Source of the DNA: Streptomyces sp. NBC_00224 | Lineage (GTDB): Bacteria > Actinomycetota > Actinomycetes > Streptomycetales > Streptomycetaceae | Reading direction: 5' to 3' | DNA length: 64,000 nucleotides | Assembly: GCF_041435195.1 (NCBI RefSeq) | Contig: NZ_CP108106.1 | Span: 3,472,001-3,536,000 of the forward strand | Shown: positions 1 to 64,000 of the stretch, one piece after another | Layout: the number at the start of each line of letters is the position of its first letter | Numbering within the stretch: the stretch's first letter is position 1 | The notes under the pieces: model-generated | Databases searched by the model: none | Told to the model about the DNA's origin: nothing | Seen by the model: the letters and a program-made list of their open reading frames with translations, nothing else | Position numbers and translations under genes: made by a program

Positions 1-1475
1 GCGTCGACGACGCCCAGGCCGTCCAGGGAGATCTCGGCGCCCGTCGAGTTGACCAGCTTGGCGTCGTACGAGGCGAACGCGTCGTCCCAGGTCGAGGCGT
101 CGGTACCGCGGTCGTCCGACGGCTCGACGACACAGCGCATCGGCAGCTCGAAGGCGCGCGCGAAGGCGAAGTCACGGGTGTCGTGCGCCGGGACGGCCAT
201 GATCGCGCCGGTGCCATAGCCCATCAGGACGTAGTCCGCGATGAAGACGGGGACCTGGTCGCCGCTGACCGGGTTGACCGCGTACGCGCCGGTGAAGACG
301 CCGGTCTTCTCCTTGGCGTCGGCCTGGCGCTCCACGTCGGACTTGGACGCGGCGAAGGCGCGGTACTTGGCGACGGCCTCGGCGGGGGTGGCGTGTCCGC
401 CGGTCCACACCTCGTGGGTGCCCTCGGGCCAGGCGGCCGGGACGATCGTGTCGACCAGCTCGTGCTCGGGCGCCAGCACCATGTAGGTGGCGCCGAACAG
501 GGTGTCCTGGCGGGTGGTGAAGACGGTGATCGCGTCGCCTTCGGAGCCCACCGGGAAGGCCACGCGCGCGCCCTCGGAGCGGCCGATCCAGTTGCGCTGC
601 TGCAGCTTGATGGCGTCCGGCCAGTCCAGCGCGTCCAGGTCGTCCAGCAGACGGTCCGCATAAGCGGTGATGCGCATGTTCCACTGGCGCAGCTTCGCCT
701 TGAAGACGGGGAAGTTGCCGCGCTCGGAGCGTCCGTCGGCGGTGACCTCCTCGTTGGCCAGTACGGTGCCCAGGCCCGGGCACCAGTTGACCGGCGCGTC
801 CGAGGCGTACGCCAGGCGGTAGCCGCCCAGGACCTCGGCGCGCTCGGCGGCGCTCAGCTCGCTCCACGCGCGCGTAGTGGGAGGCTGGCGCTCACCGCTC
901 TCGAACTGGGCGACCAGCTCGGAGATCGGACGGGCCTTCTGGGCGTCGGTGTCGTACCAGGAGTTGAAGATCTGGACGAAGATCCACTGGGTCCACTTGT
1001 AGTACTCCGGGTCGATCGTGGCGATCGACCGGCGCTTGTCGTGGCCCAGCCCCAGCCGGCGCAGCTGGCGCTTCATGTTGTCCATGGCGGCCTCGGTCGA
1101 CACCCGGGGGTGCGTGCCGGTGGCGACCGCGTGCTGCTCAGCCGGCAGGCCGAAGGCGTCGAAGCCCAGCGTGTGCAGCACGTTGTGGCCGGTCATGCGC
1201 TGGTGGCGGGCGAAGACGTCCGTGGCGATGTAGCCCAGCGGGTGGCCGACGTGCAGTCCCGCGCCCGAGGGATACGGGAACATGTCCATGATGAACTTCT
1301 TGGGCCGTGCGACCACGGCCGGGTCCCCGGCCAGGTCACCGCTGGGGTTCGGCGCCGCGTAGGTGCCGTCGGCGTCCCAGCAGTCCTGCCAGCGTGCCTC
1401 GATGTCGGCGGCCATGGCGGCCGTGTAGCGGTGCGGCGCTACCGGCTCTGCGGCAGCGGGGTTCGTCTCGCTCAT
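1..1475 (-). CDS. leuS: Leucyl-tRNA synthetase, 3' end missing
   Basis: Class I aminoacyl-tRNA synthetase that charges tRNA-Leu in the cytosol. About 491 codons are visible; the rest, including the KMSKS loop and anticodon domain, lies beyond the window start. The start is ATG at 1475 ([11 protein letters not shown]). The visible part has the [17 protein letters not shown] block that holds the HIGH-type signature, and then the editing (CP1) region with [15 protein letters not shown]. The length and motif order agree with a full-size bacterial-type LeuRS. The gene is preceded by a leucine leader peptide and an attenuator hairpin, so expression probably responds to leucyl-tRNA charging. Identification is firm; only the truncation limits it. 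Confidence 0.96.
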
Positions 1476-1530
1476 GATCCTTAAAGCTCCATCGATCGTC
1501 TCTGCCAGCGGCTGCGACATTCACCAAACG

Positions 1531-1609
1531 AAAAAGCCCCTCGCACAGGAGGGGACGCCGCGCCGATTCCGACCGGCTCTCTTCATCGGTCGGGACTGAT
1601 CAGCGCGGC
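1531..1609 (-). promoter_or_regulatory. leuS transcription attenuator
   Basis: Three structures are visible. The terminator stem is CCCCTC/GAGGGG (1537-1542 with 1549-1554) followed on the minus strand by TTTTT (1531-1535). A preceding hairpin pairs CCGACCG with CGGTCGG (1569-1575 with 1587-1593). A longer-range stem pairs 1557-1563 with 1603-1609 (GCCGCGC/GCGCGGC) and overlaps the end of the leader ORF, so a ribosome stalled at the Leu codons or one that reaches the stop codon would leave different pairings. Exact switching is inferred. Confidence 0.75.
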
Positions 1610-1638
1610 TCGCTAAGCAGAAGGCGTACGGCACGCAT
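1600..1638 (-). CDS. leuL: Leucine leader peptide of leuS (12 aa)
   Basis: A 12-codon ORF reading MRAVRLLLSEPR, with three consecutive leucine codons (CTT CTG CTT), ends about 125 nt before the leuS start. It is followed by a hairpin and then a U-tailed terminator, the classic arrangement for ribosome-stalling attenuation. Attenuators upstream of leuS have been predicted in some Streptomyces (comparative work on actinobacterial amino-acid regulation), which I know of from memory. Translation of this ORF has not been shown here; the support is the Leu run and its position. Confidence 0.8.
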   Translation of the reverse strand: MRAVRLLLSEPR

Positions 1639-1864
1639 GGCGTCAGGGTACCGCAGGCCCCACACGGCCCGCACTGAGCGTTCACAAGGGCTCGCACCGA
1701 GCGTTCAAGAGGCGCCCCAACGAGCTCAGCCGACAGAGGTTACTCCGCGTACCGACCTCTTCTGACCTCTTCTGGGGCAACCAATCAAACGCCGTACCCC
1801 TTGGTAAGAGGCGACCTAGCATGCGGCCACGGGACCACTTTGCTGAACGTTTCGGAGTTGCCCC
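1639..1864. other. Divergent intergenic region
   Basis: No gene seen. It must hold the leuS promoter (minus strand) and the promoter of the plus-strand redox pair. A short direct repeat of GACCTCTTCTG lies near 1756-1774. The Shine-Dalgarno GGAG sits 9 nt before the ATG at 1865. Confidence 0.5.
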
Positions 1865-3232
1865 ATGAACCCTCACAGTCCCCGCTCCACCCCGACACTG
1901 AAAATCCCGTCCCTCAAGGGACGGGTGAAGGGAGGATCGTCCGGCGCGCTCCTGGTCGCCTCGACGGTGCTCATACCGGTGCTGGCCGCCACGACCGGCG
2001 GCGGCTTCCGTGCCGCGCTGGACTTCACCACCGGTGTCCTCTCGCTGGTCTGCCTGACGTCCTCGGTCGTCTGGGGCCTGCTCGCCACCGACCGGCTGCT
2101 GATGACGACGCGCCACCGGCTCGTCGCCCAGGCCGTGCACCGCGCGACCGCCGTGTCCTCGATCGGCTTCCTCCTGGTGCACGTCACCGTCAAGATCGCG
2201 GTCGGCCATGTGGGCCTGCTCGGCGCCCTGGTGCCCTTCGGGCTCGGCGTCACCGGCTCGGACGGCCTGATCGGCCTCGGCTCGCTCGCCGCCGTCCTCA
2301 TGGTCGTCACGGCCGCCACCGGCGCCCTGCGCAGCGCCTTCGCCAACCCCGACCGCGTCGCCGGCCACTGGCGCTCGGTGCACATGCTGGCCTACCCGGC
2401 CTGGTGCTTCGCGCTGGTCCACGGCCTGTTCGCGGGCCGTCAGGCGGCCGGCTGGGTCGTCACGCTGTACAGCCTCTCGCTGGCCGGTGTGGCCGGCGCC
2501 CTGGTCGTACGCTCGCTGCCGCGCCCGGTGCGCCGTCGCATCACCCGGCGACTGGCGCCGCTCCTCGCGCGCGTGGAGGCGGCCCAGGCGGTCGCCCCGG
2601 ACGCCTCGACCCCCCAGCCGCACCCGGCTGACCCCGCCTCGCCGCGCTATGAGGCGCCCGCGCCGCACCCGTACCCGACGGACGCGTTCGCGACCGACCG
2701 CTTCACCGCCGAGCGCGAACCGGCCGACCCGCTCGCGGCCGACCCGTACGAACCGCAGGAGCTCTACGGGACCGAGCAGCCGCGTGCCGTGCCCGGGGCC
2801 GCCCCGGCGCCCGGCATCTCGGCCGCCTACCGCGCGGTCTCCCTGGCCCCCGCACCGCCCCAGTACGCCCCGAGCTGGCCGACGCCCACCCCGCGTCCGC
2901 CGGAGAACATGCCGCTCCAGGAGAGCGGCTTCGCGGACCTCGGCGGCACCGACCTCGGCGGCGCGGCCTACAGCAGCACGGGTTACAGCAGCACGGACTA
3001 CAGCGGCGCCGACTTCGGCGGCGCGGACTTCGGCGGCGCGGACTTCGGCGGCTTCGACGAGACCGCACCGCTGCCCACCGTCCCCTACGGGGACAACGGC
3101 GCCGACTTCGAGACCCCGGGACCGCTCCCCGGGCCCGGCGCGCCGCGGCCCGAACCCTCCCCCCAGCCCAGCCCGTTCCACCAGCCCGTCGCCGGTGAGC
3201 CCTGGCACACCCCCGCAGGAGACCGCCCGTGA
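1865..3232 (+). CDS. Heme-b type (ferric reductase-like) membrane protein with repetitive tail
   Basis: A 455-aa integral membrane protein, probably a b-type cytochrome. About six membrane segments occupy residues 20-215. Two histidine pairs have the spacing expected of bis-His b-heme ligands in ferric-reductase-like domains: VH-x12/13-VH around residues 95-110, and VHMLAYPAWCFALVH around 175-190. The C-terminal half is proline/alanine-rich and acidic, with a run of (Y/D)SS/ADFGG repeats near residues 355-400; it is probably cytosolic and disordered. The next gene starts inside its stop codon (GTGA), so the two are translationally coupled. I infer that it accepts electrons from that flavoprotein. 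Substrate unknown. Confidence 0.7.
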   Translation: MNPHSPRSTPTLKIPSLKGRVKGGSSGALLVASTVLIPVLAATTGGGFRAALDFTTGVLSLVCLTSSVVWGLLATDRLLMTTRHRLVAQAVHRATAVSSIGFLLVHVTVKIAVGHVGLLGALVPFGLGVTGSDGLIGLGSLAAVLMVVTAATGALRSAFANPDRVAGHWRSVHMLAYPAWCFALVHGLFAGRQAAGWVVTLYSLSLAGVAGALVVRSLPRPVRRRITRRLAPLLARVEAAQAVAPDASTPQPHPADPASPRYEAPAPHPYPTDAFATDRFTAEREPADPLAADPYEPQELYGTEQPRAVPGAAPAPGISAAYRAVSLAPAPPQYAPSWPTPTPRPPENMPLQESGFADLGGTDLGGAAYSSTGYSSTDYSGADFGGADFGGADFGGFDETAPLPTVPYGDNGADFETPGPLPGPGAPRPEPSPQPSPFHQPVAGEPWHTPAGDRP

Positions 3233-4797
3233 ACGCGCCACTGCCCGACGTCCCCGAGGTGCGGGTCGTCGGACTCCCGCAACTGACGGCGGGGTTCGAC
3301 CTCGTCGAGCGCCTCGGCCTCGACATGCACCTGAAGGTGCACGGGCCGCTGGAGCCGGTGCCCGGCGAGCAGCTGGCCCAGCTCGCCGAGGACATCTCGC
3401 TCAACGGGCGCGGCGGCGCCGGGTTCCCGTTCGCCCGCAAACTGCGGGCGGTCGCCAAGTCCGCGATACGCCGGGGGGTGCGCCCGGTCGTCGTGGTCAA
3501 CGCGAGCGAGGGAGAGCCCGCCTGCCGCAAGGACACGGTCCTGGTGAACCGCGCCCCCCATCTGGTCCTGGACGGCGCTCTGCTGGCCGCTGAGGCCCTC
3601 GGCGCCCGCACCCTGGTCGTCGCCGTCACCCGGGACTCCACGGAGGCCTCGATCCGCGCGGCCTTCGCCGAGCGGGGTCTGGCCGACCGGCGCGGGACCG
3701 CGCTCCGCGCGCGCGTGGTGCGCACTCCGGAGCGGATGATCTCCGGCGAGGCCTCGTCAGTGATCCGGGCGGCGGGCGGCGGGCCCGCGATGCCGCCGGG
3801 GCGCAAGGTACGCGCCTCGGACACCGGCATCGGGGGCGCACCCACGCTGCTGTCCAACGCGGAGACCTACGCGCAGCTCGCCGTGGCCGCCCGGGTCGGC
3901 CCGCGCCGCTACAGCCACTCCGGGCTGCCCACCGAGCCCGGCACGGTCCTGCTGACGCTCTCCGGGGCGGTGGCCCGCCCGATGGTGGTGGAGGTGCCGA
4001 CGGGCGTACCGCTGCGGTACGTGCTCCAGCTGGCCGGGGCGCCGCCGGTGCCGCAGGGCGTGCTGACCGGCGGCTACCACGGGAGCTGGCTGGACGCGGC
4101 CGCCGCGCACGACGCGGTCATCTCGCGGGAGTCGCTCGCCGCGTTCGGCGGGGCGCTCGGCGCCGGCGCGATCCTGCCCATCGGGCCGGAGACCTGTCCG
4201 CTGGGCGAGGCACTGCGCATCGCCAACTGGCTGGCGGCCGAGACGTCGGGCCAGTGCGGCCCGTGCCGGCTCGGTCTGCCGGCCGCCGCGGGCGGCCTCG
4301 CGGACGTCATGAACGGCGGCGGCCCGGCCGCCCTGGAGGCGCTGCGCGAGGTGACGGGCGCGGTCAAGGGGCGCGGTGCCTGCAAGCACCCGGACGGCTC
4401 GGCCCGCTTCCTGGCGTCCACCATCAACGCGTTCACCGACGATCTGGCGGCGCACGTCCTGGGCGGCGGATGCGGCCGCCCCACGCTGGGCCTGCTGCCG
4501 CTGCCGGGCGACGGCTACCAGGAGGAGGGCATCCCCAGTGGCGAGAAGGTGCTGGTCGACTGGACGCTGTGCGAGGGGCACGGGCTGTGCGCGGATCTCA
4601 TCCCGGAGCTGATCCGGCTGGGCGCCGACGGCTACCCGGCGGTGGCCGACGCGACCGTCCCGATGCATCTGCGGGGGCGCTCGCAGCGAGCGGTGCGCCG
4701 GTGCCCCGCGCTGGCGCTGCGGATCGAAGGGGCGCCCGCCGAACTGCCCGCGCTGACCGCCCCGGCCCGCAAGGCCCTGGGAAGCGGCCGCGGTTGA
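3229..4797 (+). CDS. NuoF-like NADH-oxidising flavoprotein fused to a ferredoxin domain
   Basis: A 522-aa protein related to the 51-kDa subunit of NADH dehydrogenase. The N-terminal part has GRGGAGFPFARKL and NASEGEPACRKD, matching the FMN/NADH-binding segments. SGQCGPCRLG near residues 340-349 plus a later Cys in GACKHPDG give the [4Fe-4S] (N3-type) ligands. After a linker, residues about 430-510 form a small ferredoxin with CEGHGLC and a final RCP, three cysteines in all, as in [3Fe-4S] ferredoxins. The GTG start overlaps the previous stop and GGAG lies just upstream. It is not part of a nuo operon; with the upstream heme-b protein it probably makes an NAD(P)H-to-membrane electron path. A GC-rich bidirectional terminator follows. 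Confidence 0.75.
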   Translation: MNAPLPDVPEVRVVGLPQLTAGFDLVERLGLDMHLKVHGPLEPVPGEQLAQLAEDISLNGRGGAGFPFARKLRAVAKSAIRRGVRPVVVVNASEGEPACRKDTVLVNRAPHLVLDGALLAAEALGARTLVVAVTRDSTEASIRAAFAERGLADRRGTALRARVVRTPERMISGEASSVIRAAGGGPAMPPGRKVRASDTGIGGAPTLLSNAETYAQLAVAARVGPRRYSHSGLPTEPGTVLLTLSGAVARPMVVEVPTGVPLRYVLQLAGAPPVPQGVLTGGYHGSWLDAAAAHDAVISRESLAAFGGALGAGAILPIGPETCPLGEALRIANWLAAETSGQCGPCRLGLPAAAGGLADVMNGGGPAALEALREVTGAVKGRGACKHPDGSARFLASTINAFTDDLAAHVLGGGCGRPTLGLLPLPGDGYQEEGIPSGEKVLVDWTLCEGHGLCADLIPELIRLGADGYPAVADATVPMHLRGRSQRAVRRCPALALRIEGAPAELPALTAPARKALGSGRG

Positions 4798-4816
4798 CCC
4801 GCTGAGCCGTAACGAC

Positions 4817-4853
4817 AAGAAGGCGGCCACCCGGATCGGGTGGCCGCCTTCTT
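4817..4853. terminator. Bidirectional intrinsic terminator
   Basis: Perfect 16-bp stem (4817-4832 with 4838-4853, loop GGATC) beginning AAGAAGGCGG and ending CCGCCTTCTT. It lies between the plus-strand flavoprotein and the minus-strand tRNA, and can serve both. Confidence 0.9.
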
Positions 4854-4858
4854 TACTG

Positions 4859-4931
4859 TGGAGCTAAGGAGAATTGAACTCCTGACCTCCTGCATGCCAT
4901 GCAGGCGCTCTACCAACTGAGCTATAGCCCC
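4859..4931 (-). tRNA. tRNA-Ala (anticodon GGC), copy 1
   Basis: A 73-nt cloverleaf starting GGGGCTATAGCTCAG and ending TTAGCTCCA. The anticodon stem CCTGC/GCAGG encloses loop ATGGCAT, which gives anticodon GGC. The acceptor stem has the G3:U70 wobble pair and A73, the identity elements for alanyl-tRNA synthetase. CCA is not encoded. It is identical in sequence to the copy at 9286-9358. Confidence 0.97.
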
Positions 4932-5048
4932 TTGTTCTGTTTTCCGCCCGGTTTCCCCTGGCGACATCGAGAACATTACACGGTCCCCCCGGCACTCCAC
5001 CAAATCGGTTGCCGTTCTGTACGGACAGGGCCGGTAACGTCCCCTTTC

Positions 5049-6275
5049 GTGACCGTGAACGTCCTCGCGCACACCGCCGCCCGTCTCACCCCCGTCCGCC
5101 GCCCCGTGGCGCTTGCCGCCGCGGCCTGTCTGATCTCTTTCGCCACCTTTTGGGTCGCCCAGCGGGCCGCCGGTGTCTCGATGATCGACCTGATGGTCTA
5201 CCGGGCGGAGGGAGGGGCCGTACGGGCCGGGGCGGACCTGTACGCGATGCGCGCCACGCGCGCGCGGCTGCCCACCACCTACCCGCCGTTCGCCGCGCTG
5301 CTGTTCACACCGCTGACGCTGCTGGGCGTGCCCGAGATGCGCACGCTCGCCACGGCTGCGAACCTCGCCCTCCTTGTCGCGCTCGCCCACCTTTCGCTGC
5401 GGCTCGCGGGACGGGGGCGGCCGGGGGCCGCGCTGTGGGTGGCGGCGCTCACGGTGTGGTGCGAGCCGGTGTGGACGACCCTGCGCTATGGCCAGATCAA
5501 TCTGCTGCTCGCGGTCGCCGTCCTGTGGGACCTGACCCGGCGGGCCGGCCACCGGGGGGCGGGCGCGGGCATCGGCCTCGCGGCCGCGGTGAAGCTCACG
5601 CCCGCGCTGTTCGCACTCTTCCTGCTGCTCACCGGTCTCGTACGCGCGCGTGGAGCGGGCTGGAACCAGTGGCTGCGGCAGGCGGCGACGGCGCTGGCGG
5701 TGTTCGCCGGGGCGACGCTGGCGGCCGCTCTCGTGCTGCCCGCCGACTCGCGCCGCTTCTGGACGTCGACGGTGTTCGAGACGAGCCGGGTCGGCCTCGC
5801 CGAGGACACCGCCAACCAGTCGCTGCGCGGTGTGCTGGCCCGGCTGCTGCACACCGGCGACCCGGGGTCCTGGTGGACGGCCGCCGCGGCCCTCACGGCG
5901 GCGCTGGGACTGTATGCGGCGGTACGGGCCGAGCTGCGCGGGGAGCGGGCCCGGGCGGTGCTGTGCTGCGCGGCCACGGCGCTCCTGGTGAGCCCGGTCT
6001 CCTGGTCGCACCACTGGGTGTGGTGCGTGCCCGGGCTCGTGCTGCTCGGGGCCCACCGGATCCGCGGGGCCGTCGCCGCCGCCCTGGTCTTCGGCTCGTA
6101 CGCCCTGTGGTGGGTGCCGCACGGGGCGGGCCGCCCCGAACTGGCCCAGAACGGGCTGCAGATGGCGCTCTCGGCGCTCTACCCGCTGGCCGGGGCCGCC
6201 TTCGTGGCGGCGGTGGCGCTCGGGCCGCGGGGCGGGGCGCCGCTCAGGCCGTGGCGAACGAGTAGAACCTCTTGA
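5049..6275 (+). CDS. GT87/DUF2029 polyprenyl-phosphate-mannose-type glycosyltransferase
   Basis: A 408-aa multi-pass membrane protein of the GT-C fold, like actinobacterial alpha-mannosyltransferases that use polyprenyl-phosphate mannose. Near the N-terminus are an Asp-containing loop (MIDLMVYRAEGGAVRAG) and the TYPPFAALL motif typical of DUF2029, followed by about eight more membrane segments. The open frame extends back through the tRNA gene, so the annotated start is GTG at 5049 (or GTG at 5055); neither has a clear ribosome site. Its 3' end overlaps the convergent zinc-ribbon gene by about 30 bp. The acceptor (lipoglycan, phospholipid mannoside or protein) cannot be told from sequence. 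Confidence 0.75.
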   Translation: MTVNVLAHTAARLTPVRRPVALAAAACLISFATFWVAQRAAGVSMIDLMVYRAEGGAVRAGADLYAMRATRARLPTTYPPFAALLFTPLTLLGVPEMRTLATAANLALLVALAHLSLRLAGRGRPGAALWVAALTVWCEPVWTTLRYGQINLLLAVAVLWDLTRRAGHRGAGAGIGLAAAVKLTPALFALFLLLTGLVRARGAGWNQWLRQAATALAVFAGATLAAALVLPADSRRFWTSTVFETSRVGLAEDTANQSLRGVLARLLHTGDPGSWWTAAAALTAALGLYAAVRAELRGERARAVLCCAATALLVSPVSWSHHWVWCVPGLVLLGAHRIRGAVAAALVFGSYALWWVPHGAGRPELAQNGLQMALSALYPLAGAAFVAAVALGPRGGAPLRPWRTSRTS

Positions 6276-6477
6276 GGGTGCAGTGCGCCTCCAGGAGGCG
6301 GCCGTAGATCGGCTCCCCCTCCAGCTCCCGGTAGGTCTCGATGGGGTCGCCTTTTATGATCAGCGCCCGCGCGCATTCCTCGCACCAGTACTGGTAGTCG
6401 GCGTTGACCGGTTCCATGTCCCGGACGATCGGCGTACCGCTGCCGCACCAGTCGCACTTCCGCCTGTGTGCACCCAT
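6244..6477 (-). CDS. Small zinc-ribbon-like protein
   Basis: A 77-aa protein starting MGAHRRKCDWCGSG, with CDWC and CEEC pairs that would bind one zinc ion, followed by a short helical tail ending KRFYSFATA. The ATG has GGAG five bases upstream and lies 1 nt after the stop of the preceding small gene, so the two are probably co-translated. Its 3' end overlaps the convergent glycosyltransferase gene. Function unknown; conserved-hypothetical style. Confidence 0.7.
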   Translation of the reverse strand: MGAHRRKCDWCGSGTPIVRDMEPVNADYQYWCEECARALIIKGDPIETYRELEGEPIYGRLLEAHCTLKRFYSFATA

Positions 6478-6478
6478 C

Positions 6479-6640
6479 TCAGCTCCAGCTGTGGCCGCAG
6501 GCCGTGCACACGTAGGAGACGTCCCCGCTGTCGCCGAGCATCTGCGCCACACGGGAAGAACCGCAGGAAGGGCAGCTGATCCGGGTCGCTGTCCGCGGCG
6601 CACCGGACAGGTCCGGGACGTCTTCGCGGCTCGCAGGCAT
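6479..6640 (-). CDS. Small zinc-ribbon protein
   Basis: A 53-aa protein (MPASREDVPDLSG...) with CPSC and CTAC knuckles in a GSSRVAQMLG...YVCTACGHSW context, a rubredoxin/zinc-ribbon type fold. An upstream ATG at 6697 would add 19 residues, but the ATG at 6640 has a much better ribosome site (GGGAGGGAG six bases upstream), so I use it. It is coupled to the next small zinc-binding gene. Function unknown. Confidence 0.65.
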   Translation of the reverse strand: MPASREDVPDLSGAPRTATRISCPSCGSSRVAQMLGDSGDVSYVCTACGHSWS

Positions 6641-6712
6641 CGCGGTCTCCCTCCCGTTCGGTCCGTCGTCCCCCTCCGGCCGTCCCGATTCTGCCATGGT
6701 CGCGCAAGAGGG

Positions 6713-8161
6713 TCAGCGGCGTCGTGATAGGAGACCCGTCAGCGCCCCCACCAGGGCCGCTCCGGCCAGCGCCAGAGAGCACACCCACAGCGCGCCGCCG
6801 GAGGTGTGCGCCCCCGCCGTGAGCCGGTTCAGGAAGAGCGTGCCGAAGGCGGCGACCCCGATCAGCTGGCCCAGCTGGTTCACGGTGGCGAGCAGCCCGC
6901 TGGCGTCCGCCGCGTCCTCGGGCCGTACACCCGCGAGCGCGCCCGCGAAGGTGGGGCTGAAGGCCAGCGCCAGACCGGCGCCGACACCGGCGTACGTCAC
7001 GTAGACGGTGAGCCCGCCGGTGCCGCCGCCGCGCTGCAGCAGGCCGGTGGCCAGGGTGGACACCGCGGTCAGCGCGAACCCGCCCGGCACCAGCGCCCGT
7101 TGCCAGCGCGCGGGCCAGCGCCGCCAGGTCAGCCCGACCGTGCCGAAGACCACGGCGGTCGGCGCGAAGGTCAGCCCCGCGCGCAGGGCGCTGTAGCCGA
7201 GGCCGCCCTGGATGTGCAGGGTGAGGGTGAACAGGAAGCCCGCGTTGATGGCCATCACCACGGCGATCCGGACGACCGCGAGGCCCATGCCGGGCAGGCG
7301 CAGCACCCTGGGCGCGATCAGCGGGGCGCCACCGCGCCGGGCGAGCCGCGACTCGTACGCCCAGAACGCGGCGAACAGCAGCGCGCTCGACCCCAGCGAC
7401 AGCCAGGCCCACAGCGGCCAGCCCTCCTCCTGGCCGAGCACCAGGGGCACCGTGAGCAGCGAGACGGAGGCGCCGAGCAGCACCAGGCCGGGCAGGTCGA
7501 GGTCGCGCACCCAGCGGGCCGCGCCGCGGTGCTCGCGCCGCTCCCCGGGCAGATGGCGCACGCCGAGCGCCAGCAGGACGAGCCCGATGGGCACGTTGAC
7601 CAGGAACACCGGCCGCCAGCTGGTGCCGAAGAGGTCGGCGCTGACCAGGATGCCGCCCAGGACCTGCCCGGCGGCGGCGCCGGTGGCGAGCACGGCGGAG
7701 TAGACCCCGAGGGCACGCACGCGTGCCTCTCCGGTGAAGTTGCGCTGGATGAGGCTGAGCACCTGCGGGATCATCAGCGCCGATCCGGCGCCCTGCACCA
7801 GCCGGAAGGCGATCAGCTGGCCGGCCGTCCCGGCCAGGCCGCAGGCGAGGGAGGCGGCCGTGAAGACGGCGAGGCCGGCCAGGTAGAGCCGGCGCTGCCC
7901 GAGCAGGTCGCCCAGGCGCGCCCCGGTGATGAGCAGCACGGCGTACGCGATGGTGTAACCGGCGACGACCAGCTGCAACGCGGAGCCGGAGGCGTTCAGT
8001 TCGGTACGGATGGTGGGGGCGGCGACGTTGACGATGAAGACGTCGAGGAGCGCCATGAACTGCGCCGCGAGCACGATCGCGAGCAGCAGCGGCGGCCGGT
8101 TGTCAGTGGCACGGTCTTTACTGAGTAAGGGACTTGGGCCCGTGGGAAGCGCGGTGGTCAT
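6713..8161 (-). CDS. MFS drug-type exporter, 14-TM (DHA2 / EmrB-QacA)
   Basis: A 482-aa major-facilitator transporter of the drug:H+ antiporter type. It opens with cytosolic MTTALPTG, then membrane segment 1 LLLAIVLAAQFMALLDVFIV, and the motif-A loop GARLGDLLGQRRLY between segments 2 and 3. Segment 5 carries a GxxxGPxxGG-like stretch (AAAGQVLGGILV). Length fits the 14-helix subfamily. The start is ATG at 8161, since longer readings run into the divergent promoter. It is divergent from an MmyB-type regulator 94 bp away, the usual arrangement for locally regulated exporters. Substrate unknown. Confidence 0.85.
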   Translation of the reverse strand: MTTALPTGPSPLLSKDRATDNRPPLLLAIVLAAQFMALLDVFIVNVAAPTIRTELNASGSALQLVVAGYTIAYAVLLITGARLGDLLGQRRLYLAGLAVFTAASLACGLAGTAGQLIAFRLVQGAGSALMIPQVLSLIQRNFTGEARVRALGVYSAVLATGAAAGQVLGGILVSADLFGTSWRPVFLVNVPIGLVLLALGVRHLPGERREHRGAARWVRDLDLPGLVLLGASVSLLTVPLVLGQEEGWPLWAWLSLGSSALLFAAFWAYESRLARRGGAPLIAPRVLRLPGMGLAVVRIAVVMAINAGFLFTLTLHIQGGLGYSALRAGLTFAPTAVVFGTVGLTWRRWPARWQRALVPGGFALTAVSTLATGLLQRGGGTGGLTVYVTYAGVGAGLALAFSPTFAGALAGVRPEDAADASGLLATVNQLGQLIGVAAFGTLFLNRLTAGAHTSGGALWVCSLALAGAALVGALTGLLSRRR

Positions 8162-8255
8162 GGCAGCCAGCCTGACCCCGCTCGGATACGGGTAACGAGA
8201 GCCCGCTGATGCTGGTACTGACAGCACCTGGCAGCGGCGGGCGACGGGACCGACG
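8162..8255. promoter_or_regulatory. Divergent promoter and possible operator
   Basis: 94-bp region between exporter and regulator. TGCTG-N7-CAGCA (8210-8226) is an imperfectly extended dyad that could be the regulator's binding site. This is a position-based guess. Confidence 0.35.
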
Positions 8256-9125
8256 ATGGGGGACGTGACAACTGTGGCCGCACCGAACGGACGCCGGAGA
8301 CCGGAACTCGCCGCATTCCTGCGCAGCAGACGCGCGCGGGTCACGCCGGCCGACGTCGGCATGCCGCCGGGCCTGCGGCGGCGCACGCCCGGGCTGCGCC
8401 GGGAGGAGGTCGCCCAGCTCTCCGGGGTCGGCGTGACCTGGTACACCTGGCTGGAGCAGGGCCGCCCCATCAACGCCTCGCCGCAGGTCCTCGACGCGGT
8501 GGCGCGCACCCTGCGTCTGGACGAGCCCGAGCGCGAGCACCTGTACCACCTGGCGGACGTGCCCTGCGAGCTGGACCGGGAGGCCCTGCCGTTGGAGGTG
8601 GGCCCGGAGATCCAGGGCATCATCGACGCCCTGGACCCACATCCGGCGGTGGTCTACAACGGGCGCTACGACATCCTGGCGACCAACCCCGCCTACCGGG
8701 ACCTGTTCGACATCCCGGAGATACGGGCGACGGGCGTGGCCAACGTGCTGTGGACGCTGTTCACCGTGCCGGAGCCCGCCTGTCCGGTCCTGTTCCGGGA
8801 GAAAGAGCTGCCGGTGATGGTGGCGACCCTGCGCTCGGAGTACGGCCGCCATGCCGGAGAGCCCGCTTGGGAGTCGTTCATCGCGAAGCTCTCCGAGGCG
8901 AGCCCCTACTTCGCGCGGCTGTGGAAGACCGGCGACGTGGTGCCGCCGGGGCCGCGGGTGAAGACCTTCCGGCACCCGGCGGTCGGCGAGATACGGATGA
9001 CCTCGGTGTCGCTGTCCATCAACGGGATGCCGGAGTGCCGGATCGTCACGTACACGCCGAACGACGAGGAGAGCGGCGCGCGTACGGCGACGCTGAGGGA
9101 GATGCGGGAGAAGATCTGGGCGTGA
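8256..9125 (+). CDS. XRE-family regulator with MmyB-like ligand domain
   Basis: A 289-aa transcription factor. Residues about 10-80 form a Cro/C1-type helix-turn-helix (ELAAFLRSRRARV, then LRREEVAQLSGVGVTWYTWL). Residues about 100-275 form the MmyB-like PAS-type ligand pocket (VVYNGRYDILATNPAYRDLF and later FRHPAVGEI). These proteins in Streptomyces often control a neighbouring transporter or dehydrogenase gene and respond to small or lipid-like ligands. Here it is divergent from the MFS exporter, so it probably controls that gene and itself. ATG at 8256 is used; the ribosome site is weak. Confidence 0.85.
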   Translation: MGDVTTVAAPNGRRRPELAAFLRSRRARVTPADVGMPPGLRRRTPGLRREEVAQLSGVGVTWYTWLEQGRPINASPQVLDAVARTLRLDEPEREHLYHLADVPCELDREALPLEVGPEIQGIIDALDPHPAVVYNGRYDILATNPAYRDLFDIPEIRATGVANVLWTLFTVPEPACPVLFREKELPVMVATLRSEYGRHAGEPAWESFIAKLSEASPYFARLWKTGDVVPPGPRVKTFRHPAVGEIRMTSVSLSINGMPECRIVTYTPNDEESGARTATLREMREKIWA

Positions 9126-9244
9126 GGCGGCCGCGCGGGCACGGGGCTGGGCGGCCGCCTCACCCCCGCGCGCCCCGGGCCGGGCCGCGGGGAGCGGGCC
9201 CCGCGCCCCGGATGGGGGAGCCTGCGGCAACCCGGAAAAGCGAA

Positions 9245-9275
9245 ATCCCGCCCGGTCGAACCGACCGGACGGGAT
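9245..9275 (-). terminator. Terminator of tRNA-Ala copy 2
   Basis: Stem ATCCCG and CCGGTCG pairing with CGACCGG and CGGGAT (9245-9275, one internal mismatch, loop AAC), followed on the minus strand by TTTCGCTTTTCC. It lies 10 nt after the tRNA 3' end. Confidence 0.85.
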
Positions 9276-9285
9276 CCCTTACCTG

Positions 9286-9358
9286 TGGAGCTAAGGAGAA
9301 TTGAACTCCTGACCTCCTGCATGCCATGCAGGCGCTCTACCAACTGAGCTATAGCCCC
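9286..9358 (-). tRNA. tRNA-Ala (anticodon GGC), copy 2
   Basis: Same 73-nt sequence as the copy at 4859-4931, including anticodon GGC, G3:U70 and A73, with no encoded CCA. It has its own terminator, so it is an independent single-gene unit. Confidence 0.97.
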
Positions 9359-9485
9359 GCTGTTCGCTGTGTTTCCCGCGCTCCTGCGCCGCGAACAAGA
9401 AGAACTTTAGCCTGTGACCTGCCGGAAAGTGAAATCCGGCGGTCGCACCGCCCGGGCGGGCGCTCGGCGCGCCCCGGCGGCCGCC

Positions 9486-10145
9486 TCAGTCGTCGTCGCC
9501 GAGGACCGGCTCGGGGAGCGTCCCGGCGTTGTGCTCCAGCAGGCGCCAGCCGCGCGCGCCCTCGCCGAGGACGGACCAGCAGCAGTTGGAGAGCCCGCCC
9601 AGGCCCTCCCAGTGGTGCGCCTCAAGGCCCAGGAGACGGCCGATGGTCGTGCGGATCGTCCCGCCGTGGCTGACCACGACCAGGGTGCCGTCGTCGGGCA
9701 GCTTGTCGGCGTGGGCGAGCACCACCGGGGCGGCCCGGTCGGCCACCTCGGTCTCCAGCTCGCCGCCGCCCCGGCGCACCGGCTCGCCGCGCTTCCACGC
9801 CGCGTACTGCTCGCCGTAGCGCCCCACGATCTCCTCGTGGGTCAGGCCCTGCCAGGCGCCCGCGTACGTCTCCCGAAGGGCCGAGTCATGGGTCACCGCC
9901 AGCCCGGAGATCGCAGCCAGCTCGCCGGCGGTCGCCGCGGCCCGCTGAAGGTCGGAGGCGATGATCGCGTCCGGCTTCAGGGCCGCCAGCAGGCGCGCCG
10001 CGCGGCGCGCCTGTCCGAGACCGGCCTCGGTCAGCTCGATGTCCGTGGAGCCCTGGAAGCGGCGCTCCAGGTTCCATGCGGTCTGGCCGTGCCGCCACAG
10101 GACGACCCGGCGGCCCCGGCCCGGCTTCGCGTCGCTGCTGTTCAG
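9486..10145 (-). CDS. Histidine phosphatase (phosphoglycerate mutase-like), probable CTG start
   Basis: A 219-aa member of the histidine phosphatase superfamily. The catalytic RHG motif is in VVLWRHGQTAWNLERRFQG near residue 20; the second catalytic histidine is in VVSHGGTIRT. Between the rsfS stop and RHG there is no ATG, GTG or TTG in frame. The only sensible start is CTG at 10145, which overlaps the rsfS stop as CTGA and has GGTGAG five bases upstream. The alternative GTG at 9896 would remove the RHG motif and must be wrong. The operon order (nadD, LCP, rsfS, phosphatase) is common in actinomycetes. The substrate is not evident; a true glycolytic mutase is less likely. Confidence 0.8.
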   Translation of the reverse strand: MNSSDAKPGRGRRVVLWRHGQTAWNLERRFQGSTDIELTEAGLGQARRAARLLAALKPDAIIASDLQRAAATAGELAAISGLAVTHDSALRETYAGAWQGLTHEEIVGRYGEQYAAWKRGEPVRRGGGELETEVADRAAPVVLAHADKLPDDGTLVVVSHGGTIRTTIGRLLGLEAHHWEGLGGLSNCCWSVLGEGARGWRLLEHNAGTLPEPVLGDDD

Positions 10146-10576
10146 CTCAGCTCACCGTCCTCCGTCCCACCGTGCAGCTGGGCGTGCTCGGCGGCCTTGC
10201 CGCGGGTCTTCTTCGCGTCCTCGGGAAGCGGCAGCTCGGGGCAGTCCTTCCAGAGCCGCTCCAGGGCGTAGAAGACGCGCTCCTCGCTGTGCTGGACGTG
10301 CACGACGATGTCGACGTAGTCGAGCAGGATCCAGCGGGCGTCGCGGTCGCCCTCACGGCGCACCGGCTTGGCGCCGAGCTCCTTGTTCAGGCGCTCCTCG
10401 ACCTCCTCCGCGATGGACTTGACCTGGCGGTCGTTGGGCGCGGAGGCGAGCAGGAAGGCGTCGGTGATCGACAGCACGTCGCTGACGTCGTACGCGATGA
10501 TGTCGTGCGCGAGCCGGTCGGCGGCCGCCTGAGCGGCGGCGGTGATGAGCTCGATGGAACGGTCCGTGGCGGTCAC
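10142..10576 (-). CDS. rsfS: Ribosomal silencing factor RsfS
   Basis: A 144-aa DUF143/RsfS protein that binds uL14 on the 50S subunit and blocks subunit joining when nutrients are short. Typical segments are DVSDVLSITDAFLLASAPNDRQ near residue 30 and ILLDYVDIVVHVQ...ERVFYALERLW near residues 80-110. It has a GTG start. Its stop overlaps the CTG start of the downstream phosphatase. As in many bacteria it follows nadD closely, here with the LCP gene between them. Confidence 0.93.
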   Translation of the reverse strand: MTATDRSIELITAAAQAAADRLAHDIIAYDVSDVLSITDAFLLASAPNDRQVKSIAEEVEERLNKELGAKPVRREGDRDARWILLDYVDIVVHVQHSEERVFYALERLWKDCPELPLPEDAKKTRGKAAEHAQLHGGTEDGELS

Positions 10577-10654
10577 AAGCTGGCTTTCGTCGGCGGTCAG
10601 ATCGATTCAGATCGTTCTCCAGGGTCTCACGGACCGCCGACAGCCCCGAAAGGA

Positions 10655-12394
10655 TTACTTGATCTTGTAGTCCTTGCCGAGCACCACGGTGACATCCGCG
10701 TTCGCCGCGGCCTTGCCCTGCTTGACCGCACCGGCCGGCAGACCCAGCGTCTTGGCGACCTCTTCGGCCTTCGCCTTCTGCGCCGCGTCACCGTAGGTGA
10801 CGGAGGACGACGCCGCCGTACTCGCGCCGCCCGCGTCAATGAAGGCGTAGCCGCCGTTGACCAGGTCGACCCGGGCCTTGTCGGCCGCCTTCGGGTTGCC
10901 GCTGGCGTTGCTGACACCGACGCGGACCGCGGCGCCCTTGTCGGGGGCCGTGACCGAGCCGCCCAGGATGTCCTTGACCACGCTGTCACTGGCCTGCGCG
11001 CTGAGCGTGCCGTCCTGCTGGACCGGCAGCGCCGCGGTCTTGTAGGCGCCGACCTTGGCGTGCTCGGCGAGCTTGGCCAGCGAGGCGCCGAGGTCCGACT
11101 CGGGCAGCGAGGGGTCGAGGATCTGCGCCAGCGTCTGCACGGTGATCGTCGCGGCCTTGGGGTCGTCCGAGATCTTGCGCAGCACCCCGTACATCACCTG
11201 CCCGAACCGCTGCAGCTGCTTGGCCTCGGCCTCGCCGGGCCCCTTGTACGTGGCGTACGCCACAGCCATCTGCCCGGTCAGCGTCTGGTCGTCACCCTTC
11301 TTCACCACGGGGGGCGCGCCCGCCTTGGTGCCCGGCACATCGGCATCCGTACTGATGTCGATGTTGCCGACCAGGTCGACGAGGTTCTCCAGGAAGGGCG
11401 TGTCCAGACGCCAGGTTCCGGTGATCTTGGTGCCGAGCAGGGTGCCGAGCGCCTCGCGGGTGCCCTGCGAGCCGTCGCCGTCGACGGACTTGCCGAGCGT
11501 GGTGCGGGTGCCGTCGTCGTTGGAGACGGCGAGGGAGTTGGGCAGCAGGACGGTGGTGCCCTGCTTGGTGGTCGCGTTGTTGACGAGCAGCGCCGTGGAG
11601 GTGCCGCCCTTCGCGGTGTTGTGCAGATGGACGACGATCACGTCCCGCTTCTGCGCCCCGGTCGCGACCGCCGGCTTCTTGGAGTCCGAGGACGAGGAGA
11701 CGCCGGGCAGCTTGCCGGCCGACCAGAGGTAGCCGACGCCGCCGACCGCCGCGAGGGCGAGGACCACGACGAGCGCGACCACCCGGTTGCGGCCGCGGCG
11801 CCGCGCCTCCTCGCGCCGCTCGGTGCGGCTCTCGGTGAACTTCAGCCAGTCGATGACGTCTTCGGAGTCCTCGTCGGGCTCCTCGATGAACGAGAACTGC
11901 TCGGTGCGGTAGTCGCGTTCGTCCTTGCGCTGCTGCGGCAGCACCGGGATCTGCTCGGCCACCGGCTCGGGCTCGGGCTCGGCTTCCCGTACGGGGGCCT
12001 GCGCCTGGCCGGACGCCTGGCCGGCCTGCTGGGCCGGGGGCTGCTCGCGGTTCCACTGCTGCGTGGTGTCGTAGCCGTACCCCTGGTTCTGCTGGGGCAC
12101 GGACGGCTGCGCGGACTGGCCGTACGCGTCGTAGCCGTAGTCGTACGAGGGCTGCTGCTGGGCGTACGGGTCGTACCCGTAACCGCCCTGCTGCTGGCTC
12201 TGCTGCCCTTGGTGATCCTGCTGGGGCGGCTGGGCTTGCTGAGACTGGTGGGTCTGCTGCGGCTGGGCCTGGGCGTACGGGTCGTACGAAGCCTGCTGGG
12301 GCACCTGTTGGTACACCGGCTGGCCGTACTCGTCATAACCGACAAGTTGCACCTGCGGCGCATAGGGGTCGTACGGGTCCTGTCGGTCGTTCAC
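10655..12394 (-). CDS. LytR-CpsA-Psr (LCP) family wall-polymer ligase with LytR_C domain
   Basis: A 579-aa type II membrane protein. The cytosolic N-terminus (about 190 residues) is rich in Gln, Pro and Tyr with YDPYAQ-type repeats. It is followed by basic RRGRNR and a membrane helix VVALVVVLALAAVGGVGYLW, then an extracellular LCP domain (DVIVVHLHN..., QRFGQVMYGVLRKI) and a C-terminal LytR_C domain (VRVGVSNASGNPKAADKARV). LCP enzymes attach anionic glycopolymers to peptidoglycan. GTG at 12394 has AAGGG well placed; GTG at 12412, overlapping the nadD stop, would add six residues. From memory, the S. coelicolor homologue (SCO2578) is PdtA, linked to attachment of polydiglycosylphosphate. Confidence 0.85.
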   Translation of the reverse strand: MNDRQDPYDPYAPQVQLVGYDEYGQPVYQQVPQQASYDPYAQAQPQQTHQSQQAQPPQQDHQGQQSQQQGGYGYDPYAQQQPSYDYGYDAYGQSAQPSVPQQNQGYGYDTTQQWNREQPPAQQAGQASGQAQAPVREAEPEPEPVAEQIPVLPQQRKDERDYRTEQFSFIEEPDEDSEDVIDWLKFTESRTERREEARRRGRNRVVALVVVLALAAVGGVGYLWSAGKLPGVSSSSDSKKPAVATGAQKRDVIVVHLHNTAKGGTSTALLVNNATTKQGTTVLLPNSLAVSNDDGTRTTLGKSVDGDGSQGTREALGTLLGTKITGTWRLDTPFLENLVDLVGNIDISTDADVPGTKAGAPPVVKKGDDQTLTGQMAVAYATYKGPGEAEAKQLQRFGQVMYGVLRKISDDPKAATITVQTLAQILDPSLPESDLGASLAKLAEHAKVGAYKTAALPVQQDGTLSAQASDSVVKDILGGSVTAPDKGAAVRVGVSNASGNPKAADKARVDLVNGGYAFIDAGGASTAASSSVTYGDAAQKAKAEEVAKTLGLPAGAVKQGKAAANADVTVVLGKDYKIK

Positions 12395-12408
12395 CGGGTG
12401 CCCTTCTC

Positions 12409-13029
12409 TCACTCGCCGCGGTAGAGCTGGCGCTTGTCGATGTAGCGCACCACGCCGTCCGGAACCAGATACCAGACCGGGTCGCCCTGCGCGACCCTCT
12501 CCCGGCAGTCCGTCGACGAGATCGCCAGGGCGGGCACCTCCACCAGCGACACCCCGCCCTCGGGCAGACCGTCGTCCGTCAGTATGTGGCCGGGCCGGGT
12601 CACCCCGATGAAGTGGGCGAGCGAGAACAGCTCGTCCACGTCACGCCAGGTGGTGAGGATCTGCGAGAGCGCGTCGGCGCCGGTGATGAAGAACAGGTCC
12701 GCGTCGCTGTTGAGGGCGCGCAGATCCCGCAGCGTGTCCACGGTGTACGTCGCGCCGCCGCGGTCGATGTCGATCCGGCTCACCGAGAACTGCGGGTTGG
12801 AGGCGGTCGCGATGACCGTCATCAGATACCGGTCCTCGGGCGCGGAGACGTTTTTGTGGCTCTTCTGCCACGGCTGCCCCGTCGGTACGAACACGACCTC
12901 GTCCAGATGGAACTGAGAGGCCACCTCGCTGGCGGCCACCAGGTGTCCGTGGTGGATCGGGTCGAACGTTCCGCCCATCACGCCGATGCGCCGCTTGACC
13001 GGACCGGTAGGCACTTCCTGCTCTCCCAT
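12409..13029 (-). CDS. nadD: Nicotinate-nucleotide adenylyltransferase
   Basis: A 206-aa enzyme of NAD synthesis that adenylates nicotinate mononucleotide. The nucleotidyltransferase signature [15 protein letters not shown] lies near residue 20 and ISSTDCRER, the second ATP-binding motif, near the C-terminus. Length is typical. ATG at 13029 ([14 protein letters not shown]) is chosen over upstream starts, which would run into a spacer. It heads the nadD-LCP-rsfS-phosphatase group, all on the minus strand with little or no spacing. Confidence 0.94.
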
Positions 13030-13067
13030 GCGTGCAGAGCCTACTGGCCCGGTGGAAACGCCCCGAC

Positions 13068-13232
13068 TCAGCGGTCGCGGTTGAAGCGCGTGGTGATCCA
13101 CAGCAGGAGCAGCAGCACGAACAGGGCGCCACCGCCGGTGACGTACGGGCTGAGGCTTTCGTGGTTGCCGCCGTGCTCGGTGCCCTCGGCGAGGGTGACC
13201 AGGTGCGTGGCGGCGGTGCTGGTGAGGCTCAT
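13068..13232 (-). CDS. Small single-pass membrane protein (54 aa)
   Basis: A 54-aa ORF starting [19 protein letters not shown] and ending RFNRDR. The C-terminal half is one membrane helix ([16 protein letters not shown]) followed by a basic tail. A short Glu/His stretch precedes the helix. Codon bias is strongly GC in the third position, like real genes here. It sits 39 nt upstream of nadD in the same direction. Function unknown; this type of small protein is easily missed. Confidence 0.7.
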
Positions 13233-13321
13233 CGTCAGCAGGACCTATCCGGGAGTCGGAGCGGAGACTTCGGGCTCATCGTATGCGGGCCGCCCGGGCA
13301 CTCTCACGCCGACTCAGCCGT

Positions 13322-13546
13322 TCAGTCCTTGACGGCGCTCTCCGCGTCGGGGTTCGCGCCCCGGCCCGCCTCGCCGTCCGGCCCGGCCGCGGCCGCGTCG
13401 CCACCGTCGTTCGAGCGGTAGCCACGCAGCAACAGCCAGGCCAGGCCGCCCGCACCGAAGATCGACACCAGCAGCAGGATCCGCAGCACATTGCCGGGTC
13501 CCTGCTGGTCCGAGGCGGCGGCGAGAAGCGTGACGGCGTCCGTCAT
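13322..13546 (-). CDS. Small membrane protein (74 aa)
   Basis: A 74-aa protein (MTDAVTLLAAASDQQG...) with one membrane helix, VLRILLLVSIFGAGGLAWLL, and an acidic, glycine/alanine-rich C-terminal tail (DGGDAAAAGPDGEAG). ATG at 13546 has AGGAGA about seven bases upstream; an upstream in-frame start would overlap the divergent promoter. Function unknown. Confidence 0.75.
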   Translation of the reverse strand: MTDAVTLLAAASDQQGPGNVLRILLLVSIFGAGGLAWLLLRGYRSNDGGDAAAAGPDGEAGRGANPDAESAVKD

Positions 13547-13654
13547 GGCAGGTGTCTCCTTGGTTATCCACAGGCCCCCGCCCCACGGTAGCCCCACCGC
13601 CTAGGGTGGATGTCGTCAGGGGGACGAGCCGAGACTCTCAGACAGGGGGACACC

Positions 13655-14824
13655 ATGACCGATGACATCCAGGACAGCGTGCCGAGCAGGCAGCGCCGAC
13701 GCTTCCCCGGGATCTCCTCCCGGGCCTACGAACACCCCGCGGACCGGTCGGCGCTGGTGGCGCTGCGCAAGCTCAGCGGCTTCGACACGGTCTTCAAGGC
13801 GCTCAGCGGGCTGCTGCCGGAGCGCAGCCTGCGCCTGCTGTTCCTCTCCGACTCCGTGCGCGTGAGCGACGCCCAGTTCGCGCACCTCAACGCCATGCTG
13901 CGGGACGCCTGTTACATCCTGGACCTGGAGAAGGTCCCTCCGATGTACGTGACACAGGACCCCCGGCCGAACGCGATGTGCATCGGTCTCGACGAGCCGA
14001 TCATCGTCGTCACCACCGGCCTCGTGGAGCTGCTCGACGAGGAGGAGATGCGCGCGGTCGTCGGCCACGAGGTGGGCCACGCCCTGTCCGGCCACTCCGT
14101 CTACCGCACGATCCTGCTCTTCCTCACCAACCTGGCGCTGAAGATCGCCTGGATCCCGCTGGGCAACGTGGCGGTGATGGCGATCGTGACGGCGCTGCGG
14201 GAGTGGTTCCGCAAGTCGGAGCTGTCCGCCGACCGGGCCGGGCTGCTCGTCGGACAGGACTTGCAGGCCTCGATGCGGGGCCTGATGAAGATAGCCGGTG
14301 GCAACCACCTCCATGAGATGAACGTGGACGCGTTCCTGGAGCAGGCCGAGGAGTACGAGGCGGGCGGCGACCTGCGCGACTCGGTCCTGAAGATCCTGAA
14401 CGTGCTGCCCCGCTCGCACCCGTTCACCACCGTGCGCGCGGCCGAGCTGAAGAAGTGGGCCGCGAGCCGCGACTACCAGCGACTCATGGACGGCCACTAC
14501 CCGCGTCGTGAGGAGGACAAGGACACCTCAGTCTCCGACTCGTTCCGCGAGTCCGCCGCCTCGTACGCCGAGACGGTCCGGACGAGCAAGGACCCGCTGA
14601 TGAAGCTGGTCGGCGACATAGCCGGAGGCACGGCGGACCTGGGCGGCAAGCTGTACGGCAAGTTCACGGGCGCGGGCTCCTCCTCGCGCACCTCGGACCG
14701 GCCGGCGGACGGCCCCCCTGCCGACGGGGCGAACGGCAAGCCGCAGAACGGACCGCAGGACCGGCCTTCCGGCCCGGCGGCGGACGGCGACGGGCCGCAG
14801 GACGAGTCGGGCGGGAAGGCGTAG
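13655..14824 (+). CDS. M48-family zinc metalloprotease (HtpX-like)
   Basis: A 389-aa peptidase. HEVGH at residues 138-142 provides two zinc ligands and the catalytic Glu; the third ligand is in KSELSADRAG near residue 188. A hydrophobic stretch (ILLFLTNLALKIAWIPLGNVAVMAIV) just after HEVGH suggests membrane insertion, as in HtpX-like quality-control proteases. The C-terminal 70 residues are a low-complexity Gly/Pro/Asp tail. ATG at 13655 follows AGGGGGA. It is the only plus-strand gene in this stretch. Substrate unknown. Confidence 0.85.
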   Translation: MTDDIQDSVPSRQRRRFPGISSRAYEHPADRSALVALRKLSGFDTVFKALSGLLPERSLRLLFLSDSVRVSDAQFAHLNAMLRDACYILDLEKVPPMYVTQDPRPNAMCIGLDEPIIVVTTGLVELLDEEEMRAVVGHEVGHALSGHSVYRTILLFLTNLALKIAWIPLGNVAVMAIVTALREWFRKSELSADRAGLLVGQDLQASMRGLMKIAGGNHLHEMNVDAFLEQAEEYEAGGDLRDSVLKILNVLPRSHPFTTVRAAELKKWAASRDYQRLMDGHYPRREEDKDTSVSDSFRESAASYAETVRTSKDPLMKLVGDIAGGTADLGGKLYGKFTGAGSSSRTSDRPADGPPADGANGKPQNGPQDRPSGPAADGDGPQDESGGKA

Positions 14825-14826
14825 GA

Positions 14827-14847
14827 GAGTCCGGACGGTCCGGACTC
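14827..14847 (+). terminator. Terminator after the M48 protease
   Basis: Hairpin GAGTCCGGAC/GTCCGGACTC immediately after the stop codon, without a strong U-tract, followed by further GC-rich dyads. Between convergent genes. Confidence 0.6.
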
Positions 14848-14901
14848 CGGCCTGACTCGGCCGAGGTCGGCCTGGGGCGCGGGGAGTCCGGGAGGCCCTG
14901 C

Positions 14902-15975
14902 CTATGGTGTCGGCTGGGCGCTGGTGGAGAGGGTGCCGCAGAGGGCCGCGGTGGCGGGGCCGGTCGCGTACGGATCGGTGCCCGCCGGGCCGGTCGCGCT
15001 GGTCCGCTCGCCCGCGAGCAGCGGCCGCAGCTGTGCGGACACATCGGCCGAGCAGGCCTGCGGCCCGGCCTCCACATAGCTGAACTGCAGCTCGACCCGG
15101 TGCAGCCGCAGGTCGTCGCGGTCGAAGCGGAAGTGCAGCTCACGGCGGACGGTGAAGAGCGAGGCCGCCTTGTCCGGGCCGGTCGCGGCCGGGCGCAGGG
15201 CGTACGTGAAGGTGTGGTCGGACGTCACGTCGAGGGTGTCCCGGCCGGACTCGGCGTAGTGGAAAGTGCCCTGCACCCGCACCTGGGAGTCGGCCAGCGC
15301 CACTTTGGCCGGATCGAAGCGCACCAGCCAGCCGGTGGCGGCGTGGCGGCCGTCGTCGGCCGGGTTGTCGACGCTCTGGTCGAACTGGGCGAGCAGCTCC
15401 GGATCGAGCAGTGCCCGCACCTGGTGCACGGACTTGCCGGTGAGGACCTGGGGGTCGAGGGACGACTGGACCAGATACTCCTTGGCGGTGGTCACACCGG
15501 CGATGATCTGGCTCTCGGAGAAGTGGGCGGTCCTGCGGACGGCGGGGAGGTTGATGCCGTCGGCGCCGGTGCGGAACTGGGCGGCCGGGCTGTGGTCGAA
15601 CAGACGGGCGACGTCGATGCCGGGGACGACGCTCTGCGGGGCCAGAGGTATCACGGTCATCCGCAGGGGCTCTGCGGCGACGCTGCCGCCACCGGGCTGG
15701 TAGGGGTGACGCAGGCCCATGTACACGGCGGTACCGAAGGCGATGAAGAGGAGGACCACCAGCGCGACTATCTGCTTGGTGAAGGGCCGCAAGGACCAGC
15801 TGGGACGGCTGCGCACCGCACGCGCGTGCTCACGCATCCGTTCCTGGGCGGAGAACTCCTGCAGGCGGGCAGCACGAACGAACGACTCGTCGAATACGAC
15901 GGATCGGTACTCGTCCTCACCTCCGCCGGGGAGGCCCTCCGGTGTCCCCTCGGGTGGCTCTCCACGCCCTGCCAT
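14902..15975 (-). CDS. Membrane protein with SVVFDE motif and extracytoplasmic domain
   Basis: A 357-aa bitopic protein. The cytosolic N-terminus (about 75 residues) contains YRSVVFDESFVRAARLQEFS, then basic residues, a single helix (IVALVVLLFIAFGTAVYMGL), and a roughly 250-residue external domain ending with a possible disulfide pair (QACSADV... and ALCGTL). The start is ATG at 15975. The next gene upstream has the same SVVFDE-FVRAA motif, so the two are partners or paralogues. From memory, the S. coelicolor counterparts are SCO2583/SCO2584, and SCO2584 was reported to interact with the MreB spore-wall complex. I infer a cell-envelope role; the external domain is not one I recognise. Confidence 0.7.
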   Translation of the reverse strand: MAGRGEPPEGTPEGLPGGGEDEYRSVVFDESFVRAARLQEFSAQERMREHARAVRSRPSWSLRPFTKQIVALVVLLFIAFGTAVYMGLRHPYQPGGGSVAAEPLRMTVIPLAPQSVVPGIDVARLFDHSPAAQFRTGADGINLPAVRRTAHFSESQIIAGVTTAKEYLVQSSLDPQVLTGKSVHQVRALLDPELLAQFDQSVDNPADDGRHAATGWLVRFDPAKVALADSQVRVQGTFHYAESGRDTLDVTSDHTFTYALRPAATGPDKAASLFTVRRELHFRFDRDDLRLHRVELQFSYVEAGPQACSADVSAQLRPLLAGERTSATGPAGTDPYATGPATAALCGTLSTSAQPTP

Positions 15976-16104
15976 ACCTTCAGGGTAGGTCGCCGGAGGG
16001 GCCGGTAAACGCGCTGCTACGCGACAAGTTCTGACGAGTTCCCACGCGGTTGTGCAGGGCGGGGTCAGAGGACGGTCAGAAGGTCGTCGGGACGCGGAAA
16101 AGCC

Positions 16105-16178
16105 GAGGTCAGGGGTGGGGTGGGCGGGGGGCGTGGGGTGGGTGGGGAGGGGGCGGGGGGGGAGGCCCCCCTCCCCCC
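16105..16178. other. Extreme G-tract / GC-rich intergenic segment
   Basis: The plus strand has a nearly unbroken series of 3-8 G runs (16111-16165) followed by CCCCCCTCCCCCC. It can form a hairpin or G-quadruplex. It lies between the two SVVFDE-motif genes, where a terminator or spacing structure would act. No gene seen. Confidence 0.6.
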
Positions 16179-16751
16179 TCAAGGCCTTCGAGGCACAGCC
16201 GCGACCGCCGGCGCCGAGTAGTCGGCCGAGGCGGTCGGGCCGACGCTGGCCGGAATGGGTAGCCCTGATTTGTCCACGTTGCTGGTGGCCGGGGGCGGGA
16301 CGGGCTCGTCGCGGCTGCTGGAGGCGCTCCGGTAGACGGCCGCGAAGGCCAGGGCGACCATGCCGATGCCCATGATCAGGGCGAGCAGCCAGGCGACGGG
16401 GCGGTGCCAGCGGGCCCGGCCGCGGTAGGGGCGCAGTGCGCCGCCGTGCGGGCCGTAGGGGCCGGCTTCGGCGCCGCCGGGGAAGGCGGAGCCGTAGGCG
16501 TCGGGGTCGCGGGGGGTGTAGGGGAAGTCGTCGTCGGTTCCGGCGCCCGCGCGGGCTCTGGCCGCTTCGGCCTCGGCGCGGGCCTGGGCGGCGGCCAACA
16601 GCCGTTCCACGGCGCTCGGTTCGTGGATCTCGGCGGCCCGTACGAAGTCCTCGTCGAAGACCACGGAGGCGAATGCGTCGTCCGCGCCCCCGCGGTCGTC
16701 GTCGGGCTCCCAGCCGTCCGGGAACGGCCTGCCCCCCACGTCGTCCGGCAC
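16179..16751 (-). CDS. Membrane protein with SVVFDE motif (partner of the next gene)
   Basis: A 190-aa single-pass protein, GTG start at 16751. The N-terminus is acidic, then ASVVFDEDFVRAAEIHEPSA at residues about 27-46, an Ala/Arg-rich helical segment, a basic region, one membrane helix (PVAWLLALIMGIGMVALAFA) and a short Pro/Ser/Ala-rich exterior. It lacks the large external domain of its neighbour. The common motif followed by SA-ER in both points to a shared cytosolic partner. Function unknown. Confidence 0.7.
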   Translation of the reverse strand: MPDDVGGRPFPDGWEPDDDRGGADDAFASVVFDEDFVRAAEIHEPSAVERLLAAAQARAEAEAARARAGAGTDDDFPYTPRDPDAYGSAFPGGAEAGPYGPHGGALRPYRGRARWHRPVAWLLALIMGIGMVALAFAAVYRSASSSRDEPVPPPATSNVDKSGLPIPASVGPTASADYSAPAVAAVPRRP

Positions 16752-16857
16752 GGGTTCAGCGTAGCCCCGGCGCGGTCGTTTTGGGCAGGGAGTGGCCGAA
16801 CTCTGCCCCTCGGGCGTCCCTCGGGGAGGGTTCAGGGCTGCGTTCCCGCTGTTCCCG

Positions 16858-18141
16858 CTATCGCACGTGCCCGTCCCCGGTGACGATGTACTTGGTGGAG
16901 GTGAGCTCCGGCAGGCCCATGGGGCCTCGGGCGTGGAGCTTCTGGGTGGAGATGCCGATCTCGGCGCCGAAGCCGAACTGGCCGCCGTCGGTGAAGCGGG
17001 TGGAGGCGTTCACGGCGACGGTGGTGGAGTCGACCAGTTGGGTGAAGCGGCGGGCCGCGGCCTGGGAGGTGGTGACGATCGCCTCGGTGTGGCCGGAGGT
17101 CCACTGCCGGATGTGGGCGACGGCCGCGTCCAGGGAGTCGACGACGGCGGCGGCGATGTCGTACGAGAGGTATTCGGTCTCCCAGTCCTCGGCGGTGGCC
17201 GGGACGACGGTCGCCTTGGTGGCGGCGGCGTAGGACTGGACGCGCTCGTCGGCGTGGACGGTGACGCCGGCTTCGGCGAGCGCGTCGAGGGCGCGGGGCA
17301 GGAAGGCGTCGGCGATGTCCTGGTGGACGAGGAGCGTCTCGGCGGCGTTGCAGACCGAGGGGCGCGAGGCCTTGGAGTTGATGAGGATGTCGACGGCCAT
17401 GTCGAGGTCGGTCTGGGCGTCCACGTAGACGTGGCAGTTGCCGGTGCCGGTCTCGATGACGGGGACGGTGGACTCCTCGACGACGGTGCGGATGAGGGAG
17501 GCGCCGCCGCGCGGGATGAGGACGTCGACGAGGCCGCGGGCGCGCATCAACTCCCGTACGGAGTCGCGGGATTCGCCGGGGACGAGCTGGACGGCGTCGG
17601 CGGGCAGTCCGGCGCCGCCGACGGCGTCGCGCAGCACCTGTACGAGCGCGGTGTTGGACTCGTACGCGGAGGACGAGCCGCGCAGCAGGACGGCGTTGCC
17701 GGACTTGAGGCAGAGGGCGGCGGCGTCGACGGTGACGTTCGGCCGGGCTTCGTAGATGATGCCGACGACGCCGAGGGGCACCCTGATCTGGCGCAGGTCG
17801 ATGCCGTTGGGGAGGGTGGAGCCGCGGACGACTTCGCCGACGGGGTCGGGCAGCGCGGCGACGTGGCGTACGTCGGCGGCGATGGCGCGGACCCGTTCGG
17901 GGGTGAGGGTGAGCCGGTCGATGACGGTCTCGCTGGTCCCGGCTTCGCGGGCCTTGGCGATGTCGAGGGCGTTGGCCTCGACGATCTCCTTGGTCCGCAC
18001 TTCGAGCGCGTCGGCGATCGCCAGGAGCGCGTCGTCCTTGGCCGAGCGCGGCAATGGCGCGATATCGGCGGCGGCCGCGCGGGCCCGGTGGGCGGCCTGG
18101 GTGACCGGGGACATGTTCTCGTACGGGGGAAACGCGCTCAT
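16858..18141 (-). CDS. proA: Glutamate-5-semialdehyde dehydrogenase (gamma-glutamyl phosphate reductase)
   Basis: A 427-aa enzyme, second step of proline synthesis: gamma-glutamyl phosphate to glutamate-5-semialdehyde with NADPH. The catalytic cysteine lies in [17 protein letters not shown]; other family segments are [16 protein letters not shown] and [12 protein letters not shown]. The start is ATG at 18141 ([13 protein letters not shown]); ATG at 18114 is an alternative nine codons later. proB lies upstream in the same direction with one small gene between them. Confidence 0.95.
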
Positions 18142-18292
18142 GTCCGCAGGGTAGTGCTCCGGGCGGGCGCGTTCCGCACCGATTCCACTCCCCGAGACGG
18201 CGCTCTCACGGTCCGGTCGCTGCCGTGTCCGGGTGGCTGGTGCCTCAGAAGCCGGGGCCACAGGAGCCGGGGCGTCAGGACGGGCCGGGGCG

Positions 18293-18778
18293 TCAAAAGG
18301 GGTGGACGCCGACGGGTGCGGCCGGTGGCGGCCCGTAGCCCTCGGCGAGGCGCTGGTGGTAGGTCTCGCGGTCGATGACTTCCAGGCCGACGATCTCCCA
18401 GGGCGGGAGTTTGGCGGTGGAGCGGTGCTCGCCCCAGAGCCGGAGGGCGACGGCGGCCGCGTCGTGCAGGTCGCGGGCCTCTTCCCAGTAGCGGATCTCG
18501 GCGTGGTCGTTGGCGTATCTGCTGGTCAGTAAGAAGGGGTGGTCGTGGGCGAGCTGTTCGAGGCCGCGCCGGACCTCTTTGAGCGGGGCCTCGGCGCCGG
18601 AGACGCTGAGGGTGATGTGCCAGAGCCTGGGGGTGTCCCCGGGCTGCTCCCGCTCCTCGGTCTCCGCTATGTCGGCTCCCGTGCCGACGCTGGTCAGGGT
18701 CGGCCCGTCCTCTCCCACGGCCCTGCGGGCGTGGGTTCCCCCGACTCGGGGCGCCGCCCCCGGGCGCGCTCGTCTCAC
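18293..18778 (-). CDS. Conserved hypothetical protein between proB and proA
   Basis: A 161-aa soluble protein. The conserved part is [20 protein letters not shown]... [32 protein letters not shown]...[16 protein letters not shown]. No domain recognised; no signal or membrane helix. The start is GTG at 18778 because a perfect AGGAGG (18785-18790) lies six bases upstream; earlier in-frame starts have no ribosome site. Its position within the proline genes is conserved in streptomycetes as I recall, but I see no motif linking it to proline metabolism. Confidence 0.65.
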
Positions 18779-18926
18779 CGGCGGCCTCCTGTGATGCTGT
18801 GATGCGATGCAGTACCCCTCGCGGGTCACCCCCGCGAGTACCCCGCAACAAAGTTGACCAGTCCGGGCCGGGTCGCGGGGCGGTTTTCGTGAAGGTGTCC
18901 GCCCGAAGGCCGGACTTTCAGCCGTT

Positions 18927-20054
18927 TCAGGGGTGGAGAACGACCAGATCGTCCCTGTGTACGACTTCGCGCTCGTACTCCGGGCCGAGTTCGCGCGCGA
19001 GCTCGCGGGTGGAGCGGCCGAGGAGTTGGGGGATCTCCTTGGCGTCGAAGTTGACGAGTCCGCGGGCGACGGCGCGGCCCGCGGTGTCGCGGAGTTCGAC
19101 GGGGTCGCCGGCGCTGAACTCGCCCTCGACGGCGGCGATTCCGGCGGGCAGCAGGGAGGAGTGGCGTTCGACGACGGCGCGTACGGCTCCGTCGTCGAGG
19201 ACGAGGTGGCCCTGCGGGGTGGAGGCGTGGGCGAGCCACAGGAGGCGGTCGGCGGAGCGGCGGCCGGTGCGGTGGAAGTAGGTGCCGGTGTCGCGTCCGG
19301 CGAGGGCGTCGGCGGCCTGGCTGGCGGAGGTGAGGACGACGGGGACGCCGGCTGCGGCGGCGATGCGGGCGGCCTCGACCTTGGTGACCATGCCGCCGGT
19401 GCCGACGCCTGCTTTGCCGGCGCTGCCGATCTGTACGTGGGCGATGTCGTCGGGGCCGTGGACTTCGCCGATGCGGGTGGTGCCGGGTTTGCTGGGGTCG
19501 CCGTCGTAGAGCCCGTCGACGTCGGAGAGCAGGACGAGCAGGTCGGCGCGGACGAGGTGGGCGACGAGGGCGGCGAGCCGGTCGTTGTCGCCGAAGCGGA
19601 TCTCGTCGGTGGCGACGGTGTCGTTCTCGTTGACGACGGGCAGAGCGCCCATGGCGAGGAGCTGGTCGAGGGTGCGGTAGGCGTTGCGGTAGTGGGCGCG
19701 GCGGCTGGTGTCGTCGCTGGTGAGCAGGACCTGTCCGACGCGTACGCCGTAGCGGGCGAAGGAGGCGGTGTAGCGGGCGACGAGGAGGCCCTGGCCGACG
19801 CTGGCGGCGGCCTGCTGGCGGGCGAGGTCGGTGGGGCGGCGGCGCAGGCCGAGGGGGGCGAGTCCGGCGGCGATGGCGCCGGAGGAGACCAGCACTATTT
19901 CCTTCTCGCCGCCGCTGCGGGCTTTGGCGAGGACGTCGACGAGGGCGTCGACGCGGTCGGCGTCGAGGCCGCCGGATGCGGTGGTGAGGGAGGACGAGCC
20001 CACCTTGACGACGATCCTGCGGGCCTGGGTCACGTACTGCCTTGCCACTGTCAC
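18927..20054 (-). CDS. proB: Glutamate 5-kinase
   Basis: A 375-aa kinase for the first committed step of proline synthesis. The N-terminal amino-acid-kinase fold shows VVKVGSSSLTTASGG and VLVSSGAIAAGLAPLG, and the substrate/nucleotide region VVNENDTVATDEIRFGDND and LLSDVDGLYDGDPS. Residues about 285-375 are a C-terminal PUA domain, giving the full-length form of the enzyme. The start is GTG at 20054. In most actinomycetes it follows obg; here galE and the glycan genes separate the two. Confidence 0.95.
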   Translation of the reverse strand: MTVARQYVTQARRIVVKVGSSSLTTASGGLDADRVDALVDVLAKARSGGEKEIVLVSSGAIAAGLAPLGLRRRPTDLARQQAAASVGQGLLVARYTASFARYGVRVGQVLLTSDDTSRRAHYRNAYRTLDQLLAMGALPVVNENDTVATDEIRFGDNDRLAALVAHLVRADLLVLLSDVDGLYDGDPSKPGTTRIGEVHGPDDIAHVQIGSAGKAGVGTGGMVTKVEAARIAAAAGVPVVLTSASQAADALAGRDTGTYFHRTGRRSADRLLWLAHASTPQGHLVLDDGAVRAVVERHSSLLPAGIAAVEGEFSAGDPVELRDTAGRAVARGLVNFDAKEIPQLLGRSTRELARELGPEYEREVVHRDDLVVLHP

Positions 20055-20112
20055 ACCGGGGAATCTATGCCAGGCGGGGGCCTGGGCGCACGGCCGTTTC
20101 GAGCGTTGGACG

Positions 20113-20138
20113 GGCCCCCGCCGGGCGGGGCGGGGGCC
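20113..20138 (-). terminator. Terminator after galE
   Basis: Stem GGCCCCCGCC/GGCGGGGGCC (20113-20122 with 20129-20138) in the 123-bp gap between the galE stop and proB start. Confidence 0.7.
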
Positions 20139-20177
20139 TTGTGGGGTCCGGGAGCCGGGTCTCGGGTCCCGGGTGGC

Positions 20178-21152
20178 TCAGTCGCGCGGGTGGCGCAGCA
20201 GCCAGCCCTCCCAGGCGGAGGTGATCATGGCGCGGATGTCGTGGTGGGCGCTCCAGTCGAGTTCCTTGGTGATGAGCTCGGCGGAGGCGACGACGCGGGC
20301 CGGGTCGCCGGGGCGGCGCGGGGCGACTTCGGGGGCGGGCTCGGTGATGCCGCTGACCTCGCGGATGATGTCGACCATCTCGGCGACGGAGGCGCCTTCG
20401 CCGCGGCCGATGTTGAGGATGAGGGCGGCGCTGGGGTCGGCGGTGAGCCGGCGGGCGGCGGCGACGTGCGCGGTGGCGATGTCCTCGACGTGGATGTAGT
20501 CGCGGACGCAGGTGCCGTCGGGGGTGGCGTAGTCGTCGCCGAAGATTAGGGGTGCCTTGCCCTCGGTGAGGCGCTCGAAGACCATCGGGACGAGGTTGAA
20601 GATCCCGGGGTCGCCGAGCTCGGGGGAGGCGGCGCCGGCCACGTTGAAGTAGCGCAGCGAGGCGGTGGCCATGCCGTGGGCCTTGCCGACGGCGCTGACG
20701 AGCCATTCGCCCGCGAGCTTGGTCTCGCCGTACGGGCTCATCGGCAGGCACTCGGTCTGCTCGGTGACGAGGTCGACGTCGGGCATGCCGTAGACGGCGG
20801 CGGAGGAGGAGAACAGGAAGCGGCGTACGCCGGCTTCGGCGGCGGCCTCCAGGACCGTGCGCAGGCCTTCGACGTTCTCGCGGTAGTAGTGGAGCGGGCG
20901 TTCGACGGATTCGCCGACCTGCTTCTTGGCGGCGATGTGGATGACGCCGTCCACGTCGTTCTCGCGCAGTACGCGGTCGAGGACGTCGCGGTCGAGGACG
21001 GTGCCGTGCTCCAGGCGGACGCCTTCGGGCAGCCGGGCCGGGTCTCCGGTGCTGAGGTCGTCGAGGACGACGACCTGCTCCCCGCCGTCGACGAGGGCCT
21101 TCACCACGTGAGATCCGATGTAGCCGGCACCGCCTGTGATCATCCAAGTCAT
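20178..21152 (-). CDS. galE: UDP-glucose 4-epimerase
   Basis: A 324-aa short-chain-dehydrogenase-fold epimerase interconverting UDP-glucose and UDP-galactose (possibly the N-acetyl forms too). The NAD-binding GGAGYIGSHV is at the N-terminus, SSSAAVYG holds the catalytic Ser, and SPYGETKLAGE holds the YxxxK pair. The start is ATG at 21152. It lies beside the Stealth/deacetylase genes, so it may supply UDP-galactose for a surface glycan, although it ends with its own terminator and is not in one operon with them. Confidence 0.9.
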   Translation of the reverse strand: MTWMITGGAGYIGSHVVKALVDGGEQVVVLDDLSTGDPARLPEGVRLEHGTVLDRDVLDRVLRENDVDGVIHIAAKKQVGESVERPLHYYRENVEGLRTVLEAAAEAGVRRFLFSSSAAVYGMPDVDLVTEQTECLPMSPYGETKLAGEWLVSAVGKAHGMATASLRYFNVAGAASPELGDPGIFNLVPMVFERLTEGKAPLIFGDDYATPDGTCVRDYIHVEDIATAHVAAARRLTADPSAALILNIGRGEGASVAEMVDIIREVSGITEPAPEVAPRRPGDPARVVASAELITKELDWSAHHDIRAMITSAWEGWLLRHPRD

Positions 21153-21325
21153 ACGGACAGTCTAGGAGGCCGGACCCGCCGACCCGGCCTGCTGTGACTT
21201 TTCGTACGAACGTGAAGGCGGCGTAAGCACGACCGCGTGGAAGCCGCGTGGAGGCCCGCGCGGGGGTCTGCCCGGAAGTCCGCTCGGGCGTGCGGAGGTC
21301 GCGTACGGAAGTGGCATGCGGAAGA

Positions 21326-21350
21326 GGCGTACGGGATGGTCCCGTACGCC
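21326..21350 (-). terminator. Terminator after the PIG-L lipoprotein gene
   Basis: Perfect 11-bp stem GGCGTACGGGA/TCCCGTACGCC with loop TGG, 50 nt after the stop. It lies in a 248-bp gap without genes. Confidence 0.85.
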
Positions 21351-21400
21351 CCTGTTCGCTCCCGGTCCGCCCGGCTTCGTCCGCCGGTGCGGTGTGTCGG

Positions 21401-23560
21401 TCAGACGGTGCCCGCGCGCGGCGGGACCCTGGTGACGGCGGGGGTGGTGTTCAGGCCGAGCGTGACCAGGGCGACGCCCGCGCTGGCTCCCTGGACGACG
21501 GCGGGGGCACCGACCATGAAGCCGGAGGACGCGTCGCCGTGGAGGGTGACCTGCTTGCCGCTGTCGACCATCTCGATGGAGCCGGTGCCGCTGCGCGAGC
21601 TGAGCATGACGCCGCCGGTGGCGAGGTCCTGGCCGTCGACGAGGGCGACCGGGCCGTAGCCGGTGACCTTCTGGTCGGGCAGTTCGGTCCAGCGGCCGGC
21701 CTGGCCGCCGCGCAGCTGGGCGACGTTGATCTGGTCGCTGGAGGGCTTGTGGTAGGCGAGCAGGACGGAGCCGTCGTCGGCGGTGGCCGCGTCGGGTGCG
21801 TCGCCGGGCCGGGTCTTGAGGCCGCGGGCGCCGCGCACCATGGCGCCGCCTGCGTCCTTCTGGGTCCAGTGCTCGACCCAGCCGAAGGTGGAGCCGAAGA
21901 CGTGGACGCGGCCGTCGCCGTCGACCGCGGCGGCCAGGCCCTCCTGGAGCTGTCCGCCGCCGGGCAGCTTCTGCCACGGCGACCAGGTGCCCTGCTTGTC
22001 GCGCACCCGGGTGCTGATGCCCTTGGCGGCGTTGCGCACGAAGACGTGGACGGTGCCGTCGGGGGCGGTGACCGCGGTGGGCGGGCCGGTGAGGCGGCTG
22101 CGGCGGGGGTCGGTCTCGGGGTTGCCGAGGCTGGTCCACCGCTCTTCGAAGTCGCCGCCGGCGCTTTTCTGCTGCAGGACGACTATCTCGCGGGTGTCGT
22201 CCTTGTCGGTGGCACCCAGGTTGGTGAAGCGCAGGCCGAAGACGAGGTGGCGTCCGTCGGGGGCGGCGATGGCGCTGAGGGCGGGGGCGAGCGGGCCGCC
22301 GCCGAGGTCCTCGGCCGCGCCCCAGCCGCCGCTGTAGGGGCCGGACTCGCGCCAGCGGGCGGCGCGGGTGCCGAGCACGGCGTACGCGCTCATCCGGCCG
22401 TCCTTGTCGACGACGACCTTCGGGCCGGCCGTCGGGTAGCGGCGGTGGGTGGAGCGGACCCAGCCCTTCTTGGACTTGAGGACGCCGTTGACGCCGACCG
22501 AGTAGTCGCCGCAGCCGGAGGCGTTGCCGCACTGCCAGCTGGAGGCGCCGCCGTAGGCGTTGAGGTACTCGGTCTTCTGGTGGACGGTGTCGTTGGGCAG
22601 GTTGTAGGGCCAGCGCTGGTTGTAGTAGCCGCGGAACGCCTCGGTGAGGAAGCCCGGGGTGCGCGCGCCCTGGGGGGTGCCCTGGCCCCACTGGGCGAGG
22701 GCGCGCCAGGTGAAGAGGGCGACCGCCGTGTGGTCGGGGTGGTCGGAGTAGCCGACCTGGTCGCTGCCGCGCGGGTGCAGCTTGTCGTGGACCTGGGCGT
22801 CCGGGTCCGGGTCGAGGGTGCGCACCAGCGTGGGCCGGTACTTGCGCATCAGGAACAGCAGCGCGTCGGTGAGCTCGTCGCGGCTGTAGGTGTACTTCTC
22901 GCGGACCGGGGACTCCGGGGTGGGCTGGGTGCGCAGGACCACGCCGGGGGTGTTCCACAGCTGGGTCATGCCGACCCAGCCGCGGCCGGTCTTCTCGTGC
23001 ATCCGCACACCGAGGAAGATCAGCTCGGCGCGGCGGCCGTTGTACTCCAGGACGTTGAGCTCGGCCTCGCGCCCGCCCGGCAGCTTCAGGGCGGTGCGGG
23101 TCCACGGCGTGAACAGGGTCGCGCCGAGCATCCGGGCGTACGCCTGGCGAAGGCCCTGCTGGCGCGCGGAGACGTAGGCGGGCACGTCGGGGCGGGCCTT
23201 GGGCTCGCCGGGTGCCTGGTTGACGCCGAAGGAGCCGCCGCCGGTGACGTACACGGAGACGACCGGGACGCCTCGCTCGATGGTGTGGAGCGTGTCGGGG
23301 TTCATGAAGAACAGGTCGTCGTCCGGGTGCGCGACGATCGCCATGGCGAGCGGCCGGCCCGGGGTGTCGAAGCTGCTGCGGTGGTCGACCGGCAGCAGCG
23401 AGACGGGCTTCGGTGGTTCACTTGTGACAGCAGCGCCTCTGGCCGACGGGTGCTTGCTGTCGCACCCGGCGATCGCACCGGCTGCCACTACCCCCGCCAT
23501 CGAAGCCAGCACGGCACGCCGGGAGGCCACTTGGCGTCCCATCTTCGGCCAGCGTCCCAT
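21401..23560 (-). CDS. Tat-exported lipoprotein: PIG-L/LmbE-type deacetylase with C-terminal beta-propeller
   Basis: A 719-aa secreted lipoprotein. The signal has a twin arginine (ASRRAVLASMAG) and a lipobox ending AIAGC, so it should be exported folded and lipid-anchored. Residues about 70-300 are the PIG-L zinc deacetylase: AIVAHPDDDLFF gives the AHPDDE-type motif, and SDHPDHTAV the second ligand pair. Residues about 340-719 hold repeated beta-blades of sialidase/lectin type, recognisable by recurring WG/W-x-G and DGRVHVFG-like motifs (VTAPDGTVHVFVRN, AAVDGDGRVHVFGS). Likely it deacetylates an N-acetylhexosamine in a wall glycan, with the propeller binding sugar. It is divergent from the GT4-Stealth operon. 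Confidence 0.8.
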   Translation of the reverse strand: MGRWPKMGRQVASRRAVLASMAGVVAAGAIAGCDSKHPSARGAAVTSEPPKPVSLLPVDHRSSFDTPGRPLAMAIVAHPDDDLFFMNPDTLHTIERGVPVVSVYVTGGGSFGVNQAPGEPKARPDVPAYVSARQQGLRQAYARMLGATLFTPWTRTALKLPGGREAELNVLEYNGRRAELIFLGVRMHEKTGRGWVGMTQLWNTPGVVLRTQPTPESPVREKYTYSRDELTDALLFLMRKYRPTLVRTLDPDPDAQVHDKLHPRGSDQVGYSDHPDHTAVALFTWRALAQWGQGTPQGARTPGFLTEAFRGYYNQRWPYNLPNDTVHQKTEYLNAYGGASSWQCGNASGCGDYSVGVNGVLKSKKGWVRSTHRRYPTAGPKVVVDKDGRMSAYAVLGTRAARWRESGPYSGGWGAAEDLGGGPLAPALSAIAAPDGRHLVFGLRFTNLGATDKDDTREIVVLQQKSAGGDFEERWTSLGNPETDPRRSRLTGPPTAVTAPDGTVHVFVRNAAKGISTRVRDKQGTWSPWQKLPGGGQLQEGLAAAVDGDGRVHVFGSTFGWVEHWTQKDAGGAMVRGARGLKTRPGDAPDAATADDGSVLLAYHKPSSDQINVAQLRGGQAGRWTELPDQKVTGYGPVALVDGQDLATGGVMLSSRSGTGSIEMVDSGKQVTLHGDASSGFMVGAPAVVQGASAGVALVTLGLNTTPAVTRVPPRAGTV

Positions 23561-23760
23561 GTCCTTTTCCCACTCCCCGCTCCACGTTCATCTGCGATCA
23601 AGCAGACCGCCACCCGAGGAGAGGGCGGAAACTTCATTTGGGTTCCACTCGATGAAGCAATCGTGATGCATCGATAGAATTACGAAGCAACTTGCCGATC
23701 TTACGCATTATTGGCAGCATGCAACGCTGACCATTAGCCCAGACGAGAGCTAGGTTCACC
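23561..23760. promoter_or_regulatory. AT-rich divergent promoter region
   Basis: A 200-bp gap between the deacetylase and the glycan operon. Around 23640-23745 the base composition falls to about half A+T, far below the surroundings, with ATGCAT palindromes and a TGCC-N16-GGCA dyad. Likely divergent promoters and regulator sites; no gene seen. Confidence 0.6.
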
Positions 23761-24762
23761 GTGAGTGACTCACTGCTGCCCTATGCGGTGGGCGCCGCCA
23801 AGCGGGCGCGCCGCGCGGCAGTACGTATGCGCCGACGTGTCGAGCAGATGCATACCGTACCGGCCATCGACGGAGTCAAGCCGCGGCCGCTGCTCAAGGC
23901 CGTGCACTTCTCGGTCTCCGGTGGGCGCACCCTCAACTTCGCGGTGACGTTCCCGCGCCGCCCCGGTGCGGTCGGTGCGGCCCATCTGGAGATGTCGCGC
24001 GGGCGCAAGGTCGTCCACGTGGAGCTGGAGCAGGAGCCGCAGAGTGACGGAAGTCTCCTTCTGACGGCCACCGCGCCGCTGCGCCATGACGATCCGTCGG
24101 AGACCGGCACCCGCGGTCCGGTGCTCTCGTCCGGTATGTGGCGCATGGAGGTCGTGGTCACCGAAAGTGACGGCCGTGAGCTGCGGGCGAAGATCGCGTC
24201 GGCTCCCGTGGAGTCGTCCGACGGTCCCACCCTGTCCACTTCGCCATCACCCACCAGCGGCGCCGTCTTCCGTCCGGTGCGTTCGGTCGACGGCCGCTCG
24301 ATGCTGAACGTGCGCGGCCCGCGCCACCAGGCCGAGCTCTCCTCGTTCGAGCTGCGCTGGGACCGGATCGTGGTGCACGGCCGGCTCATCGCGCCGAAGG
24401 CCCCCGTCGAGGAGTACGTCGCGGAGGCGGTGCTGCGGCGCAGCAGCAAGGCGGCCGCGGCCACCGTGGAGTGGGACGGCGACCGCTTCACCTTCGACGT
24501 ACCGCTCGCCGAGATGGCGGTCGGCCACACCACCCGCACCTGGGACATGCATCTGAGGGCCGGTGGGAACCGGATCAAGATCGCCCGGCGGCTGACCGAT
24601 GTGCGTCACCCCAAGCAGGTCTACCGGACACCGTTCCGTATCGTCGCTCTCGACAGCGGCGCGCTCGCGCGGGTGCACGCCTATGTCACCCCGGCCGGCG
24701 TGCTCGCCGTGTCCTGTACCGGATTCGGAACCGCCCCCCGTGGCGCAGAGGAAGTTGCATGA
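23761..24762 (+). CDS. Hypothetical beta-rich protein, first gene of the Stealth operon
   Basis: A 333-aa protein with no signal peptide or clear membrane helix. The N-terminus is very basic (AKRARRAAVRMRRRVEQ). Two regions look like repeated beta-sandwich units: LKAVHFSVSGGRTLNFAVTF and SSFELRWDRIVVHGRLIA. The second resembles linker modules seen in some actinobacterial teichoic-acid polymerases (a W-D-x-x-x-V-x-G pattern), but this is only an impression. The start is GTG at 23761; its TGA overlaps the ATG of the GT4-Stealth gene, so the products are translationally coupled and probably work together. Confidence 0.6.
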   Translation: MSDSLLPYAVGAAKRARRAAVRMRRRVEQMHTVPAIDGVKPRPLLKAVHFSVSGGRTLNFAVTFPRRPGAVGAAHLEMSRGRKVVHVELEQEPQSDGSLLLTATAPLRHDDPSETGTRGPVLSSGMWRMEVVVTESDGRELRAKIASAPVESSDGPTLSTSPSPTSGAVFRPVRSVDGRSMLNVRGPRHQAELSSFELRWDRIVVHGRLIAPKAPVEEYVAEAVLRRSSKAAAATVEWDGDRFTFDVPLAEMAVGHTTRTWDMHLRAGGNRIKIARRLTDVRHPKQVYRTPFRIVALDSGALARVHAYVTPAGVLAVSCTGFGTAPRGAEEVA

Positions 24763-27581
24763 AGATCACGTTTCTGCTCACCTGGGGCGACGAGATGGGC
24801 GGCACCGAGATGGCCGCCTACACCCAGGCGATCCATCTCGCTCCCCGGCACGACGTCGAGGTGCTGAGCGTCTTCAAGACCCGCCCCGAGCCGTTCTTCT
24901 CGGCCGCCCAGCAGGTCGAGCGGCGCTACCTGGTGGACAGGACCGGATCCTACGGACGCCCGGTGCGCACCAGCGCCCTGGACGAGAACGCCTGCCGGAC
25001 GCTGGAGTCGCTGCCGAGCGAACTCATCAAGCCGTCCTGGGAGTCCACCTTCGACCGGCTCTCCGACATCGAGATGACGGCCGCCCTCGGCTCCCTCGAC
25101 TCCGACGTGCTGGTCACCACCACCCCGGCGCTGCTCGCGGCGGCCGCCGAGCTCGCCCCGTCCCGGGTCGTCACCGTGCACCAGGAGCACCGCGCCTCCC
25201 AGCTGCGCGGCGTCTCTGGTGAGCCGCTCCTCGTCTACGGCCCGCGCGTCGACGCGCTGGTGTCGCTGACCGAGCGCACCAACGACTGGTTCTCCGACTC
25301 GCTGCGCGAGGCCGCCCCGGAGCTCGCCGCGATCCCCAACGCGGTGCCCGACGGCTACCGTCCGCGCGCCGACCTGGAGTCCAAGACGATCGTCCTGGCT
25401 GCCCGGATGACCCCGGAGAAGCAGCTGGACCACGCCATCCACGCCTTCCAGCGGATCTCCGCGGACTTCCCCGACTGGCAGCTGCGGATCTTCGGCGACG
25501 GCCCGCAGGAGGTGCGTCTGCGCCGCCTCGTCGAGGGTCTGGGCATGCACTCGCGCATCGAACTGGTCGGCCGCTCCTCGCAGATGGAGCAGGAGTGGGC
25601 CAAGGCCAGCGTCTGTCTGCTGCCCTCGCGCAACGAGGCCTTCCCGCTGGTGCTCCTGGAGATGTTCGCGGCCGGCGTGCCGGTCATCGCGTACGACATC
25701 GTCACCGGGCCCGCCGAGATCATCCGCCACGACGTGGACGGTCTCCTCGTGCCGCCCGGCGACATCGACTCGCTGGCCGCCGCGATGTCCCGCCTGATGG
25801 GCGAGGACGACACCCGGCACGCGTTCGGCAAGGCCGCTCGCAAGGGCGTGTACGAGCGGTTCGGCGGCGAGGACATCACCGCCCGCTGGGAGCAGCTCTT
25901 CACCAAGCTGGTCGCCCGCCGCGACACCCCCGAGCGCCTGGCCCAGCGCGCCGACCGCACCGCGCTGCGCATCGCGGCCGGCGGCACCCGCAGCTTCAGC
26001 GTCGCCGCCCCCGTCTCGGCCCTGTCGAACTCGGCGGACGAGCAGAAGGCCCGCGAGGTGATGATCCAGGCGCAGGACCGCACCGGGACGCTGATCCGGT
26101 CGGCCGGCCGCCTCGCCGAGCAGCGCGACGACATCAACGGCCCGCGCATGGCGCAGATCAACCTGGAGATCACCGCCAAGGTCCTGGAGGACGCGGGGAT
26201 CCCGTACATCCTGCTGCGCCACGACGCCGGCGTCGCCCACCGCGTCGCCGTCCCCGTCGAGCACCGCCGCCGGGTGATCGAGGCCATGTCCACCGCCCTG
26301 CACGGCAAGCCGGTCTACGCCGAGCTGGTCACCCCGCGCGGCGCCGCGCCCGGCGCGGTCCTCGCCGAGCGGCTCGGCGACGTGGGCGAGGTCGCCGGCC
26401 TGCGCGTGTTCAAGCCGATCACCTCCGAGAGCCGCACCCTGCGGTACGGACCGGCCTACGGCTGCAGCCTGGAGTTCTGGGCCGAGTCGGAGGAGGACGG
26501 CTGGCGCGAGACGCCCCGGCTGACCACCCTGCTCGGGCGGCGCCTGCCGAACCTGGAGGCCACGGCCAAGCTGCGGGTCGGCGAGCGCGACTACCCGACG
26601 CTCGCGCAGTTCACCAAGCAGCTGATGTGGGACGTCGACTACCCGATCGACGTCGTCTACACCTGGGTCGACGACACCGACCCGGCCTGGCAGCAGCGCC
26701 GCGACTCGGTGCGCCGCAGCCGGGACATGCCGACCAACGACGCCGACAGCGGCGACGTGCGCTTCCGCAACCGCGACGAGCTGCGCTACTCGCTGCGCTC
26801 CCTGGAGATGTTCGCGCCCTGGGTGCGCACCATCTACCTGGTCACCGACGACCAGACGCCGGACTGGCTGGACACCGAGCAGCACGGCATCAAGGTCGTC
26901 AGCCACCGCGAGATCTTCAAGGACCAGGCCTGGCTGCCGACGTTCAACTCGCACGCCATCGAGAGCCAGCTGTACCGGATCGAGGGCCTGGCCGAGCACT
27001 TCCTCTACCTCAACGACGATGTGTTCATCGGCCGTCCGCTCAACCCGTCGTCGTTCTTCCTGAGCAACGGCGTGGCCAAGTTCTTCCGCTCGCCCACGGC
27101 CGTCCCGCCGACCGAGCCGTCCCCGGACGACGAAGGCTACTTCGCGGCCGCGAAGAACAACCGGGCCCTGTTGGAGGAGGCGTTCGGGCGGACCACGACG
27201 ACCAGCTTCCTGCACGCGCCGCACCCGCTGCGCCGCAGTGTGCTGACCGAGATCGCCGACAAGTTCCCGGCCGAGGTGGGCCGTACCGCGGCCAACCCGT
27301 TCCGCGCCAACTCGGACCTGTCGATCACCTCGTCGCTGCACCACCACTACGGCTACCTGATCGGCAGCTCGGTGCCGAGCGCGATCTCTTGCAGCTACAT
27401 CAACGTGGGCAACTACGACCACCACACGGTGCTGACCCGGCTGCTCGCCGAGCGCGCCCACGACACGTTCTGCATCGGTGAGTCCGCCGACGCGGAGGTG
27501 TCGGTGGAGGAGCAGGACCGCGTGCTGCGGGCGTTCCTGAGCGCCTACTTCCCGGTGAAGTCGCGGTTCGAGCGGGACTGA
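24759..27581 (+). CDS. GT4 glycosyltransferase fused to a Stealth (sugar-phosphate transferase) domain
   Basis: A 940-aa cytosolic or peripheral protein. Residues 1-385 are a GT4 (GT-B) glycosyltransferase: nucleotide-binding GDEMGGTEMA near the N-terminus and the ExxxxxxxE motif in NEAFPLVLLEMFAAG near residues 293-301. A linker module (about 385-620) resembles the N-terminus of the other Stealth protein here. Residues about 625-940 are Stealth: CR1 IDVVYTWVDD, CR2 RDELRYSLRSLEMFAPWV and IYLVTDDQTPDWL, CR3 HAIESQLYRI and HFLYLNDDVF, then CR4. Stealth enzymes transfer hexose-1-phosphate in capsule polymers. The fusion can thus make a sugar plus sugar-1-phosphate repeat. The ATG overlaps the preceding stop. 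Confidence 0.85.
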   Translation: MKITFLLTWGDEMGGTEMAAYTQAIHLAPRHDVEVLSVFKTRPEPFFSAAQQVERRYLVDRTGSYGRPVRTSALDENACRTLESLPSELIKPSWESTFDRLSDIEMTAALGSLDSDVLVTTTPALLAAAAELAPSRVVTVHQEHRASQLRGVSGEPLLVYGPRVDALVSLTERTNDWFSDSLREAAPELAAIPNAVPDGYRPRADLESKTIVLAARMTPEKQLDHAIHAFQRISADFPDWQLRIFGDGPQEVRLRRLVEGLGMHSRIELVGRSSQMEQEWAKASVCLLPSRNEAFPLVLLEMFAAGVPVIAYDIVTGPAEIIRHDVDGLLVPPGDIDSLAAAMSRLMGEDDTRHAFGKAARKGVYERFGGEDITARWEQLFTKLVARRDTPERLAQRADRTALRIAAGGTRSFSVAAPVSALSNSADEQKAREVMIQAQDRTGTLIRSAGRLAEQRDDINGPRMAQINLEITAKVLEDAGIPYILLRHDAGVAHRVAVPVEHRRRVIEAMSTALHGKPVYAELVTPRGAAPGAVLAERLGDVGEVAGLRVFKPITSESRTLRYGPAYGCSLEFWAESEEDGWRETPRLTTLLGRRLPNLEATAKLRVGERDYPTLAQFTKQLMWDVDYPIDVVYTWVDDTDPAWQQRRDSVRRSRDMPTNDADSGDVRFRNRDELRYSLRSLEMFAPWVRTIYLVTDDQTPDWLDTEQHGIKVVSHREIFKDQAWLPTFNSHAIESQLYRIEGLAEHFLYLNDDVFIGRPLNPSSFFLSNGVAKFFRSPTAVPPTEPSPDDEGYFAAAKNNRALLEEAFGRTTTTSFLHAPHPLRRSVLTEIADKFPAEVGRTAANPFRANSDLSITSSLHHHYGYLIGSSVPSAISCSYINVGNYDHHTVLTRLLAERAHDTFCIGESADAEVSVEEQDRVLRAFLSAYFPVKSRFERD

Positions 27582-27593
27582 GACAGCTGATAC

Positions 27594-27640
27594 AAGAAGG
27601 GCCCGCCCCAGACCGGAAGGTCTGGGGCGGGCCCCTTCTC
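27594..27640. terminator. Bidirectional terminator between Stealth genes
   Basis: Stem GGGCCCGCCCCAGACC/GGTCTGGGGCGGGCCC (27599-27614 with 27619-27634), flanked by AAGAA and CTTCTC, so it has a U-tract in both directions. It serves both convergent genes. Confidence 0.9.
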
Positions 27641-27652
27641 GTTCTGCGTCCG

Positions 27653-29389
27653 CTAATCCTTCTCGAACGGGCTCCGCACCGGGAAGTACGCGTCGAGGAA
27701 CGGTGTGATCAGGTCCTTCTGCTCGTGCACGTCCTGCTCGGTGGAGACCGTGTCGTTGACGCAGAACACCGTCTTGTCCCGGTTGGCGAGCAGCCGGCCG
27801 AGCCGGGTCTCCGTCCACGGGTGCGTCAGGTCGAGGTAGGTGTACGGGAGTTCGGAGGGCACCGCGCGCTGGGTGTGGTACGCGTAGTAGTGGTGTAGCG
27901 ACGACGAGATGGAGATGTCGTCCTCGGAGCGGAACCGGCTCGCCTCCGTGTAGCGGTACTCCGGCTCGAACTCCGTCTCGATCTCGGTGAGCAGGCTGCG
28001 GCGCAGCGGGTGCGGCATGTGCTTCATCTTCTGCACGACCACCGCCCCGTACCGCTCCTCGATCAGCCGGCGGTTGTTCTTGCCCGCGGCGGCCACCGGC
28101 GGGTCCTCGGGGGTGCGCGAGCCCAGCGGTACGAGGGCGGGCGACGGGAAGAACTTGGTGAGGCCGCTGGAGAGGAAGAAGTCCTGCGGGGTGACCTCGT
28201 TGCCGAGCATCACGTCGTCGTTGAAGTACAGGAAGTGCTCGGCCAGGCCGTCGATGTGGTGGAGCTGGCTCTCGATGGCGTGCGAGTTGAAGGTCGGCAG
28301 CAGGCCCGGGTCGCGGAAGATCTCCTTGTGGCTGACGACCTTGATGCCGGGCTGGGTGGTGTCCAGCCAGTCGGGGGTCTGGTCGTCGGTCACCAGGTAG
28401 ACGTTGCGCACCCACGGCGCGTACATGTGCAGCGAGCGCAGCGAGTAGCGCAGCTCGTCGCGGCTCAGATAGCGCGCGGCGTTGGCTGACTCGGCGTGGT
28501 AGGTCTCGCCCGCGAACTGGGCGCGGCGGCGCAGCCAGGCCGGGTCGGCGCCGTTCACCCACGTGTAGACGACGTCGATCGGGAAGGTGATCTCGTCGGT
28601 GGGGTGGATGGCGAACTCGGCGCGGGTGCGCACCTGGGCGGCGTCGGGGGCCTCGCGGGGGGCGAGGTGGGTGAAGTACGCCTCGGAGACCTGCGCCGTG
28701 GGGCCCTCGGCGGGGAGCGTCTCGGCGAGCTTGCCGACGCGCGGCGGCACCAGCTGGCCGTCCTCCTCGTGCCAGAACTCGACGTCGCAGCCGTAGCGGT
28801 TGCCGAGGGTGAGGCGGTGCGTGGCGTCCGTGCGGTACCAGGTGACCCTGACGGTCCCGGCGGTCTTGAACCGGCGCCAGGTGGAGTCCTCGTACCCCGG
28901 CAGGGAGGTCTCGGGGACCGGGTTGTTGCCCTTGACGTGGGTGACGTAGCCGGGCTGGTCGCCGCAGAGCGACTCCAGCACCTTCAGCACGGCCGTACGG
29001 TCGTCCTCGCGGACGGCGACGGCTGCGGCGGTCTCCGAGCGGCCGCGCACGCAGAAGTGGTCGAGGCCGGCCGCGTGCAGGGCGCGCAGCACGGTGTCGA
29101 GGTTGGCGCGGCGGGCCTGGAGCGGGGTCACGCCGGGGGTGACGAGGGCGACCTTGGGGTCCTTGCCGACGTGCACGACCGTGCGGTCGGCGCCGGAGGC
29201 GAGGGTCTGGTAGCGCTTGGTGACGCGGGCGGCGCGCATCTTCTCGGCGACGGCCGCGCCGCCGGCGATACGCATCTTGACGCGGCGCCGCATGTCGGCG
29301 TCGACCTGCGAGACGATCGCGCGCCGCACACTCTCGGGCACGGCCCGCCGGTAGACCCCCAGCAGTCGCGGTGCCTCGGGATTACGCAC
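27653..29389 (-). CDS. Stealth-family sugar-phosphate transferase
   Basis: A 578-aa Stealth protein, GTG start at 29389. CR1 IDVVYTWVNG starts near residue 268; CR2 RDELRYSLRSLHMYAPWV and VYLVTDDQTPDWL follow; CR3 HAIESQLHHI and HFLYFNDDVM; then CR4. Residues 1-265 match the linker of the GT4-Stealth protein in scattered blocks (YGCDVEFWHEEDG versus YGCSLEFWAESEEDG), so the two share a longer common module. It has no second catalytic domain. It could start or cap a glycosyl-phosphate chain or add a different sugar-1-phosphate. It is convergent with the fusion gene. Confidence 0.85.
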   Translation of the reverse strand: MRNPEAPRLLGVYRRAVPESVRRAIVSQVDADMRRRVKMRIAGGAAVAEKMRAARVTKRYQTLASGADRTVVHVGKDPKVALVTPGVTPLQARRANLDTVLRALHAAGLDHFCVRGRSETAAAVAVREDDRTAVLKVLESLCGDQPGYVTHVKGNNPVPETSLPGYEDSTWRRFKTAGTVRVTWYRTDATHRLTLGNRYGCDVEFWHEEDGQLVPPRVGKLAETLPAEGPTAQVSEAYFTHLAPREAPDAAQVRTRAEFAIHPTDEITFPIDVVYTWVNGADPAWLRRRAQFAGETYHAESANAARYLSRDELRYSLRSLHMYAPWVRNVYLVTDDQTPDWLDTTQPGIKVVSHKEIFRDPGLLPTFNSHAIESQLHHIDGLAEHFLYFNDDVMLGNEVTPQDFFLSSGLTKFFPSPALVPLGSRTPEDPPVAAAGKNNRRLIEERYGAVVVQKMKHMPHPLRRSLLTEIETEFEPEYRYTEASRFRSEDDISISSSLHHYYAYHTQRAVPSELPYTYLDLTHPWTETRLGRLLANRDKTVFCVNDTVSTEQDVHEQKDLITPFLDAYFPVRSPFEKD

Positions 29390-29667
29390 GGGGGGCTACT
29401 CCTTGACGTTCGTCGGACATCGTACGTTTGCTGAACGTGTCCAGTATGCCGCTGCGGCCTGCGGCCTCCGACGCGGGGTTTTCCCCACCCCGCCCCTTCC
29501 CGAAAGCCCTCTGGCGGGCGGCCTGCTCTGCACTGCGGACCGTGCTGGGTTGCTCGCGCAGTTCCCCGCGCCCCTAGGCAGTTAAGGGGCGCGGGGCTGT
29601 GACATTTGCGGCTCCGCCGCGTGGGCGCGACCAGCCCCCACCGGCCCGCAGTCAAAGACACAAACCC
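29390..29667. repeat. Intergenic region with incomplete inverted-repeat element
   Basis: No gene. It holds the stem CCCCGCGCCCCT/AGGGGCGCGGGG (29564-29575 with 29585-29596), which is the inner part of the longer repeat seen at 34005-34110 and 54603-54696. Next to it is a CTGTGACATTTGCGGCTCCG motif (29597-29624) that recurs at 54491. The hairpin probably ends obg transcription. Confidence 0.75.
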
Positions 29668-31107
29668 CTAGAACGGGTTGAAGTCGTCGAACTCCTGCTG
29701 AGCGTCGTCCTTCTCGGCGTCCCGGTCCCGGCGGCGCTGAGCGGCAGGGCGGGGCGCCTCAAGGCGGTGGTCCTCGCCACGGCGGCCCAGCATCTCCGCA
29801 CCCGCCATCATCGTCGGCTCCCAGTCGAAGACGACCGCGTTCTCCTCGGGGCCGATGGCCACGGCGTCGCCCGCGCGGGCGCCCGCCTTCATCAGCTTGT
29901 CCTCGACGCCGAGGCGGCTGAGGCGGTCCGCGAGGTAGCCGACGGCCTCGTCGTTGTTGAAGTCGGTCTGGCGGATCCAGCGCTCCGGCTTCTCGCCGCG
30001 CACCCGGTAGACCTCGGCCGCCTCGTCGTAGGTGACCGTGAAGCCCGCGTCGTCGACCGCCTTGGGGCGGATCACGATCCGGGTGGCCTCCTCGACGGGC
30101 TTGGCGGCACGCGCCTCGGACACGATCTTGGCGAGGGCGAAGGAGAGCTCCTTGAGGCCGGTGCGGGCGACCGCGGAGACCTCGAAGACCTGGTAGCCAC
30201 GCTCTTCCAGGTCGCCGCGGATCATGTCCGCGAGGTCCTGGCCGTCCGGGATGTCGATCTTGTTGAGGACGACGATGCGGGGCCGGTCGTCGAGGCCGCC
30301 GTACTGCTTCAGCTCGTCCTCGATGACGTCGAGGTCGGAGACCGGGTCACGCTCGGACTCAAGGGTGGCGGTGTCCAGGACGTGGACGAGCACCGAGCAG
30401 CGCTCGACGTGCCGCAGGAACTCAAGGCCCAGGCCTTTGCCCTGGCTGGCGCCGGGGATGAGGCCGGGGACGTCGGCGATGGTGTAGACGGTCGAGCCCG
30501 CGGTGACCACGCCCAGGTTCGGGACGAGCGTGGTGAACGGGTAGTCCGCGATCTTCGGCTTGGCGGCGGACAGGACGGAGATCAGCGAGGACTTGCCCGC
30601 GCTCGGGTAGCCCACCAGGGCCACGTCGGCGACGGTCTTGAGCTCCATGACCACGTCACGGGCCTCGCCGGGCTCGCCGAGCAGCGCGAAGCCGGGGGCC
30701 TTGCGCCGGGCGGAGGCGAGCGCCGCGTTGCCGAGGCCGCCGCGGCCGCCCTGGCCGGCGACGAAGGTGGTGCCCTGGCCGACGAGGTCGGCGAGGACGT
30801 TGCCGTCCTTGTCGAGGACGACCGTGCCGTCCGGGACGGGCAGGATCAGGTCCTGGCCTTCCTTGCCGGTGCGGTTGTCGCCGGCGCCGGGCTGGCCGTT
30901 GGTGGCCTTGCGGTGCGGGCTGTGGTGGTAGTCGAGGAGCGTGGTCACCGACTGGTCGACGACCAGGATGACGTCGCCGCCACGGCCGCCGTTGCCGCCG
31001 TCGGGGCCGCCGAGCGGCTTGAACTTCTCCCGGTGTACGGAGGCGCAGCCGTGGCCTCCGTTACCCGCGGCGACGTGCAGCTCGACGCGGTCCACGAAGG
31101 TGGTCAT
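29668..31107 (-). CDS. obg: GTPase Obg/CgtA
   Basis: A 479-aa ribosome-assembly and stress GTPase. The glycine-rich Obg fold is at residues 1-160 ([29 protein letters not shown]). The G domain has G1 GYPSAGKSS, a G2-region [15 protein letters not shown]3 DVPGL and G4 NKID. Residues about 340-420 form the OCT domain, and the tail is charged ([17 protein letters not shown]). ATG at 31107 follows GGAGG. It lies downstream of rplU-rpmA, separated by a strong hairpin. In Streptomyces Obg affects the onset of aerial growth. Confidence 0.96.
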
Positions 31108-31147
31108 GGGCTTGCCTCCAGTACGTACGGAATATCTGTGTAATGCC

Positions 31148-31219
31148 GTGTTTCATTAGAAACACGCGAAAGGCGGACCTGCTTCCCGTACGGGCTCCGT
31201 ACGGGAAGTGAGGTCCGCC
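31148..31219 (-). terminator. Two hairpins between rpmA and obg
   Basis: The first, strong, is GGCGGACCT-CTTCCCGTACGG pairing with CCGTACGGGAAG and AGGTCCGCC (31172-31219, loop GCT), just after rpmA. The second is GTGTTTC/GAAACAC with loop ATTA (31148-31165). Together they likely uncouple or attenuate obg from the ribosomal-protein genes. Confidence 0.85.
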
Positions 31220-31234
31220 TCACGAGAGAACCGG

Positions 31235-31489
31235 TCAGACGACCGGAACGATGTTCACGACCTTGCGGCCACGGTGGGTGCCGAACTGCACCGCGCCGGC
31301 CTGCAGGGCGAACAGCGTGTCGTCGCCACCGCGGCCGACACCGGCGCCCGGGTGGAAGTGGGTGCCACGCTGGCGGACCAGGATCTCACCGGCGTTGACG
31401 GTCTGACCGCCGAAGCGCTTCACACCGAGCCGCTGAGCGTTGGAGTCGCGACCGTTCCGGGTGGACGATGCGCCCTTCTTGTGTGCCAT
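31235..31489 (-). CDS. rpmA: Ribosomal protein bL27
   Basis: An 84-aa 50S protein near the peptidyl-transferase centre. [16 protein letters not shown] at the N-terminus and [20 protein letters not shown] in the middle are diagnostic. It lies 14 nt after rplU, so co-transcribed. It begins AHKKG without the processed N-terminal extension known in Firmicutes. Confidence 0.97.
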
Positions 31490-31503
31490 GTCTCCTCAGT
31501 CCC

Positions 31504-31824
31504 TTACTTCGCAGCCGCGGGGATGCCGGTGACCTTGATCGCCGTGTACTGCTGGCGGTGGCCCTGGCGACGGCGGTAACCGGTCTTGTTCTTGTACCGA
31601 AGGATGTCGATCTTGGCACCCTTGTGGTGGTCCACGACCTCGGCCGTGACCTTGATGCCGGCCAGCACCCACGGGTCGCTGGTAACAGCGTCGCCGTCGA
31701 CAACGAGCAGGGTCGAGAGCTCGACCGTGTCGCCAACCTTGGCAGTGGAAATCTTGTCAACCTCAACGATGTCGCCGACAGCAACCTTGTGCTGGCGACC
31801 ACCGCTGCGCACGATGGCGTACAC
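31504..31824 (-). CDS. rplU: Ribosomal protein bL21
   Basis: A 106-aa 50S protein. The start is GTG at 31824 ([18 protein letters not shown]), with GAGAGAGA upstream; a longer reading adds a non-conserved extension. The C-terminal half has [26 protein letters not shown], the RNA-binding signature. First gene of the rplU-rpmA(-obg) unit. Confidence 0.96.
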
Positions 31825-32101
31825 GCGGATCTCTCTCTCGCTCGGAACGGAAACCCCTGAAGCCAGCCGCGTCACACGGGCGAACCCGTGATGATCCGGA
31901 ATGGACGAGCGGCCTCTCCCCGCTACCGCGAACGGTCGCCGGGAGGGAGGTGCTCAGGGGCGGACGCATGGAAACACGCCGAGGGTCAAGGTTACGGGCC
32001 GCTTTCCCACGGGTCAAACCAGCCGATCGGCCCCCGGCCGCGCACCCCGCACAGCCGCCCCGGGGCCCGCGTGTCGGAGGTCACTGATTCAATAATCACT
32101 C
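31825..32101. promoter_or_regulatory. rplU leader and divergent promoter region
   Basis: A 277-bp gap without a gene. On the rplU-sense strand CACGGG-UUCG-CCCGUG (31875-31890) forms a hairpin with a stable UUCG tetraloop, possibly extended by UCA/UGA. It may take part in ribosomal-protein feedback control; that is an inference. The plus strand must hold the start signals of the 32102 gene. Confidence 0.45.
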
Positions 32102-33970
32102 GTGCACCTGCGTTCGCTCCTCTCCATGCCCCGCATGCTCCGCCACGGCTCGTCCGTGGGCGCGGACCTGCCGCCCGACGAGGCCGTCACCCTCGACGCC
32201 CCGGACGGCCCGATGAGCGACGCGCTGGCCGCCGTGCACGCGGGCGACCGCGGCCCGGCCGCCGCCCTGCTCGCCGGGACCCGCGAGCGGGCCGAGTGGG
32301 AGCGCCGCAGCACCTACGTCACCCAGCTCGCCGCGGCCGCCCTGCACAGCCCCGGCTGGCTGGACGACTGGCTCGCCGAGTCGCCCGAGGACCCCGACGC
32401 CGTCCTGGTCAAGGCCGAGCTCTGCGTCCACCAGGCGTGGGAGATACGCAGCGCGGCGCGCGCCAGGGACGTGGCGCCCGAGCAGTTCCAGGCGTTCTTC
32501 GCGCTGCTCGGGGACGCCGTCCCGGTGGCGTCCGCGGCCGCCCGGCTCAACCCCACCGACCCGGTGCCCTGGCAGATCGCGCTCACCCACGCCCGCGGCA
32601 GCCAGGCATCGCGCGAGGTGTTCGACGCGTACTGGGCGGAGGCCGTCGCCCGCTCCCCGCACCACTACGGCTGCCACGCGGCGGCCCTGCAGTACCTCTC
32701 CGAGAAGTGGTACGGCTCGCACGGCGAGATGTTCGCCTTCGCCGAGCGGGCCGCCGAGAGCGCGCTGCCCGGCTCCAAGCTGCACGCGCTGCCGCTGCTC
32801 GCTGCCGTCGAGTACGTGGTGGTCTCCGACGACCCGCGCCAGAGCCCCGTCGAGCGGGCCAGGATCGACGCCGCCGTCGAGCGCGGCCTGGAGCTCTCCA
32901 CCTGGTACGAGCCGGGCGACCCGGACGCGGCGGACTTCCGCAACCACCTCGTCCTGATGCTGATCCTGCACGAGCGGTGGGCCGAGGCGCTGGACGTGTT
33001 CCGGGCGATCGGGGTGCGGGCGCGCACATATCCGTGGGCGCATCTGGGCGAGCCGCGCACCGAGTTCGTGGAGCTGCGCTCGGGGGTGCGGATGCAACTG
33101 GCGTCGCGGACGCCGCTGTTCTCCCGGCCCGGGCGGCCGGGCGGCCCGGACGCGGGCGTCCCCGCCGGATCCGCCGCCGCGTCCGGGGACGCGCGCACCC
33201 TCGGACCCCGCTCGCTCGCGATAGCCGCCGCGCCGCCGCACGAGGTCGCCGAGGCCGCGCTGATGTGCGGCGTCTCCCTGCGGATCGCGCCCGCGCGGAC
33301 CGGCATGAGTTACGTGGAGCTCGTCCCGGACCCCTCGCCCGGGCGGCGCGCGGCGCTGGCCCGCGACGACCGGCTGACGGCCGCGGCCGACAGCTTCACC
33401 ACCGGCGAGAAGTGGGCCGCGCTCGTCCTGCGCCGTACCGGGCCCCGGTACGGGCTCACGCTCCTCCAGAAGGGCAAGGAGACCGCGGCCCACCAGTGGG
33501 ACCCTGCGGCCCCGGTCACCGACCACGCGGTGGCGTCCGCGACCGCGCAGGCCCTGGCGGCGGCGTTCTCGGTCCGCGACGCCCGGCCGCTGGTGACGCT
33601 GCTGCGGGGCGCGGACTCCCCCGCCCGCCGCCAGGCCGACCTGGTGGCGGCGCTCGGCCTGCCGCCGCTGCCGCCGGGCTTCGGCGAGCACGACGAGGTC
33701 CTGCTCACCGCCCCGGACGCCCAACTCCTGGCCCGCCGGGGCGTGTTGCGCGGCATCCGCGACTCCCTGTCCACGGACCTGGGCACCCCGGCGATCCCGG
33801 TGCCGCGCAGCCGCCGCTGGTGGCGCCTGCGGGCCGCGGGGCTCGCGGTCCTGATCCCGGCGGCCGCGTACGCATGGACGACCCCGGACTGCTACCGCGC
33901 GACCATCCCGACCCTGGCGTCCTTGTTCCTGGCGAGCCAGTTGCGCACGGCGTGGAGGGGCAGGGGCTGA
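32102..33970 (+). CDS. Hypothetical protein with C-terminal membrane helix
   Basis: A 622-aa protein of unknown function. The N-terminal two-thirds is alpha-helical and repeat-like (AALLAGTRERAEWER, LAAAALHSPGWLDDWLAESPEDPDAVLVKAE, HYGCHAAALQYLSEKWYG), suggesting TPR-like hairpins. A Pro/Gly-rich linker follows near residue 340, and there are hydrophobic segments near 580-610 (AAGLAVLIPAAAYAW). GTG at 32102 has no close ribosome site (GGAGG is about 20 nt away), so it may be leaderless, or a later ATG may be used. It is the only plus-strand gene between rplU and rne, and an actinomycete-specific insertion in that syntenic block. Confidence 0.55.
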   Translation: MHLRSLLSMPRMLRHGSSVGADLPPDEAVTLDAPDGPMSDALAAVHAGDRGPAAALLAGTRERAEWERRSTYVTQLAAAALHSPGWLDDWLAESPEDPDAVLVKAELCVHQAWEIRSAARARDVAPEQFQAFFALLGDAVPVASAAARLNPTDPVPWQIALTHARGSQASREVFDAYWAEAVARSPHHYGCHAAALQYLSEKWYGSHGEMFAFAERAAESALPGSKLHALPLLAAVEYVVVSDDPRQSPVERARIDAAVERGLELSTWYEPGDPDAADFRNHLVLMLILHERWAEALDVFRAIGVRARTYPWAHLGEPRTEFVELRSGVRMQLASRTPLFSRPGRPGGPDAGVPAGSAAASGDARTLGPRSLAIAAAPPHEVAEAALMCGVSLRIAPARTGMSYVELVPDPSPGRRAALARDDRLTAAADSFTTGEKWAALVLRRTGPRYGLTLLQKGKETAAHQWDPAAPVTDHAVASATAQALAAAFSVRDARPLVTLLRGADSPARRQADLVAALGLPPLPPGFGEHDEVLLTAPDAQLLARRGVLRGIRDSLSTDLGTPAIPVPRSRRWWRLRAAGLAVLIPAAAYAWTTPDCYRATIPTLASLFLASQLRTAWRGRG

Positions 33971-34004
33971 GGCCGGGCCCGGGGTTCGTGTGCGGACCGC
34001 ATGT

Positions 34005-34110
34005 GGCTGGTCGCGCAGTTCCCCGCGCCCCTAGATGCGCCCCTCCGGGCCGCCCAGGGGATTGCCGCGCAGCGGCATCTTCAGGGGCGCGGGGAACTGC
34101 GCGACCAGCC
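34005..34110. repeat. Inverted-repeat element, perfect 28-bp arms
   Basis: Left arm 34005-34032 begins GGCTGGTCGCGCAGTT and right arm 34083-34110 ends AACTGCGCGACCAGCC; the arms are exact reverse complements and enclose a 50-bp unrelated loop. It lies between two convergent genes and could end transcription both ways. The same arms occur at 54603-54696. Confidence 0.9.
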
Positions 34111-34195
34111 CCCACCGGCCCGCACACGGACACGAGAAGGCCCGGCCCCGAAATCCCGGGGCCGGGCCTTCAGTGGCGCGTCAGACCGGCGACGG

Positions 34196-37100
34196 TCAGC
34201 TCTCCGACGACGTCGACACCGGCTCGGCCGCCGCCTTCTTCGTCGTCTTCTTCGCCGTCGTCTTCTTGGCCACCGTCTTCTTCGCCGCCGTCTTCTTGGC
34301 GACAGCCTTCTTCGCGGTGGCCTTCTTGGCCGTCTTACGGGCCGTCTTCTTGGCCGGGGCCGGGGCCGACTCGTCCGCGACGGGCTCGGCCTCGGGCGCC
34401 GGGGCGCTCTCGACCACGAGCACCGCGGCCTCCTCCGCGCCCGACGGCGAACCGGCGGGAGCGGTGGCCTTGCGGGTCACCCGGCGACGGGCTCGCGGCG
34501 GGGCGGCGACGGGCGCCTCCTCGACGACGGGCTCGGCCACGACGACCGGCTCCGGCTCGACGACCACGACCGGCTCGGCCACGACGACCTCGGCCGGGGC
34601 CTCGGCGACCGGGGAACCCGCCGGGGCGGACGCCTTGCGGGTGGCCCGGCGACGGGAGCGGCCACGCGGCGCGTCGTCCTCGATGAAGGACGCGACCGTC
34701 ACCGGCTTCGGCTCGGCCTCGGGCTCCGCCACGACCGGCTCGGCCTCGGTGACCGGCTCGGCGCCCCGCTTGGGCGCACCGGCCGGAGCCGACGCCTTGC
34801 GGGTCGCGCGGCGCCGCGACCGGCCGCCACGGGCCGCGGCCTCCGCCTCGGCGGCGCTGCTGTAGAGCTCCTCGTCCGGCACGAACTCCGGCTCGGCGAG
34901 CGGGACGGGGGCCGCGACCTCGGCCGCCACCTCCGCCTCGGTCTCGACGGCCTCGGTGTCGAGGGCCTCCTGCTCGTGCACCTCGTGCTCGTGCACGTCG
35001 TGGTCGTGCTCGGCGCCGCCCCGGCCGCGCTTCTTGGAGCGCTTGCCGTTGCCGCCGCCACCGACGCCGGTCGGCTGCTCCATGTGCACGATCACACCGC
35101 GCCCGTTGCAGTGGACACAGGTCTCGGAGAACGACTCAAGGAGGCCCTGGCCGACCCGCTTGCGGGTCATCTGGACCAGGCCCAGCGAGGTGACCTCCGC
35201 GACCTGGTGCTTCGTACGGTCGCGGCCCAGGCATTCGAGCAGTCGCCGCAGCACCAGGTCCCGGTTGGACTCCAGGACCATGTCGATGAAGTCGATGACG
35301 ACGATGCCGCCCAGGTCGCGCAGCCGCAGCTGGCGCACGATCTCCTCGGCCGCTTCGAGGTTGTTCCTCGTCACGGTCTCTTCGAGGTTGCCGCCCTGGC
35401 CGGTGAACTTGCCGGTGTTGACGTCGACGACGATCATCGCCTCGGTCTTGTCGATCACCAGCGAGCCGCCGGACGGCAGCCAGACCTTGCGGTCCAGCGC
35501 CTTCATCAGCTGCTCGTCGATCCGGTACGTCGCGAAGACGTCGACCTCGGAGGTCCACCGGGAGAGGCGGTCCGCCAGGTCGGGTGCCACGTGCGAGACG
35601 TAGCCGTGGATGGTCTCCCAGGCCTCGTCACCGCTGACGATGACCTTGGTGAAGTCCTCGTTGAAGATGTCGCGCACGACGCGGACGGTCATGTCCGGCT
35701 CGCCGTACAGCAGGCTCGGCGAGCTCGTCGAGATCTGCTTGGCCTTCTTGGAGATCTCCTCCCACTGGGCCTGCAGACGCTCGACGTCACGGCGCAGCTC
35801 GTCCTCGCTCGCGCCCTCGGCGGCGGTGCGCACGATGACGCCCGCGTCCTCGGGGACGATCTTCTTGAGGATGGTCTTCAGCCGCGCCCGCTCGGTGTCC
35901 GGGAGCTTGCGGCTGATGCCGGTCATCGAGCCCTCGGGCACGTACACGAGGTAGCGGCCGGGCAGCGAGACCTGGCTGGTCAGGCGGGCGCCCTTGTGGC
36001 CGATCGGGTCCTTGGTGACCTGCACCAGGACCGACTGGCCGGACTTGAGGGCGGCCTCGATGCGGCGCGGCCCGTTGGCCATGCCGAGCGCCTCGAAGTT
36101 GACCTCACCCGCGTACAGGACGGCGTTGCGGCCCTTGCCGATGTCGACGAAGGCGGCCTCCATCGACGGCAGCACGTTCTGGACCTTGCCCAGGTAGACG
36201 TTGCCGACGTACGAGGTGGCCTGCTCCTTGTTGACGTAGTGCTCGACCAGCACGTTGTCTTCCAGGACGCCGATCTGGGTGCGCTCGCCGCTCTGGCGGA
36301 CGACCATCACGCGCTCGACGGCCTCGCGGCGCGCCAGGAACTCCGCCTCGGTGATGATCGGCACCCGGCGGCGGCCCTGCTCGCGGCCCTCGCGGCGGCG
36401 CTGCTTCTTCGCCTCCAGACGGGTCGAGCCCTTGATGGACTGCACCTCGTCGGACGGCTCGGCCTTCTCGCGCGCCGGACGCGGCTCACGGACCTTGACG
36501 ACCGTGCGCTCCGGGTCGTCCTGACCCGACTCGTGGTCGCCCCCGTCACCGCTGCGGCGACGGCGCCGGCGACGACGGCGGCTGCTGGCGGTGCCGGCGG
36601 CGGAGGGGGTGTCCTCGGACTCGTCCTCCTCGTCCTCGAACGCCTCGGCCTCGCCCTCGGCGGACTCCTCCGACTCCGACTCCTCGGACTCGGCGGACTC
36701 GCCCCGGCGACGGCGGCGGCCACCGCGGCGGCGACGGCGCGAGGGACGGTCGTCCTCGTGCTCCTCGGCCTCGGCGCCCTCCGGCTCCTCCTCGGACTCG
36801 ACCTCGTCGGCCTCCTCGGCCACGGGGGCCTGCGGCTCGGGCGCGGCCTCGGCGGCCTCGCCGCGGCGGCGGCGACGACGGCGCGAACCGCCCTGCGGCT
36901 CGGCCTGCTCGACGACCGGCTCGACCACGGTCTCCTCGGGCTCCTCCTCGTCCGTCACCTCGGTGGCCGCCTGGGCGGCGGCCGCGGCGGCGGTCTCGGG
37001 GGTCTGGAACATCGGCTCGTGGAAGACCGGCGCCTGGAAGACGGCGACGGCGGGGCGGGCGGCCCGGCGGCGGCGGCCGGTCTCCGGCTTCGGCTCGGCC

Positions 37101-38227
37101 TCCCGCTTCGGCTCCGCTTCCGCCTTCGGCTCGGCCTCGGGCGCCTTCACGGGCTCCTCGGCGGCGGCCGGAGTGAACTGCGGCGCGGTCGCCTTGCGGG
37201 TGGCGCGGCGACGGGTGCGCCCACGGGGCGCCTCGTCCTCGGCGGCGGGCTCGGCGGCCTCTTCGGCCACAGCGGTCTCGACGACCGCGGCCGCGACCGG
37301 CTCGGCCACGACGGCCTCGGTCTCCTCGGCGGCCTTGGGCGCACCGGCCGGAGCCGTGGCCTTACGGGTCGCACGGCGACGGGTCCGCGCCGGAGCGGCG
37401 GGCTCCTCGGCGGCGGCCAGGACAGCGGCCTCCTCGGCCGGGGAGGCGACCGGGTCCTCGGCGGCGACGGCCGGCGGCGCGCCGATGGCGGCCGGGGTCT
37501 CCTCGACGGCGGGGGCACCGGCGGGCGCGGTGGCCTTACGGGTGGCACGGCGACGGGTCCGCGCCGGGGCGGCGGGCTCCTCGACGGCCTCGGGCTCGAC
37601 GGCCTCCTCGGCCACGACGGCCTCGGGGGCCACGACGACCTCGGTCTCCTCGGCGGCCTTGGGCGCACCGGCCGGAGCCGTGGCCTTACGGGTCGCACGG
37701 CGACGGGTCCGCGCCGGAGCGGCGGGCTCCTCGGCCTCGACGGCCTCGGGCTCGACGGCGGCCGGGGCCTCGACGGCCTCGGGCGTCTCGTCGGCGGCCT
37801 TGGGCGCACCCGCCGGAGCGGCCACCTTGCGGGTGGCACGGCGGCGCGGGCGAGCCGGAGCGGCCTCGTCGTCAGCGGCGGCGGGGGTTTCCGCCGTCTC
37901 GGTGGCGGCCGGGGTCTCCTCGGCGGCAGCGGCGGGCGCACCCGCCGGAGCGGTCGCCTTACGGGTGGCACGGCGGCGAGTGGGGGTACCTCCCTGGCCC
38001 TTAAGGCCTTGGGGGAGCGCCGGAGCGGCCTCGTCGTCGGCGGCGGGGGTCTCGGCCGGGGCCTCGGTGGCCGCGGCGGCCGTCTCGGGCGCGTCGGCGC
38101 CCGCGGCTCCCGGCGGACCGGCGGGCCGCGACGCCGCGCGGCGCCGACGGCGCGGCGGCAGCGTGTCGCTGGGGCTGTTGTTGTCGTCCCCGGTCACACC
38201 GGGTTCGTTCTTCTCGTTCTCAAGCAT
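34196..38227 (-). CDS. rne: Ribonuclease E/G (RNase ES), very long form
   Basis: A 1343-aa endoribonuclease for mRNA turnover and rRNA/tRNA processing. The catalytic core is internal: S1 domain from about residue 672 (GNVYLGKVQNVLPSMEAAF), Mg-binding DVNTGK near 932 and DFIDM near 977, and the zinc-link CVHCNGRG near 1033. The long N- and C-terminal arms are disordered, with nine RRR(A/V)TRK modules followed by A-P-A-G (six before, three after the core), acidic stretches, and a histone-H1-like Lys/Ala/Thr tail. The size fits S. coelicolor RNase ES. An in-frame palindromic repeat is inserted at 37981-38018. Confidence 0.95.
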   Translation of the reverse strand: MLENEKNEPGVTGDDNNSPSDTLPPRRRRRAASRPAGPPGAAGADAPETAAAATEAPAETPAADDEAAPALPQGLKGQGGTPTRRRATRKATAPAGAPAAAAEETPAATETAETPAAADDEAAPARPRRRATRKVAAPAGAPKAADETPEAVEAPAAVEPEAVEAEEPAAPARTRRRATRKATAPAGAPKAAEETEVVVAPEAVVAEEAVEPEAVEEPAAPARTRRRATRKATAPAGAPAVEETPAAIGAPPAVAAEDPVASPAEEAAVLAAAEEPAAPARTRRRATRKATAPAGAPKAAEETEAVVAEPVAAAVVETAVAEEAAEPAAEDEAPRGRTRRRATRKATAPQFTPAAAEEPVKAPEAEPKAEAEPKREAEPKPETGRRRRAARPAVAVFQAPVFHEPMFQTPETAAAAAAQAATEVTDEEEPEETVVEPVVEQAEPQGGSRRRRRRRGEAAEAAPEPQAPVAEEADEVESEEEPEGAEAEEHEDDRPSRRRRRGGRRRRRGESAESEESESEESAEGEAEAFEDEEDESEDTPSAAGTASSRRRRRRRRRSGDGGDHESGQDDPERTVVKVREPRPAREKAEPSDEVQSIKGSTRLEAKKQRRREGREQGRRRVPIITEAEFLARREAVERVMVVRQSGERTQIGVLEDNVLVEHYVNKEQATSYVGNVYLGKVQNVLPSMEAAFVDIGKGRNAVLYAGEVNFEALGMANGPRRIEAALKSGQSVLVQVTKDPIGHKGARLTSQVSLPGRYLVYVPEGSMTGISRKLPDTERARLKTILKKIVPEDAGVIVRTAAEGASEDELRRDVERLQAQWEEISKKAKQISTSSPSLLYGEPDMTVRVVRDIFNEDFTKVIVSGDEAWETIHGYVSHVAPDLADRLSRWTSEVDVFATYRIDEQLMKALDRKVWLPSGGSLVIDKTEAMIVVDVNTGKFTGQGGNLEETVTRNNLEAAEEIVRQLRLRDLGGIVVIDFIDMVLESNRDLVLRRLLECLGRDRTKHQVAEVTSLGLVQMTRKRVGQGLLESFSETCVHCNGRGVIVHMEQPTGVGGGGNGKRSKKRGRGGAEHDHDVHEHEVHEQEALDTEAVETEAEVAAEVAAPVPLAEPEFVPDEELYSSAAEAEAAARGGRSRRRATRKASAPAGAPKRGAEPVTEAEPVVAEPEAEPKPVTVASFIEDDAPRGRSRRRATRKASAPAGSPVAEAPAEVVVAEPVVVVEPEPVVVAEPVVEEAPVAAPPRARRRVTRKATAPAGSPSGAEEAAVLVVESAPAPEAEPVADESAPAPAKKTARKTAKKATAKKAVAKKTAAKKTVAKKTTAKKTTKKAAAEPVSTSSES
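37981..38018. repeat. Palindromic repeat inserted inside rne
   Basis: GGGGGTACCTCCC...GGCCTTGGGGGAG, with a near-palindromic GGCCCTTAAGGCC centre. It adds an odd LPQGLKGQGGTP stretch to one of the RRRATRK modules. Its look matches short palindromic repeats I have seen scattered in Streptomyces genomes. Confidence 0.6.
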
Positions 38228-38463
38228 GCGGGCGTAGCTCCCGTCACGCTCCCGGGCGCCGCGCCTGGTTCCGGTCCGGCGGCACGTCCGCGTGATGTGC
38301 GCGGGTGCCGTCGTCCGGGGCGCGGGCGCCGCACGGGAGCTGATATGTCCGGCTCGCCGGTTCCGTACGCGATGTACGCACGGCCTGGCGAAAGTCTTCT
38401 GGTCTGTGCGCTGCCCGACCCAGGTGGCTCCCGAGTACCAGGGCTGCGCTACAACGACTGCCC
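38228..38463. other. rne upstream region
   Basis: 236 bp, very GC-rich, no gene seen. It should hold the rne promoter and a long 5' leader. RNase E genes in other bacteria are autoregulated through the leader; no specific structure here is convincing. Confidence 0.4.
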
Positions 38464-39285
38464 TTACGCGGCGGGACCTTCCGACGCCGTCGCAGAGGCG
38501 GTCCCGGCGGCCTTGGGTGGAGCGGCCGGGGCTGCCTCGCGGTCGGGCGCGAGTGGGTCGGTCACCGTGCCGGACTCCTCGTCGAAGAGCCCCTGCGCCA
38601 GCCTGGTCACCGCTGCGGGGACCGGCGGCGCCAGGTCGGCCACAGCTCGGAGACCGGACAGGACGTCGTCGGGTCGCACGGCAGGTGTCAGGTGCCGTAC
38701 CACCAGGCGCAGTATCGCACAGGGCTTGTCCACCGGCCTATCAGCCTGTGGAGGAAGCGCCTGCAGACCCGCTACCGCGCCGCGCGTGTCGAAGGTGCGC
38801 ATGCCGTTCTTGGTCTTGCGCTGGACCTCGACGGTCTCGGCGGCGAGGAAGGCCTCGACGGCCTTCTCGGCGTCCTCGACGGGCACGCCGTCGAGGCGCA
38901 TCTCCCAGATGGAGGCGGTCAGCCGGTCGGCGAGGCCCGAGGTGCGGGCCTCCACTGCGTCGGTGATGTCGAGCCCGGTGGGCAGCGACTCGTCGAGCAG
39001 CGTGAGCAGCGTCGCCGGGTCGCGGTGCTCGGTGAGCGCGATCTCCAGGTACTCGGCCTCGGAGCCGGTGCCGGTGGGGGCGGCGTTCGCGTACGAGACC
39101 TTGGGGTGCGGGGTGAAGCCCGCCGAGTACGCCATGGGCACCTCGGCGCGGCGCAGCGCGCGTTCGAAGGCGCGTTGGAAGTCGCGGTGGCTGGTGAACC
39201 GGAGGCGGCCGCGCTTGGTGTAGCGCAGTCGGATGCGCTGCACCGCAGGTGCGGGCGGCGGGCCTTCGGGCTGTCGCTTGCCCAG
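38464..39285 (-). CDS. TIGR03936/DUF2344 radical-SAM-partner protein, probable CTG start
   Basis: A 273-aa protein of the family that is fused to, or sits beside, a B12-binding radical SAM enzyme (here 40596-42524). The conserved N-terminus is RIRLRYTKRGRLRFTSHRDF, then RRAEVPMAYSAGFTPHPKVSYANA. No ATG/GTG/TTG lies near the conserved start. CTG at 39285 has GAGGAG eight bases upstream and gives LGKRQPEGPPPAPAVQ, which fits homologues starting with GKRQPEG or AKRQPEG as I recall. The tail is Pro/Ala-rich. Biochemical function unknown. Confidence 0.8.
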   Translation of the reverse strand: MGKRQPEGPPPAPAVQRIRLRYTKRGRLRFTSHRDFQRAFERALRRAEVPMAYSAGFTPHPKVSYANAAPTGTGSEAEYLEIALTEHRDPATLLTLLDESLPTGLDITDAVEARTSGLADRLTASIWEMRLDGVPVEDAEKAVEAFLAAETVEVQRKTKNGMRTFDTRGAVAGLQALPPQADRPVDKPCAILRLVVRHLTPAVRPDDVLSGLRAVADLAPPVPAAVTRLAQGLFDEESGTVTDPLAPDREAAPAAPPKAAGTASATASEGPAA

Positions 39286-39375
39286 TGGTTCTTCTCCTCG
39301 TGCGGGGCGGGCGCGGTGGGCGCCGCCCACCTGTCCTGTGGGGGCCCTCCGGTCACAGCCCGCGCGCCGCCCGGC

Positions 39376-40521
39376 TCATCCCTCCGTCTTGTGGAGGGAG
39401 ATCTCGGGGGCGGGCACCGCGCCGGAGGCAGTAGTTGTACTACCCAGAGTACGCGCAGGATGCGGTGCCGGTTCCCGGGGCGGGCCGCCCACGAGCGCCC
39501 GCCAGGCGTCGGCGCGGGCCTGCCGTACGGTGTCGCGGGCCGAGGCGAGGGCTTCGCGCGCGGTGCGTCCGGCGGTGCCGAGCGCGGCGCCCACGGCCCG
39601 CCCGGCCTCGACGGCGGCCCGCTTCACCGGGGCCCACACCGTGTCCCGCACCCAGCGCAGGACCGGCGCGCACACGGTCCGCCACACCCAGCGCACCGGC
39701 CGTCCGACCAGCTGCCATCCGAGCCACTTCAGCCCGCGCCCGACGGCCCGGGAGAGGTGCCCGGCGATCCGCCAGGCGTGCCCGAACGCGGCGGCGACTT
39801 CGCGGACGACGACCGCGACGCCGTGCCCGATCGGCGTCAGCACATGCCGGTAGAACCACCCGACGGGTACCACAAACAAGATCAAACCCACTCGAACGAG
39901 GGCAGTCCCGATCGCGGAGACGACCACGCCGATGCCCCGGGCGACCCAGGCAAGTCCCACGCCGATCCCCCGCGCGACCCAGGCAAGTCCCACCCCGAGC
40001 CCGGCGGCAAGCCAGGACAACCCAGCCCACGCCCCGCTCGCGATCCAGACCAGCCCCGCCGCCACCCCGGCGGCCACCCACGCGATGCCGTGGCCCACCG
40101 GAGTGAGCACATACCGGTACAGCCACGCCACCGGGGCGACCACCCCGTACCGCCACACCGGCACGACCAGCCACCGCCACAGCCATGTCAGCGGGGTCAC
40201 CACCAGCGTGCGGAACAGCCAGGACAGACAGTGGCCGAGGAAAGTGACGGGGACTACCACCAGCGTGCGGAACAGCCAGGACAGACAGTGGCCGAGGAAA
40301 GTGAGGGGGACGACGATCAGCGTGTGGCCCAGCCACTTCAGCGCGCGGCCCGTCGGGCGCAGGATCGTGAGGTGGAGGGCACGGGCGGCCGCGGCGAGGA
40401 CGTCCCAGATCATGCGGACCGGCACGACCAGGACCAGGACGACGATCCGTACCGGGATCCGGATCGCGACGGTCAGACAGCCCTCGGGCTGTCTCGGCGG
40501 CGGCTGCTGCGGGAGTTCCAT
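39376..40521 (-). CDS. Repetitive Trp/Gly-rich membrane protein
   Basis: A 381-aa protein of many short hydrophobic amphipathic segments, each ending in W-L or G-H. Tandem units are obvious: TLVVVPVTFLGHCLSWLFR occurs twice almost unchanged and a third time in altered form; GLAWVARGIGV occurs twice; Y-x-x-VLTP-(V/I)-GHG(I/V)A occurs twice. At DNA level a 57-bp unit repeats at 40203-40259 and 40260-40316. The C-terminal 90 residues are charged and helical. ATG at 40521 is just after a strong terminator. No family recognised. It separates the two genes of a radical SAM system that are normally adjacent. Confidence 0.65.
   Translation of the reverse strand: MELPQQPPPRQPEGCLTVAIRIPVRIVVLVLVVPVRMIWDVLAAAARALHLTILRPTGRALKWLGHTLIVVPLTFLGHCLSWLFRTLVVVPVTFLGHCLSWLFRTLVVTPLTWLWRWLVVPVWRYGVVAPVAWLYRYVLTPVGHGIAWVAAGVAAGLVWIASGAWAGLSWLAAGLGVGLAWVARGIGVGLAWVARGIGVVVSAIGTALVRVGLILFVVPVGWFYRHVLTPIGHGVAVVVREVAAAFGHAWRIAGHLSRAVGRGLKWLGWQLVGRPVRWVWRTVCAPVLRWVRDTVWAPVKRAAVEAGRAVGAALGTAGRTAREALASARDTVRQARADAWRALVGGPPREPAPHPARTLGSTTTASGAVPAPEISLHKTEG
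40203..40316. repeat. 57-bp tandem repeat within a coding region
   Basis: Two near-identical copies, 40203-40259 and 40260-40316, each holding CAGCGTGCGGAACAGCCAGG. 57 is a multiple of three, so the frame is kept and 19 residues are duplicated. Confidence 0.9.
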
Positions 40522-40540
40522 GAACGTCAGGACGCGGCGA

Positions 40541-40569
40541 AGGCCCCGCATCGTTGCGATGCGGGGCCT
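40541..40569 (-). terminator. Terminator after the radical SAM gene
   Basis: Perfect 13-bp stem AGGCCCCGCATCG/CGATGCGGGGCCT with a TTG loop, 27 nt after the stop at 40596. Confidence 0.85.
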
Positions 40570-40595
40570 GCCGTGATCAACCGGTGATCGAGTGG

Positions 40596-42524
40596 TTACT
40601 TGACGACCGTCAGCGGGAGCAGCTTCTTGCCCGTCGGGCCGATCTGGATTTGCGTGTCCATCTGCGGGCACACACCGCAGTCGAAGCACGGCGTCCAGCG
40701 GCAGTCCTCGACCTCGGTCTCGTCCAGCGCGTCCTGCCAGTCCTCCCAGAGCCAGTCCTTGTCGAGACCGGAGTCCAGGTGGTCCCAGGGCAGGACCTCC
40801 TCGTACGTACGCTCGCGCGTGGTGTACCAGTCGACGTCCACGCCGTACGACGGGAGCGTCTTCTCGGCGCAGGCCATCCAGCGGTCGTACGAGAAGTGCT
40901 CGCGCCAGCCGTCGAAGCGGCCGCCGTCCTCGTAGACGGCGCGGATGACCGCGCCGACGCGGCGGTCGCCGCGCGAGAGCAGGCCCTCGACGATGCCGGG
41001 CTTGCCGTCGTGGTAGCGGAAGCCGATGGAGCGGCCGTACTTCTTGTCGCCGCGGATCTTGTCGCGGAGCTTGCCCAGGCGCTCGTCCGTCTGCTCGGCG
41101 GAGAGCTGCGGCGCCCACTGGAACGGGGTGTGGGGCTTGGGGACGAAGCCGCCGATCGACACCGTGCAGCGGATGTCGTTCTGGCCCGACACCTCGCGGC
41201 CCTTGGCGATCACGTTGACCGCCATGTCGCCGATCTGCAGGACGTCGTCGTCGGTCTCGGTGGGCAGGCCGCACATGAAGTACAGCTTCACCTGGCGCCA
41301 GCCGTTGCCGTACGCGGTCGCGACGGTACGGATCAGGTCCTCTTCGGAGACCATCTTGTTGATGACCTTGCGCATGCGCTCGCTGCCGCCCTCGGGGGCG
41401 AAGGTCAGACCGGAGCGACGGCCGTTCCTGGTCAGCTCGTTGGCGAGGTCGACGTTGAAGGCGTCCACGCGGGTGGAGGGGAGGGACAGACCGATCTTGT
41501 CCTCGGTGTACCGGTCCGCGAGGCCCTTGGCGATCTCACCGATCTCGGTGTGGTCGGCGCTCGACAGGGACAGCAGGCCGACTTCCTCGAAGCCGGTCGC
41601 CTTCAGGCCCTTCTCCACCATCTCGCCGATGCCGGTGATGCTTCGCTCCCGCACGGGGCGCGTGATCATGCCGGCCTGGCAGAAACGGCAGCCGCGGGTG
41701 CAGCCGCGGAAGATCTCGACGGACATGCGCTCGTGGACGGTCTCCGCGAGCGGCACGAGCGGCTGCTTCGGGTAGGGCCACTCGTCGAGGTCCATGACGG
41801 TGTGCTTGCTGACCCGCCACGGCACGCCCGACTTGTTCGGGACGACACGGCCGATGCGGCCGTCCGGCAGGTACTCGACGTCGTAGAACGCCGGGACGTA
41901 GATGTTGCCCGTCTTGGCGAGGCGGAACAGGACTTCCTCGCGGCCGCCGGGACGGCCCTCGGCCTTCCACGCGCGGATGATCCCGGTCATGTCGAGGACG
42001 GCCTGCTCGCCGTCGCCGATGACCGCGCAGTCGATGAAGTCCGCGACCGGCTCGGGGTTGAAGGCCGCGTGGCCGCCCGCGAGGACGATCGGGTCGTCGA
42101 TGGTGCGGTTCCTGGACTCCAGCGGGATGCCCGCGAGGTCCAGGGCCGTGAGCATGTTGGTGTAGCCGAGCTCGGTGGAGAAGCTGAGGCCGAAGACGTC
42201 GAAGGCGCCGACGGGGCGGTGGCTGTCCACGGTGAACTGCGGGAGCTTGTGCTCGCGCATCAGCGCTTCCATGTCCGGCCACACGCTGTACGTGCGCTCG
42301 GCGAGGACGCCCTCGCGCTCGTTCAGCACCTCGTAGAGGATCATGACGCCCTGGTTGGGCAGCCCGACCTCGTACGCGTCCGGGTACATGAGTGCCCAGC
42401 GGACGTCGCAGCTGTCCCAGGCCTTGACCGTGGAGTTGAGCTCACCGCCGACGTACTGGATCGGCTTCTGCACATGCGGGAGCAGCGCTTCGAGCTGTGG
42501 GAAGACGGATTCGGCGGCAGTCAT
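40596..42524 (-). CDS. B12-binding-like radical SAM protein, TIGR03960 family
   Basis: A 642-aa enzyme. Residues about 30-210 resemble a cobalamin-binding Rossmann domain (MYPDAYEVGLPNQGVMILYE, DVFGLSFSTELGYTNML, VLAGGHAAFNPEPVADF). The radical SAM cluster CTRGCRFC is near residue 283. Later regions include STRVDAFNVDLANEL and GGFVPKPHTPFQW. The C-terminus has a cysteine group, CRWTPCFDCGVCPQMD, that could hold a second Fe-S cluster. It is the partner of the DUF2344 protein at 38464. In many bacteria this pair lies next to rng/rne, rplU and rpmA, as here. Substrate unknown. Confidence 0.85.
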   Translation of the reverse strand: MTAAESVFPQLEALLPHVQKPIQYVGGELNSTVKAWDSCDVRWALMYPDAYEVGLPNQGVMILYEVLNEREGVLAERTYSVWPDMEALMREHKLPQFTVDSHRPVGAFDVFGLSFSTELGYTNMLTALDLAGIPLESRNRTIDDPIVLAGGHAAFNPEPVADFIDCAVIGDGEQAVLDMTGIIRAWKAEGRPGGREEVLFRLAKTGNIYVPAFYDVEYLPDGRIGRVVPNKSGVPWRVSKHTVMDLDEWPYPKQPLVPLAETVHERMSVEIFRGCTRGCRFCQAGMITRPVRERSITGIGEMVEKGLKATGFEEVGLLSLSSADHTEIGEIAKGLADRYTEDKIGLSLPSTRVDAFNVDLANELTRNGRRSGLTFAPEGGSERMRKVINKMVSEEDLIRTVATAYGNGWRQVKLYFMCGLPTETDDDVLQIGDMAVNVIAKGREVSGQNDIRCTVSIGGFVPKPHTPFQWAPQLSAEQTDERLGKLRDKIRGDKKYGRSIGFRYHDGKPGIVEGLLSRGDRRVGAVIRAVYEDGGRFDGWREHFSYDRWMACAEKTLPSYGVDVDWYTTRERTYEEVLPWDHLDSGLDKDWLWEDWQDALDETEVEDCRWTPCFDCGVCPQMDTQIQIGPTGKKLLPLTVVK

Positions 42525-42612
42525 CTCGACGAACTTTCGTGAGCCGGCAGGGGGCGACTATCTAGCGTAACCCGCTCGGGAGGTGCCCCCCGCCCGCCGG
42601 AATCCCCTCGGC

Positions 42613-44178
42613 TCAGGCTTGCAGCCGCTCCCGCAGCTTCGGCCGGGACGCCCTGTGCCAGACCTCGGGCAGCTCGCGCTCGCGGTCGGCCGCCGCCGCC
42701 ACCTCCTGGCCGTACAGAAGTCCCCAGGTGAACGCGGACTCGCCGGCCAGGTGGGCCTGGACCGCCAGGCCGCGCAGGGCCTCGCGGGCCACCACGCTGT
42801 CCTGGTGGTCGCCCAGGACCGTCTGCACCGCCTTCATCCGCTTGGCGAACTTCCGCGCGGGGGCGCCGAGCGCGGGCCTGGCGGCCTCGGCGGCGTACCG
42901 GGCGCGCTTGGCCGCCTTGCGGGCCTCGTGCATGGCCAGGTCGCGCGGCTCGCCGGGATCGAGCTCCAGGGCCTGCGCTATCCGGCCCGCCAGCCGCTCG
43001 TAGTCCTTGATCACCGCCTTGGGCAGCACCTCCGCGAACGGCCGCCGGGCCGCCGGGCGCAGTGGCGGGCCGTCGAGCAGCGCGTCCAGGGTGTCGAGCA
43101 GTACGAGGTAGCGCTTGCTGTCCAGGACGGCGATGGTCTTGCGGCGCGAGCCGGAGCGGCGGGCGACGCTCCAGGTGCGCAGCCGCCCCCGGACCGGTCC
43201 CAGCAGGAGGGTGCGGGGCAGGGCGGCGATGCGGCTCTGGAGGCGTTCGGTGAGGACTTCCTGGTCGCGGTCGACGCCGAGTTCGCCCGCGAGCCACTTC
43301 AGCTCCTCGCCGACGGGGTCGGTGACGGTCCGGTCGAGGACCTTCCCGTACGACTTGAAGGCGCTGCGCAGCCGGCGCGTGGCGACGCGCATCTGGTGGA
43401 CGGAGTCGGGCAGGTCGCGCCGGACGGCGGGGTCGAGGTCGACCAGGGCGTCGCGCTGGGCGCGGAGGTAGCCGAGGACGTGGTCACCGGCGGTGGCCTC
43501 GTCCCCGGCAGAGGGCTTGTCCGCGGCAGAGGGCTTGTCCGCGACCGGGGGCTTCTGGAGGTCCGGTACCGACGGGGCCGTCTCCGCCAGCGCCCGCGCC
43601 AGCTTCGACGCGCTGTGCGAGGGGCGCAGGCCCGCCTTGCGCAGGCGCTTCTCGACGCGGTCGAGGAGGTCGGGGTCCACTTCGTCGGCGAGCTCCACCT
43701 CGATCTCGGTCCAGGCGGCCGTGGCGACCTGCCCCGGGCTCAGCCGCTGCGCCCGCACCGCGTCGACGCTCACCTCGGCGAGCAGCACGCTGTCCTCGTC
43801 GAGCAGATGGCGTACGTGGCGGGAGGAGAGCAGCCGTACGACGGGGGCCAGTCGGGCGTCGCGGACGCGGGAGCGCAGGAGTGCGGCCAGGGTGCGGGGG
43901 ACGTCCGGGGACAGGGGTGCGCGGATCTCGTCGCGGATGCCGGTGGCGACCGGGAACTTCAGGTGCCAGCCCGCGTCGTCGCCGCCCGTTCTGCGGCGCA
44001 GGGTGAGGGAGTCCGCGGCCAGGCGCAGGTCCTGGGTGTCGTAGTAGACGGCGTCCAGCTCCGCCACGCCCTTGTCGACAACGCTGGCGACGCCCGCGGC
44101 CTTGGTGAGGTCGGGGAGCCGGACGTCGTCGCCGGTGGCTTCGTACTTCCGCTCGATCTCGCGCTTCGTCTCCGCCAT
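42613..44178 (-). CDS. CYTH-CHAD domain protein
   Basis: A 521-aa cytosolic protein. Residues 1-200 are a CYTH (triphosphate tunnel) domain with the EIERKYEA signature and charged barrel strands; the catalytic role is on triphosphates or polyphosphate. After a linker with a repeated ADKPSA unit (about 215-230), residues about 240-515 are CHAD helical repeats with conserved basic residues (SVHQMRVATRRLRSAFK, AMHEARKAAKRARYAAE) that bind polyphosphate. Probably a polyphosphate-associated hydrolase. It lies just after the mre-rodA operon but a terminator separates them. Confidence 0.85.
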   Translation of the reverse strand: MAETKREIERKYEATGDDVRLPDLTKAAGVASVVDKGVAELDAVYYDTQDLRLAADSLTLRRRTGGDDAGWHLKFPVATGIRDEIRAPLSPDVPRTLAALLRSRVRDARLAPVVRLLSSRHVRHLLDEDSVLLAEVSVDAVRAQRLSPGQVATAAWTEIEVELADEVDPDLLDRVEKRLRKAGLRPSHSASKLARALAETAPSVPDLQKPPVADKPSAADKPSAGDEATAGDHVLGYLRAQRDALVDLDPAVRRDLPDSVHQMRVATRRLRSAFKSYGKVLDRTVTDPVGEELKWLAGELGVDRDQEVLTERLQSRIAALPRTLLLGPVRGRLRTWSVARRSGSRRKTIAVLDSKRYLVLLDTLDALLDGPPLRPAARRPFAEVLPKAVIKDYERLAGRIAQALELDPGEPRDLAMHEARKAAKRARYAAEAARPALGAPARKFAKRMKAVQTVLGDHQDSVVAREALRGLAVQAHLAGESAFTWGLLYGQEVAAAADRERELPEVWHRASRPKLRERLQA

Positions 44179-44218
44179 GAATTGAATCTAGACGCGAAAC
44201 CGGGCCCTAGACAGAGCA

Positions 44219-44245
44219 CCGGACCGGCCATCGCGGCCGGTCCGG
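44219..44245 (-). terminator. Terminator of the mre-pbp2-rodA operon
   Basis: Stem CCGGACCGGCC/GGCCGGTCCGG (44219-44229 with 44235-44245, loop ATCGC), 26 nt after the rodA stop. Confidence 0.85.
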
Positions 44246-44270
44246 CATCCCTCGTGGCCCGCGGCGGGCG

Positions 44271-45461
44271 CTAGGCCGTTATCGGGCGCTGCACCCTGAT
44301 CGACTGGAGGAGGCCGATCGCCACCCAGACGGCGAACATCGACGATCCTCCGTACGACACGAACGGCAGTGGCAGGCCCGCCACCGGCATGATGCCGAGC
44401 GTCATCCCGATGTTCTCGAAGGACTGGAACCCGAACCAGGCGATGATCCCGGCCGCCACGACCGTGCCGTACAGCTCGGTCGTCTCGCGGGCGATGCGGC
44501 AGGCGCGCCACAGGACCACGCCGAGCAGCACGAGGATCAGTCCGGCGCCGACGAAGCCGAGCTCCTCCCCCGCGACCGTGAAGACGAAGTCCGTCTGCTG
44601 TTCGGGGACGAACTGGCCGGTGGTCTGGCTGCCCTTGAACAGGCCGGTGCCGGTCAGTCCGCCGGAGCCGATGGCGATACGGGCCTGGTTGGTGTTGTAG
44701 CCGACGCCCGCCGGGTCGAGGTTGGGGTTGGCGAAGGCCGCGAAGCGGTTGATCTGGTACTCGTCGAGCAGCCCGAGCGCGGCCACCGCGACCGCGCCCG
44801 CCACGCCCGCTCCAATCAGGCCGAGCACCCACCGGTTGGAGGCTCCGCAGGCGAGCAGCACGCCCAGAATTATGATCACGATGACCATGACCGAGCCGAG
44901 GTCCGGCATCATCATGATGATCAGGATCGGGAGCGCGGCCAGGCCCAGCGACTTCATCACCGTGCGGTGGTCGGGGTGGAGCTGGTCCCCGGCGTCGACG
45001 CGCGACGCCAGTATCATCGCCATCCCCAGGATGATCGTGATCTTGGTGAACTCGGACGGCTGGAGCGAGAAGCCGCCGCCGATGATGATCCAGGCGTGCG
45101 CGCCGTTGACGGTGGCGCCCAGCGGGGTCAGCACGGCGAGGATCAGGACCACCGAAAGCCCGTAGAGCACCGGCACCGCGCCCCGCAGGGTGCGGTGGCC
45201 CAGCCAGATCGTGCCGATCATCAGGCCGAAGCCGATGCCGGTGTTCATGGCGTGCCGGATCAGGAAGTAGTACGGGTCGCCCTGGTTGAGCTGGGTGCGG
45301 TTGCGGGTCGCGGACCACACGAGCAGCGAGCCGATGAAGGACAGCGCGAGCGCCGCGAGCAGCAGCGGCCAGTCGAGCCGGCGCACCACCGAGTCGCGCG
45401 CGGTCAGCTTGGCGAAGGTGGAGCGCTCCGGTGCGTAGCGCTGGACGGAGAAGCCGGCCAT
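44271..45461 (-). CDS. rodA: SEDS-family peptidoglycan polymerase RodA (Sfr)
   Basis: A 396-aa polytopic glycosyltransferase that polymerises lipid II with its partner PBP2. Ten membrane segments; signature regions are GATVNGAHAWIIIGGGFSLQPSEFTKI, FVPEQQTDFVFTVAGEELG and the C-terminal PFVSYGGSSMF. ATG at 45461 is 5 nt after the pbp2 stop, so coupled. In S. coelicolor this gene is called sfr and belongs to the mre cluster used for spore-wall synthesis. Confidence 0.95.
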   Translation of the reverse strand: MAGFSVQRYAPERSTFAKLTARDSVVRRLDWPLLLAALALSFIGSLLVWSATRNRTQLNQGDPYYFLIRHAMNTGIGFGLMIGTIWLGHRTLRGAVPVLYGLSVVLILAVLTPLGATVNGAHAWIIIGGGFSLQPSEFTKITIILGMAMILASRVDAGDQLHPDHRTVMKSLGLAALPILIIMMMPDLGSVMVIVIIILGVLLACGASNRWVLGLIGAGVAGAVAVAALGLLDEYQINRFAAFANPNLDPAGVGYNTNQARIAIGSGGLTGTGLFKGSQTTGQFVPEQQTDFVFTVAGEELGFVGAGLILVLLGVVLWRACRIARETTELYGTVVAAGIIAWFGFQSFENIGMTLGIMPVAGLPLPFVSYGGSSMFAVWVAIGLLQSIRVQRPITA

Positions 45462-45466
45462 GGTGC

Positions 45467-47671
45467 TCAGTCCCTCCGTCCGTGGCGCGCGCCGTTGCGG
45501 TTGTCGGTGTTGGCCGCGGCGAGCTGCTGCTCACCGGTCTTCTTCTCGGGGATCTTCTGCGAGTCCGGGTCGTACGGCTCGATCTTCGGCGCGTCGATGG
45601 AGCCGTCGGTCTGGATCCTGGGCAGGGCCTGCTGCGGCTCGGGCAGCAGGGCGCGCTTGAGGTCCTGGGTGCCCGCGTCGTCGAGCCCGTAGAGCGCGTC
45701 GTAGATGTTGCGCACGGCGGGGCCGGAGGCGCCGGAGCCCGTACCACCCTGGGAGATCGTCATGACGATCGAGTAGTCCTTGGTGTACGTGGCGAACCAC
45801 GAGGTCGTCTGCTTGCCGTAGACCTCGGCGGTGCCGGTCTTCGCGTGCATCGGGATCTGCTTCTGCGGCCAGCCGCCGAACCGCCACGCGGCCGTACCGC
45901 GGGTGGCGACTCCCGCGAGGGCTTCGTCTATGTCGTCGCGGGTGGCCTGGGTCATCGGCAGCTTGCCGTGCGCCTTGGGCTTGATCTCGTTGACCGACTT
46001 GCCGTTGGCGCTGATCACGGCCTTGCCGACGGTCGGGTCGTAGAGGGTGCCGCCGTTGGAGATCGCCGAGTAGATCGTCGCCATCTGGATGGGGGTGACG
46101 AGGGTGTCGCCCTGGCCGATGGAGTAGTTGACCGAGTCACCCGCGCGCATGAGGTTTCCCTCCAGGCAGTTCTCGTACTCGATCTTCTCGACGTAGTCGC
46201 CGTCCTTCTTGCCGTGCTTGCACCAGGCGTCCTTGTTGGCCGTCCAGAACCGCTGCTTCCACTGGCGGTCGGGGACCCGGCCGGGGACCTCGCTGGGCAG
46301 GTCGACTCCGGTCTTGGAGCCGAGCCCGAAGTCGTGGGCGGTCTTGTAGAACCAGTCGGAGGCGTCCTTCTTCGGCTTCATGCCGCCGTCCTTGAGCCAC
46401 TGGTCGTGCGCGAGGCCGTAGTACACGGTGTCGCAGGAGACCTCCAGGGCCTGGCCGATGCTGATGTTGCCGTGGCCCTGGGACTCGAAGTTCTTGAAGA
46501 CCTGGCCGCCCACCGAGTACGAACTGGGGCAGGGGTAGCTGCCGTTGAAGGCGTATCCGGCGCGGACCGCGGCCGCCGAGGAGACCACCTTGAAGATCGA
46601 GCCGGGGGCGGCCTGGCCCTGGATGGCCCGGTTGAGCAGCGGGTAGTTGGAGTCCTTGCCGGTGAGGGCCTGGTAGTCCTTGGCGGAGATGCCGCCGACC
46701 CAGGCGTTCGGGTCGTAGTTGGGCAGCGAGGCCATGGCGACGACCCGGCCGGTCTTGGCCTCCATCACCACGACCGCGCCCGCGTCCGCCTTGTAGTTCT
46801 CGTTGGTGTTCTTGTCGAACTCCTTGCGGGCCTCTTCCATCGCGTGGTTGAGCTCGTACTCGGCGACGGCCTGCACCCGTGCGTCTATCGACGTGACGAT
46901 GTTCGAGCCCGGCTCGGCCTTGTCGCTCTGCGCCTGCCCGATGACCCGGCCGAGGTTGTCCACCTCGTAGCGGGTCACGCCCGCCTTGCCCCGCAGCTGC
47001 TTGTCGTACGTGCGCTCAAGGCCCGAGCGGCCCACCATGTCCGAGCGCAGATACGGCGAGTCGGTGTTCTTCGCCTTGGTGATCTCCTCGTCGGTGACCG
47101 GCGAGAGATAGCCGAGGACCTGGGCCGTGTTGGCCTTGCCCGGCGAGGTGTAGCGGCGCACCGCGGTGGGGTCGGCGGTGATGCCGGGGAAGTCCTCGGA
47201 GCGCTCGCGGATCTGGAGGGCCTGCTGGGTGGTGGCCTTGTCGGTGACCGGGATCGGCTGGTACGGCGAGCCGTTCCAGCACGGCTTGGGCGTCTTGGCG
47301 TCGCAGAGCCGGACCTTGTCCATGACGTCCTGCGGCTTCATGCCGAGGACGGTCGCGAGCCGGGTCAGCACCGCCTTGCCCTTGTCGGGCATCTTCGTCA
47401 GATCGGTACGGGACGCGGAGACCACGAGCCGGGTCTCGTTGTCGGCCAGCGGTACACCGCGCGCGTCCAGGATCGCGCCGCGCACGGCGGGCTGGACGAC
47501 CTGCTGCACATGGTTGTTCTTGGCCTCGTCCTCGTACTCCTGCCCGTTGCGGATCTGGAGGTACCAGAGCCGCCCGCCGAGGGTGAGGAGCAGGGAGAAG
47601 ACCAGGACCTGGATGATGATGAGCCGGATCTGCACCCGGGGGGTGCGTCCCGTCTCGGGGATGTTGCTCAC
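45467..47671 (-). CDS. mrdA: Penicillin-binding protein 2 (transpeptidase)
   Basis: A 734-aa class B PBP. One N-terminal membrane anchor (LIIIQVLVFSLLLTLGGRLW), a pedestal domain (residues 50-300), and a transpeptidase domain with SxxK in PGSIFKVV near residue 358, SxN in DSVNYS, and KTG in HAKTGTAE. The C-terminal tail of about 60 residues is charged and Gln/Asn-rich, so probably disordered. GTG start at 47671. It partners RodA of the next gene; both are in one operon with mreCD. Confidence 0.95.
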   Translation of the reverse strand: MSNIPETGRTPRVQIRLIIIQVLVFSLLLTLGGRLWYLQIRNGQEYEDEAKNNHVQQVVQPAVRGAILDARGVPLADNETRLVVSASRTDLTKMPDKGKAVLTRLATVLGMKPQDVMDKVRLCDAKTPKPCWNGSPYQPIPVTDKATTQQALQIRERSEDFPGITADPTAVRRYTSPGKANTAQVLGYLSPVTDEEITKAKNTDSPYLRSDMVGRSGLERTYDKQLRGKAGVTRYEVDNLGRVIGQAQSDKAEPGSNIVTSIDARVQAVAEYELNHAMEEARKEFDKNTNENYKADAGAVVVMEAKTGRVVAMASLPNYDPNAWVGGISAKDYQALTGKDSNYPLLNRAIQGQAAPGSIFKVVSSAAAVRAGYAFNGSYPCPSSYSVGGQVFKNFESQGHGNISIGQALEVSCDTVYYGLAHDQWLKDGGMKPKKDASDWFYKTAHDFGLGSKTGVDLPSEVPGRVPDRQWKQRFWTANKDAWCKHGKKDGDYVEKIEYENCLEGNLMRAGDSVNYSIGQGDTLVTPIQMATIYSAISNGGTLYDPTVGKAVISANGKSVNEIKPKAHGKLPMTQATRDDIDEALAGVATRGTAAWRFGGWPQKQIPMHAKTGTAEVYGKQTTSWFATYTKDYSIVMTISQGGTGSGASGPAVRNIYDALYGLDDAGTQDLKRALLPEPQQALPRIQTDGSIDAPKIEPYDPDSQKIPEKKTGEQQLAAANTDNRNGARHGRRD

Positions 47672-47687
47672 GCCGTGGCCCCCTCGT

Positions 47688-48371
47688 TCACAGTCGCTTG
47701 ACGCCCTTGATGCGGCCGGCCCGGGCCGCGCGGTTGCGGGCGGCCTTCACTCGCAGGCCGCCCTTCTGGTTGCCGATGCGCAGCCCGGTGCCACCGGAGA
47801 GCCAGCCGGAGGCGATGCTGGTGCCGTTCTTGGCCGAGCCGCCGCCCCCGGACGTCTCGGCGAGCGGGTCGTTCTCGGCCCGTCTGGCCAGCGCCATGAT
47901 CAGCGGCACCGTGAACGGGGCGAGGAGCAGGTCGTAGACGGCGGCCGTGAACAGCAGGTTCATCAGGCCGACGTGGCGGGCCGCGGTGTCGCCGACGAGG
48001 GCGCCCACGCCCGCGTAGAGCAGCGTGGAGCCGACGGCCGCGCAGACCACCACGGCCATGGGCCCGCTGGCCGAGCGCAGCCGGCCGTGGTCGGGCTTGG
48101 CGAGCCCCGCCGCGTAGCCGATCACGCAGAGGACCAGGGCGTACCGCCCGGCGGCGTGGTCGGCGGGCGGGGCGAGGTCGGAGAGCAGCCCGGCGCCGAA
48201 ACCGACGAAGGCGCCGCCGAGGTGTCCGTAGACGAGGGCGAGGCCGACGACGGTGAGCAGGACCAGGTCCGGGACGGCGCCCGGGAGCTGGAGCCGGGCG
48301 AGGACGCTCACCTGGACGACGAGGGCGACGACGACCAGGGCGGAGGAGAGGATGACCCTGTTGATACGCAT
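47688..48371 (-). CDS. mreD: Rod shape-determining protein MreD
   Basis: A 227-aa membrane protein. Residues 1-165 carry six hydrophobic segments with the family feature LPGAVPDLVLLTVVGLALVYG and GFGAGLLSDLAPP. The last 60 residues are a basic cytosolic tail (KAARNRAARAGRIKGVKRL) longer than in model MreD proteins. ATG at 48371, 12 nt after mreC; 16 nt before pbp2. It scaffolds MreC with PBP2/RodA. Confidence 0.9.
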   Translation of the reverse strand: MRINRVILSSALVVVALVVQVSVLARLQLPGAVPDLVLLTVVGLALVYGHLGGAFVGFGAGLLSDLAPPADHAAGRYALVLCVIGYAAGLAKPDHGRLRSASGPMAVVVCAAVGSTLLYAGVGALVGDTAARHVGLMNLLFTAAVYDLLLAPFTVPLIMALARRAENDPLAETSGGGGSAKNGTSIASGWLSGGTGLRIGNQKGGLRVKAARNRAARAGRIKGVKRL

Positions 48372-48383
48372 CTGGATCAGCTC

Positions 48384-49496
48384 CTACTGGTCGCCGTCGG
48401 CGGCGGCGTCGTTGTTCGCGTTGCCGTTGTTCGCGGGGCCGTTGGGGTTGGCGTTGGGATTCGCGGCGCCATTGGGGTTCGCGGCCCCGTTGGGATTCGC
48501 GTTGCCGTTGGGGTTCGCGTTGTTCGGGTCGCCGCCCGGGATCGGCACGTTCTGGTCCGCCGCGTTCGGGTTCGCCTGGTTCGGGTTCGGGGCCGGGGTG
48601 ACCGTCACCGTCACGGTGGGCGTCGGGGTCGGCCTGGGCTTGGCGGGCAGCACCTGGTCGCGCGGGTCGGTGCGCGGGGCCTGGACGACGACGCCGACGA
48701 TGTCGAGCTTGGTGAACCCGACGTACGGACGTACGTAGATGGTCCGGGTCAGGTCGCCACCGGAGGGGTCGACCTTGACGACCTCACCGACCGGGACGCC
48801 CGGCACGAACGGCTTGTCGGACTGCGAGCCGAAGGTCACCAGGCGGTCGCCCGACTTGACCTTGGCCTTGCCGTTGAGCAGCTGCACCGACAGCGGCCGG
48901 TCGCCCTGGCCGGTGGCGAAGCCCAGCTCGTCGCTGTTCTCCATCCGGGTGCCGACCGTGAAGTCCGGGTCGTTGGCGAGCAGGACGGTGGCGGTGGACG
49001 GGCCGACGGTGGTGACCCGGCCGACGAGCCCCTCCCCGTTCAGTACGGTCATGTCGCGCTTGATGCCGTCGCGCGAGCCGGCGTCGATGGTGACGGTCCA
49101 GGAGAAGCCCTGGGCCGCTCCTATCCCGATGACCTGCGCGGCCTTGATGCCGTACTGGCCCTCGCCGGCGGTCTTGAGCATCGAGTCGAGCTGGTTCAGG
49201 CGCGAGCGGTTGCGGGCGTCGCTGCCGAGCTTCTGCTTCAGCGCCTCGTTCTCGCGCTGGAGGTCGGCGATCTTGTTGTGGCGCTCGCCCGAGTCGCGCA
49301 CCGCGCCGATGGCGTTGCCGACCGGGTCGACGGCGGCCGCCATGCCGTTCTCCACCGGCCCGAACACCGTGGCGGCGGCCTGCCGGGCGCCGTCCACCGG
49401 TGAATTCTCCCCACCCCGGATGTCGACCGTGATCAGCGCGAACGCTACGGCGATCAGCAGCACCAGGAGCAGCCGGCTCTCTCGTGTGTCCCTCAC
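48384..49496 (-). CDS. mreC: Rod shape-determining protein MreC
   Basis: A 370-aa bitopic protein. One N-terminal membrane helix (LLLVLLIAVAFALITV), a coiled coil (KIADLQRENEALKQKL near residue 80), then the beta-barrel MreC domain to about residue 270. The C-terminal 90 residues are a low-complexity extension of Pro/Asn (PNGAANPNGAANPNANPNG) made of short repeats. GTG start at 49496. Two hairpins separate it from mreB. Confidence 0.92.
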   Translation of the reverse strand: MRDTRESRLLLVLLIAVAFALITVDIRGGENSPVDGARQAAATVFGPVENGMAAAVDPVGNAIGAVRDSGERHNKIADLQRENEALKQKLGSDARNRSRLNQLDSMLKTAGEGQYGIKAAQVIGIGAAQGFSWTVTIDAGSRDGIKRDMTVLNGEGLVGRVTTVGPSTATVLLANDPDFTVGTRMENSDELGFATGQGDRPLSVQLLNGKAKVKSGDRLVTFGSQSDKPFVPGVPVGEVVKVDPSGGDLTRTIYVRPYVGFTKLDIVGVVVQAPRTDPRDQVLPAKPRPTPTPTVTVTVTPAPNPNQANPNAADQNVPIPGGDPNNANPNGNANPNGAANPNGAANPNANPNGPANNGNANNDAAADGDQ

Positions 49497-49550
49497 GTGC
49501 GGCGGCCGTGCCTTCCTCGTCGGAATCTGTTCGATCTGTATATCAACGAT

Positions 49551-49616
49551 CCGCCGTACGGGTTGGCAGTGGCCCGTACGGGCGGTCCCCCCAGGTCACT
49601 CGCTGACTCGGGGGGA
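49551..49616 (-). terminator. Two hairpins between mreB and mreC
   Basis: First 49586-49616, stem TCCCCCC/GGGGGGA with an inner GTCA/TGAC; second, CCGTACGGG/CCCGTACGG (49554-49562 with 49573-49581, extendable by CCG/CGG). No U-tract, so partial termination or RNA stability is more likely than a full stop. Confidence 0.7.
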
Positions 49617-49632
49617 CGGCTGCCGGTGGCGC

Positions 49633-50652
49633 TTATCGGCGCGGCTGGGCGTCGAGGACCTGCTGGAGCGCCTCGAACTCCTCGACGCACTTGCCGGATC
49701 CCAGAGCGACCGAATCCAGCGGGTCCTCGGCGATGTGGATCGGCATGCCGGTCTCGCGGCGCAGCCGCTCGTCGAGGCCGCGCAGCAGGGCGCCGCCGCC
49801 GGTGAGGACGATGCCGCGGTCCATGATGTCGCCGGAGAGCTCCGGCGGGCACTTGTCGAGCGTCGTCTTCACGGCGTCGACGATCGCGTTGACCGGCTCC
49901 TCGATGGCCTTGCGGACCTCGGCGGCCGAGATGACCACGGTCTTGGGCAGCCCGGAGACCAGGTCGCGGCCGCGGATCTCGGTGTGCTCGTCCTTGTCGA
50001 GGTCGTACGCCGAGCCGATGGTGATCTTGATCTGCTCGGCGGTGCGCTCACCGAGGAGGAGGCTGTACTCCTTCTTGATGTGCTGGATGATCGCGTTGTC
50101 CAGCTCGTCGCCGGCGACGCGGATGGACTGCGCCGTGACGATTCCGCCGAGCGAGATCACCGCGACCTCGGTGGTGCCGCCGCCGATGTCGACGACCATG
50201 TTGCCGGTCGCCTCGTGGACGGGCAGGCCCGAGCCGATGGCCGCGGCCATGGGCTCCTCGATGATGTGCACCTGGCGGGCGCCGGCCTGGGTGGAGGCCT
50301 CGATGACGGCACGGCGCTCGACTCCGGTGATGCCGGAGGGCACACAGACGACGACGCGCGGGCGCGCCAGGTAACGCCGCTTGTGGATCTTCAGGATGAA
50401 GTAGCGGAGCATCCGCTCCGTGATCTCGAAGTCGGCGATGACGCCGTCCTTCAGCGGTCGTACGGCCACGATGTTGCCCGGCGTACGGCCGATCATCTTC
50501 TTCGCCTCGGCGCCGACCGCCAGGATGCCGCCGGTGTTGGTGTTGATGGCGACGACGGACGGCTCGTTCAGGACGATTCCGCGGCCCCTGACGTACACCA
50601 GCGTGTTGGCGGTCCCGAGGTCGACAGCCATGTCACGGCCGATGAACGACAT
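49633..50652 (-). CDS. mreB: Actin-like cytoskeletal protein MreB
   Basis: A 339-aa actin homologue that forms membrane-bound filaments directing wall synthesis. Phosphate-1 loop [15 protein letters not shown], phosphate-2 [16 protein letters not shown], and the adenosine loop [13 protein letters not shown] are all intact. The ATG at 50652 ([13 protein letters not shown]) has GGGGAG six bases upstream; ATG at 50667 adds five residues (MGSNN) without a ribosome site, so I prefer the shorter form. First gene of the mre cluster, about 280 bp from ndk. In Streptomyces it serves mainly spore-wall synthesis. Confidence 0.95.
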
Positions 50653-50932
50653 GTTGTTGCTCCCCATGAGGATGCGTCCGGCCTTCCCTAATCGAGCGTT
50701 GACGGCTTTTTAGGTCGGCGAGGTGGGTGCTGTGGGCGTGAGGCTCCATCGTAGTGCCGCCTGCACGGACACGGCGCGTTGGTCCACCTCTAGTAATGGT
50801 GACGATGTGTCGGTGCGATGCGTTCCCGACTTCGCCCCGCATATGCCGAAGGGCGACCGAAATTCCTTCGGTCGCCCCAGGTCATGAGCGCTATATGGCT
50901 GACGCCCGGTCAGGAAATGGACCGGACCCGAC
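50653..50932. promoter_or_regulatory. mreB upstream region and ndk terminator
   Basis: No gene in 280 bp. Stem GGGCGACCGAA/TTCGGTCGCCC (50851-50861 with 50867-50877, loop ATTCC) terminates ndk. The remaining 190 bp, richer in A+T near 50700-50800, should contain the mreB promoters; S. coelicolor mreB is reported to have several promoters, but I cannot assign them here. Confidence 0.65.
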
Positions 50933-51346
50933 TCAGACCAGACCCGGGAAGAAGATCTTCAGCTCACGCTCGGCGGACTCCTCGGAGTCCGAGGCGTGGA
51001 TGAGGTTCTCCCGGACGATGGTGCCGAAGTCGCCCCGGATGGAGCCGGGCGCGGCCGCGATCGGGTCGGTGGGACCCGCCAGCTGGCGGACGCCCTCGAT
51101 GACACGCTCGCCCTCGGCGACGAGGACGACGACGGGGCCGGAGGCCATGAAGCCCATCAGGGGCTCGTAGAAAGGCTTGCCCTTGTGCTCGCCGTAGTGC
51201 GTCTCCAGGGTCTCCTGGTCCAGCGTGCGCAGCTCCATCGCCGGGATGGTCCAGCCGGCCTTGCGCTCGATACGGCCGATGATCTCGCCGATCAGGCCGC
51301 GCCGGACGGCGTCGGGCTTGAGGATGACGAGAGTGCGCTGGGTCAT
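50933..51346 (-). CDS. ndk: Nucleoside diphosphate kinase
   Basis: A 137-aa enzyme that equalises NTP pools. The catalytic histidine is in NLIHASDSEESAERE; the N-terminus TLVILKPDAVRRGLIGEII and PFYEPLMGFMASGPVVVLVAEG are diagnostic. Start ATG at 51346. Own terminator at 50851-50877. Confidence 0.97.
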   Translation of the reverse strand: MTQRTLVILKPDAVRRGLIGEIIGRIERKAGWTIPAMELRTLDQETLETHYGEHKGKPFYEPLMGFMASGPVVVLVAEGERVIEGVRQLAGPTDPIAAAPGSIRGDFGTIVRENLIHASDSEESAERELKIFFPGLV

Positions 51347-51453
51347 GGTGTCCGGCTCCTTGCAGGCATACGTGTGCGGTGAGGCGAGGCTACAGGGGGC
51401 GCGTGGTACGGCCGCACCCGGACCAGCCCTCGTTTCGGCTGCGGACCGTATGT

Positions 51454-51480
51454 GGCTGGTCGCGCAGTTCCCGGCGCCCC
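51454..51480. repeat. Half copy of the intergenic inverted repeat
   Basis: Starts GGCTGGTCGCGCAGTTCCC and differs by one base from the left arm of the element at 34005 and 54603. No matching right arm follows, so it is a remnant or a half site. Confidence 0.8.
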
Positions 51481-51487
51481 CAACTGC

Positions 51488-51841
51488 CTACGTCTGCGGC
51501 TCCGGCTCCGCCGCCTGCGCCGCGAAGCGGGCCTTCGCCGCGTCCACCTGACGGCCGTAGTGGATCGAGGCCCACCACAGGCCCGCGAACACCGCGCCGA
51601 GGAAGAACATGTGCGGGACGACGAAGCCGCTCGCGATCAGGGCGATCTGGAGCGCCCAGCCCAGCTGGAGCCCGCCGGGACGGGTCAGCACACCGCACAG
51701 GAGCAGCGAGAACAGCATGGCGATACCGCTGACCGTCCAGACGGTGGACACCGTCAGGCTGTCGTCCTTCATGGCGACCAGACCGGCGAACCCTATGACG
51801 AAGAATTCACCGATGAGGGTGGAAGCGCAGAGCGTGCGCAT
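51488..51841 (-). CDS. DUF4233 membrane protein
   Basis: A 117-aa protein with four predicted membrane segments (LIGEFFVIGFAGLVAM, GIAMLFSLLLCGVL, LGWALQIALIASGFVV, FFLGAVFAGLWWASIHYG). DUF4233 proteins in actinomycetes are usually encoded just after folC, as here (6-nt gap). Function unknown. Confidence 0.8.
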   Translation of the reverse strand: MRTLCASTLIGEFFVIGFAGLVAMKDDSLTVSTVWTVSGIAMLFSLLLCGVLTRPGGLQLGWALQIALIASGFVVPHMFFLGAVFAGLWWASIHYGRQVDAAKARFAAQAAEPEPQT

Positions 51842-51847
51842 CGGGCG

Positions 51848-54468
<2,621 letters not shown>

Positions 54469-54731
54469 GCCCCTCCCCGCCCCTTCACCGCTGTGACACT
54501 TGCGGCTCCGCCGCGTGGCCTCCGGGGGTGGGTGGGGGTGGAGGCGGCTTTCCCGAGGGCTGCGCCCCCGGACCCCGCTTCGTTCGTCTGCGGGCTGTGT
54601 GTGGCTGGTCGCGCAGTTCCCCGCGCCCCTGGGGGTACGGGCGGGGCGACGGCGAAGCCGAGCCCTTCAGGGGCGCGGGGAACTGCGCGACCAGCCCGCC
54701 ACCGGCCCGCAGACGAACACCGGGCCGAAAA
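54469..54731. repeat. Intergenic region with complete inverted-repeat element
   Basis: No gene in 263 bp. Arms 54603-54630 and 54669-54696 are perfect 28-bp reverse complements, same sequence as at 34005, with a different 38-bp loop. Flanking TCTGCGGGC and GCCCGCAGA pair as an outer stem. A CTGTGACACTTGCGGCTCCG motif (54491-54518) matches 29597-29624 with one change. Confidence 0.9.
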
Positions 54732-55847
54732 TCACGCCGTGCCCGACGGCAGCGTTGCCTCGACCTCGTATGTCGTCGATGTGCGCCGCGTCGTCAGCGC
54801 ACCCCCCATGCTCTCCACCCGCTCCCGCATCGAGAACGTCCCCGTCCCCGACGACACCGGCGCGGTCGGCGGCACCGTGGACGGCAGGCTGTTGCGGACG
54901 TGGACGTGGAGTTCGCCGCCCCGGACTCCGATGGTCACCGCCACCCCCTCCCCCCGCGCATGCTTCACCGCGTTCGTGAGGCATTCCTGGACTACCCGGT
55001 ACACCGCCGCCTGGCGAAGCGGGGACAGCCCGTACGCCCGCTCGGCCACCGCCAGCGTCACCGGCGTCCCCGCCCGCCGCGTCTCGGCCGCCAGGGACGG
55101 CAGGCCGTCAAGCCCGGGGGTCGCCGTCCGTTCGTCCGCCCGCGCGACGAGGATCTCGTTGAGCATATGGTGTGCGCGCCGCGCCGTCTCGGCCAGGGAG
55201 TCGAAGTCCTGCTCGTGGGGGCCGCCCAGGGCCCGCCGCGCCCGTACCTCCGCCGTCACCGCCAGCATCGTCAGCTCGCGCCCCACCATGTCGTGGACGT
55301 CCCGCGCCACCGACGCCCGTTCGGCCTGTACGGCCTGGAGCGCCTGGACCTCGCGTACGAGATCCTGGCGGTACGTTGCCACGCCCACCGCCGACGACAG
55401 CACCCCCACCGGCACCACGATGCTCAGGAACGAGCTGAGGGTGTCGGCGCGGTGCCCGAGCCAGCCGGGGACGTAGTACAGCGTGGACGCCACCGCCACG
55501 TACAGCACCGTCGCCACCACCGCCGTGCGCCGGCCCCGGAAGCGGCCGAGCGAGTACAGCGCGAACTGGATCAGCGTCAGCTGGTGCAGCCAGCCGAGGA
55601 AGAGCAGCGCGGCGAGGTAGGGGATCCACGGCCATCTGCGGCGCAGCAGCAGCGTGGCCGAGCCCGCCGCGAGCACCGGCGGCACCGTGGCCCCGCTGAG
55701 GGAGTTGTCCGCCGCCGCGAGGCCCGGCACATCGATGATCATCAGCGCGAAGGCGGCCAGCGCGATCAGTACGTCCAGGGCCCGGTCGTCGCCCAGCGCG
55801 CGCCGCAGTGCGGAGGCGGGGGACGGAGCGTACATGCCTTCCATCAT
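54732..55847 (-). CDS. Orphan sensor histidine kinase (NarL-partner type)
   Basis: A 371-aa kinase of the HisKA_3 class. N-terminal part has about five membrane helices (DVLIALAAFALMIIDV onward). The phospho-acceptor box is ERASVARDVHDMVGREL near residue 185; the N-box is VVQECLTNAVKHARGEG near residue 285. No response regulator lies nearby, and the gene sits between the extra mreB-like gene and valS. ATG at 55847. A dyad AAGGTC-TTTG-GACCTT (55850-55865) overlaps the start region. Confidence 0.8.
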   Translation of the reverse strand: MMEGMYAPSPASALRRALGDDRALDVLIALAAFALMIIDVPGLAAADNSLSGATVPPVLAAGSATLLLRRRWPWIPYLAALLFLGWLHQLTLIQFALYSLGRFRGRRTAVVATVLYVAVASTLYYVPGWLGHRADTLSSFLSIVVPVGVLSSAVGVATYRQDLVREVQALQAVQAERASVARDVHDMVGRELTMLAVTAEVRARRALGGPHEQDFDSLAETARRAHHMLNEILVARADERTATPGLDGLPSLAAETRRAGTPVTLAVAERAYGLSPLRQAAVYRVVQECLTNAVKHARGEGVAVTIGVRGGELHVHVRNSLPSTVPPTAPVSSGTGTFSMRERVESMGGALTTRRTSTTYEVEATLPSGTA

Positions 55848-55936
55848 GCAAGGTCTTTGGACCTTTCATGGCTGACTTTCGACCCTGGTTGGGGCTAATC
55901 GCGTGATTTGACCCACGTCGCGCCCGCAGGCAAAAC

Positions 55937-55975
55937 CGAAGGGCCCCGGACCGTTCAACGGTCCGGGGCCCTTCG
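55937..55975 (-). terminator. Terminator of valS
   Basis: 17-bp stem CGAAGGGCCCCGGACCG/CGGTCCGGGGCCCTTCG, loop TTCAA, directly after the valS stop. Confidence 0.9.
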
Positions 55976-55984
55976 CGGCCCTGT

Positions 55985-58609
55985 TTACGCCTGCGGCAGG
56001 TTCGCCAGCTGCGTCGTGATCCGGTCGATGTCCGCCTCGGCCTTGGCAAGGCGCGTACGGATCTTGTCGACCACGTTGTCCGGCGCCTTGGCGAGGAACG
56101 CCTCGTTGCCGAGCTTGCCGTTGGCCTGCTGCTTCTCCTTCTCGGCCGCGCCGAGGTCCTTCGCCAGGCGCTTGCGCTCCGCCTCGACGTCGATCGTGCC
56201 CGACAGGTCGAGCGCGACGGTGGCGCCCGCGACCGGCAGCGAGGCGGTGGCGTGGAAGCCCTCGCCCGCCGGCTGGAGCCGCAGCAGCTGGCGGATGGCC
56301 GCCTCGTGCGGGGCCAGCGCCGTACCGGTCAGGGTGAGCTCGGCCGGGACCTTCTGGCCGGGCTGGAGGCCCTGGTCGGAGCGGAACCGGCGGACCTCGG
56401 TGACGACCTGCTGGACCAGCTCGATCTCACGCTCGGCGGCGTCGTCGCGGAAGCCGCTGTCCGTGGGCCAGTCGGCGATGACGAGGGACTCGCCGCCGGT
56501 GAGGGTCGTCCACAGGGTGTCGGTGACGAACGGGACGACGGGGTGCAGCAGGCGCAGGGTGACGTCCAGGACCTCGCCCAGGACCCGGCCGGAGACCCGC
56601 GCCTGCTCGCCGCCCTCGAAGAAGGTCGTCTTCGACAGCTCGACGTACCAGTCGAAGACCTCGTCCCACGCGAAGTGGTAGAGAGCCTCCGACAGCTTCG
56701 AGAACTGGTAGTCCTCGTAGAGGGCGTCGACTTCGGCGACAGTCTTGTTCAGTCGGGACAGGATCCAGCGGTCGACCGCCGACAACTGCTCGGCGGGCGG
56801 CAGTTCGCCCTCGACCGTGGCGCCGTTCATCAGCGCGAAGCGCGTGGCGTTCCAGATCTTGTTGGCGAAGTTCCGGGACGCCTGGACCCAGTCCTCGCCG
56901 ATCGGGACGTCGACACCCGGGTTCGCGCCGCGCGCCAGGGTGAAGCGGACCGCGTCGGAGCCGTAGGTGTCCATCCAGTCCAGCGGGTTGACCGCGTTGC
57001 CGAAGGACTTCGACATCTTCTTGCCGAACTGGTCGCGCACCATGCCGTGCAGGGCGATGGTGTGGAACGGCGGGGTGCCGTCCATCGCGTACAGACCGAA
57101 CATCATCATCCGGGCGACCCAGAAGAAGAGGATGTCGTAGCCGGTGACCAGGACGGAGTTCGGGTAGAACTTCGCGAGGCTCTCGGTCTGCTGCGGCCAG
57201 CCGAGGGTGGAGAACGGCCACAGGCCGGAGGAGAACCAGGTGTCGAGGACATCGGTGTCCTGGCGCCAGCCCTCGCCCGACGGCGGCTGCTCGTCCGGTC
57301 CGACACAGACGATCTCGCCGTTCGGGCCGTACCAGACGGGGATGCGGTGGCCCCACCAGAGCTGGCGCGAGATGCACCAGTCGTGGAGGTTGTCGACCCA
57401 GTCGAAGTAGCGCTTCTCCATCTCCTGCGGGTGGATCTTGACCTTGCCGTCGCGGACCGCGTCACCGGCGGCCTTGGCGAGCGGGCCGACCTTGACCCAC
57501 CACTGCATCGACAGACGCGGCTCGATGGTGGTCTTGCAGCGCGAGCAGTGGCCGACGGAGTGGGTGTACGGGCGCTTCTCGGCGACGATGCGACCCTCGG
57601 CGCGCAGGGCGGCGACGATGGCCGAGCGGGCCTCCAGCCGGTCCAGCCCCTGGAAGGGGCCGTGGACGGTGATGACCGCGTGCTCGTCCATGACGGCGAG
57701 GTTCGGCAGGCCGTGGCGCTGGCCGATCTCGAAGTCGTTCGGGTCGTGCGCCGGGGTCACCTTGACGGCGCCGGTGCCGAACTCGGGGTCGACGTGCTCA
57801 TCGGCGACGACGGGGATACGGCGGCCGGTCAGCGGCAGCTCGATCTCGGTGCCGACGAGGTGCCGGTACCGCTCGTCCTCGGGGTGCACGGCGACGGCCG
57901 TGTCGCCCAGCATCGTCTCGGCGCGGGTGGTCGCCACGACGATGGAGGCGTCACCTTCCCCGTACCGGATCGAGACGAGCTCGCCCTCGTCGTCCTGGTA
58001 CTCGACCTCGATGTCGGAGATCGCGGTGAGACAGCGCGGGCACCAGTTGATGATGCGCTCGGCGCGGTAGATCAGCTCGTCGTCGTAGAGCTTCTTGAAG
58101 ATGGTCTGGACGGCCTCGGACAGGCCCTCGTCCATGGTGAACCGCTCGCGGGACCAGTCGACGCCGTCGCCGAGGCGGCGCATCTGGCCGGAGATCTGGC
58201 CGCCGGACTCGCCCTTCCACTGCCAGACGCGCTCGATGAACGCCTCGCGGCCCAGGTCGTGGCGGGACTTGCCCTCCTTGGCGAGCTCGCGCTCCACGAC
58301 GTTCTGGGTGGCGATGCCGGCGTGGTCCATACCCGGCTGCCACAGCGTCTCGTAGCCCTGCATGCGCTTGCGGCGCGTGAGGGCGTCGATCAGCGTGTGC
58401 TCGAAGGCGTGGCCCAGGTGCAGGCTGCCGGTGACGTTGGGCGGCGGGATGACGATGGTGTACGGAGGCTTGTCGCTCTTGGCGTCGGCCTCGAAGTAAC
58501 CGCGCTCCACCCAGCGCTCATACAGCTCCCCCTCTACCTGGGCCGGCGCGTACTGGGTCGGCAGTTCGGTGGTGGGCGCTGGGTTCTGCTGCTGAGTGTT
58601 CTCGGTCAC
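55985..58609 (-). CDS. valS: Valyl-tRNA synthetase
   Basis: An 874-aa class I synthetase. HIGH equivalent HLGHAFEHT near residue 62, [17 protein letters not shown] near residue 540, an editing (CP1) insert with [16 protein letters not shown], and a C-terminal coiled-coil arm ([23 protein letters not shown]). GTG start at 58609. Full length. Confidence 0.96.
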
Positions 58610-58748
58610 GGGGCTCAGTTTAGAGGTGTCACGGGCCGGTACTGAAACGGGAATCTTTGGTAACGGTCGGGCCCCCGATGCGCCGTACAGCCGGGCCGTC
58701 CGCCAGGATGTCGGGATCGGATAAGCATTCCTAGGGGGAATCCCAGCA

Positions 58749-59687
58749 ATGAGCTACAACCAGCCGGGCCCGTACGGCGGCCAGCCCCAGCAGCCCGGCC
58801 CGTACGGTCAGCAGCCGCCGCAGCAGCCGTACGGGCAGCCCGGGCAGCCGCAGCCCGGCTACGGCTACCCGCAGCAGCCCCCGCAGGGCGTCCCGCCCCA
58901 GCAGGGCTACGGCTACCCGGCCCAGCAGCCCCAGTACGGCCAGCAGCCGCCCTACGGCGCGCCCATGCCGCCCGCCCCGGCCAAGAAGAAGACGGGCCTG
59001 ATCGTGACGGCCGTCGTCGTCGCGGTCGCGGTCATCGGCGGCGGCGTGTGGTTCGCGACGAAGGGCGGGGGCGGCGGCAACGGCGACGTCTCCGCGAGCA
59101 CCAAGGGCTACAAGCTGGTGGCCCCGGCGACGGTCGGCGAGTACAAGAGCTCCAGTTCCTCTTCGTCCTCCGACAAGAAGATGTCGGACAAGGACAAGAA
59201 GGAAACCGAGGCGATGGGGATCAAGGACCCCTCGGAGGTGTCCAGGTCCTACAAGGTGGCCGGTGACGCCAGCAACCCGCTGGGCGGCAAGATGCTGATG
59301 TTCCACGGCATCTACGGTGACGTCAGCGACCCCTCGAAGGCGCTCGACGCCACGTTCGCGAAGCTCCAGGAGAGCAGCGACAAGGACAAGAAGAGCGACT
59401 CGAAGGACGACACCAAGGTCGAGCTGGTCGGCAGCCCGACGTCGGTCAAGCCCGCCGGGTTCTCGGGCGCGCTGATGAAGTGCCAGAGCGCCAAGGTCAC
59501 CGACACCAAGGACGCCAAGACCGCCGAGGTCCCGATCTGCATCTGGTCGGACTTCTCCACGGTGGGTGTCGTCGAGGCGATCGACATGGCGGCCATGCTC
59601 GGCAAGGGCGGCGGCGCGGCCATGCCGACCGACCAGGTCGCCGACCTCGCCGCGAAGCTGTACAACAGCGCGCGTGTGAAGAAGTAA
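58749..59687 (+). CDS. Proline/glutamine-rich single-pass membrane protein
   Basis: A 312-aa protein. Cytosolic N-terminus (residues 1-75) of QQP-YG-type low complexity, a KKK followed by one helix ([21 protein letters not shown]), then an external domain with a Ser-rich and Lys/Asp-rich stretch ([18 protein letters not shown]) and a folded region containing two cysteines ([16 protein letters not shown]) that could form a disulfide. ATG follows AGGGGGA. Common architecture for Streptomyces membrane proteins of unknown role; it lies between valS and clpX on the opposite strand. Confidence 0.75.
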
Positions 59688-59697
59688 CACGGAGACA

Positions 59698-59745
59698 AGA
59701 AGGGCGCCCGGCCAGTTGGATCTCCAACTGGCCGGGCGCCCTTCT
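59698..59745. terminator. Bidirectional terminator after the membrane protein and clpX
   Basis: A 23-bp perfect stem (59698-59720 with 59723-59745) beginning AGAAGGGCGCCCGGCC, flanked by ACA/CTGTG. Serves the two convergent genes. Confidence 0.92.
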
Positions 59746-59760
59746 GTGTTCGGCTACCGG

Positions 59761-61053
59761 CTACGCCGACTTCTCGTGCCGCCCGTCGTTCTTCACGATG
59801 CGCGGCTCGCGCGGGACCAGCGTCGGGTTGACGTTGTTGTGGACGACGTCCGAGGTGATGACCACGCGGGCCACGTCCTTGCGGGACGGGACCTCGTACA
59901 TCACCGACATCAGGACTTCCTCCATGATCGCGCGCAGACCGCGCGCCCCCGTGCCGCGCAGGATCGCCTGGTCGGCGATGGCCTCCAGGGCCGGGCGGTC
60001 GAAGTCCAGCTCCACGCCGTCGAGTTCGAAGAGGCGCTGGTACTGCTTGACCAGCGCGTTGCGCGGCTCGACCAGGATCTGGAGGAGCGCCTCGCGGTCG
60101 AGGTTGTGGACCGAGGTGAGGACGGGCAGGCGGCCGATGAACTCGGGGATCATCCCGAACTTCACCAGGTCCTCCGGCATGACCTCCTGGAACTGGTCGC
60201 TGGCCTCGATCTCCCGCTTGGAGCGGATCGTCGCGCCGAAGCCGATGCCCTTGGCGCCGGCCCGGGACTCGATGATCTTCTCCAGGCCCGCGAAGGCACC
60301 GCCCACGATGAACAGCACGTTCGTCGTGTCGATCTGGATGAACTCCTGGTGGGGGTGCTTGCGGCCGCCCTGGGGCGGGACCGAGGCCGTCGTGCCCTCC
60401 AGGATCTTCAGGAGGGCCTGCTGGACGCCCTCGCCGGAGACGTCACGCGTGATCGACGGGTTTTCGCTCTTACGGGCCACCTTGTCGATCTCGTCGATGT
60501 AGATGATCCCCGTCTCGGCCTTCTTGACGTCGTAGTCGGCGGCCTGGATGAGCTTCAGGAGGATGTTCTCGACGTCCTCGCCCACGTACCCCGCCTCCGT
60601 GAGCGCCGTCGCGTCGGCGATGGCGAACGGGACGTTGAGCATCCGGGCGAGGGTCTGGGCGAGCAGCGTCTTGCCGGAGCCCGTGGGGCCGAGCAGCAGG
60701 ATGTTGGACTTGGCGAGCTCGATCGCGTCGTCACGGCCCGTCCCGCCGCCGTTCTCGCCGGCCTGGACGCGCTTGTAGTGGTTGTAGACCGCCACGGAGA
60801 GCGCCTTCTTGGCGGGCTCCTGGCCCACCACGTAGCTCTCCAGGAACTCGTAGATCTCGCGCGGCTTGGGCAGTTCCTCCCACCGCACCTCGGAGGACTC
60901 GGCGAGCTCCTCCTCGATGATCTCGTTGCAGAGATCGATGCACTCGTCGCAGATGTACACACCGGGGCCTGCGATGAGCTTCTTCACCTGCTTCTGGCTC
61001 TTGCCGCAGAACGAGCACTTGAGCAGGTCGCCGCCATCACCGATGCGTGCCAC
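59761..61053 (-). CDS. clpX: ATP-dependent Clp protease ATPase subunit ClpX
   Basis: A 430-aa AAA+ unfoldase. N-terminal C4 zinc domain CSFC...CDEC, Walker A GPTGSGKT, Walker B IIYIDEID, pore loop GYVGEDVEN, and the IGF-type ClpP-binding loop region ([11 protein letters not shown]). GTG start at 61053. It unfolds substrates for ClpP1P2 encoded directly upstream. Confidence 0.97.
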
Positions 61054-61150
61054 GAGGTGCTTCCCCTTCGCCTGGGAGACGCCACGTTCAGCGGCTCCTG
61101 GTGCCTCATATCCGACGGTACCTTGCCTGGCCCCCCGTTCGGGCCCCCCT

Positions 61151-61194
61151 TGGCGCGGTTCACTTCGACGTGGACCGTCATATGGACCGCGCCA
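61151..61194 (-). terminator. Hairpin between clpP2 and clpX
   Basis: TGGCGCGGTTCA pairs with TGGACCGCGCCA (one G-U pair), and the loop holds a second short stem GACG/CGTC. Moderate terminator or processing site, consistent with clpX being only partly co-transcribed with clpP1P2. Confidence 0.7.
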
Positions 61195-61209
61195 GGGGCT
61201 CCGGCTGCG

Positions 61210-61887
61210 TCAGGCGGCCGCGGCCGACGTCGTCTTGCGGGTCGACACGATCTGGTCGACCAGGCCGTACGCCAGGGCGTCCTCGGCGGTGAGGATCTTG
61301 TCCCGCTCGATGTCGTCCCGGATCTTCTCGATGGGCGTGGTGGAGTGCTTGGCCAGCATCTCCTCCAGCTGGCTGCGCATGCGCAGGATCTCGTTGGCCG
61401 CGATCTCCAGGTCGGAGAGCTGCTCGCGGCCGGTCTGCGAGGACGGCTGGTGGATCAGCACGCGCGCGTTGGGCAGCGCCATGCGCTTGCCGGGGGTGCC
61501 CGCGGCGAGCAGCACGGCGGCGGCGGAGGCCGCCTGGCCCATGCAGACCGTCTGGATGTCGGGCTTCACGAACTGCATCGTGTCGTAGATGGCCGTGAGG
61601 GCCGTGAACGAGCCGCCGGGGCTGTTGATGTAGATCGAGATGTCGCGGTCCGGGTCCATCGACTCCAGGCACAGCAGCTGCGCCATGACGTCGTTGGCGG
61701 AGGCGTCGTCGATCTGCACGCCGAGGAAGATCACGCGCTCCTCGAACAGCTTCGCGTACGGGTCGTACTCGCGCACGCCCTGCGAGGTGCGCTCGACGAA
61801 GCGCGGCACGATGTAGCGGTTGTCCACCTGCGGGCCGGTGTAGAGGCCGCTTGCGGAGAGGTTGTTCTGCATGTCGGGGTTCACCAT
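61210..61887 (-). CDS. clpP2: ClpP protease subunit 2
   Basis: A 225-aa serine peptidase subunit. Catalytic Ser in [15 protein letters not shown], His in [10 protein letters not shown], Asp in the [14 protein letters not shown] region. The N-terminal extension (MVNPDMQNN) is processed in the family. It forms a heterotetradecamer with ClpP1 and docks ClpX. Start is ATG at 61887; ATG at 61872 is an alternative. Confidence 0.95.
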
Positions 61888-61968
61888 CCTGGTGGCGTTC
61901 TGTGGGCTCGGGTGCTCAGGGGCCGGGGCTGGGGTCCCCGGCTCGCAGGGAGCCGGGGAGAGGGGCGC

Positions 61969-62586
61969 TCAGGCCCCGGTGCCGCCGCCGCCCGGAACAC
62001 CGGCCGCGTGGGCCATGATGTCGTCGATGAGGCCGTACTCCTTGGCCTCCTCCGCCGTGTACCAGCGGTCGCGGTCGCCGTCGCGGATGATCGTCTCGAC
62101 CGTCTGGCCCGAGTGGCGGGCGGTGATCTCCGCCATGCGCGTCTTCGTACGCAGCAGGTACTCGGCCTGGATCTTGATGTCCGAGGCGGTGCCGCCGATG
62201 CCGGCGGAACCCTGGTGCATCAGGATGTCGGTGTTCGGCAGCGCGAAGCGCTTGCCGGCGGTGCCGCCGGTGAGCAGGAACTGGCCCATCGAGGCCGCCA
62301 TGCCCATACCGATCGTGACCACGTCGTTCGGGATGTACTGCATGGTGTCGTAGATCGCCATGCCGGCCGTCACCGAGCCGCCGGGGCTGTTGATGTAGAG
62401 GTAGATGTCCTTCTCCGGCTCGGCGGCCAGGAGGAGGAGCTGTGCGGTGATCTTGTTGGCGATGTCGTCGTCGACCTGCTGGCCGAGGAAGATGATGCGC
62501 TCGTTGAGCAGCCGGTTGTAGACATGGTCGCCGAGGCCACCACCGAGGGACGGCTCGCCGGCGGCGTAAGGCATCAGATTCGTCAC
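61969..62586 (-). CDS. clpP1: ClpP protease subunit 1
   Basis: A 205-aa serine peptidase subunit. Catalytic Ser in [14 protein letters not shown], His in [11 protein letters not shown], and Asp in [15 protein letters not shown] start at 62586 ([13 protein letters not shown]). First gene of the clpP1P2 unit; its upstream region carries a ClgR-like operator. Confidence 0.96.
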
Positions 62587-62918
62587 GTATCCACCTGCTC
62601 GTCTCTGACGGCTTCGGCCGTCTCAGCGTCTTCATTCAGAGGGCGGGGCCTTGCGGCCGACTTCACCGGCTGACTCCACGCCCCCGTATTCATGGACCCT
62701 AACGCGCAGGTAGGACAACGCCATCCCGGTTCCCGAACTGTTCGCTCGGAGCGCAAGGTGGTTGAAGCGCGGGGGCGTACGGAACCGGCCATGGGGCGCC
62801 TGGACGCGGGCCCGGTCCGGGTACGCGGAAGGGCCCGGACGCGGCTGCGTCGCGGGCCCCTCCTTACGTACTTCGTACGTGGTCAGGCGGTGCCTGCCGT
62901 ACTGGGTCGGACAGAGGC
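62587..62918. promoter_or_regulatory. clpP1 promoter region with ClgR-like operator, and tig terminator
   Basis: No gene in 332 bp. GTTCGCT-CGGA-GCGCAA (62740-62756) fits the CGCY-N4-GCG core of ClgR operators, which activate clp genes in actinomycetes. The hairpin GGGCCCG-GACGC/GCGTC-CGGGCCC (62831-62859) terminates tig. Another palindrome TACGTAC/GTACGTA lies at 62865-62880. Confidence 0.65.
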
Positions 62919-64000
62919 TCAGGCCTCGGTCTTCTCCTCGGCGTCGGCGTCGACGACGGCCTCGACGATCTCGGCGGCGGCCTCGACCTCGTCTTCGTCG
63001 TCTTCCAGGTCAACGGCCTCACCGTTGGTGTCGACGACCTTGGCGGACTCGACGACCACGGCCAGCGCCTTGCCGCGGGCGACCTCGCCGACGAGCATCG
63101 GCACCTGGCCACCCTCGACGACGGCCTGGGCGAACTGGTCGGGGGACATGCCGGAGGAGGCGGCACGGCGCACCAGGTGCTCGGTGAGCTCCTCCTGGTT
63201 GACGTTCAGCTTCTCCTTGTTGACGAGCTCGTCGAGGATGAACTGCGTCTTGATGCCCTTGACGGCCGCTTCCTCGGTCTCGGCGTCGAACTCTTCCTGC
63301 GTCTTGCCCTGGATCTCCAGGTACTTGGCGAGGTCGAGGCCCATCTGGCCGAGCTGGTGGTGCTCAAGGTTGTGCTTGCGGGTCTGGATCTCGTCCGCGA
63401 GGAGCTTCTCGGGGATCGGGACCTCAGTGATCTTCAGCAGCTCGTCGAGCACGCGCTCCTGGGCCTGGGTGGCCTGGTCGAACTGCTTCATGTTCTCAAG
63501 GCGCTTGCGGCTGTCGGCCTTGAGCTCGTCGAGGGTGTCGAACTCCGACGCGAGCTGCGCGAAGTCGTCGTCCAGCTCCGGCAGTTCGCGCGCGGCGACC
63601 TGGCTGACCTTGACGGTGACCTCGGCGTCCTTGCCCTCGGCGGTGCCGCCCTTGAGCTGCGAGGTGAAGGTGGCCTCGCCACCGGCCTCCAGGCCCTTGA
63701 CGGCCTCGTCGATGCCGTCGAGGAGCTCGCCGGAACCGATGGTGTACGAGACACCCTCGGCCACGCCGTCCTCCAGGACCTCGCCGTCGACCTTGGCCTC
63801 AAGGTCGATCGTCAGGACGTCGCCGTCCTGGGCGGCGCGCTCGACCGGGGAGGTCGAGGCGAAGCGCTCGCGCAGGTCCGAGACGGCCTTCTCGACGTCC
63901 TCGTCGGAGACCTCGACCGCGTCGACGGTCACCTCGATGCCCGAGTAGTCCGGGATCTCGATGGTCGGGCGGATGTCGACCTCGGCGGTGAAGTTCAGCG
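62919..64000 (-). CDS. tig: Trigger factor, 5' end missing
   Basis: Ribosome-associated chaperone and prolyl isomerase. The visible 360 codons cover the end of the ribosome-binding domain ([13 protein letters not shown]), the FKBP-type PPIase domain ([34 protein letters not shown]) and the substrate-binding helical arms. The C-terminal tail is highly acidic ([15 protein letters not shown]). The first 100 or so residues lie outside the window; an apparent GTG start at 63932 is internal to the domain. First gene upstream of the clp cluster. Confidence 0.95.

Follow-up and report, generated by a model that had tools for sequence, protein, structure and literature searches.

What is made by the genes lying between obg and proB in Streptomyces sp. 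NBC_00224? The 64,000-nucleotide stretch analysed here (the window) had been read from sequence alone as encoding synthesis of a disaccharide-1-phosphate wall polymer by galE, a Tat-lipoprotein deacetylase, a beta-rich protein coupled to a GT4-Stealth fusion and a second Stealth gene. An open reading frame check recovered all five genes at their coordinates, and their descriptions were borne out by ORF and Pfam/NCBIfam analysis. The features discussed are given below, the names obg and proB being ones that we assume in part from position.

10655–12412, minus strand: LCP-LytR_C gene, PdtA-type, a candidate general wall-polymer ligase (LytR_C; LCP below cut-off)
18927–20054, minus strand: proB, one core flank of the cassette locus (in 38/40 obg-side regions of 20 kb)
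20178–21152, minus strand: GalE-type UDP-sugar 4-epimerase, putative optional donor supply (TIGR01179)
21401–23560, minus strand: predicted exported PIG-L deacetylase lipoprotein with a C-terminal PLL/PHL-type beta-propeller lectin, putative optional modifier (PF02585)
23761–24762, plus strand: Pfam-less partner, 333 aa, proposed polymerase scaffold or oligomerisation module (predicted fold)
24759–27581, plus strand: GT4-Stealth fusion, 940 aa, proposed bifunctional polymerase (PF00534 and Stealth CR1–CR4)
27599–27634, no strand: 16-pair inverted repeat (14 G–C) in the gap where the fusion and second Stealth genes converge, possibly a bidirectional terminator
27653–29389, minus strand: second Stealth protein, 578 aa, candidate sugar-1-phosphate transferase for priming or side chains (CR1–CR4)
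29668–31107, minus strand: obg, the other core flank (matched in 295/295 Streptomyces genomes)

The partner and fusion genes overlap by four bases (ATGA). The terminator scan as a whole was not above chance (4 terminator-like sites in the region versus 2.7 in shuffles), and a sigma-70 promoter scan of the region, uninformative for Streptomyces, found none. No transporter was named among the cassette genes, which counts against explaining them as a polymer cassette.

The fusion comprises a GT4 domain (residues ~1–388; PF00534, 4.5e-38), a middle domain (390–628) and Stealth regions CR1–CR4 (629–940). All four Stealth regions were over the Pfam cut-off in both the fusion and the second Stealth protein, and these two were the only Stealth_CR2 matches in the 9.18 Mb genome. 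The second Stealth protein matched CpsY (1.2e-73), and its N-domain is related to the fusion middle domain (26%, 2e-9). The predicted fold of the GT4 half resembles TarM/BshA-type GT4 enzymes and that of the Stealth half the GlcNAc-1-phosphotransferases GNPT and CpsY. For CpsY, which uses UDP-GlcNAc as donor, R419 is reported to be essential, and the E305A, N322A and D324A substitutions to cut activity 200- to 500-fold (PMC10668966). Equivalents of these Glu, Asn, Asp and Arg residues were kept in 44/44 aligned loci, in the fusion (E735 and R849 among them) and the second Stealth protein (E373, N390, D392 and R487) alike. The GT4 half has a predicted GT-B fold and the EX7E motif with basic residues of a retaining glycosyltransferase. 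Its catalytic residues are nearly always kept, with K221 replaced in 5/44 loci and E293 in 3/44; E301 is a further predicted catalytic residue of this half. That one chain joins a retaining-type GT4 to a sugar-1-phosphate transferase is in keeping with a polymer alternating an alpha-sugar with an alpha-sugar-1-phosphate. The fusion is likely a wall or surface sugar-phosphate polymerase.

The partner had no Pfam or NCBIfam match up to E 1. Its predicted structure is an N-terminal helix with two beta-sandwich domains, the halves resembling accessory domains of TarS, TarK/TarL and RmlT in predicted fold at 6–11% sequence identity (five best rows). For TarS and TarL, the proposed role of such domains is to hold or oligomerise the enzyme. 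Profile matching gave a strong partner homolog in family f17 (99.6%, two sequences; reversed control 0.3%) and a weak one in g39, another actinomycete genus (41.8%, E 2.7e-4, three sequences; reversed control 0.4%).

We consider it probable that the cassette product resembles a teichoic acid, with sugar and sugar-1-phosphate units in alternation, and infer donors, acceptors, step order, product and cellular role as follows. In the cytoplasm, lipid-linked GlcNAc would receive a hexose in alpha linkage from the GT4 half, this hexose being galactose in the S. coelicolor type. A sugar-1-phosphate (GlcNAc-1-P, donated by UDP-GlcNAc with release of UMP) would next be placed on the hexose by the Stealth half of the fusion, and the halves would go on taking turns. 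A separate linkage unit would be unnecessary, since the first acceptor could be the GlcNAc of undecaprenyl-PP-GlcNAc. The two-sandwich partner may hold or oligomerise the polymerase, with the second Stealth protein priming chains or adding side units. After export, a PdtA-type LCP protein would link the chain to peptidoglycan and, where present, PIG-L would de-N-acetylate the polymer outside the cell.

A polymer of matching form, PDP, is reported from S. coelicolor as -6)-aGalp-(1-6)-aGlcpNAc-(1-P-. Its alpha-Gal and alpha-GlcNAc-1-phosphate are the anomers expected of a retaining GT4 and a Stealth enzyme. PdtA is the reported PDP ligase, and the available passages on PDP name no polymerase. 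Among the searched genomes, none of which was recognised as S. coelicolor A3(2), the nearest to S. coelicolor by KcsA was G246 (99%). In this close sister the three-gene core likewise lies between obg and proB, in a gene order that matches SCO2589–SCO2592. The 594-aa protein of G246 shows FG-GAP repeats rather than the amidase annotated for SCO2591. Genome G136, the third nearest by KcsA (96%), had no Stealth match at all, which weighs against the proposal. Each Streptomyces cassette has two Stealth enzymes for the single phosphodiester of a PDP repeat, which counts against the PDP assignment. On balance the assignment is plausible, and we regard the chances that the S. coelicolor ortholog makes PDP as even. 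The window and G246 fusions share only 60% identity, so the sugars of the window strain may differ from the S. coelicolor type, and we are somewhat doubtful that this strain makes exactly PDP.

Next to its Stealth triad G246 also carries a pair of genes encoding GT2 and TagF domains, and the annotation of both SCO2589 and SCO2590 is CDP-glycerol glycerophosphotransferase. Neighbouring GT2-TagF genes of this type could make PDP, leaving the Stealth cassette to make a different, so far undescribed, sugar-phosphate polymer. TagF-like domains are reported to be able to transfer hexose-phosphate (PMC5974469). However, similar genes occur at obg loci without Stealth (L067, L069, L070, L078 and L089; 69–80% identity). 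GT2 enzymes are of the GT-A type. In TagF-like polymerases GT-A pairs with beta linkages (PMC5974469), whereas the galactose of PDP is alpha. We rate PDP synthesis by the GT2-TagF genes as rather unlikely, if the strongest of the alternatives weighed.

The sequence-only reading had also noted homology of the LCP gene at 10655 to the protein reported to anchor PDP. The product of this gene matched LytR_C (1.9e-11), and its LCP part scored 19.9 bits, below the Pfam cut-off of 24.6. Its G246 counterpart, an LCP protein encoded beside nadD and 61% identical, clears that cut-off at 27.8 bits; the position of the window gene corresponds to SCO2578–SCO2579. Matches to the window protein were found in 29/40 obg-side regions, 26 of these 29 without Stealth there. 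The gene thus also accompanies non-Stealth cassettes, and we dropped it as a dedicated part of this one.

Across 40 Streptomyces genomes the obg-proB interval held varied wall-polymer-type genes, of the Stealth type in 5/40; only 113/295 Streptomyces genomes had any Stealth match. TarIJ genes in the 40 regions were counted from length and a crude motif, and the two such proteins scanned by Pfam were IspD plus SDR. Two loci typed TagF/GT2 (L080 and L081) hold an unlabelled gene of TarIJ-like length. The TagF1–4 labels derive from frames of the TagF loci of the window genome, and the scanned 'TagF1' gene (L057, L051) was GT2 only. Wall-polymer genes lie between obg and proB in the window and the 40 regions, the placement of a wall-teichoic-acid locus. 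This placement, shared with the S. coelicolor sister, argues against a released exopolysaccharide or capsule as the cassette product in place of a wall-anchored polymer, as do the wall-enzyme folds of the partner and the LCP gene in the neighbourhood. Such a product would agree with characterised Stealth polymerases, which are reported to build capsule polymers (PMC5974469). It would also suit the 31/44 tree rows in which obg is absent from the fetched stretch, and the g39 fusion loci, where neighbouring genes are unlike wall genes. We think it unlikely.

The sequence-only reading did not choose a polymerase between the two Stealth domains. A division of labour in which the second Stealth protein is the polymerase and the fusion merely initiates chains was also weighed. 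Both proteins have the catalytic residues, and the second Stealth gene was near the fusion in 47/47 Streptomyces loci with a fusion ORF. Across 13 obg-side loci, obg was tracked better by the second Stealth (r 0.67) than by the fusion (0.50). Against this, 8/8 g39 genomes have no Stealth gene besides the fusion, which can therefore probably act as a bifunctional polymerase unaided; genome G569 likewise has no other. Both activities for a repeat are, moreover, already on the fusion. We find polymerisation by the second Stealth protein improbable and retain the fusion as the proposed polymerase.

The remaining two genes were found to be less tightly bound to the cassette. GalE scored 323.2 bits against TIGR01179 (cut-off 262.3), one of two galE copies over cut-off in the genome; the other copy scores better. 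From an ungapped by-eye comparison with E. coli and human GalE motifs, we take the substrate-gate position to be V, so that the enzyme may also epimerise UDP-GlcNAc. PIG-L matched PF02585 (8.4e-13; 49.4 bits, cut-off 28.2) and begins with SRRAVLA followed by AIAGC, judged by eye to be a Tat-type lipoprotein signal. Its HPDD and HxDH metal motifs lie at 78 and 274, and H78, D81, H274 and H277 were invariant in 18/18 aligned sequences. Full PIG-L ORFs were present at 23 loci, of which 18 supplied these sequences (L009 and long N-terminal overhangs being left out). The resulting profile matched PLL2 lectin 6rfz over the C-terminal part (8.8e-20); the single-sequence match to PLL lectin was weaker (9.7e-6), with no stretch significant alone. 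Neither galE nor PIG-L was found in the G246 locus. Together with the second genomic copy, this led us to drop galE as an essential UDP-Gal source. The earlier proposal that galE supplies UDP-Gal and the deacetylase tailors GlcNAc is not borne out as stated, as neither looks required. Judged by gene content, both are optional and not specific parts of the cassette. Chance neighbourhood of galE, PIG-L and the Stealth genes would explain why many fusion loci lack the first two, but is very improbable. PIG-L and galE differ jointly with the fusion block in one sister pair, and the PIG-L deacetylase part occurs in 25/47 fusion loci, where its density in the genome (9 copies in 9.18 Mb) predicts ~0.02 for each 20 kb. 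That comparison is not a probability, since these loci share ancestry and were in part picked for their resemblance to the window. The proposed disaccharide-1-phosphate wall-polymer locus is partly supported, by its domain chemistry, obg-adjacent triad and partner fold, but not with a dedicated LCP protein or with galE and PIG-L as required parts.

In that sister pair (G174/G129), closely matching flanks enclose a site at which the fusion block has been replaced. The obg-proB interval could be a serotype-like switching site, the partner and GT4-Stealth block being swapped with or without PIG-L and galE. Surface conversion of GlcNAc in the chain to GlcN by the lectin-bearing PIG-L might then make the wall polymer zwitterionic, and switching of polymer type and charge would alter recognition by lectin-guided umbrella toxins and phages. 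We offer this only as a long shot. Wall polymers of this kind are reported receptors of umbrella toxins (PMC13274773), and the locus is where they vary in Streptomyces.

The Streptomyces WTA/TUA locus, for which ribosomal proteins L21/L27 serve as anchors, holds hypervariable glycopolymer genes including TarIJ and TagF (PMC13274773, Cell 2025) and shares this chromosomal neighbourhood. The window cassette is of another predicted chemistry, and the word Stealth is absent from the main text of that report. Compared with the SCO2578 (PdtA)–SCO2592 region of S. coelicolor, the likeness lies in the G246 triad behind obg and in TagF genes, proB, nadD and LCP in locus-tag-matching order. The window differs in having no TagF gene there, galE and PIG-L instead, and the second Stealth gene reversed. 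The partner shares a predicted fold with the accessory beta-sandwich domains of TarS, TarK/TarL and RmlT, but is here a separate protein with an N-terminal helix. CR1–CR4, catalytic residues and fold are common to the fusion, CpsY of M. tuberculosis (assayed with UDP-GlcNAc and a glucan; PMC10668966) and GNPT (GNPTAB), whereas sequence-matched PDB chains carry Stealth and GT4 parts in separate proteins. A functional parallel is with the TagF-like capsule polymerases Cps7D and Cps3D (TagF-like/GT-B) and Cps1B and CslB (GT-A/TagF-like), in which a GT-B domain is reported to accompany alpha linkages (PMC5974469). These likewise join two catalytic domains per chain, one adding hexose and one the phosphate-linked unit. 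Domain mutants of Cps7D and of Cps1B are reported to complement each other in trans. The phosphotransferase half of the fusion is instead Stealth, and no TagF-like domain (PF04464) was matched in it up to E 1 (Pfam). We propose by analogy that the fusion acts like these polymerases without belonging to them. For PDP, the chemically known wall polymer of a model antibiotic producer, the GT4-Stealth chain offers a concrete candidate enzyme that can be assayed and, if this is right, represents a polymerase architecture beside the TagF-like ones.

The locus is best read as a cassette for a bifunctional wall-polymer synthase of the Stealth type, placed at a site already known to vary. Five genes had been picked out by the sequence-only reading; reading frames and Pfam/NCBIfam matches confirmed all of them as described, and the reported observation holds up. 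They lie between the core genes proB and obg in a 9.18 Mb genome; an LCP gene stands farther out, beyond proB:

10655-12412, minus strand: LCP gene
18927-20054, minus strand: proB, core flank
20178-21152, minus strand: galE
21401-23560, minus strand: PIG-L, putative deacetylase lipoprotein
23761-24762, plus strand: Pfam-less partner gene
24759-27581, plus strand: GT4-Stealth fusion
27653-29389, minus strand: second Stealth gene
29668-31107, minus strand: obg, core flank

The nearest named locus was that of S. melanogenes (99% fusion identity). The fusion start at 24759 is backed by conservation, with M1, I3 and T4 unchanged in 40 aligned proteins, and the partner gene overlaps the fusion downstream of it by 4 bases. 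Stealth_CR2 matched only twice in the whole genome, in the fusion and the second Stealth; four TagF (PF04464) matches are found away from this locus, at 3.94-3.96 Mb. Fusion residues 390-628, its most divergent part (mean identity 50% over 44 loci), are related to residues 1-268 of the second Stealth, so that a related domain precedes the Stealth domain in both proteins. A perfect GC-rich inverted repeat of 16 pairs (27599-27634) stands between the fusion and the second Stealth gene, which converge. Further off, a frame for a GT87-family membrane glycosyltransferase was seen at 4899-6275; its listed start overlaps an opposite-strand tRNA-Ala (4858-4931), and the real start may be later.

PIG-L is predicted to be an exported-type deacetylase. 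Its C-terminal part matches PLL/PHL beta-propeller lectins (18-relative profile against PLL2 6rfz, 8.8e-20), and the genome holds nine PIG-L matches in total. The deacetylase part was present in 25 of 47 fetched fusion loci, while in 10 further ones the best PIG-L-like match was a propeller-only gene; these counts are given without a probability of co-occurrence because the loci are related and were partly picked by similarity to the window. The enzyme would de-N-acetylate the wall polymer.

Genomes G174 and G129 share 99.4% identity in obg, 96.5% in the second Stealth and 94% at DNA level across 9.1 kb beyond the block, and only 67% between their fusions. Of the two, only G174 has PIG-L within the block, together with a close galE; the G174 fusion falls in the window's clade and that of G129 with the G076 fusion. 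This is a natural allele replacement of the fusion/partner block between closely matching flanks in a wall-polymer cassette. Across loci, distances correlated more strongly between fusion and partner (r 0.93, 43 loci) than between fusion and second Stealth (0.79, 44 loci). For 13 obg-side loci, r was 0.85 for fusion and second Stealth, 0.67 for second Stealth and obg, and 0.50 for fusion and obg. PIG-L occurred in 7 of 8 members of the window's fusion clade versus 0 of 6 other obg-side tree rows.

A second Stealth lay near the fusion in all 47 Streptomyces loci with a fusion ORF (window counted; one identical pair and one locus matched over residues 1-638 only are included). At E 1e-60, 78 of 394 class genomes matched the fusion, many via one half only. 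Each of eight genomes of another actinomycete genus, g39, had a single Stealth_CR2 match, in one frame with a GT4 part (listed in seven; Pfam-confirmed in the five scanned). There the sole Stealth is the fusion, which is thus able to serve without a second one. This supports the fusion as putative polymerase and a role of the second Stealth in priming or side-chain addition; capsule systems are known to use separate enzymes for priming (PMC11666461). In six g39 loci (L112-L117), where the fusion is again the sole Stealth gene, a neighbour gene resembled part of an ATP-dependent DNA ligase by eye in five. A separate fusion-cluster branch (L091-L105, L108) had no obg within the fetched stretch, and many of its members had separate propeller genes next to those for Stealth.

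Stealth matches occurred in 113 of 295 Streptomyces genomes. In 40 genomes, 20 lacking any Stealth match and 20 with one anywhere in the genome, we surveyed the 20 kb next to obg on the side of the cassette. Of these regions, 38 contained proB, 2.5-17 kb from obg. By rough typing, with Pfam on selected genes, Stealth was present in five regions, all within the second 20 genomes, some of which were chosen since Stealth was near obg. The same typing gave a TarIJ-like gene in 18, TagF/GT2 genes without Stealth or TarIJ-like genes in 11, and a single weak TagF-like gene in six. Two Stealth regions (those of G174 and G129) additionally had TarIJ-like and TagF-like genes. LCP matched in 29 regions, 26 of them without Stealth there; in the other 11 the gene may lie beyond the 20 kb. 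A Cell 2025 paper describes this neighbourhood, anchored at L21/L27 and carrying TagF, TarIJ and utr genes, so the site's variability is already known in print; its main text lacks the word "Stealth" (PMC13274773).

By KcsA comparison across the 295 genomes, G246 was nearest to S. coelicolor, at 99% to an approximate query sequence, and a second draw of 391 genomes gave none closer. Its KcsA differs from PDB 1f6g at residues 9, 22, 27, 64 and 90, of which 27, 64 and 90 are presumably engineered changes in 1f6g. Immediately behind obg in G246, on a single strand, stand the second Stealth (57% identity), partner (34%) and fusion (60%). Next are an FG-GAP protein, two GT2+TagF-domain genes and a weak TagF-like gene on the opposite strand, and after these proB, proA, nadD and LCP; neither galE nor PIG-L was found in this cassette locus. 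Published assignments are SCO2578 as PdtA, the reported PDP ligase, and SCO2579 as nadD (PMC7831098), SCO2589 and SCO2590 as glycerophosphotransferases and SCO2591 as an amidase (PMC6629963), and SCO2592 as a glycosyltransferase grouped with wall-teichoic-acid genes (PMC3937824). The G246 order agrees with the published SCO2578-SCO2592 order, and Pfam did not bear out the amidase annotation of SCO2591 in G246. On gene order and its annotation as Stealth, SCO2592 would be the GT4-Stealth fusion. A second G246 cluster (L048, G246:C1:1868000-1887999), probably the SCO6020s region, has three Stealth genes (one with weak CR2), a GT4-like frame, one PIG-L, and propeller proteins of PLL-like type.

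G136, likewise close to S. coelicolor by KcsA (96%), lacks any Stealth match, which counts against a simple rule. PDP, the Gal-GlcNAc-1-P wall polymer whose structure is published (PMC11481543), had been proposed as the product of the window locus. For the S. coelicolor type it leads the candidate products, and for the window strain its case is weaker.
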